NCBI GenBank assembly: GCA_002692855.1
Contig: NZMJ01000084.1
Span: 72,696-122,421, forward strand
Direction: 5' to 3'
Length of the DNA: 49,726 bases
Source: Maricaulis sp.
GTDB lineage: Bacteria; Pseudomonadota; Alphaproteobacteria; Caulobacterales; Maricaulaceae
Both the position numbers and the translations under genes were made by a program. The notes beneath the pieces are model-generated. The model did not search any database, was not told where the DNA came from, and saw only the letters and a program-made list of their open reading frames with translations. Within the stretch, counting starts at the first letter, position 1, and the number at the start of each line of letters is the position of its first letter. Positions 1 to 49,726 of the stretch are shown here, in pieces.

Positions 1-266
1 TCTGGATCATGGGCGCCGACAATCTGAAGGGGTTTCACCGCTGGTCGCGTTGGCGCGACATTCTCAACACCGTTCCCGTGGCGGTGGTCGCCCGACCGCA
101 GGACCCGATCCGCGCCCGCCTGTCGCTCGCGGCGCGCGATTTCGCATCCAGCCGCTGCAACCACAATCAGGCCAGCGCGTTGATGACGCGGAGGCCGCCG
201 GTCTGGACCTATCTCGTCGAGCCTCTACATAGGGAGTCATCGTCTCGCCTGCGCGGCGAGTCCTGA
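1..266 (+). CDS. nadD: Nicotinate-nucleotide adenylyltransferase, C-terminal part (5' end outside window)
   Basis: NadD transfers AMP from ATP to nicotinate mononucleotide in NAD synthesis. Only the C-terminal half is present; the frame is open from base 3 to the TGA at 264-266. The visible part starts with WIMGADNLKGFHRWSRW, which matches the conserved NadD block with the GADN motif followed by a Trp-rich helix. It ends with a Ser/Arg-rich SSRLR motif that resembles the nucleotide-binding SxxxR element of the family. Its position just before egtD and rsfS fits the usual nadD-rsfS-rlmH order of alphaproteobacteria. The start and N-terminal HxGH motif lie outside the window. Confidence 0.9.
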   Translation, partial: WIMGADNLKGFHRWSRWRDILNTVPVAVVARPQDPIRARLSLAARDFASSRCNHNQASALMTRRPPVWTYLVEPLHRESSSRLRGES

Positions 267-306
267 CCGCCCTCTGGCCGCAGCCGACTTCCTGGACGAG
301 ACCGAC

Positions 307-1308
307 ATGACCCGAACTGCAATGGCGCTGGCGCCGGACGACTCGCTCGATTTCTTCGTCGATTTGCATCCGCCCGCATCGGACTTCAGGAAGGACGTGC
401 TCGACGGACTGGCCGCGCGGCCGCGCGTCATTCCCCCGAAATATTTCTACGACGCCGACGGCTCCGCCCTGTTCGATGCGATCACCGCGACGCCCGAATA
501 TTATGTCACACGGACCGAGCTCTCCATCCTGGAACGGATCGCCCCGGAAATCGCCCGGCGCGCCGGGATCGGCGCGGTCGTGATCGAGCCGGGATCGGGA
601 TCTTCGGTCAAGATCACCACTTTGCTCCGGTCGCTCGACGAACCGGCGGGCTATATCGGTCTCGACATCTCGAAGGAGCATCTGATCGCGGCCTGCCGCG
701 ATCTGTCCGAGGCCCATCCCGGCCTCTTCGTCGGGGCGGTCTGCGCCGACTTCACTGCCCCGGTGGAACTGTCGGAACTCGACATGCCCGCAGGACGCCG
801 GCTGGTCTTCTTCCCGGGTTCGACCATCGGCAATTTCGAACCCGGCGATGCGGTGCGCGTGCTGAAGCATCTGCGCCAGTGGCTGCGCACGGGCGATGCC
901 CTGCTTCTGGGGGCTGACCGGATCAAGGACCCTGCCATCCTCACTGCGGCCTATGACGACGCAGAAGGGGTGACGGCAGCGTTCAACCTCAACCTCCTCA
1001 AGCGCATTGCGCGCGAACTGGACAGCGACATCGACCCGGCGGATTTCCGTCATCGCGCCATCTGGAATGCCGGCAAGTCGCGCATTGAAATGCACCTCGA
1101 GGCGCGCCGTGACGTTCGCTTCTCTGTCTCCGGTCAGGACTTTTCCATCGCGGCCGGGGAGACCATCCACACCGAAAACTCCCACAAATTCAGCATCGAG
1201 AGCTTTTCCGGTCTCGCCGAGGCGGCCGGGCTCGAGGTGCGCGATCACTGGAGCGACCCGTCGCAGCACTTCACGCTCTACTGGCTCGAACGCGGCGCCG
1301 AAGCGTGA
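307..1308 (+). CDS. egtD: L-histidine N-alpha-methyltransferase EgtD (ergothioneine biosynthesis)
   Basis: EgtD trimethylates the alpha-amino group of histidine to hercynine with three S-adenosylmethionines, the first committed step to the thiol antioxidant ergothioneine. The 333-residue product has the family's usual length. It carries the family N-terminus (PPKYFYDADGSALFDAI, about residues 43-59), the SAM-binding loop EPGSGSS (94-100), FFPGSTIGNF (168-177) and the GADRIKD and RIEMHLE blocks. The ATG at 307 lies 41 bases after nadD. No egtB (sulfoxide synthase) is seen here, although egtB and egtD are commonly adjacent. The gene interrupts the usual nadD-rsfS pair, so it looks like an insertion; egtB may lie elsewhere. 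Recognition of the family is firm. Confidence 0.92.
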   Translation: MTRTAMALAPDDSLDFFVDLHPPASDFRKDVLDGLAARPRVIPPKYFYDADGSALFDAITATPEYYVTRTELSILERIAPEIARRAGIGAVVIEPGSGSSVKITTLLRSLDEPAGYIGLDISKEHLIAACRDLSEAHPGLFVGAVCADFTAPVELSELDMPAGRRLVFFPGSTIGNFEPGDAVRVLKHLRQWLRTGDALLLGADRIKDPAILTAAYDDAEGVTAAFNLNLLKRIARELDSDIDPADFRHRAIWNAGKSRIEMHLEARRDVRFSVSGQDFSIAAGETIHTENSHKFSIESFSGLAEAAGLEVRDHWSDPSQHFTLYWLERGAEA

Positions 1309-1354
1309 TAGGGTGCAATCGTGCCGTCGTGGCAGAGGAGTCAGTACGCTGAGC

Positions 1355-1759
1355 ATGGAAGATAGCCATCGGGACGAGGGCGAAGAGAACGCGCCCGTCA
1401 AAGTCACCGGTGATGCCGAAACGAGCGATGCGCTGGAAGCGCTGGTGCTCGACGCCCTCGATGCCGACAAGGCCGAGGACATCATTGCCATTGATTTGCG
1501 TGGGAAGTCGTCGGTCACCGATGCGATGGTCATCGCATCGGGGCGTTCTGCGCGCCATGTGGGCGCGGTCGCCGATCACCTCGTCAACAAGCTGAAGGAT
1601 TCGGGCCGCTCACCGCGGATCGAGGGCCTGCCGGCCTGCGACTGGGTGCTGATCGATGCGGGCGACGTGGTGGTTCACCTGTTCCGCCCCGAAGTGCGCA
1701 GCTTTTACAATCTGGAAAAGCTCTGGTCGGTTGAAGCCGAGCCGGCGTCCGCTCGCTAG
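1355..1759 (+). CDS. rsfS: Ribosomal silencing factor RsfS
   Basis: RsfS (Iojap/DUF143 family) binds ribosomal protein uL14 on the 50S subunit and blocks joining with 30S during starvation. The 134-residue product carries the family core: LDALDADKAEDIIAIDLRGK, then SSVTDAMVIASGRSARHVGAVAD, then GDVVVHLFRPEVRSFYNLEKLW near the C-terminus. The chosen ATG follows an AGAGGAG ribosome binding site at about 1334-1340 with long spacing. An in-frame CTG two codons upstream (1349) would sit better spaced, so the exact start is uncertain. It lies 46 bases after egtD and 9 bases before rlmH, which suggests one transcript with them. Confidence 0.93.
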   Translation: MEDSHRDEGEENAPVKVTGDAETSDALEALVLDALDADKAEDIIAIDLRGKSSVTDAMVIASGRSARHVGAVADHLVNKLKDSGRSPRIEGLPACDWVLIDAGDVVVHLFRPEVRSFYNLEKLWSVEAEPASAR

Positions 1760-1768
1760 GGTCCGGGT

Positions 1769-2239
1769 TTGCGCCTGACCATCGCCGCGATCAGCCGGAT
1801 CCGGTCCGGCCCGGAACGCGACCTTGTCGACGACTACCTGTCACGTGCCACCGGCTCCGGCCGCGGGATCGGCCTCGGCCCTGCGGTCGAGACCGAGATC
1901 GACAATCGCGCCCTGTCAGACCGCACAGCCGAGTCCAGAAGCCTCGCCGACGCCATTCCGCCCGGCGCGAAATGCGTCTTCCTCGACGAACGCGGCAAGG
2001 ACGTGTCTGCGCGGGACTTCGCGTCCCGGCTTGGCACATGGCGTGACGAGGGTGTGCGCGAAACCGTCTTTGTGATCGGCGGCGCGGACGGTCTCGACCG
2101 CTCGGTTTTGCCGCAACCCGACCTGGTCCTCGCCTATGGCCAGACCGTCTGGCCGCACAAGCTGGTGCGCGTAATGCTCGCCGAACAGCTTTACCGCGCG
2201 GTCTCGATTCTTGCCGGAATGCCATACCACCGTGATTGA
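1769..2239 (+). CDS. rlmH: 23S rRNA pseudouridine-1915 N3-methyltransferase RlmH
   Basis: RlmH is a SPOUT methyltransferase that methylates pseudouridine 1915 in helix 69 of 23S rRNA. The 156-residue product has the usual length, the glycine-rich SAM knot (FVIGGADGL) and the diagnostic C-terminal block MLAEQLYRAVSILAGMPYHRD-like ending in YHRD. Translation appears to start at TTG (1769), nine bases after the rsfS stop. The rsfS-rlmH pairing is conserved widely in bacteria and supports both calls. Confidence 0.94.
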   Translation: MRLTIAAISRIRSGPERDLVDDYLSRATGSGRGIGLGPAVETEIDNRALSDRTAESRSLADAIPPGAKCVFLDERGKDVSARDFASRLGTWRDEGVRETVFVIGGADGLDRSVLPQPDLVLAYGQTVWPHKLVRVMLAEQLYRAVSILAGMPYHRD

Positions 2240-2272
2240 GCGTTAATCTTCACCCCGTTAGCTTCGGACACG

Positions 2273-3502
2273 ATGCCGCTCCTGCCGATCCTCTTCCTGA
2301 TGTTTCAGCCTGTCCCGGAGGAGACCCCTCCCCCGGACCCGGCCGAGATCGAACGCCTGGAATCCGAACAGCGTGCTGCCGAGGCCGCCGCCGAGGCCGC
2401 CCGCACCGAGGCCGAAGCCCTTGCCCGCGAGATCGCCGACCTGCAACACCGCCTTGTTGAAGCCGGCCGGCGGGCCGACGCCAGCGAACGCGCCGCATTG
2501 GCTGCCGAGAGCCGCATCGGGGAATTGTCGGGCGAAGAGGCTGAAATCCTTGCCCGTCTGTCCGCCAATCGCGAGACGCTCGCCCTGATCCTCGCCGCCC
2601 TTCAAAGGATTGAACGCGGCACCCCGCCTGCCCTCGCTGCCGCGCCGGAAGATGCCTTGCAGGCCGCGCGGGCCGCAGGCCTGTTCGCCGAGATCACACC
2701 CGCCTTGCGCGACAGGGCCGAGGAATTGTCGCTGCAGCTCGACCGCCTGCGCGGCGTCCGGCGTGACACGGCGACCGAGCAGGACCGTCTGGGCCAGGCC
2801 GAATCCGCGCTCGCCGCACAACGCAGCGAGATCGAGGCCCTGATTGCCGAGCGCCGCGCACTCGAAGCCGGCCTGCGCGCCGAGGCCGAAACCCAGAGCG
2901 CGGCCGCAGCCGCAGCCGGACGCGAGGCCCAGTCTGTACGCGAATTGCTCGCCCGGCTGGAGGCGATGCGCGAGGTTTTGCCGCGCCTGGCACCGCGCCG
3001 GACCATCGATACCGATGACGGCGCACCGCTTCCGGCCCTGCGTCCCGACGAGCGCCTGACCGCCGCATTGGCCCCCGACCAGCCGCTCGACACGCTTCGC
3101 TTTGCGGATGCGCGCGGTCGGCTTCGCCCGCCCGCCGCAGGTGCGGTGACGCGGCGTTTTGGCACTCCAAACGAAAATGGTCAACGATCCGAAGGGCTTG
3201 TGATCCAGACCCGCGCCCGCGCGCAGGTCGTCGCGCCCTTCGATGCCGTGGTGGAATATGCCGGCCCCTTCGGGAGCTATCACGGTCTATTGATACTGAA
3301 TGTCGGGGATGACTACTATATCGTACTGGCCGGGATGACCGCCCTGTACACCGAAGCCGGGCAAAGCGTCCTGGCAGGTGAACCGGTGGGCACAATGCCC
3401 GACCAGGAAGAACCGGCACCGGACTTGTATGTAGAGATCCGGAGAAACGGTGACGCCATCGATCCGCAGCCCTGGTTGCGGCCCGTGGCGGGAACCGGCT
3501 GA
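2273..3502 (+). CDS. EnvC-like murein hydrolase activator (coiled coil plus degenerate LytM/M23 domain)
   Basis: The 409-residue protein opens with a short hydrophobic segment (signal or anchor). A long Ala/Glu/Arg-rich coiled coil follows (about residues 20-235), then a C-terminal peptidase M23/LytM domain (about 290-405). In the M23 domain the zinc ligands are not preserved: the usual HxxxD region reads RSEGLVI, and the LHFEI-type motif reads LYVEIRRNG. That is the pattern of EnvC, which does not cut peptidoglycan itself but activates amidases at division. It sits just before ctpA, a common alphaproteobacterial arrangement. The target amidase cannot be told from this window. Start: ATG 33 bases after rlmH, with no strong Shine-Dalgarno sequence. 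Confidence 0.85.
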   Translation: MPLLPILFLMFQPVPEETPPPDPAEIERLESEQRAAEAAAEAARTEAEALAREIADLQHRLVEAGRRADASERAALAAESRIGELSGEEAEILARLSANRETLALILAALQRIERGTPPALAAAPEDALQAARAAGLFAEITPALRDRAEELSLQLDRLRGVRRDTATEQDRLGQAESALAAQRSEIEALIAERRALEAGLRAEAETQSAAAAAAGREAQSVRELLARLEAMREVLPRLAPRRTIDTDDGAPLPALRPDERLTAALAPDQPLDTLRFADARGRLRPPAAGAVTRRFGTPNENGQRSEGLVIQTRARAQVVAPFDAVVEYAGPFGSYHGLLILNVGDDYYIVLAGMTALYTEAGQSVLAGEPVGTMPDQEEPAPDLYVEIRRNGDAIDPQPWLRPVAGTG

Positions 3503-3532
3503 GACCGCAAAACGACCAGGAAGGCCTGTGAC

Positions 3533-4840
3533 ATGCGTCTGAATTTCATTTCCGCGGCATTCGCCTTTGCCCTCGGCGCAGCGGCCATCGCCGTCTCGGC
3601 CGAAGGGTTCGACAATTCGCGCTCCGACACCTTCCGGCAGTTGGAGCTTTTCGGCGACGTGCTCAGCCGGGTTGAATCCGACTACGTCACCGAGGTCGAT
3701 GATGCGGCCCTGATCGAAGCGGCCATCGAAGGCATGCTGGAATCGCTCGACCCGCACTCCTCCTACCTGTCTGCGGACGGTTTCCGCGACATGCAGGTCA
3801 CGACGCGCGGTGAGTATGGCGGTCTCGGTATGGAAGTGACGATCCGCGACGACATGGTCACGGTGATTTCCCCGATGATGGACACGCCCGCCGAACGCTC
3901 CGGCATGGAACCCGGCGACCATATCATCGCGGTCGACGGCGAATCCATTGTCGGCTGGTCGCTGGACGACGCCGTCTCCCTGATGCGCGGCGCGGTTGGG
4001 GAGCCTGTCACCATCACCGTGATGCGCGACGAGGAAGACCCCTTCGACCTGACCATCGTGCGCGATACCATTCCGCTGCGCACCGTCGCGTGGCGCGAGG
4101 AAGACGGCTTTGCCTATCTGCGCCTGGCCGGCTTTAACGAACACACCACCGAAACCCTGACCCGCACGATTGGCGAGATCCGCGAAGCCTTTGACGGGGA
4201 AGTCCCCGGCATCGTGCTCGACATGCGCTACAATCCGGGCGGCCTGCTCGATCAGGCGGTCTCGGTGGGCGACATTTTCCTCGATGGCGGCGAAGTCGTT
4301 TCAACGCGCTACCGCAATCCGCGAGAAAACCAGCGCTACAACGCCCGTCCGGGTGAGATGCTGCGCAACGTCCCGATTGTGGTCCTGATCAATGAAGGTT
4401 CGGCCAGCGCCGCCGAGATCGTTGCCGGCGCCCTGCGCGACCGTGAGCGCGCCACGCTGGTCGGCATGACCAGCTTCGGCAAGGGCTCGGTCCAGACCAT
4501 CATCCCGCTGCGCGGTGGCCATGACGGGGCGCTGCGCCTGACAACAGGGCGCTATTATACTCCGTCGGGTCAGTCCATTCAGGGCACGGGCATCACGCCG
4601 GACTGGCTGATTTCCTCGCGCCGCTTCGACGTCGAGGAAGCCGAGGAAGGCCAGCAGGTTTCCGAAGCCGCCCTGCCCAACGCGCTCGAGAACGAGAATG
4701 GTGACGAACGTCCCGTGATCGATTACGCCGCCGTTGAGCAGCCGCCCGAAGACTGGGCCGACAACGAGGACTACCAGCTTCACCGGGCGCTCGAGATCCT
4801 GCGCACGATGACGGGCCGGGAACAGGCGTCGCTGAACTGA
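3533..4840 (+). CDS. ctpA: S41 family carboxyl-terminal processing protease CtpA
   Basis: Periplasmic serine protease of the C-terminal processing family, which trims or degrades cell-wall enzymes and envelope proteins. The 435-residue product has a signal peptide ending near VSA (residue 23), a PDZ domain (about 95-170) and the S41 catalytic domain (about 190-350). The Ser/Lys dyad is visible: Ser292 in NEGSASAAEI and Lys317 in SFGKGSVQ. A Glu/Asp-rich C-terminal tail follows (from about residue 365). It lies 30 bases after the envC-like gene, probably in the same transcript. The pairing suggests joint control of septal peptidoglycan hydrolysis, as known for CtpA family members; that role is inferred here. 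Confidence 0.93.
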   Translation: MRLNFISAAFAFALGAAAIAVSAEGFDNSRSDTFRQLELFGDVLSRVESDYVTEVDDAALIEAAIEGMLESLDPHSSYLSADGFRDMQVTTRGEYGGLGMEVTIRDDMVTVISPMMDTPAERSGMEPGDHIIAVDGESIVGWSLDDAVSLMRGAVGEPVTITVMRDEEDPFDLTIVRDTIPLRTVAWREEDGFAYLRLAGFNEHTTETLTRTIGEIREAFDGEVPGIVLDMRYNPGGLLDQAVSVGDIFLDGGEVVSTRYRNPRENQRYNARPGEMLRNVPIVVLINEGSASAAEIVAGALRDRERATLVGMTSFGKGSVQTIIPLRGGHDGALRLTTGRYYTPSGQSIQGTGITPDWLISSRRFDVEEAEEGQQVSEAALPNALENENGDERPVIDYAAVEQPPEDWADNEDYQLHRALEILRTMTGREQASLN

Positions 4841-4951
4841 TCTCCGGACGCGGCGATTAACCCTTTCTTACCCGCAACGCGGCAGCGTTCGGCCAAGGGC
4901 GGAGTACCGGCGATTCGCGCCGGTTCCTGCCCATGACCGGGCAAGGGCGCG

Positions 4952-6175
4952 ATGGCTTCGATCGCACGCAAAGGCAATGAGACGTCCCCGCTGCGCGCAC
5001 CCCTGATTGTGGGTGCCGGCACGGCGCTTCTGTTTGCGGCCGGCATCGCGGCGATCGCCCTGTTTGGTGACCCCGTCGGACGGCCGCCGCTGGCGCGCGG
5101 CGCGCTCGGGGCAGCTCCTGAACCCGAGCTTCGCGCCGAGGTCGAACACGACCCGGTCGACACCCATGCCACACCGGTCCGGTTCGCTGGCGAGGACGAC
5201 CCGCTCGACGAGCCGTCTCTGGCCGGGGTCAATGACGGCTTCGATCCGCCAGCAACACGCCACGGCTCTGATCCCGGCGACGCCGAACAGCGGCATGCCG
5301 CGACGGTCAATCCGCACGCCTTGCCGGCTGCGCCACTGCCCGGTCTGACCGAGGACGGACCTTCGGGATCCCTGCCGGTCATCGGCCCCGACGGTACCCG
5401 CCCGGACCACGCCTATGCCCGCACCTTCCACGCCGATCCCGAAGCGCCGATCATTGCCGTCATCATCGGCGGGATGGGGCTCAATCGCGCTGTGACCGAG
5501 GAAGCCATCAACACCCTGCCGCCGGAAGTCGCCCTCAGCTTTGCGCCTTATTCGCGTGACCTACAGGGCTGGATCGACCGTGCCCGCGCCGCAGGCCATG
5601 AAGTGCTCATCGAAATGCCGATGGAGCCGTATGACTATCCCAACAATGACCCCGGTCCGCACACCCTGCTGGCCGATGCCAGCGAGACCGAGAATGCCCG
5701 CCGCCTCGCCTGGGTGATGAGCCAGACGACCGGCTATTTCGCCGTGATGAACTATCTGGGCGCCCGCTTTTCGACCGCCGGAACACCGTTTGAAGCCGCC
5801 TTGCGCCGGATCGAGGCGCGCGGCGTCGCCTTCATCCATGACGGCAATGGACGCCGGGCCGCCATCGAGAGTGCGGCGACCGCTGCGGGTTCCCGCTTCA
5901 CGATTGCGGACCGTGTGCTCGACGAGGACCCCTCCCCGCGCGCCATCGACGAACGCCTCCTGATGCTCGAAGCACTGGCCCTCCAGAATGGCAGCGCAAT
6001 GGGCGCCGGCTTCGCCTATCCCGCGACCGTCGACGAGGTCGCTTCCTGGGCACAAGGCATTGAATCGCGCGGCTATGTCCTGGCCCCGCCCTCCGCCGTC
6101 CTGGCTCGTCGCCGCGCCGAGGCCGGCAATGACGTCGCCGAATCCCGCATCGTGCAGGCGGACGCGCATCATTGA
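4952..6175 (+). CDS. Divergent polysaccharide deacetylase family protein (YibQ/DUF610-like)
   Basis: 407 residues: a short cytoplasmic N-terminus, one membrane anchor (about residues 16-38), a Pro/Asp-rich linker, and a periplasmic NodB-fold domain (about 160-395). Family blocks include LSFAPYSRDLQGWIDRARAAGHE, EMPMEPYDYPNNDPGP and FIHDGNGRRAA. The first beta strand reads PIIAVIIGGMG where enterobacterial YibQ has an Asp-Asp metal-binding pair, so metal-dependent deacetylase chemistry is doubtful. It follows envC and ctpA and overlaps rppH by four bases, so it belongs to the envelope operon. Its biochemical role is unknown. Confidence 0.85.
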   Translation: MASIARKGNETSPLRAPLIVGAGTALLFAAGIAAIALFGDPVGRPPLARGALGAAPEPELRAEVEHDPVDTHATPVRFAGEDDPLDEPSLAGVNDGFDPPATRHGSDPGDAEQRHAATVNPHALPAAPLPGLTEDGPSGSLPVIGPDGTRPDHAYARTFHADPEAPIIAVIIGGMGLNRAVTEEAINTLPPEVALSFAPYSRDLQGWIDRARAAGHEVLIEMPMEPYDYPNNDPGPHTLLADASETENARRLAWVMSQTTGYFAVMNYLGARFSTAGTPFEAALRRIEARGVAFIHDGNGRRAAIESAATAAGSRFTIADRVLDEDPSPRAIDERLLMLEALALQNGSAMGAGFAYPATVDEVASWAQGIESRGYVLAPPSAVLARRRAEAGNDVAESRIVQADAHH

Positions 6176-6666
6176 CGCAGTCGCCGGATCTGATCGGCTA
6201 CCGCCCCAATGCCGGTGCCGTCCTGTTCAATCACGCGGGCGAGGTCTGGATCGGCCGGCGTGCCGACACGCCGCCGCCCTGGCAGTGGCAGTTCCCCCAA
6301 GGGGGAATCGATCCCGGCGAGACACCTGACCACGCCGCCTTGCGCGAACTTTACGAAGAGACCGGCATCCCGGCTGACAAGGTCGAACCGCTCGGCGGAA
6401 TCGACGACTGGCTGACCTACGACTTCCCGCCGGAGGTCCGCGACCATCACCGCCATGCCAAGCGTGGCCATGTCGGCCAGAAGCAGCGCTGGTTCGCCTT
6501 CCGCCTGCTCGGCCAGGACACCGACTTTGATCTCGAGGTTCATGGCGAGGTCGAATTCGACGCCTGGCGCTGGGAGACGCTCGCCGCCGTCCCGCCGCTG
6601 ATCATTCCGTGGAAACGCCACGTCTATGAGGTGCTGGCGCGCGAATTTGCGAAGTTTGCGGGCTGA
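6172..6666 (+). CDS. rppH: RNA pyrophosphohydrolase RppH (Nudix hydrolase)
   Basis: RppH removes pyrophosphate from the 5' end of triphosphorylated transcripts (or related dinucleoside polyphosphates), which starts RNase E-dependent mRNA decay. The 164-residue product shows GYRPNAGAVLFN at the N-terminus and a complete Nudix box at residues 44-66 (GGIDPGE, then REL, then EETGI). The RppH-specific WLTYDFP and QKQRWF blocks are also present. The start is TTG, overlapping the TGA of the deacetylase gene (TTGA), so translation is coupled. This matches the usual alphaproteobacterial RppH size. Confidence 0.94.
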   Translation: MTQSPDLIGYRPNAGAVLFNHAGEVWIGRRADTPPPWQWQFPQGGIDPGETPDHAALRELYEETGIPADKVEPLGGIDDWLTYDFPPEVRDHHRHAKRGHVGQKQRWFAFRLLGQDTDFDLEVHGEVEFDAWRWETLAAVPPLIIPWKRHVYEVLAREFAKFAG

Positions 6667-6684
6667 TCACCGGTCGAGCCCGGC

Positions 6685-6936
6685 TTACCCCCGCCGCGCC
6701 CGGATCGCCCGGACAATCCCCATGATCGAGATCAGCAGCCAGAAACCCTCGATCGCGATCGACGCCGGATTGGGCCGGTAGATCAGGGAATAGAGCAGCA
6801 AAACGGCACCGACCGCGTTGATGGCAGGGTGGCGCCAGTCCGTGCGCTCCACGCCGATGGTCTGCTGCCAGAAATAGCAGGCGAGCACCATGGCGACGCC
6901 GACGAAGCCGAGAAGATCGGGGAAGGTCAGGGACAT
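6685..6936 (-). CDS. Small membrane protein, CBU_0592-like family
   Basis: 83 residues with three predicted membrane helices: LLGFVGVAMVLACYFWQQT, INAVGAVLLLYSLIY, and IEGFWLLISIMGIVRAI. The layout, with a central DWRHPAIN segment and RPNPASI before the last helix, matches the CBU_0592 family of uncharacterised small membrane proteins. The ATG at 6936 is preferred over an upstream start because the family sequence begins there. It is convergent with rppH and lies downstream of the atpC terminator, so it probably has its own promoter. Function unknown. Confidence 0.72.
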   Translation of the reverse strand: MSLTFPDLLGFVGVAMVLACYFWQQTIGVERTDWRHPAINAVGAVLLLYSLIYRPNPASIAIEGFWLLISIMGIVRAIRARRG

Positions 6937-6942
6937 TCGTCG

Positions 6943-6984
6943 CCTCAAAAGCAAACCGGCGGACCGCTGGTGCGATCCGCCGGT
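6943..6984 (-). terminator. Rho-independent terminator of atpC
   Basis: On the minus strand a 9-base-pair stem (ACCGGCGGA, 6976-6984 with 6955-6963) with a 12-base loop is followed by the T-rich stretch TTTGCTTTTG. It lies 24 bases after the atpC stop, so it should end the transcript reading through atpC. Confidence 0.8.
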
Positions 6985-7008
6985 CATTGGTTCAATTCGG
7001 ATTGACCC

Positions 7009-7410
7009 TTACGCCGCAGCCGCGTCGCGCAGGGCTTCGAGACGGGCCAGCGCCGCTTCGGCGCGGTCGCGAGCCGCCTCGTCCTTGGCTGCGGTGATGT
7101 CGTCGCGCGCATTCTGGATTTCGGTCGCGAGACCCGAAGCGTCGAACGAGGACAGGTCGATGGCTTCTTCGGCCAGCACCGACAGGCCGTCCGGCGTCAC
7201 TTCCGCGAAACCGCCGCGAATGAAGGTGCGTGTCACCGTGCCGCCGTCATGTACCGAGATCGCGCCCATGCGGATCGCGCTCATCAGCGGTGCGTGACCG
7301 GGAAGGACGCCAAAATCGCCTTCTTCGCCGGGCACGACGACCATGTCGACATCGCCTTCAAACAGGCGCTTTTCCGGGGAAACGAGATCGAAATGAAGCT
7401 TGTCGGCCAT
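7009..7410 (-). CDS. atpC: ATP synthase F1 subunit epsilon
   Basis: Epsilon is the central-stalk subunit that couples gamma to the c-ring and can inhibit ATP hydrolysis. The 133-residue product begins MADKLHFDLVSPEKRLF and contains GEEGDFGVLPGHAPLMSAI, the hallmark of the N-terminal beta sandwich, followed by an Ala/Arg-rich helical tail. It ends the F1 cluster, but unlike the usual atpD-atpC neighbours it is separated from atpD by about 1.7 kb holding two secreted-protein genes and a terminator. It therefore probably needs its own promoter or read-through. Confidence 0.95.
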   Translation of the reverse strand: MADKLHFDLVSPEKRLFEGDVDMVVVPGEEGDFGVLPGHAPLMSAIRMGAISVHDGGTVTRTFIRGGFAEVTPDGLSVLAEEAIDLSSFDASGLATEIQNARDDITAAKDEAARDRAEAALARLEALRDAAAA

Positions 7411-7478
7411 CGGTCCTGCCTTTCTTTCGCGCGCTCTCTAGCAGGTCACGGCGGCTTTGTGAAACCCCGTTGTGCAAG

Positions 7479-8330
7479 TCAGTCCTGCGTCGCGGCGATG
7501 CAGTCATTCACCGGTCCGACCAGCGCCTCCATCAGCGTTCGCATCGACCCCGCACCATTGCTTTCGATCGTCACGGTCACGTCCATGTCGGGGTAAAATC
7601 CGGTCGGGATAATCAGCGTCTGCGTATCGCCCGAGGGCGGGGCGGGCGGCGGCGGGGGCGGTGTCCCGGCGGGCGGACCATAGGGCGAGAGCGGCAGCGA
7701 GATCGCCGCCAACGCCTCGACCCCGTCGCGGACGCCCGGGCAGGTATCCTCGCGCACATCCCGCGTCTGGATCATCGCGTCGAGCCGGGCATGGACCACC
7801 GCTTGCTGTCCGAAACCACTGCGATAGTTCCGGTCGACCGCTTCAGGCGCAACGCCCTGCTCGCGCAGCCGCGCGGCGAACGCCGCCCCGTCGAACGTGT
7901 CATAGGCGATCGCGTGCACCGCCTGCGCATCGGTCGTGAAGAAGGCGCTGCGGTAGCGCCAGAGACACCCTTCCGGATTGTCGCCATAGCCGGCGCTGAC
8001 CGGGCAGACCCATTCGAACGCGAACAGGTTGCCATGCGGGATCCACCAGCTGACGGCTTCGTAGCGCGGTCCGTCGAGTTCCGTGCGCCAAGCGGTTTCG
8101 TCCGAGCTGTATCCGGGCAGGCGAAGCGCCTCATAGGCGGCCTCGCGCCGCGTGACTGTCTCGCCGCGCACCCAGAAGAGATAGGCGTACCAGAGCGAAT
8201 CCGTCGCATAGCCCTCATAGCTTTCCGGCAGGCCCGGCGGCGGACCGGGCGGGGGTGGCGGCACGCTGGCCGACGCGGCGGTGGAGAGCGCCAGACCCAG
8301 AGCGCTCACGGCGAGCAGAGCATGTTTCAT
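7479..8330 (-). CDS. Secreted proline-rich protein of unknown function
   Basis: 283 residues. A clear signal peptide (MKHALLAVSALGLALSTAASA) is followed by a Pro-rich stretch (SVPPPPPGPPPGLPE). A central region has WVCPVSAGYGDNPEGCLWRYR, a second Pro-rich linker lies near residue 220, and the C-terminus reads LMEALVGPVNDC. No known enzyme motif was recognised. The ATG at 8330 is chosen because the signal peptide begins there. It resembles the adjacent upstream gene: both have a C-x-W-x-Y-R block, a later CP pair and a C-terminal LxxxLxxPxxxC. They may be an old tandem duplication. It lies between atpD and atpC on the same strand. Confidence 0.7.
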   Translation of the reverse strand: MKHALLAVSALGLALSTAASASVPPPPPGPPPGLPESYEGYATDSLWYAYLFWVRGETVTRREAAYEALRLPGYSSDETAWRTELDGPRYEAVSWWIPHGNLFAFEWVCPVSAGYGDNPEGCLWRYRSAFFTTDAQAVHAIAYDTFDGAAFAARLREQGVAPEAVDRNYRSGFGQQAVVHARLDAMIQTRDVREDTCPGVRDGVEALAAISLPLSPYGPPAGTPPPPPPAPPSGDTQTLIIPTGFYPDMDVTVTIESNGAGSMRTLMEALVGPVNDCIAATQD

Positions 8331-8412
8331 TAAAACCCCCTGTGCTGGCACCAAGGCTAGGCAGAGGGACGAAACCGATCAAACGAAAACGGAGAAGACC
8401 GGCTGCGACGGG

Positions 8413-9054
8413 TCACTCCGCACCACATTCGCGCAATGGGCGGTGGAGCGTGGCGGACAGATTGCGCAGCAGGGCATTCTCGCGACCTTCAATCAGGACA
8501 AGCCCGGTCGGCTGAAAGGCGGGGCCGAGACTGAATTCGAGCCGGCGATACTGCCGGTCATAAAGGTCGGCCTGCGGCGATGACCCCATCCAGACCTCGT
8601 AAGCCTCCGGATCAGGACCAATCCGCAGCGTGCCCAGGGTTTCGGAGATGGCCGGGCAATCGCGTCCGAGCCTGGTGAATATGTCATGGCCAGTGACGGG
8701 CCGGACCAACGCGGGATCGGTCAGCGGCGCTTGCAATGCGGAATGGCGGTATTGCCAGTCGCAGCTGCCGCGTCCCGGAGCGACCGGATCGGGGTCGCAG
8801 ACGCGGTCGATGGCGATCAGGGTTCCGCCCGCCGTCTCGTGCCCGGCGACGTAATAGAAAACCGCCGTCCCGGCATAACCGAAGACTTCACCAGCCGATG
8901 GCGTATCGGACAGGTCTGGAAGCCGCGCGGCGTCGAAGACCGCTATCGCGGCTTCGTCCTCAGGACTGGCCGCAAAGCCGGGGTCCGACTGGCTGAATGC
9001 CGCAGCGGACACGATAGTGGCGGCTATCAGAGCTGTCAGTGGCGCGCGTGTCAT
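8413..9054 (-). CDS. Secreted protein of unknown function, related to its downstream neighbour
   Basis: 213 residues with a signal peptide (cleavage near GFAA, residue 29). Recognisable blocks are VCDPDPVAPGRGSCDWQYR, a DCP segment and a C-terminal NLSATLHRPLREC. These align in order with similar blocks in the next gene downstream, including the Cys residues, which could form disulfides in the periplasm. No enzyme family was recognised. It starts 97 bases after the atpD stop, with the atpD terminator in between, so it is probably transcribed separately from the main atp operon. Confidence 0.68.
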   Translation of the reverse strand: MTRAPLTALIAATIVSAAAFSQSDPGFAASPEDEAAIAVFDAARLPDLSDTPSAGEVFGYAGTAVFYYVAGHETAGGTLIAIDRVCDPDPVAPGRGSCDWQYRHSALQAPLTDPALVRPVTGHDIFTRLGRDCPAISETLGTLRIGPDPEAYEVWMGSSPQADLYDRQYRRLEFSLGPAFQPTGLVLIEGRENALLRNLSATLHRPLRECGAE

Positions 9055-9090
9055 GGCCGAACCCCCTGTGGCAACCTGTCGGAATGGCGC

Positions 9091-9127
9091 GCAAAAGAAA
9101 AGGCCGGCCCCGAACGGGACCGGCCTT
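9091..9127 (-). terminator. Rho-independent terminator after atpD
   Basis: Minus-strand stem AAGGCCGG (9120-9127) pairs with CCGGCCTT (9100-9107), extended by inner C/G pairs with one bulge. It is followed by the T-rich TTTTCTTTTGC. It begins 24 bases after the atpD stop and separates atpHAGD from the two secreted-protein genes and atpC. Confidence 0.82.
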
Positions 9128-9150
9128 GAACTTTCGTGTGAGACGAAGGC

Positions 9151-11512
<2,362 letters not shown>

Positions 11513-11539
11513 TCGGCTCTCCTGACCCGGGCCCCGCCC

Positions 11540-13078
<1,539 letters not shown>

Positions 13079-13636
13079 CTAAGCCTCTTTCATCGCTGTG
13101 CGTAGTCCATCCAGCTTCGTGCGGAGGGACGAATCGAACATGCGGGAGCCGACCTGAACGATCAGCCCACCCAAAACGGCCGGATCGGTTTCGGTCCGGA
13201 TCTCAACGTCACGCCCGAGGGCGCGTTTCAGTGACGCCTTGAGAGCGTCAATTTCCTTGTCTGTCAGCTTGGTCGCGCTGGTGACATGCGCTTCGCTGAT
13301 GCCGCGTTCGGCAGCGGCCAGCGCTGCGAAACCGCGCGCCAGGTCGCCGATCAGGCCGGCGCGTCCGTTGCGGGCCATCACACCCAGCGTGTTGCGGGTC
13401 AGGGCGTGGAAACCGGCCTTGTCGCCAATCGCTTCGAGCGATGCGGCCTTGCCTTCGGCTTCGTAGAGCGGGCTGGCGAGCGCCTTGCCGAGCGTATCGT
13501 CTTCGCCAAGCGCGGCCAGGAGGCCGTTCAGATCGGCTTCAACGGCATCAATGGCCTTGGCGTCCTTCGCCAGGTCGAAGAGGGCGGTCGCGTAGCGTTC
13601 CGCTGCACCGTCGATTTTTGCCATCTTTCCGCTCAT
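13079..13636 (-). CDS. atpH: ATP synthase F1 subunit delta
   Basis: Peripheral-stalk subunit that joins F1 alpha to the b subunits. 185 residues. The N-terminal AAERYATALFDLAKDAKAID and the C-terminal DPAVLGGLIVQVGSRMFDSSLRTKL are typical of OSCP/delta. It is the first gene of the F1 operon; the F0 genes are not in the window, as usual for alphaproteobacteria where F0 and F1 are split. ATGs at 13636 and 13624 are both possible starts. The 258 bases upstream (to 13894) must hold the operon promoter, but no confident -35/-10 pair was picked. Confidence 0.94.
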   Translation of the reverse strand: MSGKMAKIDGAAERYATALFDLAKDAKAIDAVEADLNGLLAALGEDDTLGKALASPLYEAEGKAASLEAIGDKAGFHALTRNTLGVMARNGRAGLIGDLARGFAALAAAERGISEAHVTSATKLTDKEIDALKASLKRALGRDVEIRTETDPAVLGGLIVQVGSRMFDSSLRTKLDGLRTAMKEA

Positions 13637-13894
13637 CGAACCCGTGCCGTGCTCGCTGCCTTGGATCGCGCTGTTGCAGGTCTCGAAAGGGACTGCACAA
13701 GCGCTTGAAACTTCGGTGATTTTTTTGACGACCCGACCGCTGGAAAAACGGCCTTTTCATCAAATCGGCGCCGCTCTAGCACAGGGGGGAGAGGGCGGCA
13801 ACCTCAACCGGCTGCACCAATCCCGCTCCACCTGCATGGCTGACATGACCCGTCGCATACGGCAGCTTGTGCGTTCGGCAGGACGGGAGCGCGC

Positions 13895-15013
13895 GTGCAC
13901 GACGTCATCGTCATCGGACTGGGCGCGATGGGAAGCGCCGCCGCCTGGCAGCTGGCCCGGCGCGGGGCGCGCGTGCTCGGCCTCGAGCAATTTGGCGAGG
14001 GCCACGACCGGGGCTCCAGTCATGGCCGCACGCGCGTCATCCGGCGGGTCTATTCGGAAGGTGAAGTCTACATGCCGCTCCTCAATCGTGCCTACGCGCT
14101 TTGGGCGGCGATGGAGCGCGAGAGCGGCGAAACCCTTCTGGTCCGGACCGGCGGTCTCGATATCGCACCCCGCGACGCTGCATCGCTTGCGAATGCGCAC
14201 GCTTGCGCCGTTTCAGGGGACGTGGCCCATGAAGTGCTGGATGCCGCGACCGTGCGGCTGCGCCATCCGGAAATTTCCCTGCCCGACGGGTTCGCAGCCG
14301 TGTACGCGCCGGACTCCGGCCAGCTGCGCTCCGATCACGCCAATACCTGGATGCGCACGGCAGCCCGGTCAGCAGGTGCGCTGCTGCGTTTCGGGACGCC
14401 GGTCACGGGCTGGCGCAAGCACGGTACCCATATCGAGGTCGACACGGCCGCCGGTACCGAATCGGCGCACCGGCTGGTCATCGCGGCGGGCGCCTGGGCC
14501 GGGACTTTGCTGCCTGAGATCGACCCCGCCTTGACGGTCGAGCGACAGGTCGTCGGCTGGTTTGAAAGCGTCGATGGCCGATCCTTCGACGACACCCCTG
14601 TCTTCCAGGTCGAGCCCGGCGACCGGGGGCGCTTCTACATCCAGCCGGGGCGTGGTGGGGAATCCACCAAGATCGGTCTCTATGGCCATCTGGGGGAGCG
14701 AGGGCCGGAAATGCGCGCCGGGCGTCCTCCCGATGCCGCAGACGAGGCGGCTCTGCGGGCCGGCCTGGCGCGCTGGCTACCGGCTGCCAATGGGCGGCTG
14801 GAGCACATGGAGCAATGCCGGTTCACCCGGACCACGGACGACCGCTTCATCATCGGGACATGGCCCGGCGATGATGCCGTCACGCTGGTCTCACCGTGTT
14901 CCGGTCACGGGTTCAAGTTTGCGCCCGCCATCGGCGAAGCGGCAGCGCAGCTGGCCCTGGGCGAATCGACGACGGTCGATCTGTCACCCTTCGCCGTGGC
15001 CCGTTTTCTTTAG
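13895..15013 (+). CDS. FAD-dependent sarcosine / N-methyl amino acid oxidase (MSOX/SolA type)
   Basis: The family oxidises N-methyl amino acids such as sarcosine or N-methyltryptophan, giving the free amino acid, formaldehyde and hydrogen peroxide. The 372-residue product has the FAD-binding VIVIGLGAMGSAAAWQLARRG at the N-terminus, the SSHGRTRVIRRVYSEG block, and CRFTRTTDDRFIIG, where the Cys aligns with the residue that covalently holds FAD in monomeric sarcosine oxidase. SGHGFKFAPAIGE follows near the C-terminus. GTG start with a GGGAG site eight bases upstream. It is a single gene, divergent from atpH. Its last 30 bases overlap the convergent terC gene. Substrate not determined. Confidence 0.87.
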   Translation: MHDVIVIGLGAMGSAAAWQLARRGARVLGLEQFGEGHDRGSSHGRTRVIRRVYSEGEVYMPLLNRAYALWAAMERESGETLLVRTGGLDIAPRDAASLANAHACAVSGDVAHEVLDAATVRLRHPEISLPDGFAAVYAPDSGQLRSDHANTWMRTAARSAGALLRFGTPVTGWRKHGTHIEVDTAAGTESAHRLVIAAGAWAGTLLPEIDPALTVERQVVGWFESVDGRSFDDTPVFQVEPGDRGRFYIQPGRGGESTKIGLYGHLGERGPEMRAGRPPDAADEAALRAGLARWLPAANGRLEHMEQCRFTRTTDDRFIIGTWPGDDAVTLVSPCSGHGFKFAPAIGEAAAQLALGESTTVDLSPFAVARFL

Positions 15014-15733
15014 CGCCGCATCCTTCGTGCGTTCGCGGCGGTAGAGAATGTTGAACACCTCGACCAGCAGCGAGAAGGCGATCGCGAAGTAGATGTAGCC
15101 GCGCGGAATGTGGAAACCGAGCCCGTCGGCGATCAGCGCGACGCCGATCAGCAATAGGAAGCTCAGCGCCAGCATCTTCGTCGTCGGGTGACGGCGAATG
15201 AAATTGCCGACCGTTTCCGCCGCCAGCAGCATCACCCCGATGGCGATGACCACTGCGGTGATCATCACCGGCAGAACATCGGTCATGCCGACGGCCGTGA
15301 TGATCGAGTCGAGCGAGAACACCGCATCGATCACCGCGATCTGCGCCACGGCCGCGACGAAGGATTTCTGGACGACATTCCCGTCGCCATGCTCCTCGCC
15401 CTCGATATTCTCGTGAATCTCGAACGTGCCTTTCGCGAGCAGGAACAGGCCGCCGCCGATCAGGATCACGTCACGAATCGAAAAGGCGTGCCCGAAAAGG
15501 GTGAATAGGGACGCCTCGAGATGGGTGATCCACACCAGCGAGAACAGCAGGATGATCCGCATTCCCAGCGCCAGGCCAAGCCCGAGCCGGCGCGCTGATG
15601 CACGCTGGTGCGCGGGCAGCTTGTCGGCGATCACTGCGATGAAGACGACGTTGTCGATGCCAAGAACGATTTCGAGGAAGGTCAGGGTGGCCAGGGCCAT
15701 CCAGATTTCCGGCGAGGTCAGGGCTTCGATCAT
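14984..15733 (-). CDS. TerC family integral membrane protein
   Basis: 249 residues with about seven membrane helices and the TerC/YoaE-type hallmark LTFLEIVLGIDNVVFIAVIA at the N-terminus. A second acidic motif, IDAVFSLDSIITAVGM, lies in mid-protein. The conserved Asp residues in helices are proposed to handle metal ions; members take part in tellurite resistance or in metalation of exported manganese enzymes. The substrate here is unknown. It converges with the oxidase gene and overlaps it by 30 bases. It lies 24 bases after priA on the same strand and could be co-transcribed with it. Confidence 0.88.
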   Translation of the reverse strand: MIEALTSPEIWMALATLTFLEIVLGIDNVVFIAVIADKLPAHQRASARRLGLGLALGMRIILLFSLVWITHLEASLFTLFGHAFSIRDVILIGGGLFLLAKGTFEIHENIEGEEHGDGNVVQKSFVAAVAQIAVIDAVFSLDSIITAVGMTDVLPVMITAVVIAIGVMLLAAETVGNFIRRHPTTKMLALSFLLLIGVALIADGLGFHIPRGYIYFAIAFSLLVEVFNILYRRERTKDAALKKTGHGEG

Positions 15734-15757
15734 GGTCGTGCGTCTCCGGTAAGGCGA

Positions 15758-17932
15758 TCAGATGAAACTGTAGGGTTCGACGTCAAATGTCACGCGCACG
15801 GACGGGGGCTGCTTCACCCGCGCGCGCCATACCGTCAGATAAGCGGACAGATCGACACTTCGTTCCGCCCGGACCAGCAATCGGCGGCGCCAGCGACCGC
15901 GAATCACGCCGTAGCGCGGTTCGGCCGGCCCCCAGATGGTGACCCCGTCCGCCAGCGGCGCATTGCGGGCCACCTCGGCGGCGGCGCGTTCGACCTTTTC
16001 CAGCGACTGGGCGGAAATCATCACCGAGGCCAGTCGCCCGAATGGCGGCAGGCCGAGCATTTCGCGCGAGGCCCGCTCGACATCGAGAAACGCATTGCGG
16101 TCCCCGGCGACAAGGGCGGCAATGGCCTCGTGGTCCGGGTCGTGGGTCTGAAGGATCGCCTTGCCAGGCTTGTCGGCGCGCCCGGCCCGGCCCGCGACCT
16201 GCACCAGCGTCTGGTAGGTCCGCTCCCCGGCGCGCGGATCACCGCCTGACAGGCCGAGGTCCGCATCGACCACACCGACCAGCGTCAGGTGCGGGAAGTT
16301 GTGGCCCTTCGCCGCGATCTGGGTCCCGACGAGAATGTCGATCTCGCCGCGCTCCATCCGGTCGACCAGCGCCCGGATCGCATCCGCACCGCCCGACATG
16401 TCCGACGAGAACAATTCGATGCGGGCATCGGGGAAATGCGCCCGCGCCTCCTCCTCGACCCGCTCGACACCCGGCCCGACGCTGGTCAGCGAATCGCGGG
16501 CGCCGCAATTCGGGCAGACATCGGGTTTCGGCATCGAGAACCCGGTCAGATGGCAGACCAGCATGCCGGTGAAGCGATGCTCGACCAGCATCGTGTCGGT
16601 ATCAGGCGCGGTCATCCGGTGCCCGCAATCGCGGCAGAGCACCAGCGGTGCGTAGCCGCGCCGGTTGAGGAAGAGCAGCACCTGCTCGCCAGCTGCCAGC
16701 GTTTCGCGCATCGCCGTGACCAGCGGGTCGGACAGCCAGCGCCCGGCGGGCGGTGCATGCTGACGCAGATCAACGGTCTCGATGGACGGCAGGACCGCCG
16801 TGCCGACCCGCGCGGGCAGCGGCACATGCACATAGCGACCGGCGCGCGCATTCACGAGGCTCTCCAGCGATGGTGTCGCCGATGCCAGCACCACGGCAGC
16901 ACCATCGATCTTGGCGCGCGCCACCGCCAGGTCACGGGCCTGATAAATCAGCCCGTCGGACTGCTTGTAAGTGGGGTCATGTTCCTCATCGACGATGGCG
17001 AGGCGCAGATTGCGGAAAGGCAGAAGGACGCTCGACCGCGCGCCGATCACGATCCGGGCGCGGCCCTCATTGATCTCGCGCCACACCCGGCGGCGCTCCT
17101 TGGGAGGCAGGCCGGAATGCCAGACGGCCGGCGCGGCGCCGAACCGGTCCTCGAACCGCTTCAGGATGGATTGCGTCAGGGCGATTTCCGGCAGCAGGAC
17201 AAGGATTTGCCCGTTGGCCGCGCTTTGGAGCGCCTCGGCGATGGCCTCGAAATAGACCTCCGTCTTTCCCGATCCGGTGACGCCGTCCAGCAGCGCGCAT
17301 TGAAAGCCGCCGGCCCGCACCAGCCGGCGCAGCGTGTCGGCGGCCCCGGCCTGCAATTCCGACAGGGTCAGTCCCGTCCGGCCGGCATCCGGTTCGGGAA
17401 AGGGCGGGTCGACCGGCAAGGCAAAACTCTCGAGCCCGCCGGCATCGACCAGCCCCTTGACCACGCCCGAACTGACCCCCGCCTCACGCGCGATCTCAGC
17501 AGCGGTTGGTGCCTCGAGCGCCTGCATCGCGTCGAGCACCTTCTCGCGCGCCGGTGTCATTCGGGCAGGCGGCCTTCCGGTCAGGCGGTAGACCGTGTCG
17601 GTCGGCGACGGCATCAGCGAGTCTTCACCGCGCAATATCGTGCGAAGGATCAACCCCGGCGGCTGCACCAGGTAGCGCGAAGCCCAGTCGACAAAGCGCA
17701 CCGTCGTGTGGCTGAGTCCTGCCGCATCATACCGGTCGGCGACCGACTTCAACGCCCGCTCGCCCTTGTCCTGCTTGAGATCCCAAACCACGCCCCTTGC
17801 CATGCGATTGCCCAGCGGGGCGGTCACGTGATCCCCGATCGACAAATCCATGCCTTCCGGCACGGCATAGTCGAAGGCTTCCGGCAGCGGCAGCGGAAAC
17901 AGGATCGACGCGCAAATCTTCAGCGTGGGCAA
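15758..17932 (-). CDS. priA: Primosomal replication protein N' (PriA helicase)
   Basis: PriA recognises stalled forks and reloads the replicative helicase. The 724-residue product has the N-terminal 3'-end-binding domain, Walker A GVTGSGKT (217-224), the DEEH box (315-318) and the helicase C-terminal domain. The Cys-rich insertion is altered. CRDCG and CPNCG (zinc site 1) are present, but the middle pairs read APDT and CHLT where E. coli has CPNC and CHHC, so zinc site 2 has lost three of four Cys. The start appears to be TTG. It sits near the F1 operon and divergent from DUF484-xerC, a common alphaproteobacterial neighbourhood. Confidence 0.94.
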   Translation of the reverse strand: MPTLKICASILFPLPLPEAFDYAVPEGMDLSIGDHVTAPLGNRMARGVVWDLKQDKGERALKSVADRYDAAGLSHTTVRFVDWASRYLVQPPGLILRTILRGEDSLMPSPTDTVYRLTGRPPARMTPAREKVLDAMQALEAPTAAEIAREAGVSSGVVKGLVDAGGLESFALPVDPPFPEPDAGRTGLTLSELQAGAADTLRRLVRAGGFQCALLDGVTGSGKTEVYFEAIAEALQSAANGQILVLLPEIALTQSILKRFEDRFGAAPAVWHSGLPPKERRRVWREINEGRARIVIGARSSVLLPFRNLRLAIVDEEHDPTYKQSDGLIYQARDLAVARAKIDGAAVVLASATPSLESLVNARAGRYVHVPLPARVGTAVLPSIETVDLRQHAPPAGRWLSDPLVTAMRETLAAGEQVLLFLNRRGYAPLVLCRDCGHRMTAPDTDTMLVEHRFTGMLVCHLTGFSMPKPDVCPNCGARDSLTSVGPGVERVEEEARAHFPDARIELFSSDMSGGADAIRALVDRMERGEIDILVGTQIAAKGHNFPHLTLVGVVDADLGLSGGDPRAGERTYQTLVQVAGRAGRADKPGKAILQTHDPDHEAIAALVAGDRNAFLDVERASREMLGLPPFGRLASVMISAQSLEKVERAAAEVARNAPLADGVTIWGPAEPRYGVIRGRWRRRLLVRAERSVDLSAYLTVWRARVKQPPSVRVTFDVEPYSFI

Positions 17933-17970
17933 GGGTTCAAAATCCGGTGGAGCGACTCGCAGCCCCCACT

Positions 17971-17996
17971 GTAACGCGCCCCGTCTCCGGTTCGAA
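17971..17996 (+). promoter_or_regulatory. Possible sigma-F-like promoter match upstream of the DUF484 gene
   Basis: GTAACG (17971-17976), 16 bases, then CGAA (17993-17996), the same spacing as the two motifs in the sigF-bufA intergenic region. It points toward the DUF484 gene 83 bases away. Apart from that pair it was the only match found by eye in the window. A chance hit is quite possible, and DUF484-xerC is not an expected target of a metal-stress sigma factor. Confidence 0.25.
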
Positions 17997-18078
17997 CTTT
18001 TTCAGCCGCGTTAGGGGAATCCCAACCGCCGCGCGCTAGCTTTGGCACACAACAATCGGAAAACCGATGGTGGGGTAA

Positions 18079-18762
18079 ATGGAAGCGAACTGGAACGCGC
18101 GCGGGGCCTCCGCGCCCGGCGAGACGGATATGGCTGCCCTTCGGCGCGCACTCATGGACAACCCCGACTGGGTCCGGTCCGACACCGAACTGATGACCCG
18201 GCTGGCCGGCCCTTCGGGCGATGGCAATGTCGTCGACTTCAATGCCGTGGTGCGTGACCGCCTGCTGGCGGAAAACCGGCGGCTCAAGGCAACGCGCGAA
18301 TACATGGCTGAAACGGCCCGCGCCAATCTTGCCCTGATGGGCCGCACCCAGGTCGCAGCGTTGTCGCTGATGGACTGCACCGACCTGGTGGCCCTCGACA
18401 CGGCTTTGGCGACCACCTTGCCGGTCGCGCTCGGGGTCGATGCGCTAACGGTTCTCTCCGAAGGCGTCACACCCCTTTCAAGCGCCCTTGCGCTGCGTCC
18501 ATGCGCGCCCGGTCTGGGTGACCGCCTTTTGGGCGAGGACAATGATTTTACCGGCCCGGTCAACGCCGGCACTTCCCAGGCTGTCTTCGGGCGAACCCTA
18601 GCCAGCCAGGCACTCGCACGTCTCGATCTCGAAGGCGTGCCGGGCATCCTCGCCCTCGGGAGCAGCGATGGCGGAATGTTCGAACCCGGTCAGGGCACCG
18701 AATTCCTGAACTTCCTGGCGCGGGCCGTGGAAAGGCGGATTATTCCCTGGCTGAGGGACTGA
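18079..18762 (+). CDS. DUF484 family protein
   Basis: 227 residues. The N-terminus (LRRALMDNPDWVRSDTELMTRLAGP) and the following DFNAVVRDRLLAENRRLKATREYMAETARAN-type helix are typical of DUF484. A GAF-like domain follows (about residues 100-220) with GILALGSSDGGMFEPGQGTEFLNFLARAVE at the end. Its function is not known; DUF484 genes commonly precede xerC, as here. The ATG has a GGTGGGG site just upstream. The stop overlaps the proposed CTG start of xerC. Confidence 0.85.
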   Translation: MEANWNARGASAPGETDMAALRRALMDNPDWVRSDTELMTRLAGPSGDGNVVDFNAVVRDRLLAENRRLKATREYMAETARANLALMGRTQVAALSLMDCTDLVALDTALATTLPVALGVDALTVLSEGVTPLSSALALRPCAPGLGDRLLGEDNDFTGPVNAGTSQAVFGRTLASQALARLDLEGVPGILALGSSDGGMFEPGQGTEFLNFLARAVERRIIPWLRD

Positions 18763-19679
18763 CCCTTCCGGCCGCGACGGCGCTGGGCCTCTATCTCGAT
18801 CACCTGTCGGGTGAGCGCCGCGCCAGCGTGCGCACCACGGACGCCTATCGGCGCGACCTCGACGGCTTTCTTGAATTCCTGGCAGGTCACCTCGCAGCAA
18901 CGCCGGACCTCGGCGCCCTGTGCGCTTTGAAGCCGGCGGACTTTCGCGCCTGGATGGCGGCGCGGCGGCGTGACGGACTGGCGGCGCGCTCGCTGGCCCG
19001 CGAATTGTCAGCCGTCCGCGGCTTCTTCAAATACATTCAGCGCCGGTGGGGTCTCGACGCGCCGGGCCTGCTGGTCATCGAAGGCCCGAAACTGGCGCGG
19101 CCCAAGCCGAAGCCGGTTTCCGAGGACGCGGCCCTGCGCCTGATGGACGAGGCCGGACATCGCGGCGGCGAACCCTGGGTCGAGGCGCGTGACGCCGCAC
19201 TGGTCGCCTTGCTCTATGGCTGCGGACTGCGCTTGTCCGAAGCCCTGTCCCTGACCGGAGTCGATTATCCCTTGCCTGCGGCATTGCGGATCACCGGTAA
19301 GGGCAACAAGACACGCATTGTCCCCGTCTTGCCCGTGGTCGCCAGGGCGGTCGCGGACTATGTCAGGCTGTGCCCCATGCCGGTCGAACCGGATGCCCCT
19401 CTGTTCCGCGCCCTGCGGGGCGGACCGCTGGGATCGCGCGCCGTCCAGAAACTGATGCAGACCTTGCGGTCGCGCCTGGGTCTCGGGCCATCGGCCACGC
19501 CCCATGCGCTTCGCCACGCCTATGCGACCCATTTGCTCGCTCACGGCGGGGATTTGCGCGCGATTCAGGAATTGCTGGGCCATGCGAGCCTGTCGACAAC
19601 CCAGATTTATGCCGATATCGAACCCGCGCGCCTGATGGCAGTCCACGCGGCAGCCCACCCGCGTGCGAATCGTCGCTGA
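18759..19679 (+). CDS. xerC: Tyrosine recombinase XerC
   Basis: XerC with XerD resolves chromosome dimers at dif. The catalytic set is complete: Arg in GCGLRLSEAL, Lys in TGKGNK, His-x-x-Arg in HALRHAYATHLL, His in LLGHASL and the nucleophile Tyr in STTQIYAD. The first conventional in-frame start is GTG at 18828, which gives 283 residues. The reading frame upstream still encodes family sequence (LYLDHLSGERRAS) before that point and has no ATG, GTG or TTG. A CTG at 18759, overlapping the DUF484 stop (CTGA), would give 306 residues, close to the usual 300. That start is used here but is unproven. Confidence 0.9.
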   Translation: MTLPAATALGLYLDHLSGERRASVRTTDAYRRDLDGFLEFLAGHLAATPDLGALCALKPADFRAWMAARRRDGLAARSLARELSAVRGFFKYIQRRWGLDAPGLLVIEGPKLARPKPKPVSEDAALRLMDEAGHRGGEPWVEARDAALVALLYGCGLRLSEALSLTGVDYPLPAALRITGKGNKTRIVPVLPVVARAVADYVRLCPMPVEPDAPLFRALRGGPLGSRAVQKLMQTLRSRLGLGPSATPHALRHAYATHLLAHGGDLRAIQELLGHASLSTTQIYADIEPARLMAVHAAAHPRANRR

Positions 19680-19745
19680 AGGCCTTCATGCGCAGTTCAT
19701 TCAGCTTCGCCATTCTGGAGGCTGACTTACAACAGGATGCTATCC

Positions 19746-20327
19746 ATGCTGCCTATCGTGACCGCCCTTCTCCTGTCTGCAACCTTGTCCGTTCAGGAGG
19801 CTGACACCGCCGATCAGGCCGGTGAATCGCCGGAATCCTGGGCAAATGGGCTGGTGGCCTCGCTCGTCGATGTCGCCGGCATGGCCGCGCCGCAGGGCCG
19901 GATTACCATTGATGATCCCGCCTCCCTGTCCGCAGACCTGACCGCCGTGATGTCGGAAGTCTGGCCGATCCTGCAGGAAGGCGATGGCGAACAGGGCGAA
20001 ATCAATCTCAGCTTTGACCTGCATGTCTATTCCGCAGGAGAGACCCAGGCCGGCGACGAGCTGTGCCCGGCGGGGTCCGATGGTGTGGCATTCGAAGGTC
20101 CGTTCGAGGACGCCGGGGCGGGCACGATAGTGCGCGTCTGCCGCGGCTTCGAGGAATCCGACGAAGGCAATTTTTACGGCCAGGCGATCGTGCTGCAGAA
20201 CGGTCTGCGCGAAGGCGTCTTCATTTTCACCCTCGTCTCCCGCGACGCGGAATCGGGTGAACTGATTGCCGATGCCGGGGCCTCCATCTCTGAACGCCTG
20301 GCGGCTTCGGTCCGCTTTCCGGGCTGA
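19746..20327 (+). CDS. Secreted protein of unknown function
   Basis: 193 residues from the ATG at 19746. That start is preferred over an ATG nine bases upstream because a CAGGA site is correctly spaced before it. A signal peptide is followed by an acidic mature domain with Cys in ELCPAGSDG and RVCRGFEES, which might form a disulfide. No known domain was recognised. It lies 66 bases after xerC. A short sequence, GGAGGCTGAC, occurs both just upstream and inside the gene start, probably by chance. Confidence 0.65.
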   Translation: MLPIVTALLLSATLSVQEADTADQAGESPESWANGLVASLVDVAGMAAPQGRITIDDPASLSADLTAVMSEVWPILQEGDGEQGEINLSFDLHVYSAGETQAGDELCPAGSDGVAFEGPFEDAGAGTIVRVCRGFEESDEGNFYGQAIVLQNGLREGVFIFTLVSRDAESGELIADAGASISERLAASVRFPG

Positions 20328-20356
20328 ACCGCCACCCACTTGCTGACTGATCCGAA

Positions 20357-20387
20357 CCCGCTTACTTTGAATCGTAAAGTAAGCGGG
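20357..20387. promoter_or_regulatory. Perfect 12-bp inverted repeat, candidate operator of the downstream regulator pair
   Basis: CCCGCTTACTTT (20357-20368) and AAAGTAAGCGGG (20376-20387) form a perfect inverted repeat around seven bases. It ends eight bases before the ATG of the membrane protein gene at 20396, and its right arm overlaps the GGGAG ribosome binding site. It could be a DNA operator for the winged-helix regulator encoded next (21013), or an mRNA hairpin that hides the ribosome binding site. Confidence 0.65.
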
Positions 20388-20395
20388 AGACGGCC

Positions 20396-21016
20396 ATGAC
20401 CACGCAGGGTGCCCACGAAGATCTGGCTTATCTGAAATCACTCGCCGAGTCGGGCGCCAACGCGCCGCTGATCGGCGGACGATACCTGCTCTTGTGGGGC
20501 GGACTTTCCGTGCTGGCGACCATCGCCCACGGCCTCGTCCTCGAAGGCATTTTGCCACTGGCCACCCGGAATGTCGGTGTGATCTGGATGGTTTACGGCC
20601 TCGTCGGCGGCATCACGTCGGCATTTCTGGGGCGTGGCCTCGCCGGAAAACCGGGAGCTCGCTCTGCTGCCAACCGCGTCTCCCGCGCCGCGTGGATGAC
20701 GGTCGGGATCGGCATCTTTGCCTATGTCCTTTCGCTCGTATTCTGGACGGCGGTGTTCAATACGCCGGTCGTGCTGTTCGACAGTATCCTGACCATCGCC
20801 TTCTTCGGCTATGGATTTGCCTTCTCGGTCACGGCAGCCCTTTCGGGGTTGCGCTGGCTCTACGGCCCGGCCCTGCTGTCGGGGATCGCCGCCATCATCA
20901 CGCCGGTCCTGTACGGGACTTCCGAGCTCTACTTCCTGTCGGCGGCGGCAATTGCCCTCAGCGCCGTTCTGCCCGGCCTGAAGATGATCGCGCATGAGCC
21001 CAAGACACTGACATGA
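20396..21016 (+). CDS. Multi-pass membrane protein paired with a winged-helix regulator
   Basis: 206 residues. A short N-terminal segment (MTTQGAHEDLAYLKSLAESG) is followed by about six membrane helices. The protein is rich in Gly/Ala and has no recognised transporter or enzyme motif. Its last codons overlap the start of the regulator gene (ATGA), which implies coupled translation and a joint function. The inverted repeat directly upstream suggests the pair controls its own expression. Confidence 0.75.
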   Translation: MTTQGAHEDLAYLKSLAESGANAPLIGGRYLLLWGGLSVLATIAHGLVLEGILPLATRNVGVIWMVYGLVGGITSAFLGRGLAGKPGARSAANRVSRAAWMTVGIGIFAYVLSLVFWTAVFNTPVVLFDSILTIAFFGYGFAFSVTAALSGLRWLYGPALLSGIAAIITPVLYGTSELYFLSAAAIALSAVLPGLKMIAHEPKTLT

Positions 21017-21312
21017 GCGACAGCGAATTCGACGCCGCCTCTCTCGATGATGTGATCCATTCCAAGCTCCGGCTCGGGATCATGGCTTACCTGTCCGGCG
21101 TGGACTCGGCGACATTCGGGGAGTTGAAAGAGCGCACCGGCGCGACGGACGGCAATCTCTCCGTCAGCCTGCGAAAGCTCGAGGACGCGGGATATATCGG
21201 GATCGACAAGCGCTTTGTCGGACGCAGGCCGCAAACCCGCGCGCGCCTGACCGACTCGGGTCGCAAGGCCTGGATGGCCTATCTCGACCAGATGCGTAGC
21301 CTGCTGGGCTGA
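21013..21312 (+). CDS. Winged-helix transcriptional regulator (HTH_34/MarR-like)
   Basis: 99 residues forming a single winged-helix domain. It includes LDDVIHSKLRLGIMAYLSG, a recognition-helix region TGATDGNLSVSLRKLEDAGYI and the wing FVGRRPQTRARLTDSGRKAW. This is the pattern of small DNA-binding regulators in the HTH_34 family, commonly encoded with membrane proteins. It probably binds the inverted repeat at 20357-20387; that is inferred from position. It ends directly against the convergent acetyltransferase gene, with no gap. Confidence 0.82.
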   Translation: MSDSEFDAASLDDVIHSKLRLGIMAYLSGVDSATFGELKERTGATDGNLSVSLRKLEDAGYIGIDKRFVGRRPQTRARLTDSGRKAWMAYLDQMRSLLG

Positions 21313-21876
21313 TCAGGCGGCCTTGGCCTGCCGCGGCCGCTCATAGCGCACGACCTGGCCGCCCTCGCCTTCATCGGCGAAGGTCTCGGTCTCGACAAAC
21401 CCGGTTTTTTCCAGCACCCGGCGCGACGCCGTCAGGTGATCGCGCGTGTGTGCGATCACCCGCCTGACACGTGAATCGCTTTCGGCCCAGCCCAGCAGCC
21501 CCTCGACGGCTTCGGTGGCGAGACCCTGCTCGCGGAAGGACAGCATCATCGAATAGCCGATCTCGACATTCCCGGCGGCATCCGGCGCCCCCTTGAAACC
21601 GCCAGCGCCGACCAGCCGGCCGGGTTGTCCGGCCACGCCAGGCCAGATGAAAATCCAGGTCAGCCAGCCTGCCTCGCCGGGATCCGCCCGCAGGCGTTCA
21701 TCGACCTGCTGCAAGGCCGACGTATCCATCAGCTCGGGCGGCCAGACGGGTTCGGAGCGCACGCACAGGGCTTCGAAAAACGACTCGCGATCGGTCATCT
21801 GCAGCTTCGACAGCGCCACGTTCAGCGCAACGAGCTTCAGTCGGTTTGTCCGGATTTCGATATGACGATGCGTCAT
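21313..21876 (-). CDS. GNAT family N-acetyltransferase
   Basis: 187 residues from the ATG at 21876, which has a GGAAG site at good spacing. The fold signature is visible: the N-terminal strand IEIRTNRLKLVALN, the central NVEIGYSMMLSFREQGLATEAVEGLL with the acetyl-CoA binding loop, and RRVIAHTRDHLTASRRVLEKTGFVE. It resembles the RimJ/RimL-type subgroup. The substrate is unknown. It stands alone, convergent with the regulator gene. The 186 bases upstream, up to lpdA, hold no gene. Confidence 0.85.
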   Translation of the reverse strand: MTHRHIEIRTNRLKLVALNVALSKLQMTDRESFFEALCVRSEPVWPPELMDTSALQQVDERLRADPGEAGWLTWIFIWPGVAGQPGRLVGAGGFKGAPDAAGNVEIGYSMMLSFREQGLATEAVEGLLGWAESDSRVRRVIAHTRDHLTASRRVLEKTGFVETETFADEGEGGQVVRYERPRQAKAA

Positions 21877-22062
21877 GCGATCTTCCACTGACAAGCCACG
21901 CCCCGCGAATATAACGCGCGAAGGGGCCATCGGGTTGTGCGAACCAGTCAGAACCGCGCCAATTGGGACAGGGGAGCGCGACATTCCGAAACCCCACTTT
22001 ATCACAAGCGGCGCTGATTCTCGTGTAAATTGTTTGACATCTTGCCGTGATGACGACTGAAA

Positions 22063-23469
22063 TCAGGCTTGCATCGTCCAGCCTTCAACACCCATTGCGG
22101 CCTGCCGCAGCGCTTCGGTCATGGTCGGGTGCGGGTGGCTGGTACGGGCGATATCTTCCGACGCAGCCCGGAATTCGAGCGCCAGCGCGGCTTCCGCGAT
22201 CATTTCGCCGACACCCTTGCCGATCATGTGAACGCCGAGCACCTCGTCGGTCTTCGCATCGGCCAGCACCTTCACCAGACCGTCGGTCTCGTGATTGGCG
22301 CGGGCGCGTGAATTCGCCAGGAAGGGGAATTTCCCGGTCTTGTAGGCGCGGCCCTGGTCTTTCAGCATCTCTTCGGTCGCCCCTACCGAGGCGATCTCCG
22401 GATTGGTGTAAACCACGCCCGGAATGGCGTCGTAATTGACGTGCCCGGCCTTGCCGGCAATCCGCTCGGCGCAAGCCACGCCTTCGTCTTCGGCCTTGTG
22501 CGCCAGCATCGCGCCGTGCGTGCAATCGCCGATGACCCAGACGCCATCTGCGCTGGTTTTCCAGTGATCATTGGCGATGTAGCCGCGCTTGTCGGTCTCG
22601 ATCCCGACCGTCTCCAGCCCCAGCCCCTCGGTATAGGGGCGCCGTCCGATGCAGACGAGCACGGTGTCGGCCTCGATCGTCTCTTCGGAGCCCCCCGAAG
22701 CGGCTTCGGTCGCCACTTGCAGGGCGCCATTCTCTCCTTCGCTGACGCCGGTGACCTTGCGGCCGAGCTTGAAGCTCATGCCCTGCTTGGCGAAGACCTT
22801 CTGGGCGTGCTTGGCGATCTCGCCGTCCATGCCCGGCAGGATACGGTCGAGATACTCGACGACCGTGACCTCGGCGCCGAGACGCCGCCACACCGAGCCC
22901 AGTTCCAGACCGATCACGCCCGCGCCGATCAGCACCAGCTTGCCCGGCACCTTGTCCAGGGACAGCGCACCGGTGGAGGACACGACGCGCTTCTCGTCAA
23001 TCTCGACACCCGGCAGCGGCGTCACTTCCGATCCGGTTGCGATGACGATGTGCTTTGTCTTCAGGGTCTGGGTCTCGCCGTCCGGCCCCTCGACCACCAC
23101 CTCGCCCTTGCCGGCGATGCGGCCCTTGCCGCGGATGTGGTCGACCTTGTTCTTCTTCAACAAATAGGCGACGCCCTGCGTCAGCCCCGTCACGGCTTCG
23201 TCCTTGCGGCCCATCATCGTCTTGAGGTCAAAGGACAGCTTGCCGGTCTTGATCCCGAAGCCGGCGAAGTCCTTCTCGGCCATCTCGTAGAGTTCCGAGG
23301 CGTGCAGCAGCGCCTTTGACGGGATGCAACCGACATTCAGGCACGTGCCGCCCAGTGTGTCGCGCATCTCGATGCAGGCGGTTTTCAGCCCCAGCTGGCC
23401 AGCCCGGATGGCGCAGTTATAGCCGCCGGGACCACCCCCGATGATGACGACGTCATAGGTGCCGGACAT
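22063..23469 (-). CDS. lpdA: Dihydrolipoyl dehydrogenase (E3)
   Basis: E3 reoxidises dihydrolipoamide of the 2-oxoacid dehydrogenase complexes and passes electrons to NAD+. 468 residues from the ATG at 23469, which follows AAAGGA. The FAD loop GGGPGGYNCAIRAGQLG, the redox-active pair Cys43/Cys48 in GTCLNVGCIPSK, the NAD-binding GAGVIGLELGSVWRRLGAEV and the C-terminal HPHPTMTEAL with the catalytic His are all present. Its position downstream of sucA and sucB indicates it serves 2-oxoglutarate dehydrogenase. Confidence 0.96.
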   Translation of the reverse strand: MSGTYDVVIIGGGPGGYNCAIRAGQLGLKTACIEMRDTLGGTCLNVGCIPSKALLHASELYEMAEKDFAGFGIKTGKLSFDLKTMMGRKDEAVTGLTQGVAYLLKKNKVDHIRGKGRIAGKGEVVVEGPDGETQTLKTKHIVIATGSEVTPLPGVEIDEKRVVSSTGALSLDKVPGKLVLIGAGVIGLELGSVWRRLGAEVTVVEYLDRILPGMDGEIAKHAQKVFAKQGMSFKLGRKVTGVSEGENGALQVATEAASGGSEETIEADTVLVCIGRRPYTEGLGLETVGIETDKRGYIANDHWKTSADGVWVIGDCTHGAMLAHKAEDEGVACAERIAGKAGHVNYDAIPGVVYTNPEIASVGATEEMLKDQGRAYKTGKFPFLANSRARANHETDGLVKVLADAKTDEVLGVHMIGKGVGEMIAEAALALEFRAASEDIARTSHPHPTMTEALRQAAMGVEGWTMQA

Positions 23470-23603
23470 GTGCATTCCTTTCATGGGGCGGGCGGCAAGC
23501 CCAGTTGCGCCGCACCCGGATTCGGTTGTCCCGAACCTAGGCGCGCCCGTCTGCGTGTTCAACGCTGACGGGCGCATGAAAGGTCAGTCGCGGGTGCGTG
23601 CCG

Positions 23604-24053
23604 CTAGGCCAGGAAGCCGCGATTGCGGGCCCAGCGCGCGAAGGCAGCCTGAAACACCAGGATGACGAAGATCACTGCACTCATCACCATGCCCGTCGTC
23701 CCCATCAGGGCCATGCCGCCCGCAATGAGAAGCGTGTAGATCGATGACAGGACATAGAGCGCGACAGACGCCATCGACAGCATCACCGCCCAGGCCTTCT
23801 TGAGCAGAAGGGACAGGGCACCGAAGAAGGCCGTGAAGATGGCCAGTCCCCAGATGATGATGAACCACAGCGGAAAGCCGGTGAAGAAGGCCCGTTGTTC
23901 GGGTGTGTAAGCCTGAAGATAGGCGTCCGACATAAGATTGGTCGCCAGAAAGTCGAACACCCCGAAGGCATTCCAGAGCGTCAGCAGGCCGGCAACAATC
24001 CAGTACCAGACCGGAATTTTCACGCCCGCAGGGGCGCTCACTTGATCAGTCAT
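23604..24053 (-). CDS. Small membrane protein between sucB and lpdA
   Basis: 149 residues with four membrane helices: VWYWIVAGLLTLWNAFGVFDF, FPLWFIIIWGLAIFTAFFGAL, a third near VMLSMASVALYVLSSIY and a fourth near VIFVILVFQAAFARW. YTPEQRAFFTGFP between the first two helices is typical of an uncharacterised family often seen near 2-oxoglutarate dehydrogenase genes in alphaproteobacteria. The ATG at 24053 follows GGGAGGG. Its role in the operon is unknown. Confidence 0.75.
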   Translation of the reverse strand: MTDQVSAPAGVKIPVWYWIVAGLLTLWNAFGVFDFLATNLMSDAYLQAYTPEQRAFFTGFPLWFIIIWGLAIFTAFFGALSLLLKKAWAVMLSMASVALYVLSSIYTLLIAGGMALMGTTGMVMSAVIFVILVFQAAFARWARNRGFLA

Positions 24054-24169
24054 GGGTATCCCTCCCCCCATTTGTTGATGGAGAAGGCTAACCCGAGTTT
24101 CGGGAAAGACGCACCTTAAATCCGCGATTCAGGCGCCCGAAATCGGCTCACGAACCCGTGAATGCGGAA

Positions 24170-25744
24170 CTAGAGGTCCAGCACCAGCCGGGCCGGGTCT
24201 TCCAGCGCATCCTTGACCTTCACGAGGAAGGTCACGGCCTCGCGGCCATCGACGATGCGGTGGTCATAGGACAGCGCCAGATACATCATCGGGCGCACCA
24301 CGACCTGGCCCTTTTCGGCCACCGGGCGCTCCTGGATCTTGTGCATGCCCAGAATGCCCGACTGCGGCGCATTGAGGATCGGCGTCGACAGGAGCGAGCC
24401 GAAAATGCCGCCATTGGACACGGTGAAGGTCGCGCCCTGCATGTCGTCAATCCCCAGCTTTCCGTCGCGGGCGCGGCGGCCGAGATCGATGATTTCCTTC
24501 TCGATGTCGGCGAGCGACTTGGTATCGCAATCGCGCAGCACCGGCACGACGAGGCCGCGCTCGGTCGAGACCGCCACGCCGATGTCGTAGTAATTCTTGT
24601 AGATGATATCCTCGCCGTCGATCTCGGCATTGACCGCCGGGATCTCCTTCAGCGCATTGACGCACGCCTTCACGAAGAAGCTCATGAAGCCCAGCTTCAC
24701 GCCGTGCTTTTCGACGAAGGCGTCCTGATGCGTTTTGCGCATCGACATGATCGCGCTCATGTCCGCCTCGTTGAAGGTGGTCAGCATCGCAGCCGTGTCC
24801 TGTGCCTCCTTCAGGCGGCGCGCGATGGTCTGGCGCAGGCGGGTCATTTTCACCCGTTCCTCGCGCGGACCGGTGTCGCGCGGCGGGGACTTCGCCGGCG
24901 CGGCCTTGGCCGGGGCCGGCTCACGCTTGGCTTCGCCCGAAGCGGGCGCGGATGCGCCGGACTCGGAGGCTTTCATCACGTCGCCCTTGGTCACGCGGCC
25001 ATCCTTGCCGCTGCCCTCGACGCTGTTAAGGTCGACATTCTTTTCTTCGGCCATGCGCGCGGCCGAGGGCATCGCCTTGACGTCTTCTTCCGCCTCGCCC
25101 GATCCGGCGTCGTCCGGAGCGGCCTCTTCCGCCGGGGCGTCTGCTTCGGATGCGCCCCCGGTCCGAATGCGGGCGATCACGTCGCCCGGCGCCACCGTAT
25201 CGCCTTCGTCAGCCAGCCGCTCGGCCAGGATGCCGTCAGCCGGGCACGGCACTTCGACCGCGACCTTGTCGGTCTCGATCTCGACCAGGGCCTGGTCCTT
25301 CTTCACCGCCGCGCCGGCATCCACCAGCCACGCACCGACCGTGCCTTCGGCCACCGACTCGCCCATTTCCGGAATGGTGGCCTCGACGGTTGAACCGCTG
25401 TCGTCCGCCTTCGGCTTTGCCGGGGCGCTCTTGGCCTCGGCCTTGGCAGGGGCCGGTTTGGCAGCTTCGCCCTTGGGGGCGTCTTCCTTCGCCGGTTCAG
25501 CCGCCGCGCCGCCTGCGCCCATCTCGGCCAGTTTCGCGCCGATCTCGACCGTCTGGCCTTCCGGAGCGACGATCTTGGTCAACGTACCGTCTTCATCGGC
25601 GCGCACTTCGATCGACACCTTGTCGGTTTCCAGCTCGACCAGGATGTCGTCGCGCTTGACCGCATCACCTTCGGCGAAATTCCAGCTTCCCACCGTGGCT
25701 TCGGTGACGGATTCGCCCAGTTGCGGAACGGTGATGTCGGTCAT
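24170..25744 (-). CDS. sucB: 2-Oxoglutarate dehydrogenase E2 (dihydrolipoyllysine succinyltransferase) with two lipoyl domains
   Basis: E2 carries the succinyl group from E1 to CoA. The 524-residue product has two lipoyl domains: residues 2-76 with Lys42 in ETDKVSIEV, and 119-196 with Lys160 in ETDKVAVEV. They are joined by an Ala/Pro/Lys-rich linker. A subunit-binding domain follows (about 228-263), then the catalytic domain, which ends with SYDHRIVDG (His495, Asp499). E. coli SucB has one lipoyl domain and about 405 residues, so this version is enlarged. It lies 48 bases after suc[17 protein letters not shown] supports the succinyl-specific subfamily. Confidence 0.95.
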
Positions 25745-25792
25745 GTCGGTCGTCCTTGGATTGAAGTGTGGCGGCGGTGGCGGTTTCGGGGA

Positions 25793-28762
25793 TCAGGAAG
25801 ACAGCGCGTCGTCGATCAGCGCGTCCTGCTCTTCCTTGTGTTTCTGGGCGGATCCGGCAGCGGTCGATGCCGAAGCCGGGCGGCCGGCATAGCGCGGTCG
25901 CAGCATCTTGGCGTCGGCCTGCTGAAGCACCCATTCGATATTGGGCTCCATGAAGCTCCACGCGCCCATATTCTGCGGTTCTTCCTGGCACCAGACGATT
26001 TCCGCCTGCGGGAAGCGCTTCAGTTCATTCAGCATCGAGCGCGCCGGAACCGGATAGAATTGCTCGACGCGCAAAAGGTAGATGTCGTCGATGCCGCGCT
26101 CTTCCCGGGCTTCGAGCAGGTCGTAATAGACCTTGCCCGAGCACATCACGACGCGGCGGATCTTGTCGTCGGCAACGAGTTCGGTCTTCGTCACCGGCTG
26201 GCCCTCGGCGCGCGCCGACGTGTCGGCGTCGTCCCACAGCACCCGGTGGAAGGACGAGCCCTCGCCCATCGCCTTCAGATTTGAAACGCAGCGCTTGTGA
26301 CGCAGCAGCGATTTCGGCGTCATGATCACCAGCGGCTTGCGGAAATTGCGGTGAATCTGGCGCCGCAGAACGTGAAAGTAATTGGCCGGCGTCGAGCAGT
26401 TGGCGACCTGCATATTGTCCTGCGCACACTGTTGCAGGAAGCGTTCGAGCCGCGCCGACGAGTGTTCCGGTCCCTGCCCTTCATAGCCGTGGGGCAGCAG
26501 CATCACGAGGCCGGACATGCGCAGCCATTTGCGTTCACCGGCGGCGATGAACTGGTCCACGATCACCTGCGCGCCATTGTAGAAGTCGCCGAACTGCGCC
26601 TCCCACATCACCAGCGTGTTGGGGGCCGACAGGGAATAGCCATACTCGAAGCCCAGCACCGCCTCTTCCGACAGCATGGTGTCGATCACCTCGTACCGGG
26701 CCTGCTGGTCAGAGAGGTGATTCAGCGTCGTGTAGCGTTCTTCGGTCTGCTGATCGACGATATGGGAATGGCGCTGCGAGAAGGTGCCGCGCCCGGAATC
26801 CTGGCCCGACAGCCGCACCGGGAAGCCCTCGTCAAGCAGGCTTGCGAAGGCGAGGTGTTCGGCCGTTGCCCAGTCGATGCCCTCGCCCGCCTCGATCGCC
26901 GAGCGGCGGCCGTCAAAGACGCGGCGCAGCGTCTTGTGCGCGTCGACGTCATCGGGGATTTCGGTGAACTTCATGCCCAGGTCGCGAAGCCGTTCGACGG
27001 GGACGGCGGTTTCGCCGCGTCGCTCGTCTTCCTCCGGCAGTCCCAGCCCCGACCAGACCCCGTCGAGCCAGTCGGCCTGTTCGGGTTCGAACGCCTTGCC
27101 GGCCTCGAATTCGGAATCGAGGAAGCCGGCGAACTCGCCGCGCCAGCTCTCCAGCTCGGCCTCGGTGATCACACCCTCTTCGATCAGGCGCTTGGCATAG
27201 AGCTCGATCGTGGAAGGGTGTTCCTTGATCTTCCGGTACATGATCGGCTGGGTGAAGGACGGATCGTCACCCTCATTGTGGCCGAAACGCCGGTAACAGA
27301 ACATGTCGATGACCGCGTCCTTGCCGAAAAGCTGGCGGTATTCGGTCGCCATCTTGGCCGCATAGACGGTGGCTTCCGGGTCATCCCCGTTCACGTGGAA
27401 GATCGGCGCCTGGACCATCAGCGCCACGTCCGACGGATAGGGCGAGGACCGCGAATCCTTCGGGCTGGTCGTGAAACCGATCTGGTTGTTGACGATGAAG
27501 TGGATCGCCCCGCCCGTGCGGTGACCGCGCAGACCCGACAGGCCCAGACATTCCGCGACAATGCCCTGACCGGCAAAGGCCGCATCGCCGTGGAGCAGAA
27601 GCGGCAGCACTTTCGGTGCCTGGTTGGTGTCGAAACCGTGCTCGCGCCGGAGCTTGGTCTGCTTGGCGCGGGCCTTGCCGAGGACAACCGGATCGACTGC
27701 TTCAAGGTGCGACGGGTTGGCCGTCAGCGACAGGTGAACCGTATTGCCGTCGAACTCGCGGTCCGACGAGGCGCCGAGGTGGTACTTCACATCGCCCGAG
27801 CCGAACTCGCCCGAAGACGTGCCGGACTGGAATTCGTGGAAGATCTGGTGGTAGGGCTTGCCCATCACGGCTGCGAGAACATTCAGGCGCCCCCGGTGGG
27901 GCATGCCGATGATGATGTCCTCGACGTCCATCGCGCCGCCGCGCTTGATGATCTGCTCCAGCGCCGGGACCATCGCCTCGCCGCCATCAAGGCCGAAACG
28001 CTTGGTGCCGGGATAGCGCTTTTGCAGGAATTGCTCGAAGCCTTCGGTCTCGATCAGCTTCTTCAGGATCGCGATCTTGCCCTCGGGCGTGAAATTGATG
28101 CCCTTCTCCGGGCCTTCGAACCGCTCCTGCAACCAGGCTTTCTCGGCCGGGTTGGAGATGTGCATGAACTCCACGCCCAGCGGTCCGCAATAGGTCCGCT
28201 TCAGGATGGCCAGCATGTCGCGCGGTGTCGCGGCTTCAAGCCCGAGATAGCCATCGATGAAAATCTCGCGGTCCATGTCGGCGGCGGTGAAGCCGTAGGT
28301 TTCAGGGTCGAGCTCGGGCTGCTCGCCAAATCCTGCCAGGTCCAGCGGATCGAGATCAGCGGCCAGGTGGCCCCGCATGCGGTAGGCGCGGATCATCATG
28401 ATCGCGCGGATCGAATCCTGCGTCGCGGCGCGGATCTCCTCTGCCGAGGCGCCGTCATGGCGTTCCGCGACCTTCTCGATCAGCGACGGTGTGACCGAGC
28501 CGTCAATGACACCCAGCGCCTCGCCATACTCGTCGGCGCGGCCAGGGCCATTCTTCTTCCATGACGGACCACGCGCGGCGTGGCCGGCCTCTGCGGCGCC
28601 ATCGCCGACTTCCGCAAAGAAGTCGCGCCATTCGCCCGGAACCGATCCGGGATCGCGCGCATAGGCGGCGGCCATGTCTTCGAGGTAGCGGGCATTGCCG
28701 CCATAGAGGAAGGAGGTGTCGAGGAAACTCTGATTGCGCGAGGAGCGCGAGTGTTCGGACAT
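25793..28762 (-). CDS. sucA: 2-Oxoglutarate dehydrogenase E1 (thiamine diphosphate-dependent)
   Basis: E1 decarboxylates 2-oxoglutarate and passes the succinyl group to lipoyl-E2. 989 residues from the ATG at 28762 (MSEHSRSSRNQSFLDTSFLYGGNARYLEDM-type N-terminus, found in alphaproteobacterial SucA), with GGGAAAG upstream. Typical blocks are MPHRGRLNVLAAVMGKPYHQIF, the ThDP motif GDAAFAGQGIVAECLGLSGL with NNQIGFTT, CYRRFGHNEGDDPSFTQP, and GYEGQGPEHSSARLERFLQ. A terminator upstream and a 215-base gap suggest a promoter separate from sucCD. Confidence 0.97.
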   Translation of the reverse strand: MSEHSRSSRNQSFLDTSFLYGGNARYLEDMAAAYARDPGSVPGEWRDFFAEVGDGAAEAGHAARGPSWKKNGPGRADEYGEALGVIDGSVTPSLIEKVAERHDGASAEEIRAATQDSIRAIMMIRAYRMRGHLAADLDPLDLAGFGEQPELDPETYGFTAADMDREIFIDGYLGLEAATPRDMLAILKRTYCGPLGVEFMHISNPAEKAWLQERFEGPEKGINFTPEGKIAILKKLIETEGFEQFLQKRYPGTKRFGLDGGEAMVPALEQIIKRGGAMDVEDIIIGMPHRGRLNVLAAVMGKPYHQIFHEFQSGTSSGEFGSGDVKYHLGASSDREFDGNTVHLSLTANPSHLEAVDPVVLGKARAKQTKLRREHGFDTNQAPKVLPLLLHGDAAFAGQGIVAECLGLSGLRGHRTGGAIHFIVNNQIGFTTSPKDSRSSPYPSDVALMVQAPIFHVNGDDPEATVYAAKMATEYRQLFGKDAVIDMFCYRRFGHNEGDDPSFTQPIMYRKIKEHPSTIELYAKRLIEEGVITEAELESWRGEFAGFLDSEFEAGKAFEPEQADWLDGVWSGLGLPEEDERRGETAVPVERLRDLGMKFTEIPDDVDAHKTLRRVFDGRRSAIEAGEGIDWATAEHLAFASLLDEGFPVRLSGQDSGRGTFSQRHSHIVDQQTEERYTTLNHLSDQQARYEVIDTMLSEEAVLGFEYGYSLSAPNTLVMWEAQFGDFYNGAQVIVDQFIAAGERKWLRMSGLVMLLPHGYEGQGPEHSSARLERFLQQCAQDNMQVANCSTPANYFHVLRRQIHRNFRKPLVIMTPKSLLRHKRCVSNLKAMGEGSSFHRVLWDDADTSARAEGQPVTKTELVADDKIRRVVMCSGKVYYDLLEAREERGIDDIYLLRVEQFYPVPARSMLNELKRFPQAEIVWCQEEPQNMGAWSFMEPNIEWVLQQADAKMLRPRYAGRPASASTAAGSAQKHKEEQDALIDDALSS

Positions 28763-28910
28763 CGAGGTCTTTCCCGGCTGCCGCGCGGGGACATCGCGCG
28801 GCCTCATGTCAGCGGTATGTCAGCCCGTTGCTTAACGGGTCGTTCCCCTACCCATTTACGCCCTTCTGGCGCGGAAGGAAGGGCCCTGACACATGCTGAC
28901 AACTCGTCGG

Positions 28911-28949
28911 TAAGAAAAGCAAGGCGCGGTCCGAAACCGAACCGCGCCT
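28911..28949 (-). terminator. Rho-independent terminator between sucD and sucA
   Basis: Minus-strand stem AGGCGCGGT (28941-28949) pairs with ACCGCGCCT (28922-28930) around a ten-base loop and is followed by TTGCTTTTCTT. It starts 29 bases after the sucD stop. It should end most sucC...sucD transcripts before sucA. Confidence 0.8.
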
Positions 28950-28977
28950 GCAAACCCTCCCGATGAACAGGCGGGGA

Positions 28978-29874
28978 TCAGCCCTTCACGAGCTCCGCCA
29001 GTGTCACGCCGATACGCGCCGGGCTGTCAGAAACCACGATCCCGGCGGACTTCATCGCCTCGATCTTGTCTTCCGCACCGCCCTTGCCGCCGGACACGAC
29101 TGCGCCGGCATGGCCCATCGTGCGGCCCGGAGGCGCCGTGCGGCCGGCGATGAAACCGACCATCGGCTTCTTGCGGCCCTTCCTGGCTTCGGCCTTGAGG
29201 AATTCGGCCGCTTCTTCTTCGGCCGAACCGCCGATCTCGCCGATCATCACGATCGACTGGGTTTCGTCGTCGCCAAGGAAAAGCTCGAGGCAATCGATGA
29301 AATTGGTGCCGTTCACCGGGTCGCCGCCGATGCCGATGCAGGTCGTCTGACCCAGCTTGGCGTCGGTTGTCTGCTTGACCGCTTCATAGGTCAGCGTGCC
29401 GGAACGCGACACGATGCCGACCGAGCCGCGCATGTGGATATGCCCGGGCATGATGCCGATCTTGCACTCGCCCGGCGTGATGACGCCCGGGCAGTTCGGG
29501 CCGACGAGGCGCGACTTCGAGCCGGTCAGCGCGCGCTTCACCTTGACCATGTCGGCGACCGGCACGCCTTCGGTGATCGTCACGATCAGCTCGATCTCCG
29601 CATCGATGGCTTCCAGGATCGCATCTGCGGCGAAGGGGGGCGGCACATAGATGACGGTCGCGTTCGCGCCGGTTTCGTCCTTGGCCTGGCTCACCGTGTC
29701 ATAGATCGGCAGCGAAGCGCCTGCGCCCTCCCATTTCTGCCCGCCCTTGCCCGGCGTCACGCCGGCGACCATGGACGTGCCGTATTCGATGGCCTGTTCG
29801 GTGTGGAAGGTGCCGTTCTTGCCGGTGATGCCCTGGCAAATGACCTTGGTATTCTTGTTCACGAGTACGGACAT
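28978..29874 (-). CDS. sucD: Succinyl-CoA synthetase alpha subunit
   Basis: With SucC it converts succinyl-CoA to succinate with substrate-level phosphorylation. 298 residues from the ATG at 29874, which follows an AAGGAAG site. The CoA-binding start ([21 protein letters not shown]), [20 protein letters not shown], and the phosphohistidine region [21 protein letters not shown] are present. In most bacteria sucD directly follows sucC; here a membrane protein and a thioesterase gene lie between them. Confidence 0.97.
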
Positions 29875-29890
29875 GGAGGAACTTCCTTGT

Positions 29891-30337
29891 TCAGGCAGCT
29901 TGCCGCTGTTGCGGCGGCGTTTTCTCGAAAGCGGTGATGGCGTCGGTATAGGCAGCGGGCAACGGGATCGGTCGGCGCGTCTCGATGTCTGCGCAGACAT
30001 AGGTCATCGATCCGTCAGCCAGCAATTCCCCGTCGCGGTAGATGGCAAAGGCGTATTCGACCGAGCTCGTCCCGAAGCGCTGGCAGCGAAAGCCGATCTC
30101 GATCAGATCGTCGAGGCGTGCGGGTGAGCGGAAATTGCAATTGGCATTGACCGTGAAGAAGTCGCAGCCCAGCTCCTTCGTACGGTCCCACATCAGGTCG
30201 ACGGCGCGAAAATACTCGCTGACCGCATGGTCCACGAAGACGAAATAGTTCGCGTTGAACACGATCGCCTGCGCATCGACCTCGGCCCAGCGCACCCGGT
30301 GGGTGTGAAAGAAGGTGAAGTGGGAGCGGTCGGTCAT
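29891..30337 (-). CDS. Hotdog-fold acyl-CoA thioesterase (4HBT/YbgC-like) inside the sucC-sucD operon
   Basis: 148 residues. The 4-hydroxybenzoyl-CoA thioesterase signature is clear: [30 protein letters not shown], in which the Asp of EVDAQAIVF is the expected catalytic residue. Members hydrolyse acyl-CoA thioesters in the cytoplasm. The start overlaps the stop of the upstream membrane protein gene by four bases (ATGA), and sucD begins 16 bases downstream. Expression is therefore tied to succinyl-CoA synthetase. Whether it acts on succinyl-CoA or another acyl-CoA is not shown by the sequence. Confidence 0.85.
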
Positions 30338-30660
30338 CCTTCCGCCCCCGTGAACTTGAAGCCCAGCGCGCCGCAGAACCAGCCTGCGCCCGCCGCGATC
30401 CCGGCGATCAGCGGTGTCACCAGGAACACGGTCGCGTCATTGCAGTTGTCACCGCCTGCGGCGCGGCATTCGGTGATGCTCGTTTCGACCCCGCCCGATA
30501 CGAGAAGGGCAATCAGCTGACCGACGAACATCGGTCCCAGCATCCCCATGATCAGCAGGGCGGCGAACACATTCCACCGCCATGCCCGGATGCGGTGACG
30601 CAGCACGAAGGCTGCGCCGATTCCGGCACCCGACATGAGAATGAAGAGGACGAGCATCAT
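30334..30660 (-). CDS. Small membrane protein inside the sucC-sucD operon
   Basis: 108 residues with three membrane helices: [44 protein letters not shown] and a C-terminal [23 protein letters not shown] loop between helices 2 and 3 has two Cys ([13 protein letters not shown]) that could form a periplasmic disulfide. No known family was recognised. It starts 11 bases after the sucC stop and overlaps the thioesterase gene, so the four genes are one operon. Confidence 0.7.
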
Positions 30661-30671
30661 CGGCCCGGTCG

Positions 30672-31865
30672 CTACTTCTTGACCGCCGCGACGATCTTTT
30701 TCGCCGCGTCGTCGAGATCGTCGGCAGGGATCACATCGAGCCCGGACTCGGAAATGATGGTCTTGCCCTTCTCGACATTCGTGCCTTCGAGGCGAACGAC
30801 CAGCGGGACTTTGAGACCGACTTCCTTGACCGCCGCGATCACGCCCTCGGCGATGATATCACACTTCATGATGCCGCCGAAGATATTGACCAGGATGCCT
30901 TTGACGTTGGGATCGGCGGTGATGATCTTGAACGCCGCCGTGACCTTTTCCTTCGACGCGCCGCCGCCGACATCAAGGAAGTTCGCCGGCTCCGCGCCGT
31001 AGAGCTTGATGATGTCCATCGTCGACATGGCAAGGCCTGCACCGTTGACCATGCAGCCGATCGTGCCGTCGAGCGCGATATAGGCGAGGTCGTATTTCGA
31101 GGCCTCGATTTCCTTGTCGTCTTCCTCGGTCAGGTCGCGCAGGTCGACAATGTCCGGGTGACGGTAAAGGGCGTTGTTGTCGAAACCGACCTTGGCGTCG
31201 AGCACGTGCAGATTGCCCTGGTCGGTGACGATCAGCGGGTTGATCTCCAGAAGGCTCATGTCCTTCTCGGTGAATGCCTTGTAGATCTGGCCCATCAGCT
31301 TGACGCACTGCTTGACCTGGTCGCCTTCAAGAGCGAGCGCCGCGGCAATCTTGCGGCCCACATAAGGCGCATAGCCCGCCGCCGGGTCGACATGGATGGT
31401 GTGGATCTTTTCCGGCGTTTCCTCGGCAACCGCCTCGATGTCCATCCCGCCCTCGGTCGAGCAGACGAAGGCAATGCGGCTGGTCGCACGATCAACCAGA
31501 ACCGACAGGTAAAGCTCGCGGGCAATGTCGGCGCCGTCTTCGATATAGAGACGATTGACCTGCTTTCCGGCGTCGCCCGTCTGCTTCGTCACCAGCGTAT
31601 TGCCGAGCATCTGGCTGGCAAATTCGCGCACCTCGGCGACCGACTTGGCCAGGCGCACACCGCCCTTTTCGCCCGCCGCGCTCTCCTTGAACTTGCCCTT
31701 GCCGCGTCCGCCGGCATGGATCTGCGCCTTCACGACCCACAAGGGTCCGGGCAGCATTTTGGCCGCCGCTTCCGCCTCGGCCGGCGTGGTGGCAGCAGCG
31801 CCGTCAGCGACCGGCGCACCAAAGGATTTCAGAAGCGCCTTGGCCTGGTATTCGTGAATGTTCAT
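30672..31865 (-). CDS. sucC: Succinyl-CoA synthetase beta subunit
   Basis: 397 residues. The ATP-grasp N-terminus ([22 protein letters not shown]), the [35 protein letters not shown] block and [32 protein letters not shown] are diagnostic of SucC. It leads the operon sucC, membrane protein, thioesterase, sucD. The 109 bases upstream, to the MFS gene, must hold the promoter, but no clear -35/-10 pair was chosen. mdh, often its direct neighbour in alphaproteobacteria, is 12 kb away here. Confidence 0.97.
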
Positions 31866-31974
31866 GGAGAGCGAGCCTTCAGTCCGGAATGGGAATCGGT
31901 CGGCGAACGGCCGGGAATTAGCCTCCGCTTATAACACCGGGATGGTGCGGCGCAACGCGAGCGGCCAGCCTTCG

Positions 31975-33252
31975 CTATTCAGGTTCGCCCACGGTGTATT
32001 CACCATCCTCGTCGACTTCGGCGAGAACCGGTGATGTCGCCCGGATGTCCTTGAATTCTTCCCGCTCGGCGACGGGGGTCGCAGGCTTGGCCCGGCTGCG
32101 GATGAACATCACTCCGGTCAGCGCAAACAGGCAGATCGCGGCATAAAGGAATACACCGCGCATACCCATCGCGCTGGCATAGAATGCCCCGGCGACCAGC
32201 GGCCCGATCACCGACCCGATCGCCCAGGTCAGCAGCAGCGAGGACGCCAGGCCCGGCATGTCCTCGGGCTCGGCGCGGTCATTGGCGTGCGCCACCGCCA
32301 CGCCGTAGTGGATCAGCGCAGTGCCGCCCCAAAGTCCGATGAGGATCAGGCCCATCGTCAGGCCCGGATCGATAAAGATGAACAACAGCGTGGTGATTGC
32401 GCCTGCCGCACCGGCCAGGCCCGCAATCACGAGCCGCCGGTCGATCCGGTCTGACAGGATGCCGGCCGGCCACTGGCTCGCCATCGCGAAGACATAGATG
32501 GCAGCCATGACAAGCGGTGCGGCGCCCAGCGCCACGCCGGTCGCACTGCCGTCCACCACGTCCGACATGCCCAGGCTCTCGGCCCAGATCGGCACGAAGG
32601 CCAGCAATCCCGAATTGACCATCCCGGCCACGAACACGCTGGCCGCCGCCGCCGGGGCAATCTGGATCAGCCGCGTCGGCAGGATCAGGATCGGACGCGG
32701 TGCGCGCGGCTGCTCCCGGCGCGTCGCGGTGATTGGCACCAGTGCGAAAGCGGTGAAAACGCCGATCAGCAGGAAGCCGCGCGTCAGGTCCATGCCCGGA
32801 AGGGCGAGGAGGAACGGGCCGAGGACGAGGCCGGCGCGTCCGGCATTCTGGTAGATGGCAAACACCGACCCGCGGCGGTTCGCCGGAGTGACATCCGCCA
32901 CCCAGCTGTCGGCGACGGCAAACATCACGGCGGTCGAGGCCCCGAAGGCGAAACGCGCGAGGAACCAGAGCAGCGCCTGGGTATCGAGACCGAGGATCAG
33001 GGTGGTGCCCGCCGCCACGCCTGCCGCTGCGGCAAAGGCACGGATATGCCCGACCCGTGCGATGAAGCGCGGCGCATAGATGGCTCCGGCCATGAACCCG
33101 CCGGCATAGGCGGCGGCCACGGCACCGATGGCGAGCCCGGACCACTGGTCCGCAGCCATCGCAACCGGCAACACCACCGCCAGCCCCCCGGTCGCCACAT
33201 GCAGCAGCGCCATCGAGATCATCAGGACCAGTACGTTACGGTAGAAGGCCAA
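31975..33252 (-). CDS. Major facilitator superfamily transporter
   Basis: 425 residues with about 12 membrane helices. Features are the N-terminal YRNVLVLMISMALLHVATGGLAVVLPV, a motif-A-like loop after helix 2 (APRFIARVGHIRAF), DSWVADVTPANRRGSVFAIYQNAGRAGLVLGPF in the first half and ILSDRIDRRLVIAGLAGA in the second. A hydrophilic C-terminal tail (about 35 residues) is acidic. It resembles the YcaD-like MFS group; the substrate is unknown. The start is TTG at 33252, with no strong ribosome binding site. Confidence 0.85.
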   Translation of the reverse strand: MAFYRNVLVLMISMALLHVATGGLAVVLPVAMAADQWSGLAIGAVAAAYAGGFMAGAIYAPRFIARVGHIRAFAAAAGVAAGTTLILGLDTQALLWFLARFAFGASTAVMFAVADSWVADVTPANRRGSVFAIYQNAGRAGLVLGPFLLALPGMDLTRGFLLIGVFTAFALVPITATRREQPRAPRPILILPTRLIQIAPAAAASVFVAGMVNSGLLAFVPIWAESLGMSDVVDGSATGVALGAAPLVMAAIYVFAMASQWPAGILSDRIDRRLVIAGLAGAAGAITTLLFIFIDPGLTMGLILIGLWGGTALIHYGVAVAHANDRAEPEDMPGLASSLLLTWAIGSVIGPLVAGAFYASAMGMRGVFLYAAICLFALTGVMFIRSRAKPATPVAEREEFKDIRATSPVLAEVDEDGEYTVGEPE

Positions 33253-33322
33253 GGCGCGCGCCCTATCTCATGCTATGAATGATGGATCGAAATCAGTCGG
33301 CAACCCATCACGGAGTGTCTCC

Positions 33323-33919
33323 ATGTTCAAGCCACGCGTCCTCTTATCGCTGATTCTCGGCAGCCTTGTGACGCTGGCGGCCTGTTCGGACACGCCGCAA
33401 ACCGACTGGACGCTGAATGGCGAGGCTTCGACGCTCAGCTTTGTTTCGGTGAAGAATGAGAGTGTGCTGGAAGCCAGCCATTTTGCCACCCTGACCGGGT
33501 CGGTCGACGAGGCCGGCAACGCCCATGTCGCAGTCCAGACCGAGACGGTCGAAACCTTTGTCGATATCCGCAATGAGCGCCTGGTCGAGCATGTCTTCCA
33601 GAGCCGCAACCACCCCCAGATCGCCATCGACACCCAGATCGACCTCGACGAATTTGAATCGCTCGAAATCGGCGAGACCATCCGCACCGAACTGACCCTG
33701 ACGGTCACGCTCGCCTCGACGCCGCGCTCGATCTACGCCGACGTGCTGGTGACCCGCGCCGGACGCGACACCGTGATCGTCGCGACCGCGGAACCGGTCA
33801 TGGTCGATGCGCGTGATTTCCGGCTCGGACCTCAGGTCGAACTGCTCGAAGCCCTCGCGGGTCTTGATTCAGTCTCGCCCGTGGCGGCCGTCAGCGCCTA
33901 TCTGGTTTTCGTCCGCTAG
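33323..33919 (+). CDS. YceI-like lipoprotein
   Basis: 198 residues from the ATG at 33323. An in-frame ATG at 33275 would delay the signal peptide and is unlikely. The lipobox LAAC places the lipidated Cys at residue 21. The mature part has the YceI pattern: WTLNGEASTLSFVSVKN, then ASHFATLTGSVDEAGNAHV, and RNERLVEHVFQ. YceI proteins are lipocalin-like beta barrels that bind isoprenoid-type ligands in the periplasm; the ligand here is unknown. It converges on the bufferin operon and overlaps bufD by four bases. Confidence 0.82.
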   Translation: MFKPRVLLSLILGSLVTLAACSDTPQTDWTLNGEASTLSFVSVKNESVLEASHFATLTGSVDEAGNAHVAVQTETVETFVDIRNERLVEHVFQSRNHPQIAIDTQIDLDEFESLEIGETIRTELTLTVTLASTPRSIYADVLVTRAGRDTVIVATAEPVMVDARDFRLGPQVELLEALAGLDSVSPVAAVSAYLVFVR

Positions 33920-34494
33920 GGCGCTCTGCGCGCGGCCAGCCGGGGACCGAACTGCCCTGCCAGTCCGTCCACGGACCAGCGCCCGCCGCCGCGTGACACC
34001 AGGTAGATCAGGATCGCGGCCCATAAAGCATGTGTGCCCCACCACGCTTCGGGGAAGACGAAGATCTGGATGACCAGCGTCATGCCCAGAAGCCCGGCGG
34101 CCGCAAATCGCGTCAGGAGACCCATCACCAGGAGGATGGGCAGAATGAATTCACCGAGCGTCGCCATCCAGGCGGCGACCTCGCCGGGGATCAGCGGCAA
34201 GGCAAAGTCGCCTTCGAACTGCCCGATGACGGCCGGGCGCAAATCAAGGGGCAGGACGGGCAGCTTCAGGTGATAACGCTGCACCGCGAAGTCATTGATC
34301 AGCTCGGTGTAGCCGAACAGGCCGAAGGTCTGCACCTTGGTCAGGAGCGACCGCCAGAACACTCCGGCAATGACGACGCGCAGGAATAGCGCCGTCGCAT
34401 CGTGGGTGACGACGCGCTGAACCGCCCCGAAACCCCGGTAATAGAGCCGCCCGAGCGGCCCGAAGAGGGGTGGATTGCCATCAAATTCTGTCAT
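33916..34494 (-). CDS. DoxX family membrane protein of the bufferin operon (BufD-like)
   Basis: 192 residues with four membrane helices and the DoxX pattern: ALFLRVVIAGVFWRSLLTKVQTF, then ATLGEFILPILLVMGLLTRFAAAGLLGM and WWGTHALWAAILIYLVSRGGGRWSVD. DoxX proteins are commonly the last gene of DUF2282-DUF692-DUF2063 operons. Its role in maturation or export of the modified peptide is not established. It overlaps bufC by 14 bases and ends four bases inside the convergent YceI gene. Confidence 0.85.
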   Translation of the reverse strand: MTEFDGNPPLFGPLGRLYYRGFGAVQRVVTHDATALFLRVVIAGVFWRSLLTKVQTFGLFGYTELINDFAVQRYHLKLPVLPLDLRPAVIGQFEGDFALPLIPGEVAAWMATLGEFILPILLVMGLLTRFAAAGLLGMTLVIQIFVFPEAWWGTHALWAAILIYLVSRGGGRWSVDGLAGQFGPRLAARRAP

Positions 34495-35227
34495 GTCTGT
34501 CCCTCGCGAAGACGCCGTCCTTCAACAGACGGATGAAAAGATCAGGGCTGGCGCCGCTCACATGCGCGGCCTCGCCGAGCGGCAGGCCGTCATCCAGCGC
34601 GTTCAGGAGTATGATTTCCGTGGCCGAGAGCGTGCGGTAGCGCACCTCCATTGCGGGCCGCCACACCAGGACTGTCTCCTCGCATTGCGTCCCCGCCCGC
34701 TCGACCCGCGACTGGAACCGCGCTGCCGTCCAGGTCGTAAGAATTGGCCGGTCATGGGCCGGACGCCTCACGGAAGGATGGAGATCCACGAACAGACCGG
34801 AAAACCCGTCTGCGTCCAGCGTGCGGATATCGCCCGGCGACAAGGTGGGCGCATCCGCGCTGTGGTGGGCCTCCCCCCAGGCGCGGTCGATGCGGGCGAT
34901 GGCCGGCAGGAAGGCAGGCATGCCGCGCGGCGCCTCGTGGCTGAGATGGTCGGCAAAGCCGTCCCCATAGAGCAGCATCGGCCCGGCGTGCGGTGGGTGA
35001 GCCTGCCAGTAGGACTTGGCCAGCGCCGCGAAATTGCCATCTCCGGCAAGGAATCGGACGGACGGATAATTGTCGCCCAGCACATCGATCACGCCGCGCA
35101 CAACGGTATTGCGGTAGACGCTCAGCGCCGCGGCGTGTCCCGGTTCCGGCACGAAGCCATCGCGCGCCACATCCTTTCCGCCCCGCAGGACGGCCGCGAA
35201 GCGGGCATGGAAGCCGGCGTCAGACAT
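34481..35227 (-). CDS. DUF2063 partner protein of the MNIO enzyme (BufC-like)
   Basis: 248 residues. The N-terminal domain has the family blocks FAAVLRGG, LSVYRNTVVRGVIDVLGDNYPSVRFLAGDGNFAALAKSY-type sequence and HPPHAGPMLLYGDGFADHL. The C-terminal part (about 130-248) is more variable. These proteins work with DUF692 (MNIO) enzymes and are thought to bind the precursor peptide like a RiPP recognition element. It overlaps bufB by eight bases and bufD by 14, so translation is coupled. An older annotation of this family as DNA-binding is probably misleading here. Confidence 0.86.
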   Translation of the reverse strand: MSDAGFHARFAAVLRGGKDVARDGFVPEPGHAAALSVYRNTVVRGVIDVLGDNYPSVRFLAGDGNFAALAKSYWQAHPPHAGPMLLYGDGFADHLSHEAPRGMPAFLPAIARIDRAWGEAHHSADAPTLSPGDIRTLDADGFSGLFVDLHPSVRRPAHDRPILTTWTAARFQSRVERAGTQCEETVLVWRPAMEVRYRTLSATEIILLNALDDGLPLGEAAHVSGASPDLFIRLLKDGVFARDRHDRI

Positions 35228-36098
35228 GTGACAGGGCCGCCTTGCGTCCCGGTGAAGCAGCCGCGCGGTCGAGCACCGCCTGCGCCTGCGCGCGTTCGTC
35301 CATCAGGACGTCAAACGCAGGAAGATTGTTGTCGCGCTCGATCAGTGTCGGCAGCGGGCCCGCTTGCGCGATGACATGGGCGTATAGCGTCCAGACCGGG
35401 TCGCTGACCGGCGCCCCGTGAGTGTCAATCAGCAGACCGGTATCCGGATCGCCATCAGCCTCATGCCCGGCCAGGTGGATTTCGCGCACCGCTTCGAGCG
35501 GGAAGGCGTCGATATAGGCGTGAACCTCGCGGGCCAGGTTGTTCGCGGTCACGACCACATTGTTGAGATCGAGGAGCAGGCTGCACCCCGTCCGGCGAAC
35601 CGCCTCGCCCAGAAACTCGCCTTCGCTCATCTCGCCCTTGAGCGACAGGTAGAGCGACGGATTCTCGATCAGTATCGGGCGGCCGAGCGCGTCCTGCGCT
35701 TCTTCAACATGGTCGCAAAAGCGGTTCAGCGCGCCGCGCGTATAAGGCAGGGGCAAAAGGTCGTTGAAATAGACACCGTCATGACGGCACCAGGCGAGAT
35801 GTTCCGACACCAGGGCCGGCCGGAACCGGTCGACCAGGCCGCGAAAGCGCGCCAGATGGTCCTTGTCGGGACGCTCTTCGCCGCCCAGCGACAACGATAC
35901 GCCGTGCAGGGACACGGGGTGCCGTTCGGCAATGGCGTCGAGCCAGGCGAGCCGCGGCCCGCCCTCCCCCATGTAATTTTCCGGATGCACCTCCACCCAC
36001 AACCCGTCGGCTTCGCTCTCGAGCGCGGCGCGATAGTGCGCCGGCTTGAGGCCGATACCGGCTCCAGGAGGGGAAGCGGGGGTGTGGGTGGAGGTCAT
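35220..36098 (-). CDS. MNIO family (DUF692) multinuclear iron enzyme, bufferin-modifying (BufB-like)
   Basis: MNIO enzymes are TIM-barrel, multi-iron oxidative enzymes that modify Cys residues of ribosomally made peptides, for example to oxazolone-thioamide or 5-thiooxazole groups. The 292-residue product has the family's metal ligand pattern: His65 in SLHGVS, His100 in SEHLAW, Glu145 in IENPS, Asp177/Asn179 in LLDLNN, His208 and His212 in IHLAGH, His227 in DTHG and Glu254 in IERD. It follows bufA by 22 bases, and its end overlaps bufC. Its expected substrate is the adjacent Cys-containing precursor. Confidence 0.93.
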   Translation of the reverse strand: MTSTHTPASPPGAGIGLKPAHYRAALESEADGLWVEVHPENYMGEGGPRLAWLDAIAERHPVSLHGVSLSLGGEERPDKDHLARFRGLVDRFRPALVSEHLAWCRHDGVYFNDLLPLPYTRGALNRFCDHVEEAQDALGRPILIENPSLYLSLKGEMSEGEFLGEAVRRTGCSLLLDLNNVVVTANNLAREVHAYIDAFPLEAVREIHLAGHEADGDPDTGLLIDTHGAPVSDPVWTLYAHVIAQAGPLPTLIERDNNLPAFDVLMDERAQAQAVLDRAAASPGRKAALSHV

Positions 36099-36120
36099 CG
36101 CGAACGCCGTCGGGGGGAGA

Positions 36121-36414
36121 TTACGGACGTTCGACCGGAGTCAGCGAACCAGTGCCATAGGGCGTCTGGATGTCTTCGCAGGTGCCTTCGTCGACATAGG
36201 TCCAGGCATTTCCCTGGTAATCGACCGTCGAGGTTCCAGCGCACGACGTGCCCTCGCCGGCGGCACAATCGTTTTCGCCAGCCAGCGACACGCCGTAGCA
36301 GCGTTCCTGGCCTTCCGGCGACATGTCTTCGTCATCGGCATGCGCGACGGCGGCGGCCATCGACAGGGCAAAGGCGGACGCCGTGACGGCAGCGATCTTG
36401 GAGCGGGTGTTCAT
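36121..36414 (-). CDS. Bufferin-type RiPP precursor (DUF2282), four-cysteine exported peptide
   Basis: 97 residues from the ATG at 36414, which follows GAAGGAAAT. A signal peptide ends near AHA (residue 26). The mature part has the DUF2282 signature [15 protein letters not shown], then TSCAG and GTCED, giving four Cys at 39, 50, 58 and 79. In characterised bufferins of Caulobacter the MNIO enzyme converts Cys residues to thiooxazoles that bind copper. By homology Cys50 and Cys58 are the likely modified pair and Cys39/Cys79 a disulfide; this is inferred. It is the first gene of the operon, behind a sigma-F-like promoter. Confidence 0.9.
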
Positions 36415-36476
36415 GGATTCATTTCCTTCGAGATTGAAACACGAGCGCCGACCTTTTCGGGTGCGGCACTGGGTCA

Positions 36477-36502
36477 TTCGCTGAAGGACGCCCGATCGTT
36501 AC
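36477..36502 (-). promoter_or_regulatory. Sigma-F-type ECF promoter of the bufferin operon
   Basis: On the minus strand GTAACG (36497-36502), 16 bases, then CGAA (36477-36480). The same architecture occurs in front of the sigma factor gene. It resembles the GTAACC-N16-CGAA motif I recall for Caulobacter sigma-F targets. It would start transcription near 36470, about 55 bases before the bufA ATG. Confidence 0.78.
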
Positions 36503-36692
36503 ACTCCGAATACGTCGTATTTGTCGCTCCAGCAGTGGTAACGGCACAAGCAACTGATTTTATTTGAATAATTGGCACAGTCACTTGATGGTCACGGCCC
36601 CGTGATTGATTGCGACTGGCGGTTGCCTGGCGGTTCCGGCATGACGCCGCGGCGCATTTGGCGCTAAACATGTCAGACAGTCCGGCGCGCCT

Positions 36693-36718
36693 GTAACCTT
36701 TCGCGCGCGACCAGCGAA
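36693..36718 (+). promoter_or_regulatory. Sigma-F-type ECF promoter of sigF-nrsF (autoregulation)
   Basis: GTAACC (36693-36698), 16 bases, then CGAA (36715-36718) on the plus strand. Transcription would start near 36725, just before the possible GTG start at 36726 and 13 bases before the ATG at 36738. The message is therefore nearly leaderless. It implies positive autoregulation of the sigma factor. Confidence 0.8.
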
Positions 36719-36737
36719 TAAGGCAGTGACAAGGGTC

Positions 36738-37283
36738 ATGACCGACGGCGAAATCGCCTTCCGCGCCCTGATGGTGCTGAGCCAGTCCGGTGACCGGCAG
36801 GCCTATCGTACGCTGCTGGAATCCGTGCGCGCGCCGTTGCTGGCCTATTTCACCCGCCGCCTGACCCGGGACCAGGCTGGCGCCGAGGACCTGGTACAGG
36901 AAACACTGATGGCCGTGCATGACAAACGCGCTACCTATGACGCCGCCCGGCCCTTCTCCGGTTGGCTCTATGGCATTGCGCGCTACAAGCTGATCGACCA
37001 TTACCGGCGCCACAGCCGCCGGGTCACGGTCGAACTCAAGGACGACGATGCAGTGATGGCTATCGAACCAGCCATCGCCGCACGGCTTGATGTCGAGACC
37101 CTGCTCGCCCGCCTGCCCGCAAAGCAGGCGGCTGCGATCCGGATGACCCGGCTGACCGGACTGACGGCACGCGAAGCCGCTGACCGGCTCGGGACCACGG
37201 AATCCTCGGTGAAGGTCAGCGTGCACCGGGGACTGAAAACCGCTGCGCTGGGTGCGACGCCTCCAGGAGACGGAACGTCATGA
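36738..37283 (+). CDS. sigF: ECF RNA polymerase sigma factor, sigma-F-like
   Basis: 181 residues. Region 2 is visible (LLAYFTRRLTRDQAGAEDLVQET, then RPFSGWLYGIARYKLIDHYRR), and region 4 (LLARLPAKQAAAIRMTRLTG, then AREAADRLGTTESSVKVSVHRG). There is no region 3, as in ECF factors. The ATG at 36738 has AAGGG close upstream; a GTG at 36726 is an alternative and would be leaderless. Its four-base overlap with an NrsF-type anti-sigma gene and the adjacent bufferin operon match the Caulobacter sigma-F system, which responds to chromium, cadmium and copper stress. The inducer here is inferred. Confidence 0.9.
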   Translation: MTDGEIAFRALMVLSQSGDRQAYRTLLESVRAPLLAYFTRRLTRDQAGAEDLVQETLMAVHDKRATYDAARPFSGWLYGIARYKLIDHYRRHSRRVTVELKDDDAVMAIEPAIAARLDVETLLARLPAKQAAAIRMTRLTGLTAREAADRLGTTESSVKVSVHRGLKTAALGATPPGDGTS

Positions 37284-37915
37284 CGAACCCTATCGACGAT
37301 CTGGTCAACGACCTGGAGCCGGTATCGCCCCGCCCTTTGCGCCATCTTGCTCTGCGGTGGATCTTGCCCGCCCTGACGATCTCCACCCTGTTTGTCGTCC
37401 TCTGGATCGGGGTCCGTCCCGACATGCCCGGCGCCCTCACCCTTCCGTCCTTCTGGGTAAAGCTGGCTGCAATGGTCGCGATTGCTGCCGGCGCGGCCCT
37501 GTCCCTGTTCGCCCTGTCCCGCCCCGATGGTACGGGCGGGCGCGGCTTGGTGGTTTCCATGCTCGTTGCGGGTCTGGTGCTGGCTGCGGGACTGATCGTA
37601 CTGGCGATCGCGCCGAGTGACTTGCGGACCGAAACGCTCCTGGGTCATTCCTGGAATCGCTGCGTGCCGCGTGTGATCGCAGCCGCCCTGCCGGTCTTCG
37701 CAGCCAGCATCCTGGTGCTGCGCGCGATGGCCCCGACCCGGCTGCGCCTGGCCGGGTTTGCCGCCGGACTGTTTGCAGGCGCTGCAGGTGCAGCGGTCTA
37801 TTCGCTCAGTTGCACCGAAACGAGCCTGACCTTCCTGGCGGTCTGGTATCAGGGCGCAGTTCTGATCGTGGCGCTACTGGGCGCCCTCATGGGTCCGCGC
37901 CTGCTGCGCTGGTAA
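37280..37915 (+). CDS. nrsF: NrsF (DUF1109) family membrane anti-sigma factor
   Basis: 211 residues: an N-terminal cytoplasmic segment (MTNPIDDLVNDLEPVSPRPLRH-type), then six membrane helices. Two Cys lie at positions expected for the NrsF family: Cys128 in LGHSWNRC and Cys178 in YSLSCTET. In Caulobacter two equivalent Cys of NrsF are needed for release of sigma-F under metal stress. The start overlaps the sigma factor stop (ATGA), so the pair is made in fixed ratio. It converges with a secreted-protein gene two bases away. Confidence 0.88.
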   Translation: MTNPIDDLVNDLEPVSPRPLRHLALRWILPALTISTLFVVLWIGVRPDMPGALTLPSFWVKLAAMVAIAAGAALSLFALSRPDGTGGRGLVVSMLVAGLVLAAGLIVLAIAPSDLRTETLLGHSWNRCVPRVIAAALPVFAASILVLRAMAPTRLRLAGFAAGLFAGAAGAAVYSLSCTETSLTFLAVWYQGAVLIVALLGALMGPRLLRW

Positions 37916-37917
37916 GT

Positions 37918-38808
37918 TCACCCGCCGGCGCGGAAGAAGTGCGTGAAGCGCGACACATTCGATTGCCAGCGGATTCGGTCGAACACGACCGGATAGGGAG
38001 CTTCGGGCGGGCATTCGGTAGTATTGAAGATCTCGCTGGCGGGCGCGGTGATGTCGAACACATCTCCCGACGCGCAGAATGTCGCCCGCGTAGGGCCTCC
38101 GACGCGCGTCGTGCTAACCGCTGCCTCGCTTGCGGCATGGCCATGCACATACACCCGGTCTCCGTTTGGAAAACCGCTATAGACGACGACACAACTGTCC
38201 GCTTCCAGAGCCATCCAGCCGCGCACGCGCCAGGTGTTGGCATCAACCGGCTCGGCCAGCGCGACCAGTCCGCCTTCCAGGCTGGGCCCGCAGACCTGCA
38301 ACTCCCGCACGGGCGCTGAATAGCCGTCCCGCTCCACCGGCGAGCCCAGGCATAAATCCGCATCCTCACCGAAATCGGCGCAGCCGACGCGCCAGTCGAC
38401 CACGCCCCATTCCGCCCGGAAGGGGCGAATGGGCCGGGAGGTGAAGGCGATCTCGCGCACCGTATCGGCGCAGGGCGGCACGTCGAGCACGCCGGTGTTG
38501 AAACTGTCCGCGGGCAGGCAATGGGAAAAAGCCGCCTCCCCGGCGGGCCATTGCCACGTGCCGGAAAAGGCAGCCAGACCCATCCGGTCTCCCGCCACGC
38601 CGTGCAGCGCGCCTTCCAGGCAGTCGCCTGCTTCGACCCGGAACCAGCCTTCCGCCCGGCGGCCACCGCTTGGCGTCGTGTTGTACGCTGCCGCAACGCC
38701 AACCGCGAACGGCGCGTCGTTGCACAGACGCATTAGCACCGGCCGCGCCTGGGCGTCGGCCATCGTCGGAACAGCCAGTACTGCGATGAGGATCAGAAGC
38801 CGTAACAT
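37918..38808 (-). CDS. Secreted DUF1036-like protein
   Basis: 296 residues with a signal peptide (cleavage near ADA). The N-terminal half matches the DUF1036 pattern: LMRLCNDAPFAVGVAAAYN, then RRAEGWFRVEAGDCLEGALHG. The C-terminal half (about 180-296) has Cys pairs and ends in FTHFFRAGG; it may be a diverged second domain. The function of DUF1036 is unknown. The ATG at 38808 is preferred over a GTG one codon upstream. It converges with nrsF with almost no gap and no visible terminator. Confidence 0.72.
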   Translation of the reverse strand: MLRLLILIAVLAVPTMADAQARPVLMRLCNDAPFAVGVAAAYNTTPSGGRRAEGWFRVEAGDCLEGALHGVAGDRMGLAAFSGTWQWPAGEAAFSHCLPADSFNTGVLDVPPCADTVREIAFTSRPIRPFRAEWGVVDWRVGCADFGEDADLCLGSPVERDGYSAPVRELQVCGPSLEGGLVALAEPVDANTWRVRGWMALEADSCVVVYSGFPNGDRVYVHGHAASEAAVSTTRVGGPTRATFCASGDVFDITAPASEIFNTTECPPEAPYPVVFDRIRWQSNVSRFTHFFRAGG

Positions 38809-38863
38809 CACGCGACACTAGCCGCAGGTTGCAGTTCCTGTCAGCGTAAATCTGACAGGCCGC

Positions 38864-39601
38864 CTATTCCGGTTCGGCGCGGCGCAGGAAGGTCATGCCC
38901 TGTCCCACCACGTCGATGCGAACCACCTCTCCGCCGGTGACGTAAATGTCGTTGAGCGGGATCTGGTCCTCGGGCGTCGCGCCCCGCACTTCAAGCCGCA
39001 ACGTCTCCTCATACCGTCCGGCCGGGGTATCGACCGGCCCGCCATCAAAGGCCGTGACGGTCACGGTCGCGACCGAGTTCGACAGCACGGCATACCAGTC
39101 ATAGGTCAGCGACTCGCCCGGTTCGAGATCGAGAAAGGGTGCAAAGACAAAGGTTGCCGCGCGCGGCATCACCCCGTCCGGAAGCTCGACGTCCAGCGGC
39201 GCGTGCTCCACGCCCTGCATCGGCCGAAGCACGGTGCGCGTGCCGGTGGCCCGGCCGGGCTCGGCCAACGTCTCGACAGTCAGGATGGCGGTGTCCTGGT
39301 GCCAGAGGATCAACGTGTCCAGCGGCGCGAAATCATCCGATGTCATCGCCGCCGTCATGGACTCATAGACATCGCTCGACACCATCATGGTGCGGTCGAA
39401 CAGCTCGATCCGGTCGCCATTGCGCCGCCAGCCGAGCCGCATGAAGCCGTCTTCCTCGCCGGCATTGATCAGGCGCAGATTGAGCGCGCCACTGTCCGGC
39501 AGCCGCGCCGCCACTTCGGCGCGCCAGTCGTCCTGCGCCGCGGCAGTCCCGCCTCCGCACACGAGGGCGGTCGTCAGTACGGCCTGTATGAAATGTCTCA
39601 T
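38864..39601 (-). CDS. Secreted protein of unknown function
   Basis: 245 residues from the ATG at 39601, which follows AGGGGAAAA. A signal peptide ends near TAAAQ (residue 22). The mature protein is beta-rich by appearance, with WYAVLSNSVATVTVTAFDGG and TPAGRYEETLRLEVRG, which resembles DUF3108-like periplasmic proteins, but the match is weak. It has no Cys after the signal peptide. It lies 55 bases upstream of the DUF1036-like gene on the same strand and may share its transcript. Confidence 0.65.
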   Translation of the reverse strand: MRHFIQAVLTTALVCGGGTAAAQDDWRAEVAARLPDSGALNLRLINAGEEDGFMRLGWRRNGDRIELFDRTMMVSSDVYESMTAAMTSDDFAPLDTLILWHQDTAILTVETLAEPGRATGTRTVLRPMQGVEHAPLDVELPDGVMPRAATFVFAPFLDLEPGESLTYDWYAVLSNSVATVTVTAFDGGPVDTPAGRYEETLRLEVRGATPEDQIPLNDIYVTGGEVVRIDVVGQGMTFLRRAEPE

Positions 39602-39702
39602 GATTTTCCCCTGGCGTGCGATGTGGAGCGCCACTTTCGCACGGGATTTGGGGGCTGGAAGCCGACGATCGCGTGATCGCCTTCACGTCTGCGTGACATG
39701 TG

Positions 39703-39725
39703 AAAAGGGCCGGACCCTCCGGCCC
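39703..39725 (-). terminator. Rho-independent terminator of the DUF2141 gene
   Basis: Minus-strand stem GGGCCGGA (39718-39725) pairs with TCCGGCCC (39707-39714) around three bases and is followed by TTTTC. It lies 27 bases after the DUF2141 gene stop and separates it from the next gene on the same strand. Confidence 0.82.
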
Positions 39726-39752
39726 GGCCCAGATGTCTCGGTGCGGTATCGC

Positions 39753-40208
39753 CTACCAGTATCCGCCGCCCATCAGTTCGATGGTCTGGCTCACGCTTTC
39801 CCCGTCCGCGACCGTGAACTCCGCTTCGTCATGGCGCGCCCCTCGGAAGCGCGGGAATGGGTTGTTGGAAAACCCGTAGCCCTCGGTCGGGATGCCCATT
39901 ACATTCATGTTGAACACGTCGTCGCCATTCTCGTCATGATAGAGGCGCACGGCATACTCCCCGGCCTCGAGATTCTCGAACACGGCGATCGCCACGCCGT
40001 TCTCGATCTCGATGCGGCGGGAGGCGACCGGCCCGGTCCCGTCCCATCCCGCTTCGCTGTCATAGAGCGCGATGTCCATCAGTCCGCCATCGCGAACATC
40101 TTCGACGGTCACCGTCACGCTGGCAGTCTGGGCCCGGGCGTGCGCCGGGACGAGTGCGCTGGCGGTCAGCAGGGCGGCGAGGCAGGCAGTTTTCAAGAAG
40201 GTATTCAT
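39753..40208 (-). CDS. DUF2141 domain secreted protein
   Basis: 151 residues from the ATG at 40208 (AGGAGA upstream). A signal peptide ends near HARAQ. The mature domain has the DUF2141 pattern: GGLMDIALYDSEAGW, then FENLEAGEYAVRLYHDENGDDVFNMNVMGIPTEGYGFSNN in pieces and FRGARHDEAEFTV. These proteins have a transthyretin-like beta-sandwich fold; the role is unknown. It has its own terminator and probably its own promoter. Confidence 0.85.
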   Translation of the reverse strand: MNTFLKTACLAALLTASALVPAHARAQTASVTVTVEDVRDGGLMDIALYDSEAGWDGTGPVASRRIEIENGVAIAVFENLEAGEYAVRLYHDENGDDVFNMNVMGIPTEGYGFSNNPFPRFRGARHDEAEFTVADGESVSQTIELMGGGYW

Positions 40209-40285
40209 GGCAAGTCTCCTGGTAAGGGCCGGGCGGAGCATCCGCTCCGGGTAATTGAAAAAGGGGGTCTTGGGGACAGGTCCGG

Positions 40286-40867
40286 TCAGCCGCCGAAAAA
40301 GATGACGTGCATCAGCCGGCCGGGCATGAAGGCGAACAGGCCGGGGACGATCAGCGCGCCAAAGAAGGCGCCGTAGACGGCATTCTTGTGCTTGTTGATC
40401 AGGCCGCGCCGCGCATTGGCGATCATCCCGTAGACGCTCATCAGGGTCAGCGGCACGAAGATGTGGATGAAGCTGAATGATCCGCCATTGATCTGGCGGA
40501 TGAAGATCGCCGAGATCGCGGTCGTCACCATCAGCACCGCCCAGACATAGCCGACCGTACGGTGCGGAATGGTGCCTTTCGGCGCAAACATCTGGACCGT
40601 GCCCAGAAGCAGGGCGCCGATGGCGGTCCCGGCGTGCAGCTGGATCACCCAGGGTGCGCGCAGAAAGGCGGCCGGATCGGGCCGGATCGACCAGTTCGCG
40701 CTTCCAAACAGATCCCCTGCGAGCGACAGGTTTCCGCCGCTGCCCTGCCAGAGTGCAAGGCCGACCACGACCGAGACAATGACGAATCCGATGGCCAGGT
40801 GACGCCAGACCGGCGTCGTCCGGGCCGCGCTGCGTTCGGTGTGTGATGTCTGTGTCTCGGTCGTCAT
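40286..40867 (-). CDS. DUF2306 family membrane protein
   Basis: 193 residues with about five membrane helices. The first, HLAIGFVIVSVVVGLALW, follows a Thr-rich cytoplasmic start. Conserved His residues appear in IQLHAGTAIGALLLGTVQM, GTIPHRTVGYVWAVLMVTTAISAIF, FSFIHIFVPLTLMSVYG and a NKHKNAVYGAFFGAL block; this pattern is typical of DUF2306, a family proposed to be related to heme-binding membrane proteins. The ATG at 40867 has GGGAGACGGGA directly before it. It is divergent from the LytTR regulator gene with repeats between them, so that regulator may control it. Confidence 0.82.
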   Translation of the reverse strand: MTTETQTSHTERSAARTTPVWRHLAIGFVIVSVVVGLALWQGSGGNLSLAGDLFGSANWSIRPDPAAFLRAPWVIQLHAGTAIGALLLGTVQMFAPKGTIPHRTVGYVWAVLMVTTAISAIFIRQINGGSFSFIHIFVPLTLMSVYGMIANARRGLINKHKNAVYGAFFGALIVPGLFAFMPGRLMHVIFFGG

Positions 40868-40979
40868 TCCCGTCTCCCTGTCCCCGCTGTTTGCGGGTGT
40901 CTTGCTGCGTGACGAGACAAGGGATGCGGCAGGCCCGGCGGCACGAAAAGCGCGTCTACGCAAGCGGGCTGTCTCCCGA

Positions 40980-41019
40980 CGCGAATGGCGCTAGATTCCC
41001 GTTCGCGTATCGCGAATGG
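40980..41019. promoter_or_regulatory. Repeats between divergent DUF2306 and LytTR genes, candidate LytTR binding region
   Basis: CGCGAATGG occurs at 40980-40988 and 41011-41019, 31 bases apart (about three helical turns). A near-inverted copy, CGTTCGCG, lies at 41000-41007, so the right end forms TTCGCG-TAT-CGCGAA. The second copy touches the GAGGGGG ribosome binding site of the LytTR gene. LytTR proteins usually bind direct repeats; binding here is inferred. Confidence 0.5.
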
Positions 41020-41035
41020 AGGGGGTAATCGCGCC

Positions 41036-41779
41036 ATGACAGGGGCAGACCGCATCAAGGCCATCCTGCCGGGCGCCGGCTTCGTCGCCGGGATCGGGAC
41101 GTTTCTCGCCTTCCTCGCGCCCTATGACACGGGCGGTCTGGGGTGGCCCTGGGTCTGGCTCTACTGGACCGGCCTGGTCGGCTGGGGTGCCGTGTGCGGC
41201 CATGTCGGCGGAACCTTGATGGAGCGCCATGCGCCCGGAACGCCGGACTGGATTTCCTATCCGATGATGTCGCTGGCCATTTCGGTGCCGGTGACCGCCG
41301 CCGTCCTGCTGCTTCAGGCAATTGTCGGCGACCCGCAACCCTTGTGGGCCTGGCCGGTCACCTTCTTTTTCGTCTGGGTGATCTCGGTCGCGATCACCTT
41401 CGTCACCTGGCTGCGCAACCGCGCCGGGAATGCTGCAGCCAGCGACGCAGCGCCGCCGCAGATTGGCCGCACCCTGACCGACAAGCTGCCGGTGCGCCTG
41501 CGCACCGCAGACCTGCACGCGCTCCAGTCCGAAGACCATTACCTGCGGGTCCACACCTCGGCCGGGAATGAGTTGATCCTGATGCGCCTGTCCGACGCGA
41601 TGGCCGCGGCCTCGGCGATCGAAGGCGCGCAAACCCACCGCTCCTGGTGGGTGGCCCGCTCGGCCATCGAGGATGCCCGCCGCGAGGGGTCGCAGGCCGT
41701 CCTGATCCTGAAAGGCGGTATCGAAGCCCCCGTTAGCCGGGCGAATGTCCCGAAACTGCGCGAAAAGGGCTGGCTTTAA
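41036..41779 (+). CDS. LytTR DNA-binding regulator with N-terminal membrane domain
   Basis: 247 residues from the ATG at 41036, with GAGGGGG at good spacing. The N-terminal 130 residues hold about four membrane helices. The C-terminal LytTR domain (about 150-245) shows RLRTADLHALQSEDHYLRVHTSAGNELILMRLSDAM in pieces and HRSWWVARSAIEDARREG, typical of LytTR domains. There is no receiver domain, so signalling probably occurs through the membrane part. It is divergent from the DUF2306 gene, a frequent type of pairing. Confidence 0.88.
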   Translation: MTGADRIKAILPGAGFVAGIGTFLAFLAPYDTGGLGWPWVWLYWTGLVGWGAVCGHVGGTLMERHAPGTPDWISYPMMSLAISVPVTAAVLLLQAIVGDPQPLWAWPVTFFFVWVISVAITFVTWLRNRAGNAAASDAAPPQIGRTLTDKLPVRLRTADLHALQSEDHYLRVHTSAGNELILMRLSDAMAAASAIEGAQTHRSWWVARSAIEDARREGSQAVLILKGGIEAPVSRANVPKLREKGWL

Positions 41780-41785
41780 AAAGGC

Positions 41786-41816
41786 TCTTCCCTCCCCTTG
41801 AAGGGGAGGGGTGGGG
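41786..41816. repeat. REP-like palindromic element / possible terminator
   Basis: CTCTTCCCTCCCCTTGAAGGGGAGGGG: the arms CCCTCCCCTT (41790-41799) and AAGGGGAGGG (41801-41810) are a perfect inverted repeat with almost no loop. It lies six bases after the LytTR stop and 15 bases before the convergent acetyltransferase gene stop. A similar CCCTC-rich element lies at the right end of the window. It may act as a bidirectional terminator or be a dispersed intergenic repeat. Confidence 0.6.
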
Positions 41817-41831
41817 TGACGGATCAGAGCT

Positions 41832-42380
41832 CTACCTTCGCGAACGCCATTCCTCGCGGGTCTGGCCCCAGACATCGACGATCATGCCGAACCCGGCGAC
41901 TTCCTCGGTGCGGCCGGTCTTGTACGAGCCGAGCCTCTTCGCCACGCCGATCGAGCCGGTATTCTTCTCGTCGATCAGGTGGATCACGCTGTCCCACCCG
42001 AGATGGTCGAACGCCCAGTCGAGGCTGGCGGCAGCGGCCTCGCTCGCATAGCCCTTGCCCCAGTGCGACCGCGCAATCGTCCAGCCGACTTCGGGCTGCG
42101 ACCAGCCATGCGGGTACCACGGCCCGACCCGCCCGGCCCATCGGCCCGTTTCCTTGTCGAGCACGGTGAAGAAGCCATAGCCGCGCACCGCCCAGTGACC
42201 GATCACGCTCATCAGGGCGCGCCAGGCCATGGGCGGCGACTGAACGCCGCCGATATAGCGGGTGTTTTCCTCGTCCTGCATCGCGGCAGAAAGCGGCGCG
42301 AAATCGGCTTCCACCGGCGGGCGCAGGATCAGGCGTTCGGTCTCAAGCCGCGGTCCGAATCCGGATGTATCAACACTCAT
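41832..42380 (-). CDS. GNAT family N-acetyltransferase (RimJ/RimL type)
   Basis: 182 residues from the ATG at 42380, which follows GGGGGA. The RimJ/L pattern is clear: LETERLILRPPVEADFAPL at the start, QPEVGWTIARSHWGKGYASEAAAASLDWAF around the acetyl-CoA loop, and HLIDEKNTGSIGVAKRLG near the end. The usual role is acetylation of small molecules or protein N-termini; the substrate is unknown. It is convergent with the LytTR gene across a palindromic element and shares no obvious link with it. Confidence 0.88.
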   Translation of the reverse strand: MSVDTSGFGPRLETERLILRPPVEADFAPLSAAMQDEENTRYIGGVQSPPMAWRALMSVIGHWAVRGYGFFTVLDKETGRWAGRVGPWYPHGWSQPEVGWTIARSHWGKGYASEAAAASLDWAFDHLGWDSVIHLIDEKNTGSIGVAKRLGSYKTGRTEEVAGFGMIVDVWGQTREEWRSRR

Positions 42381-42545
42381 TGCAATCCCCCGTAGTCCTG
42401 CATCCCGGAATGATGAAACCGCCTGTCTGCACAGGGCAAGTGAAATGACGGTCAGATGAACTGCAATGCATCTGTTTCGCCCCATTGCGGCACGTCAATT
42501 GCACCCGTTTCCTGACTAGAGCCTTTAGGCATGAAGGAGACCGCC

Positions 42546-43043
42546 TTGTCCGGACGAGAACGTCCCACCGTGGGACGCCTTGCCGTCTATCTCGTTCTGA
42601 CCGCCGCCTTTACCGGGCTGATGGCGGGCGGAGCGAATGCGGCTGGCACGTTCGACTGGGTGTATCAGGAACTCGACCGGCCGGTCTGGCTGCTGCCCGG
42701 CAGCTTCATCACCGCGCTTTGGATCGCCAAGACCCTGATGCTCGCCTTCGCACTGTGGAGCGTCGAGCGTTTTGGCCTCGCCGGTTGGCGCTGGCTGGGG
42801 GCGCTCGGGGTTCTGGCAACCATCGCCAGCGCGATCGCGTGGTCGATTGTTTTCCTCGTCATGCGCGACGTCTCGCTGGGTCTCCTGGTGGTCGTGGCGT
42901 CCTGGGTCACGACGGTCTTCGCCACCTGGGCCGTGGGCCGGGCTAGTGTGAGCGCGGGCGCCTTCATGTGGCTGCCCTTCGTCTTCCAGTCCTACGCCCT
43001 CGCCGCCAGCTTTGAACTGATGCGGCTGAACACCGGGCTTTAG
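42546..43043 (+). CDS. TspO/MBR-like membrane protein (tentative)
   Basis: About 165 residues with five membrane helices. The order resembles TspO: DWVYQELDRPVWLLPGSFITALWIAKTLM near the start, WSIVFLVMRDVSLGLLVVV in the middle and FMWLPFVFQSYALAASFELMRLN at the end, comparable to the TspO PY...W...LN ending. The match is weak and Trp/Pro residues are partly missing. AAGGAG at 42534-42539 is correctly spaced for the TTG at 42546; an ATG at 42531 is an alternative start but lies upstream of that site. Its stop overlaps the convergent redoxin gene by four bases. Confidence 0.6.
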   Translation: MSGRERPTVGRLAVYLVLTAAFTGLMAGGANAAGTFDWVYQELDRPVWLLPGSFITALWIAKTLMLAFALWSVERFGLAGWRWLGALGVLATIASAIAWSIVFLVMRDVSLGLLVVVASWVTTVFATWAVGRASVSAGAFMWLPFVFQSYALAASFELMRLNTGL

Positions 43044-43630
43044 CCCGCAGACCGGTCGATCACCTCCAGAATGTCATCGGTCGTGATCCGCTCGCGGTAA
43101 CCCCCGTCTGCGCCATATCCCGCCTCGTGCCACAGCTTGGCAATGATCACGCCGTCAGCTCCGATCACATAGGTGATCGGATAGGGCACGCCGTAGGCGA
43201 AATGCCCGGGGTCGGTGTAAAGCGGGTCGCGCACGTCGAACGCATCGATCAGGGCGCTGTCGGGATCCGACAGGAGGTTGATCGTGATGTCGCGCCAGTC
43301 GGCATATTCGGCCGGATCGTACGTGATCACCGCGACCTCGAATCCACGCTCGGCAAACGCGTCCGCGGCTCCGTTCACGTCGATGACCTGCGTCTGGCAA
43401 TAAGGACACCAGTCGATTGACCGGTTGAAATAGAGGACCAGTCCGTTTTCTCCGGTCAGGTCGGAAAGGCGGCGCTCCTCCCCGGACGCATCCGTCACAC
43501 TCATGTCGGGAAAGGACTGGCCGGCGGCGAGACCAAAGCCCTCGGCCCGCTCCTGCGCCTGCGTGTCCGCCTCCGGTGCGCAGGCCATCACCATCAAGGC
43601 CGCGCCGGTCGTCAAAATTGCTCGAAACAT
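43040..43630 (-). CDS. Peroxiredoxin/redoxin-like lipoprotein
   Basis: 196 residues. The lipobox MVMAC places the lipidated Cys at residue 17. The AhpC/TSA-type thioredoxin fold follows, with LVLYFNRSIDWCPYCQTQ (Cys75 and Cys78, a CxxC pair) and VPYPITYVIGADGVI. The WCPYC motif suggests a reductant-type or peroxidase function at the outer side of a membrane. It is a single gene, convergent with the TspO-like gene. Partner unknown. Confidence 0.84.
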   Translation of the reverse strand: MFRAILTTGAALMVMACAPEADTQAQERAEGFGLAAGQSFPDMSVTDASGEERRLSDLTGENGLVLYFNRSIDWCPYCQTQVIDVNGAADAFAERGFEVAVITYDPAEYADWRDITINLLSDPDSALIDAFDVRDPLYTDPGHFAYGVPYPITYVIGADGVIIAKLWHEAGYGADGGYRERITTDDILEVIDRSAG

Positions 43631-43706
43631 CGTTCTCCCCCCATCAGGACTTCAGGGTGATATCGGGCGAAAGCCGATAATGTCCACAGCCTTGGGGTAA
43701 CCGGAA

Positions 43707-43741
43707 CGAAAATGGCCGCACCCTCTTGAAGGATGCGGCCA
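43707..43741 (-). terminator. Probable terminator of mdh
   Basis: Minus-strand stem TGGCCGCA (43734-43741) pairs with TGCGGCCA (43713-43720) around 13 bases and is followed by TTTTCGTT. It lies about 95 bases after the mdh stop. A second, smaller hairpin (43757-43772, AGACGGA / TCCGTCT) lies between, without a T tract. Confidence 0.7.
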
Positions 43742-43836
43742 GTTCTCGGATTAGTGAGACGGAAATCCGTCTGCGCGCCGTTTACGGGCGAGCCGTGACG
43801 CAAATATGACGCCCGGTTCACCTTACGGCGAATTAA

Positions 43837-44877
<1,041 letters not shown>

Positions 44878-45639
44878 CTAGCGATAGAGCGGATCGAAGG
44901 CTGCGGGACGGCGAACCAGTTTCGGCGTTTCCCCGGCAAATCGCCTGAAATCCCGCGTCATGTGTGCCTGGTCGGCATAGCCCGCCTCGGCCGCCACATC
45001 GCTCAGACGCTCCGCGCCAGCCTTGATCGCATTGCGCGCACGGTGGAAGCGGACGAGCCGCAGATAGAGCGCGGCGGTCAGGCCCGTTGTCCGCTCGAAA
45101 CGCCGGTCGAGCGTACGGATTGTCAGTCGGGCGGCATCCGCCAAGGACTCCAGCGTGGACAGCGCGCCAGCTTCCATCCCTGCAATGGCGGCCTGCACGG
45201 TGCCAGCAGGCGCTGGCGGGATGAAACGGGCCAGCGCGGATTCGGCCTGGCTTGCAAATTCCGCCAGCGTGCCGGGGGTCAGGCTCACACCGGTTTCCGG
45301 CAACGCCACCAGCCGGTCGCGCCAGTCCGCAGGCTTTTCGGTGAAGGCTCCCACCGCCCAAGGATGCAGCCGGATGGCGAGCACGTCCATGTCTGCGTCC
45401 TGCTCGATCGTCAGCACGCGGGTCAGCGGCCCGTAAAGGAAGGCAGCCGGTTGGCGCGTGGAGGATCCATCCGCCCGATGCTCGATTGGCGGCGCGGCGC
45501 GATGAAGGATGATCTCGCAGCGCCCGTCCGGCGCGATCGTCTGCGACCCGCGCGCGCTGGAACGCAAGTGCCAGACCCCCTCGGCCAGCTCCGAAAGCGG
45601 CCCGGTCGCGGGTCGGAATTCATGGTGCGGTTCGCTCAT
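44878..45639 (-). CDS. AraC family transcriptional regulator
   Basis: 253 residues. The C-terminal AraC domain (about 155-250) shows LADAARLTIRTLDRRFERTTGL, then RFHRARNAIKAGAERLSDVAAEAGYADQAHMTRDFRRFAGETPK in pieces, the standard two-helix-turn-helix pattern. The N-terminal domain begins with WHLRSSARGSQTIAPDGRCEIILHRA, as in the DUF6597 type of sensor domain. The ATG at 45639 or a GTG one codon upstream starts the gene. Target unknown; it is divergent from the DUF6265 gene, 75 bases away, a possible target. Confidence 0.86.
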   Translation of the reverse strand: MSEPHHEFRPATGPLSELAEGVWHLRSSARGSQTIAPDGRCEIILHRAAPPIEHRADGSSTRQPAAFLYGPLTRVLTIEQDADMDVLAIRLHPWAVGAFTEKPADWRDRLVALPETGVSLTPGTLAEFASQAESALARFIPPAPAGTVQAAIAGMEAGALSTLESLADAARLTIRTLDRRFERTTGLTAALYLRLVRFHRARNAIKAGAERLSDVAAEAGYADQAHMTRDFRRFAGETPKLVRRPAAFDPLYR

Positions 45640-45714
45640 CACCTGTCCGGATTGTTCAAGACGGCGTCAGGATTGCCGGTCTAGCCTGCGCGCACAACTC
45701 GAACGGAGCTTTCC

Positions 45715-46158
45715 ATGCGCCTGATCTCATCCGTCCTCGCCCTGTCTGCGTACCTGACCGCCCCGGCTTTCGCCGGCGATCTCGATTTCATCACCGGCCA
45801 CTGGCGATCCGAACCCGGCCGCCAGGTCACAGAGGAGATCTGGACCGATGGCACAGGTCACCTCTTCCTTGGCGTCAACCGGACACTGGTCGACGGCGAA
45901 GCACGGGCCTTCGAATACATGCGCATCGCCTGGAATGAGGACGGGGAAGGAGAGTATTGTGCCCAGCCCAATGGCGGCGAAGCGACCTGTTTCCGCCTTG
46001 TCGAAACCGGCGAAAGCCATGTCGTGTTCGAGAATGCCGGGCACGACTTCCCTCAGCGCATCCGCTATGCGCGCGAGGACGAGACGCTGACCGCCACCAT
46101 CTCCGACATGACCGGCGAGCAATCCTTCAGCTTCGTCTGGACGCTTGTGACGGACTAG
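45715..46158 (+). CDS. Secreted DUF6265 family protein
   Basis: 147 residues with a signal peptide (cleavage after AFA, residue 20). The DUF6265 pattern is seen: LDFITGHWRSEPG, EEIWTDGTGHLFLGVNRTLVDGEARAFEYMRI in pieces, and VVFENAGHDFPQRIRYARE. The family is lipocalin-like and uncharacterised. It converges with the TfoX-domain gene with a four-base overlap. Confidence 0.82.
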   Translation: MRLISSVLALSAYLTAPAFAGDLDFITGHWRSEPGRQVTEEIWTDGTGHLFLGVNRTLVDGEARAFEYMRIAWNEDGEGEYCAQPNGGEATCFRLVETGESHVVFENAGHDFPQRIRYAREDETLTATISDMTGEQSFSFVWTLVTD

Positions 46159-46520
46159 CCCGTGAACTTGCGCTTTGCGGGCGGTTTCTTCAGGTCTGCT
46201 CGCATCGCCACCGCGAAGGCCTTGCGCGCCCATGTCGTGAAATCGTCCGGCGCATCATAGAGGCGTTCCGGTGCCAGCCGGTATCCCGTCATCGCCTTGT
46301 AGGGGTCGGTGGAATAGACGAAGGGACCGCAGTCTTCGTCATCGAAATCGCGGAACGTCGTCTCATCGGCCTTGAAGTAGAGCGTGTCGTCCGCGACGAC
46401 CGCGAAATTCAGCCCCTGGCGAAACACGCCCGCCCCGCCGAACATCTTGCGGAACCGTACCCCGCCCATTGGCTCGAACAGCTCGGCGAGAAATTCCTGG
46501 TAGTCGGGGCTGAGGCTCAT
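46155..46520 (-). CDS. TfoX N-terminal domain protein
   Basis: 121 residues from the ATG at 46520. The TfoX_N pattern is clear: LFEPMGGVRFRKMFGGAGVFRQGLNFAVVADDTLYFKADE in pieces, then PFVYSTDPYKAMTGYRLAPERLYD. In Vibrio and Haemophilus full-length TfoX/Sxy controls competence; isolated N-terminal domains in alphaproteobacteria have no established role. The C-terminal domain is absent, and a basic tail (KKPPAKRKFTG) ends the protein. It overlaps the XRE regulator by four bases (ATGA), so it is the last gene of that operon. Confidence 0.84.
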   Translation of the reverse strand: MSLSPDYQEFLAELFEPMGGVRFRKMFGGAGVFRQGLNFAVVADDTLYFKADETTFRDFDDEDCGPFVYSTDPYKAMTGYRLAPERLYDAPDDFTTWARKAFAVAMRADLKKPPAKRKFTG

Positions 46521-46738
46521 CCCTTCGTCTCCGGATCGAGATAGAACACGTCTTCCACCTGGGCATCCAGCGCTGCAGCGATGCGCAATGCAAGCAGGGC
46601 GGATGGAATGAAGACCCGGTTCTCGATCGTGTTGATCGTCTTGCGGGTCACACCCGTCCGCTCCGCCAGTTCCGCCTGTGTCAGGCCGGCCTTGGCCCGC
46701 CACTCCTTCAGCCGATTTCCCAGCGCGGCGCGCGTCAT
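46517..46738 (-). CDS. Small XRE-family HTH regulator
   Basis: 73 residues, a single helix-turn-helix: NRLKEWRAKAGLTQAELAERTGVTRKTINTIENRVFIPS in pieces, then LALRIAAALDAQVEDVFYLD. This YozG/HipB-like small regulator type is usually encoded with a membrane protein. It overlaps the upstream membrane protein gene and the downstream TfoX gene by four bases each. It probably represses its own promoter at 47208-47257; that is inferred from the repeats there. Confidence 0.9.
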   Translation of the reverse strand: MTRAALGNRLKEWRAKAGLTQAELAERTGVTRKTINTIENRVFIPSALLALRIAAALDAQVEDVFYLDPETKG

Positions 46739-47196
46739 GTGGCGGCCTCGTCACTGCCGCCCGACAGGACAACGAAGGCGCCCAGGGGTGCGATGACCGC
46801 GACGATCATCATCGACCGGATTGCGATCCCGGCCGTGAGGTCGAAAAACGCCTCACCGGCCATCAATAGGACCAGCAAACCTACCATGGCCTTGAATCCG
46901 AATTTCAAGGCGCGCGACTGGTTGTGCTGGAAAAGCTCGTCCTTCAGCACATTGTGCGCTTCGGCGCGGCGGACCCGCCGTCCGAGCGCAAGCATGGCCA
47001 GCGTCGCCAACACCCAGCTGATCGCGCCGACTGCTTCGACCAGATCGGCGAAACCGGCGGCCGCCTCGGCACTTTCGGGATGGACGAGAGCAACCAGATC
47101 GCGCGCCAGACTGGCGCCTTGCCACACCAGGAAAATGATCCCCATGGCCGCGATGACCCTATTGCGGTCGCGCTGCAGCTTGCTGATGTCATCCAT
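46735..47196 (-). CDS. Membrane protein of the XRE operon
   Basis: 153 residues from the ATG at 47196. Four membrane helices: VIAAMGIIFLVWQGASLARDL, AVGAISWVLATLAMLALG, FGFKAMVGLLVLLMAGEAFF and SMMIVAVIAPLGAFVVLSG. A basic, Glu-rich loop in the middle (RRVRRAEAHNVLKDEL) is typical of membrane proteins that accompany small XRE regulators. It leads the operon behind a canonical-looking promoter. Function unknown; it may sense a membrane signal for the regulator. Confidence 0.8.
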   Translation of the reverse strand: MDDISKLQRDRNRVIAAMGIIFLVWQGASLARDLVALVHPESAEAAAGFADLVEAVGAISWVLATLAMLALGRRVRRAEAHNVLKDELFQHNQSRALKFGFKAMVGLLVLLMAGEAFFDLTAGIAIRSMMIVAVIAPLGAFVVLSGGSDEAAT

Positions 47197-47207
47197 GATC
47201 GTCTCCG

Positions 47208-47243
47208 TGTAACGCTGAGGTGACATGTTCAATACGCGTTACA
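47208..47243. promoter_or_regulatory. Inverted repeat overlapping the XRE-operon promoter (candidate operator)
   Basis: TGTAACGC (47208-47215) and GCGTTACA (47236-47243) form a perfect 8-bp inverted repeat with a 20-base spacer that includes the -10 region. A third GGTTACA lies at 47258-47264 beside the -35 box. The arrangement suits binding of the dimeric XRE regulator. Confidence 0.55.
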
Positions 47244-47257
47244 AATAGTCACGTCAA
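47229..47257 (-). promoter_or_regulatory. Sigma-70-type promoter of the membrane protein/XRE/TfoX operon
   Basis: Minus strand: TTGACG (47252-47257), 17 bases, TATTGA (47229-47234). The -35 box matches five of six consensus bases; the -10 box is weaker. It lies about 33 bases before the ATG at 47196 and overlaps the repeat that probably binds the regulator. Confidence 0.6.
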
Positions 47258-47265
47258 GGTTACAT

Positions 47266-47730
47266 TCACCGCCGCTGGCCCCTCACCATCTGGAACGAGA
47301 CGACGACCCCGGCCACACCGGCTGCGCCGACGAAGAGGCAAAAGGCCGAGACGAACCAGGCCGCGTAATCGAAAAAGCCCATCCGGGCCGGATAGAGCGC
47401 GTCCTCGGTGACCCGAACCCTCACAGGCGTGCCGGGCGCATAGGCCGCGCTGACGGTCTCGACTTCGGCTTCCGTCACCGAGCGCAGGTCACCGGCAATC
47501 ATGCGGCGACCGGGCGTGAAGGCCTCGTCCTCGACGGGGGTCAGCCAGACGAGCATCGATTGCCGGCCTCGCCCCGCCGCCTCGAACTCGACCCGTTCCA
47601 CGACCGCATCGGCCTTCGGCGCGAACTGTGAGGAGGCCGGCACATCGCCAATCCCCCAGAACACCGACGCGACCGTCCAGGGGATGACAGTGAACATCAC
47701 TGCCGCGAAAATCAGGACGACGTATTTCAC
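47266..47730 (-). CDS. DUF3592-like membrane protein (tentative)
   Basis: 154 residues with an N-terminal membrane helix (MKYVVLIFAAVMFTVIPWTV), a central soluble beta-rich segment (about 40-115) and a C-terminal helix (YAAWFVSAFCLFVGAAGVAGVVVSF). A membrane-flanked segment with APGTPVRVRVTEDALYPAR is typical of DUF3592-type proteins; the identification is tentative. Its start overlaps the methyltransferase stop by four bases (ATGA). It ends one base before the -35 side of the XRE-operon promoter region. Confidence 0.6.
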   Translation of the reverse strand: MKYVVLIFAAVMFTVIPWTVASVFWGIGDVPASSQFAPKADAVVERVEFEAAGRGRQSMLVWLTPVEDEAFTPGRRMIAGDLRSVTEAEVETVSAAYAPGTPVRVRVTEDALYPARMGFFDYAAWFVSAFCLFVGAAGVAGVVVSFQMVRGQRR

Positions 47731-48401
47731 GGCTTCTTCATCGCGATCAGAAGGCCGTCGCCGACCGCCGTGAAGACCTGCTCAACCCGGTCATCGTCGC
47801 GCACGCGCTTGGCCAGGGCGCGCAGGGCCTCCGTGTCGGCGTCGGTCTTCGCGGGATCAGCAACCGAACCGCTCCACAAGACATTGTCGAACAGGATGAT
47901 TCCGCCGGGTCTGAGCAGCGTCAGCGCGGCGGCGTAATAGTCGCCATAGCCGGTCTTGTCGGCGTCCACGAACATGAAATCGACCTGCTCGGCCAGGTCC
48001 TCTGACGCCAGTTCGGACAGGGACCGGCGCGCATCCCCGATCACCGGCTGGATCACGTCGGCGACATCGCCCTCGGCCCAATAGCCTTCCGCAATCGCGA
48101 TCAGGTCCGGACTGATGTCGAGCGCATAAAGGCGGGCGTCCTCACCATGGCGTTCCTTCATCGCCATCGCCACGGCGAGCGCCGAGTAACCCGTATAAAC
48201 CCCGACCTCCAGCGCGATTTTCGCCCCGGTCAGCCGCGCCAGGAAGGCCATCAGCGCGCCCTGTTCGGGGCTGACCTGCATGCGCGCATCCTCGCGCTTG
48301 GCGGTCTCCTCGCGGCAATGCTTCAAAGCCGGATGCTCCTGCGGATTCATCGCCCGCACATATTCGGTCAGGGTTTCATTTAATCCGATGGATCGCGACA
48401 T
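47727..48401 (-). CDS. SAM-dependent O-methyltransferase (family 3, caffeoyl-CoA type)
   Basis: 224 residues from the ATG at 48401, overlapping the zapE stop (TGATG). Blocks of the cation-dependent O-methyltransferase family are visible: the N-terminal HPALKHCREETAKREDARMQVSPEQGALMAFLARLT in pieces, EVGVYTGYSALAVAMAM for SAM binding, DFMFVDADKTGYGDYYAAALTLLRPGGIILFDNVLWSG in pieces (metal-binding Asp and Asn). Members methylate hydroxyl groups of small aromatic or quinone-like molecules. The substrate here is unknown. Confidence 0.9.
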   Translation of the reverse strand: MSRSIGLNETLTEYVRAMNPQEHPALKHCREETAKREDARMQVSPEQGALMAFLARLTGAKIALEVGVYTGYSALAVAMAMKERHGEDARLYALDISPDLIAIAEGYWAEGDVADVIQPVIGDARRSLSELASEDLAEQVDFMFVDADKTGYGDYYAAALTLLRPGGIILFDNVLWSGSVADPAKTDADTEALRALAKRVRDDDRVEQVFTAVGDGLLIAMKKP

Positions 48402-49543
48402 CACGCATCGTCCTCTTCAAGTTTCGCTTCGTGTGCGGCCGCCAGGTATTTCTCCGACCGCATTTCCATCAGGCGGGATTCGGTCCGCTCGAACTCGAAC
48501 GCACCATCGCCCTCGGGGTAAAGCGCGTCGGGTTCCGCCTCGGCGCTCATCACCAGCTTGGTCTTCGATTCGTAGAGCGCATCGATCAATGTGACGAAAC
48601 GCTTCGCCTCGTTGCGCTTGTCAGGGCTGAGCTGCGGCACCCCGTCCAGCAACACGGCATGAAAGCGCGCCGCGATGGCGAGGTAATCCGCCGCACCCAG
48701 CGGACGCGCGCACAACTCGGCAAAGGTAAAGCGCGCCACGCCAGCCGCTTCGCGCGGCACCGATACGGCCCGGCCATGGACGGTTAGCGTACAGCTTTGC
48801 GGTTCCGCGCCCGATGTCAGCCGGTCCCAGGCGGCATCCATCGCTTCGGTCGATGCCGCGTCGACCGGCGAATAATAGACCGGCGCTGCGGTCAGCTGTT
48901 CCAGTCTGTGATCGACGCCGTCCTCGATGGCCAGCAGATCCAGCTGCGTTTCCAGGAGGGCAATGAAGGGCTCGAACAGCTGCCGGTTCAGGCCGTTCTT
49001 GTAGAGATCTTGCGGCGCACGGTTGGACGTCGCGACCACCACCACGCCGCGAGCGAACAATTGCTCGAACAGGCGGCCCAGTATCATCGCGTCGGCAATG
49101 TCGGTGACCTGGAATTCGTCAAAGCACAAAAGGCGCGCCCGGTCCGCGATGCCCTTCGCGACCGGCGGGATCGGATCGTCCCCCGCCCCGCGCACATGCT
49201 CGGGCCGACTGCGCCGCTCACTTGAATCCAGCTTGCGCCAGGCGGCAATGCGCGTGTGAACGTCCTGCATGAACTCATGAAAGTGGACCCGGCGCTTGGG
49301 ATCAACCGGCGCACCGCCGCAGAACAGGTCCATCAGCATCGACTTGCCGCGGCCGACTCCGCCCCACAGATAAAGGCCTTTCGGCGCCGGCTCGGCCTTG
49401 TGGAAAAACCCGCCCTCGAACCGCCAGCCCTTCAGCCGCACGTGCAGATCGGTCAGCGCGCGGGCCGCCTCTTCCTGCCCGGCATCGGCAACCAGCGTGC
49501 CCGCCGAGATGCGGGCCTTCCAGCGATCAATGGGTGTGGTCAC
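48401..49543 (-). CDS. zapE: Cell division protein ZapE (AFG1-like ATPase)
   Basis: ZapE is an AFG1-type ATPase that binds the Z ring in E. coli. The 380-residue product has Walker [10 protein letters not shown] (61-69), Walker [12 protein letters not shown] (Asp142, Glu143), [20 protein letters not shown] and the [18 protein letters not shown] block, all typical of the family. The start is GTG (49543), overlapping the stop of a small upstream gene. In many alphaproteobacteria zapE lies next to mdh; here about 3.6 kb of other genes separates them. Confidence 0.95.
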
Positions 49544-49647
49544 CCGCCCAGTCCCGGCATCACGATCACCAGGAGGGCCAGACCGGTCAGCCCGAAGGCG
49601 ATGAGCGTCGCAGCAATCAAAAAGGCGGGCCGTTGAATCTCGCGCAT
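49540..49647 (-). CDS. 35-residue single-pass membrane protein upstream of zapE
   Basis: ATG at 49647 preceded by GAGG at five-base spacing. The product is MREIQRPAF, then a hydrophobic helix ([21 protein letters not shown]) and a PGLGG end. Its TGA overlaps the zapE GTG start (GTGA), so translation of the two is likely coupled. No family was recognised. The ribosome binding site, membrane helix and coupling make it a credible gene, but its small size limits certainty. Confidence 0.55.
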
Positions 49648-49687
49648 GTCAGCCTCATGCCAGCGTCGATGGCGGGTGACAAGTCAT

Positions 49688-49726
49688 TCCCCCTCACCCG
49701 GCGCTTCGCGCCACCCTCTCCCTCAA
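49688..49726. repeat. REP-like intergenic palindromic element (cut by window end)
   Basis: A C/T-rich segment (CCCCCTCACCCGGCGC, then TTC, then GCGCCACCCTCTCCCTCAA) with a central hairpin GGCGC/GCGCC (49700-49712). It resembles the CCCTCCCC palindrome at 41786 and the dispersed repeats common between genes in this bacterial group. It runs off the window. Confidence 0.6.

Follow-up and report, generated by a model that had tools for sequence, protein, structure and literature searches.

Among the closest known systems to the locus analyzed here is the Buf1 bufferin cluster of Caulobacter. In C. vibrioides/crescentus, the Buf1 cluster comprises CCNA_03363-03366, with SigF encoded by CCNA_03362 and NrsF by CCNA_03273. 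The central cysteines of Buf1 are modified, the outer cysteines are paired in a disulphide, and the C. vibrioides peptide chelates copper (PMC12452194). A UV band at about 305 nm is reported for bufferins (PMC12452194). The cluster of C. crescentus is controlled by SigF and induced by copper, and copper sensitivity is seen in a sigF::Tn5 mutant (PMC8224329); this is the precedent of a sigma-F metal response to which the original prediction on our locus had appealed, and it is confirmed by that source. In the available text of PMC3511200, the sigma-F regulon of C. crescentus is induced by chromate and cadmium and strong autoregulation is absent, the promoter consensus being GTAACC-N16-CGAA. The accessible parts of the two sources describe that the loss of sigF leaves chromate and cadmium tolerance unchanged and reduces growth in copper (PMC3511200, PMC8224329). 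Thiooxazole copper peptides are known as a class from the gig/captophorin clusters (PMC13097082, PMC12452194), i.e., C. metallidurans gig, H. influenzae hvf and fontiphorin. These clusters combine, like ours, an MNIO enzyme with a DUF2063 partner and often a DoxX protein, but the precursors of hvf and fontiphorin contain EGKCG repeats (PMC13097082), whereas our precursor belongs to DUF2282. The gig cluster, a homologue of the C. crescentus one, answers gold, silver and copper and, in the available text, does not affect copper resistance in C. metallidurans (PMC8224329). No title or abstract opening among the matches listed dealt with bufferins of Maricaulis or Hyphobacterium. An NrsF of this group is already in print, since that of Maricaulis maris is aligned in the accessible part of PMC3511200.

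The window, i.e., the whole stretch of 49,726 nucleotides of Maricaulis sp. that we analyzed, contains a cluster that is one more member of the described bufferin class and is largely ordinary. We read it, with a probability of roughly 0.88, as a complete type-1 bufferin (BufA1) cluster predicted to make an exported thiooxazole peptide that buffers excess periplasmic copper; two divergent sigma-F-type promoters would place it under the sigma-F/NrsF pair encoded beside it, which is its likely switch. The new finding is that the published sigma-F promoter of Caulobacter occurs here twice, back to back, once facing bufA and once facing sigF. The six genes occupy positions 33916-37915, with bufABCD on the minus strand divergent from an ECF sigma gene and nrsF on the plus strand, and none of the six reading frames is disrupted. 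The features are the following:

33275..33919, plus strand: YceI-family gene (Pfam PF04264, 29.8 bits), convergent with bufD; a neighbour outside the system
33916-34494, minus strand: bufD, DoxX-family membrane protein (Pfam PF07681, 51.9 bits, above cut-off)
34481-35227, minus strand: bufC, DUF2063 partner (PME-type 1) of 248 aa (Pfam PF09836, 62.5 bits, above cut-off)
35220-36098, minus strand: bufB, MNIO (DUF692) enzyme (Pfam PF05114 MbnB_TglH_ChrH, 338.3 bits, above cut-off)
36121-36414, minus strand: bufA, DUF2282/Buf1 bufferin precursor of 97 aa (Pfam PF10048, 85.3 bits, above cut-off)
36476..36503, minus strand: sigma-F-type promoter facing bufA, TGTAACG-N16-CGAAT, exact pattern match
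36692..36719, plus strand: sigma-F-type promoter facing sigF-nrsF, TGTAACC-N16-CGAAT, exact pattern match
36726 (GTG) or 36738 (ATG) to 37283, plus strand: sigF-like ECF sigma gene (Pfam Sigma70_r2, 60.3 bits, above cut-off, plus r4_2)
37280-37915, plus strand: nrsF, membrane anti-sigma factor (Pfam PF06532, 201.6 bits, above cut-off)

The identities originally given to the four buf genes and to the divergent pair of ECF sigma factor and NrsF-type anti-sigma factor are thus upheld by the Pfam scores. The same holds for the call of a bufferin-type operon, which is now backed by the gene set, by the name "BufA1 family periplasmic bufferin-type metallophore" carried by the near relatives of BufA, and by a BufB score of 365 bits against NCBIfam NF050167 MNIO_BufB, the bufferin maturase model (cut-off 310). 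The buf genes had also been described as overlapping in one operon; bufB and bufC share 8 nt and bufC and bufD 14 nt, whereas a gap of 22 nt separates bufA from bufB, so the overlap is true of three of the four genes. The sigma gene and nrsF overlap by 4 nt in a single operon of ECF sigma factor and PF06532 membrane anti-sigma factor, and 311 bp separate the sigma gene from bufA. The ATG at 36738, with AAGGG upstream of it, looks likelier as the sigma gene start than the GTG at 36726.

A putative Sec signal peptide of BufA was read by eye, and its likely cleavage site lies between AHA and DD, after residue 26. The cysteines are at positions 39, 50, 58 and 79, as first reported, and are invariant in an alignment of 23 rows. 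Their 10-7-20 spacing is common to 72 of the 80 cores, the remaining 8 having 10-8-20. The mature core is acidic and lacks lysine, unlike that of C. vibrioides/crescentus Buf1: with cleavage sites assumed, the mature pI is ~4.05, against ~9.2 in C. vibrioides OR37 (L083). It is in this charge that the core differs from the Caulobacter ones, as had been claimed. However, aligned with the OR37 bufferin it matches at 40 of 59 core residues, the 10-7-20 spacing is identical, and so is GTSCAGTS around Cys3, and the earlier view that such a difference leaves the modified residues open was overstated. The AlphaFold2 model of BufA has a mean pLDDT of 59.4, too poor for judging a Cys39-Cys79 disulphide, and a sequence search of the PDB with BufA gave nothing meaningful (best E 0.13).

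Of 473 confirmed relatives we retained the best 80, which biases the set of loci towards close homologues. In BufB, the His/Glu/Asp residues that are the same in 81 of 81 rows (80 loci and the window) include H65, E99, H100, E145, D177, H208, D225, H227 and E254. This contains the His/Glu/Asp set pointed out originally, among which the metal ligands presumably are. By analogy, the predicted role of BufB is modification of the central BufA cysteines. BufC scored 26.6 bits against the HvfC model (cut-off 142) and BufD 37.2 bits against the HvfX model (cut-off 80), both under the cut-offs, and BufC had no match in a PDB sequence search at E up to 1.

The window shares its gene set and, as we predict, its sigma-F control with the C. 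crescentus Buf1 cluster (PMC3511200, PMC8224329), and the divergent sigF arrangement is common to the window and C. vibrioides OR37. The sigma factor reaches 171.3 bits against NCBIfam PRK12539 (cut-off 171), and it clusters with its kin in a SigF-NrsF tree. NrsF stays under the cut-off of NCBIfam AntiSigF_NrsF (147.6 bits versus 300). Its two cysteine columns, C128 and C178, are kept in 48 of 49 rows (with one gap) and in 49 of 49 rows, respectively, and from their position and spacing they are probably equivalent to C131 and C181 of C. crescentus. Both divergent promoters agree with the published Caulobacter consensus. The bufA-side site, whose 3' end is 61 nt from the bufA ATG, differs from it by a G that replaces the last C of the -35 element, and the site on the other side predicts autoregulation of sigF-nrsF.

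A genome-wide search for the strict pattern TGTAAC-N16/17-CGAAT gave 5 matches, versus 2 for a reversed-pattern control: the two window sites, their two copies on contig C172 and one site with shorter spacing on contig C163 (L005). The relaxed pattern GTAAC-N17-CGAA gave 16 matches, versus 32 for its reversed control; four are the two window sites and their C172 copies, and ten lie inside a mechanically called ORF of at least 80 aa. A relaxed intergenic site at window position 17971 (plus strand), which precedes an ORF by 82 nt, was judged to be chance, as was its copy on C172. We found no other convincing sigma-F promoter or target in the genome with either pattern, and no further DUF2282 or MNIO gene once the duplicate contig is set aside, which distinguishes this genome from C. 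vibrioides/crescentus. With the strict motif at one further place, duplicate contig aside, the reach of the sigma factor looks local. MsrP/MsrQ is a sigma-F target in C. crescentus. Contig C172 holds a second copy of the locus (5 mismatches in 41,387 bp), which is assembly redundancy or a near-identical strain and not evidence for a second operon.

By analogy with the described systems, we infer modification, copper binding and induction of the window's bufferin. Excess copper, or another thiol-reactive metal, would act on C128 and C178 of NrsF, as deduced from the C. crescentus pair, and the freed sigma factor would read both promoters of the 311-bp region, increasing bufABCD and its own operon; the sites are there, and their use is presumed. 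BufB and BufC would oxidise Cys50 and Cys58 to thiooxazoles before export, and Cys39 and Cys79 would form a disulphide, both as in published Buf1. Sec would then export the peptide, periplasmic copper would be chelated, and DoxX may have an accessory role. Since sigma-F of C. crescentus answers chromate and cadmium and, in the available text, is not strongly autoregulated (PMC3511200), neither the specificity for copper nor the self-amplifying loop can be taken for granted. That regulon response is also what favours the strongest alternative, a real bufferin for which the physiological signal and the ligand belong to a different stress, be it chromate, cadmium, gold/silver or thiol oxidation, copper being secondary. 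It is consistent with the behaviour of C. metallidurans gig and with the lack of a copper-efflux gene among the 14 neighbourhood proteins scanned, and the acidic core could shift the choice of metal. We nevertheless consider it unlikely, given that sigF loss in C. crescentus hurts growth in copper and, as far as the accessible parts go, not chromate or cadmium tolerance (PMC3511200, PMC8224329), and that the cysteine spacing and Cys3 context are those of OR37.

Local sigma-F control, originally read from gene order, gains from the two promoters, from the NrsF cysteines and from the distribution of the motif among relatives. In a test on 70 loci, bufA was preceded, at a distance of 64-246 nt, by a motif with 10-12 of 12 consensus matches in 42 of the 44 loci that have a local sigF-nrsF pair; the motif was found in 7 of the 26 without the pair (Fisher p ~2e-9, although the loci are related and p values overstate their independence). 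Six of these seven have NrsF elsewhere in the genome, and the motif is present in 1 of the 19 loci for which no NrsF was found in the genome. The exceptions are L053, with a weak motif though no NrsF was found, and L024 and L082, with a local pair and no motif. An earlier count of the strict motif alone had given 35/45 with the pair versus 3/26 without. The 70-locus count omits L027, L030, L043, L064, L071, L076, L086 and L093, where the sequence before bufA is shorter than 2000 bp, L075, whose bufA is truncated, and L025, for which we recovered no start codon; the strict motif is present in L025, L027, L043, L076 and L093 and absent from the other five. The genome-wide NrsF test excluded L081, and L072 was counted, by accession, as the assembly of L070.

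These data also bear on the possibility that bufABCD is expressed at a basal level independently of sigma-F, presumably as in kin lacking NrsF, and that the main function of the sigma pair lies elsewhere. In its favour, 9 of the 12 sampled same-family genomes with DUF2282 lack NrsF, and 35 of the 54 NrsF genomes in a draw of 150 genomes lack DUF2282. Yet the bufA promoter motif is present, the six reading frames are intact, motif and NrsF co-occur across loci, and the window's genome offers no other convincing sigma-F target, which makes such uncoupling quite improbable. A methanobactin-like role in copper acquisition instead of defence, suggested by the relatedness of BufB to MbnB (46.7 bits to 7dz9, one of the related solved structures with 3bww and 8hci), was already disfavoured and has a negligible chance of being right, as BufB reaches 64.2 bits against the MbnB model TIGR04159 (cut-off 325) while exceeding the cut-off of its own model, the precursor is a DUF2282 protein that carries an apparent signal peptide and is accompanied by a DUF2063 protein, and no uptake receptor occurs among the 14 neighbourhood proteins scanned.

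Under the preferred reading of a copper-buffering, sigma-F-switched cluster, the locus is notable mainly in that, of the sampled relatives with the peptide genes, most are without the switch. The bufferin clusters found in Hyphobacterium indicum and in Maricaulis-like genomes (L016-L020, L022, L023, L028, L031, L036) share with the window the bufABCD order and the acidic BufA cores. Unlike the window, they have no adjacent sigF-nrsF, no NrsF was found in their genomes, and their sigma-F motif never reaches 10 of 12. bufABCD has been retained in these relatives although they lack sigma-F, so the cluster can persist with no such switch. The sigF-nrsF tree, which omits loci with a SigF or NrsF match of 120 residues or fewer and adds L163, L169, L170 and L171, suggests inheritance with losses. 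It is possible, but rather doubtful, that the Maricaulis/Hyphobacterium bufferins form an acidic, lysine-free Buf1 subclass in which the reversed charge adjusts the choice of metal or the contacts with proteins, and that the cluster was repeatedly cut loose from an ancestral sigma-F switch, the window's organism keeping a metal-inducible bufferin and its relatives placing theirs under other control. With an acidic peptide devoid of lysine, one can ask which non-cysteine parts of Buf1 matter for modification and metal choice, and clusters that occupy one chromosomal site but differ in having or lacking sigF-nrsF constitute a natural experiment on the value of induced synthesis.

An upstream alignment of some Maricaulis-like loci suggested GTTAYTGG-N18-GSCTAG as a different promoter in kin lacking sigma-F. 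We dropped it: with spacing 17-19, it had 6 matches in 14 genomes, versus 11 for the reversed control, and these genomes supported no regulon. Four of the matches are in genomes from which the pattern was derived (G006, G008, G010, G012), and those in G013 and G136 lie away from their bufA. The H. indicum cluster occupies the window's chromosomal site, with DUF1036 before it and YceI, MFS and sucC after it, so that the YceI neighbour is present there as well. The window's bacterium is itself a relative of Hyphobacterium.

The window carries six genes at 33916-37915, all above the Pfam cut-offs, which bears out the original prediction of bufferin genes, encoding a copper-binding peptide class, beside a sigma-F/NrsF pair. 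The genes bufA, bufB, bufC and bufD are consecutive on the minus strand, with a 22-nt gap followed by overlaps of 8 and 14 nt, and are probably co-transcribed, while the ECF sigma factor gene (sigF) and nrsF overlap by 4 nt on the plus strand. With 365 bits, BufB exceeds the cut-off of 310 set for the NCBIfam model 'MNIO family bufferin maturase'; it scores lower on the four other listed MNIO subfamily models and is below cut-off in each. The HvfC and HvfX models match BufC and BufD weakly, below cut-off, as would be expected of a different branch. Among 120 listed BufA relatives (5,614 were found), the named sources are mostly Hyphobacterium, Maricaulis and Glycocaulis, and several already bear the name BufA1 bufferin. 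Buf1 clusters that include genes for a sigma factor and NrsF have been described (PMC12452194), as have copper induction in C. crescentus and copper sensitivity of its sigF mutant (PMC8224329), so we rate the system as already known and the window's cluster as a further case of it. A YceI-family gene (33275-33919, plus strand) is convergent with bufD, the stop codons of both overlapping, and the H. indicum kin also keep YceI nearby.

The sigma-F consensus given for C. crescentus is GTAACC-N16-CGAA (PMC3511200), and pattern matching placed two motifs of this type between bufA and sigF:

36503 to 36476, minus strand: sigma-F-type motif facing bufA, TGTAACG-N16-CGAAT
36692-36719, plus strand: sigma-F-type motif facing sigF, TGTAACC-N16-CGAAT

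They are separated by 188 nt. The first ends 61 nt before the bufA ATG, and the mapped transcription start of the orthologous C. crescentus gene lies at -61 relative to the start codon put forward in that study (PMC3511200), so the promoter layouts are similar. Across the 4.07-Mb genome, 5 sites match the strict pattern (reversed control, 2), namely the two window sites, their two copies on contig C172 and one site with shorter spacing on contig C163; the relaxed pattern shows no enrichment (16 matches versus 32 for the reversed control). Sigma-F control therefore looks local in this genome, unlike in C. crescentus, where sigma-F is described as also driving a second, paralogous operon and msrPQ (PMC3511200, PMC8224329). 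The copies on C172 belong to a 41.4-kb segment (8340-49726 of the window) that recurs there at 99.99% identity, which we interpret as redundancy of the assembly or the presence of a near-identical strain, given 5 mismatches in 41,387 bp and a listed contamination of 5.89%.

Loci of 80 named relatives, the best of 473 confirmed, were fetched with BufB; by record title they come from Caulobacterales-type, other Alphaproteobacteria, Burkholderia-type and Pseudomonas-type genomes, and in 70 of them the bufA start could be recovered and the sequence upstream of it was long enough. The 12-position consensus TGTAACC-N16-CGAAT, scored up to 300 bp upstream of bufA, attained the threshold of 10 or more matches in 42 of the 44 loci that have sigF and nrsF locally (the misses are L024 and L082) and in 7 of 26 without them. 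When these upstream stretches were shuffled base by base (20 times per locus), the mean was 7.5 matches, and at least one of the 20 reached 10 in 9/70 loci. Six motif-bearing exceptions have NrsF elsewhere in the genome (L032, L074, L094, L048, L091 and L090), which in L048 and L091 is distant only (96 and 87 bits); L053 has the motif, and a genome-wide search for NrsF found none. Counting NrsF anywhere, the motif is present in 48/50 loci of genomes with it versus 1/19 of genomes where none was detected (Fisher p about 2e-13, relatedness among loci ignored); the 19 comprise 10 and 8 loci from two NrsF searches plus L072, whose assembly was assumed to be that of L070, and L081 lies outside this genome-wide test. 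Such co-occurrence is the strongest sequence-only support for sigma-F/NrsF control of bufA, and with the two promoter motifs it argues for the local control originally proposed, under which the cluster would be induced.

Some loci are arranged differently. In L029 (Glycocaulis), sigF-nrsF runs in the same direction as bufA, and an ORF named by eye as a CcdA/DsbD-like membrane protein lies between motif and sigF. The sigma-F motif is well upstream in L029 (+2210) and L169 (-8463), the latter a locus with the sigma pair in a genome (G057) lacking DUF2282. Upstream of bufA in L022, near the stop of the upstream gene, a perfect inverted repeat (GCGATAAC-6 nt-GTTATCGC) was seen by eye, as was the same repeat with paired changes upstream of bufA in L031; it is a candidate terminator or operator.

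Among kin with the bufferin cluster, the switch is the exception. On the basis of their titles and of BufB identity, thirteen named loci form a Maricaulis/Hyphobacterium/Glycocaulis-like group, which takes in four MAGs with no closer title than 'Alphaproteobacteria' or 'Rhodobacterales'; for 10 of the 13, NrsF was not found in the genome, completeness being unstated. Of 150 genomes drawn separately from the order, 30 belong to the window's family, its own included; 12 of the 30 have DUF2282 and three of these also NrsF (the window's genome G000, G067 and G096). Several genomes are common to both sets, so the counts are not independent. The genus Maricaulis is mixed for NrsF, since that of M. 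maris is in print (PMC3511200) and the draw agrees. Over the whole draw, DUF2282 occurs in 33 genomes, NrsF in 54 and both in 19; as 35 of the 54 have no DUF2282 match, sigma-F/NrsF presumably serves other targets there than a DUF2282 bufferin. In the same-genus relatives of the draw, H. indicum (G022) and G161 (99-100% complete), NrsF was not detected. Each has two DUF2282 genes. One stands alone at a separate site; the other belongs to a bufABCD cluster with the window's downstream neighbours YceI, MFS and sucC, and in H. indicum this cluster also has DUF1036 before it, again as in the window. The stand-alone second BufA (L157, L158) shares 69-72% identity with the window's BufA where the two match, and the surrounding 12 kb holds no bufBCD match. 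Upstream alignment and a pattern search in 14 genomes found no replacement regulator or promoter in the switch-less kin. In the joined SigF and NrsF tree, the window groups first with L015 (support 1.0), next with Glycocaulis (0.99) and after that with Maricaulis (0.98), and the simplest reading is that the pair was ancestral in the family and lost several times.

In BufB, H65, E99, H100, D113, E145, D177, H208, D225, H227 and E254 are invariant (81/81 rows). We take its iron ligands to be among these His, Glu and Asp candidates. The solved MNIO proteins aligning with BufB are 3bww, 8hci and MbnB (7dz9); 8hci is probably TglH, because 8hi7 is given as TglI (PMC12452194). C128 of NrsF is aligned in 48/49 rows (one gap) and C178 in 49/49. 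As position and spacing agree, we take them as the putative equivalents of C131 and C181, the two conserved cysteines of C. crescentus NrsF whose substitution is reported to raise the regulon (PMC3511200).

BufA has cysteines at 39, 50, 58 and 79, spaced 10-7-20 in 72 of 80 cores and 10-8-20 in the remaining 8. In Buf1, the two central cysteines are described as modified and the outer two as a disulphide (PMC12452194); the window's peptide would likewise be modified, exported and bind copper. The original prediction held that its core differs from the Caulobacter ones and left the modified residues open. This doubt is weaker than stated, because 40 of 59 positions are identical to C. vibrioides OR37, among them GTSCAGTS at Cys3 and the ND that precedes Cys2, and the cysteine spacing also speaks against it. 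For DUF2282 precursors, a captophorin study describes the residues around Cys as little conserved (PMC13097082). The charge does differ. The window core has a charge of -8, joint lowest of 80, and zero lysine; assuming cleavage, the mature peptide contains two arginines against 15 acidic residues, and its pI is computed at about 4.05, versus about 9.2 in C. vibrioides OR37. Median BufA charge per 100 residues is -11.5 in the 13 grouped loci versus +5.0 in the other 66, with no comparable shift between these groups in BufB (-6.1 versus -5.2) or BufC (-2.5 versus -3.4). Acidic cores also occur outside the group, at -6 to -7 in L026, L030, L037, L040 and L053, and two of the 14 lysine-free cores among 79 loci (L027 and L037) are also from outside.
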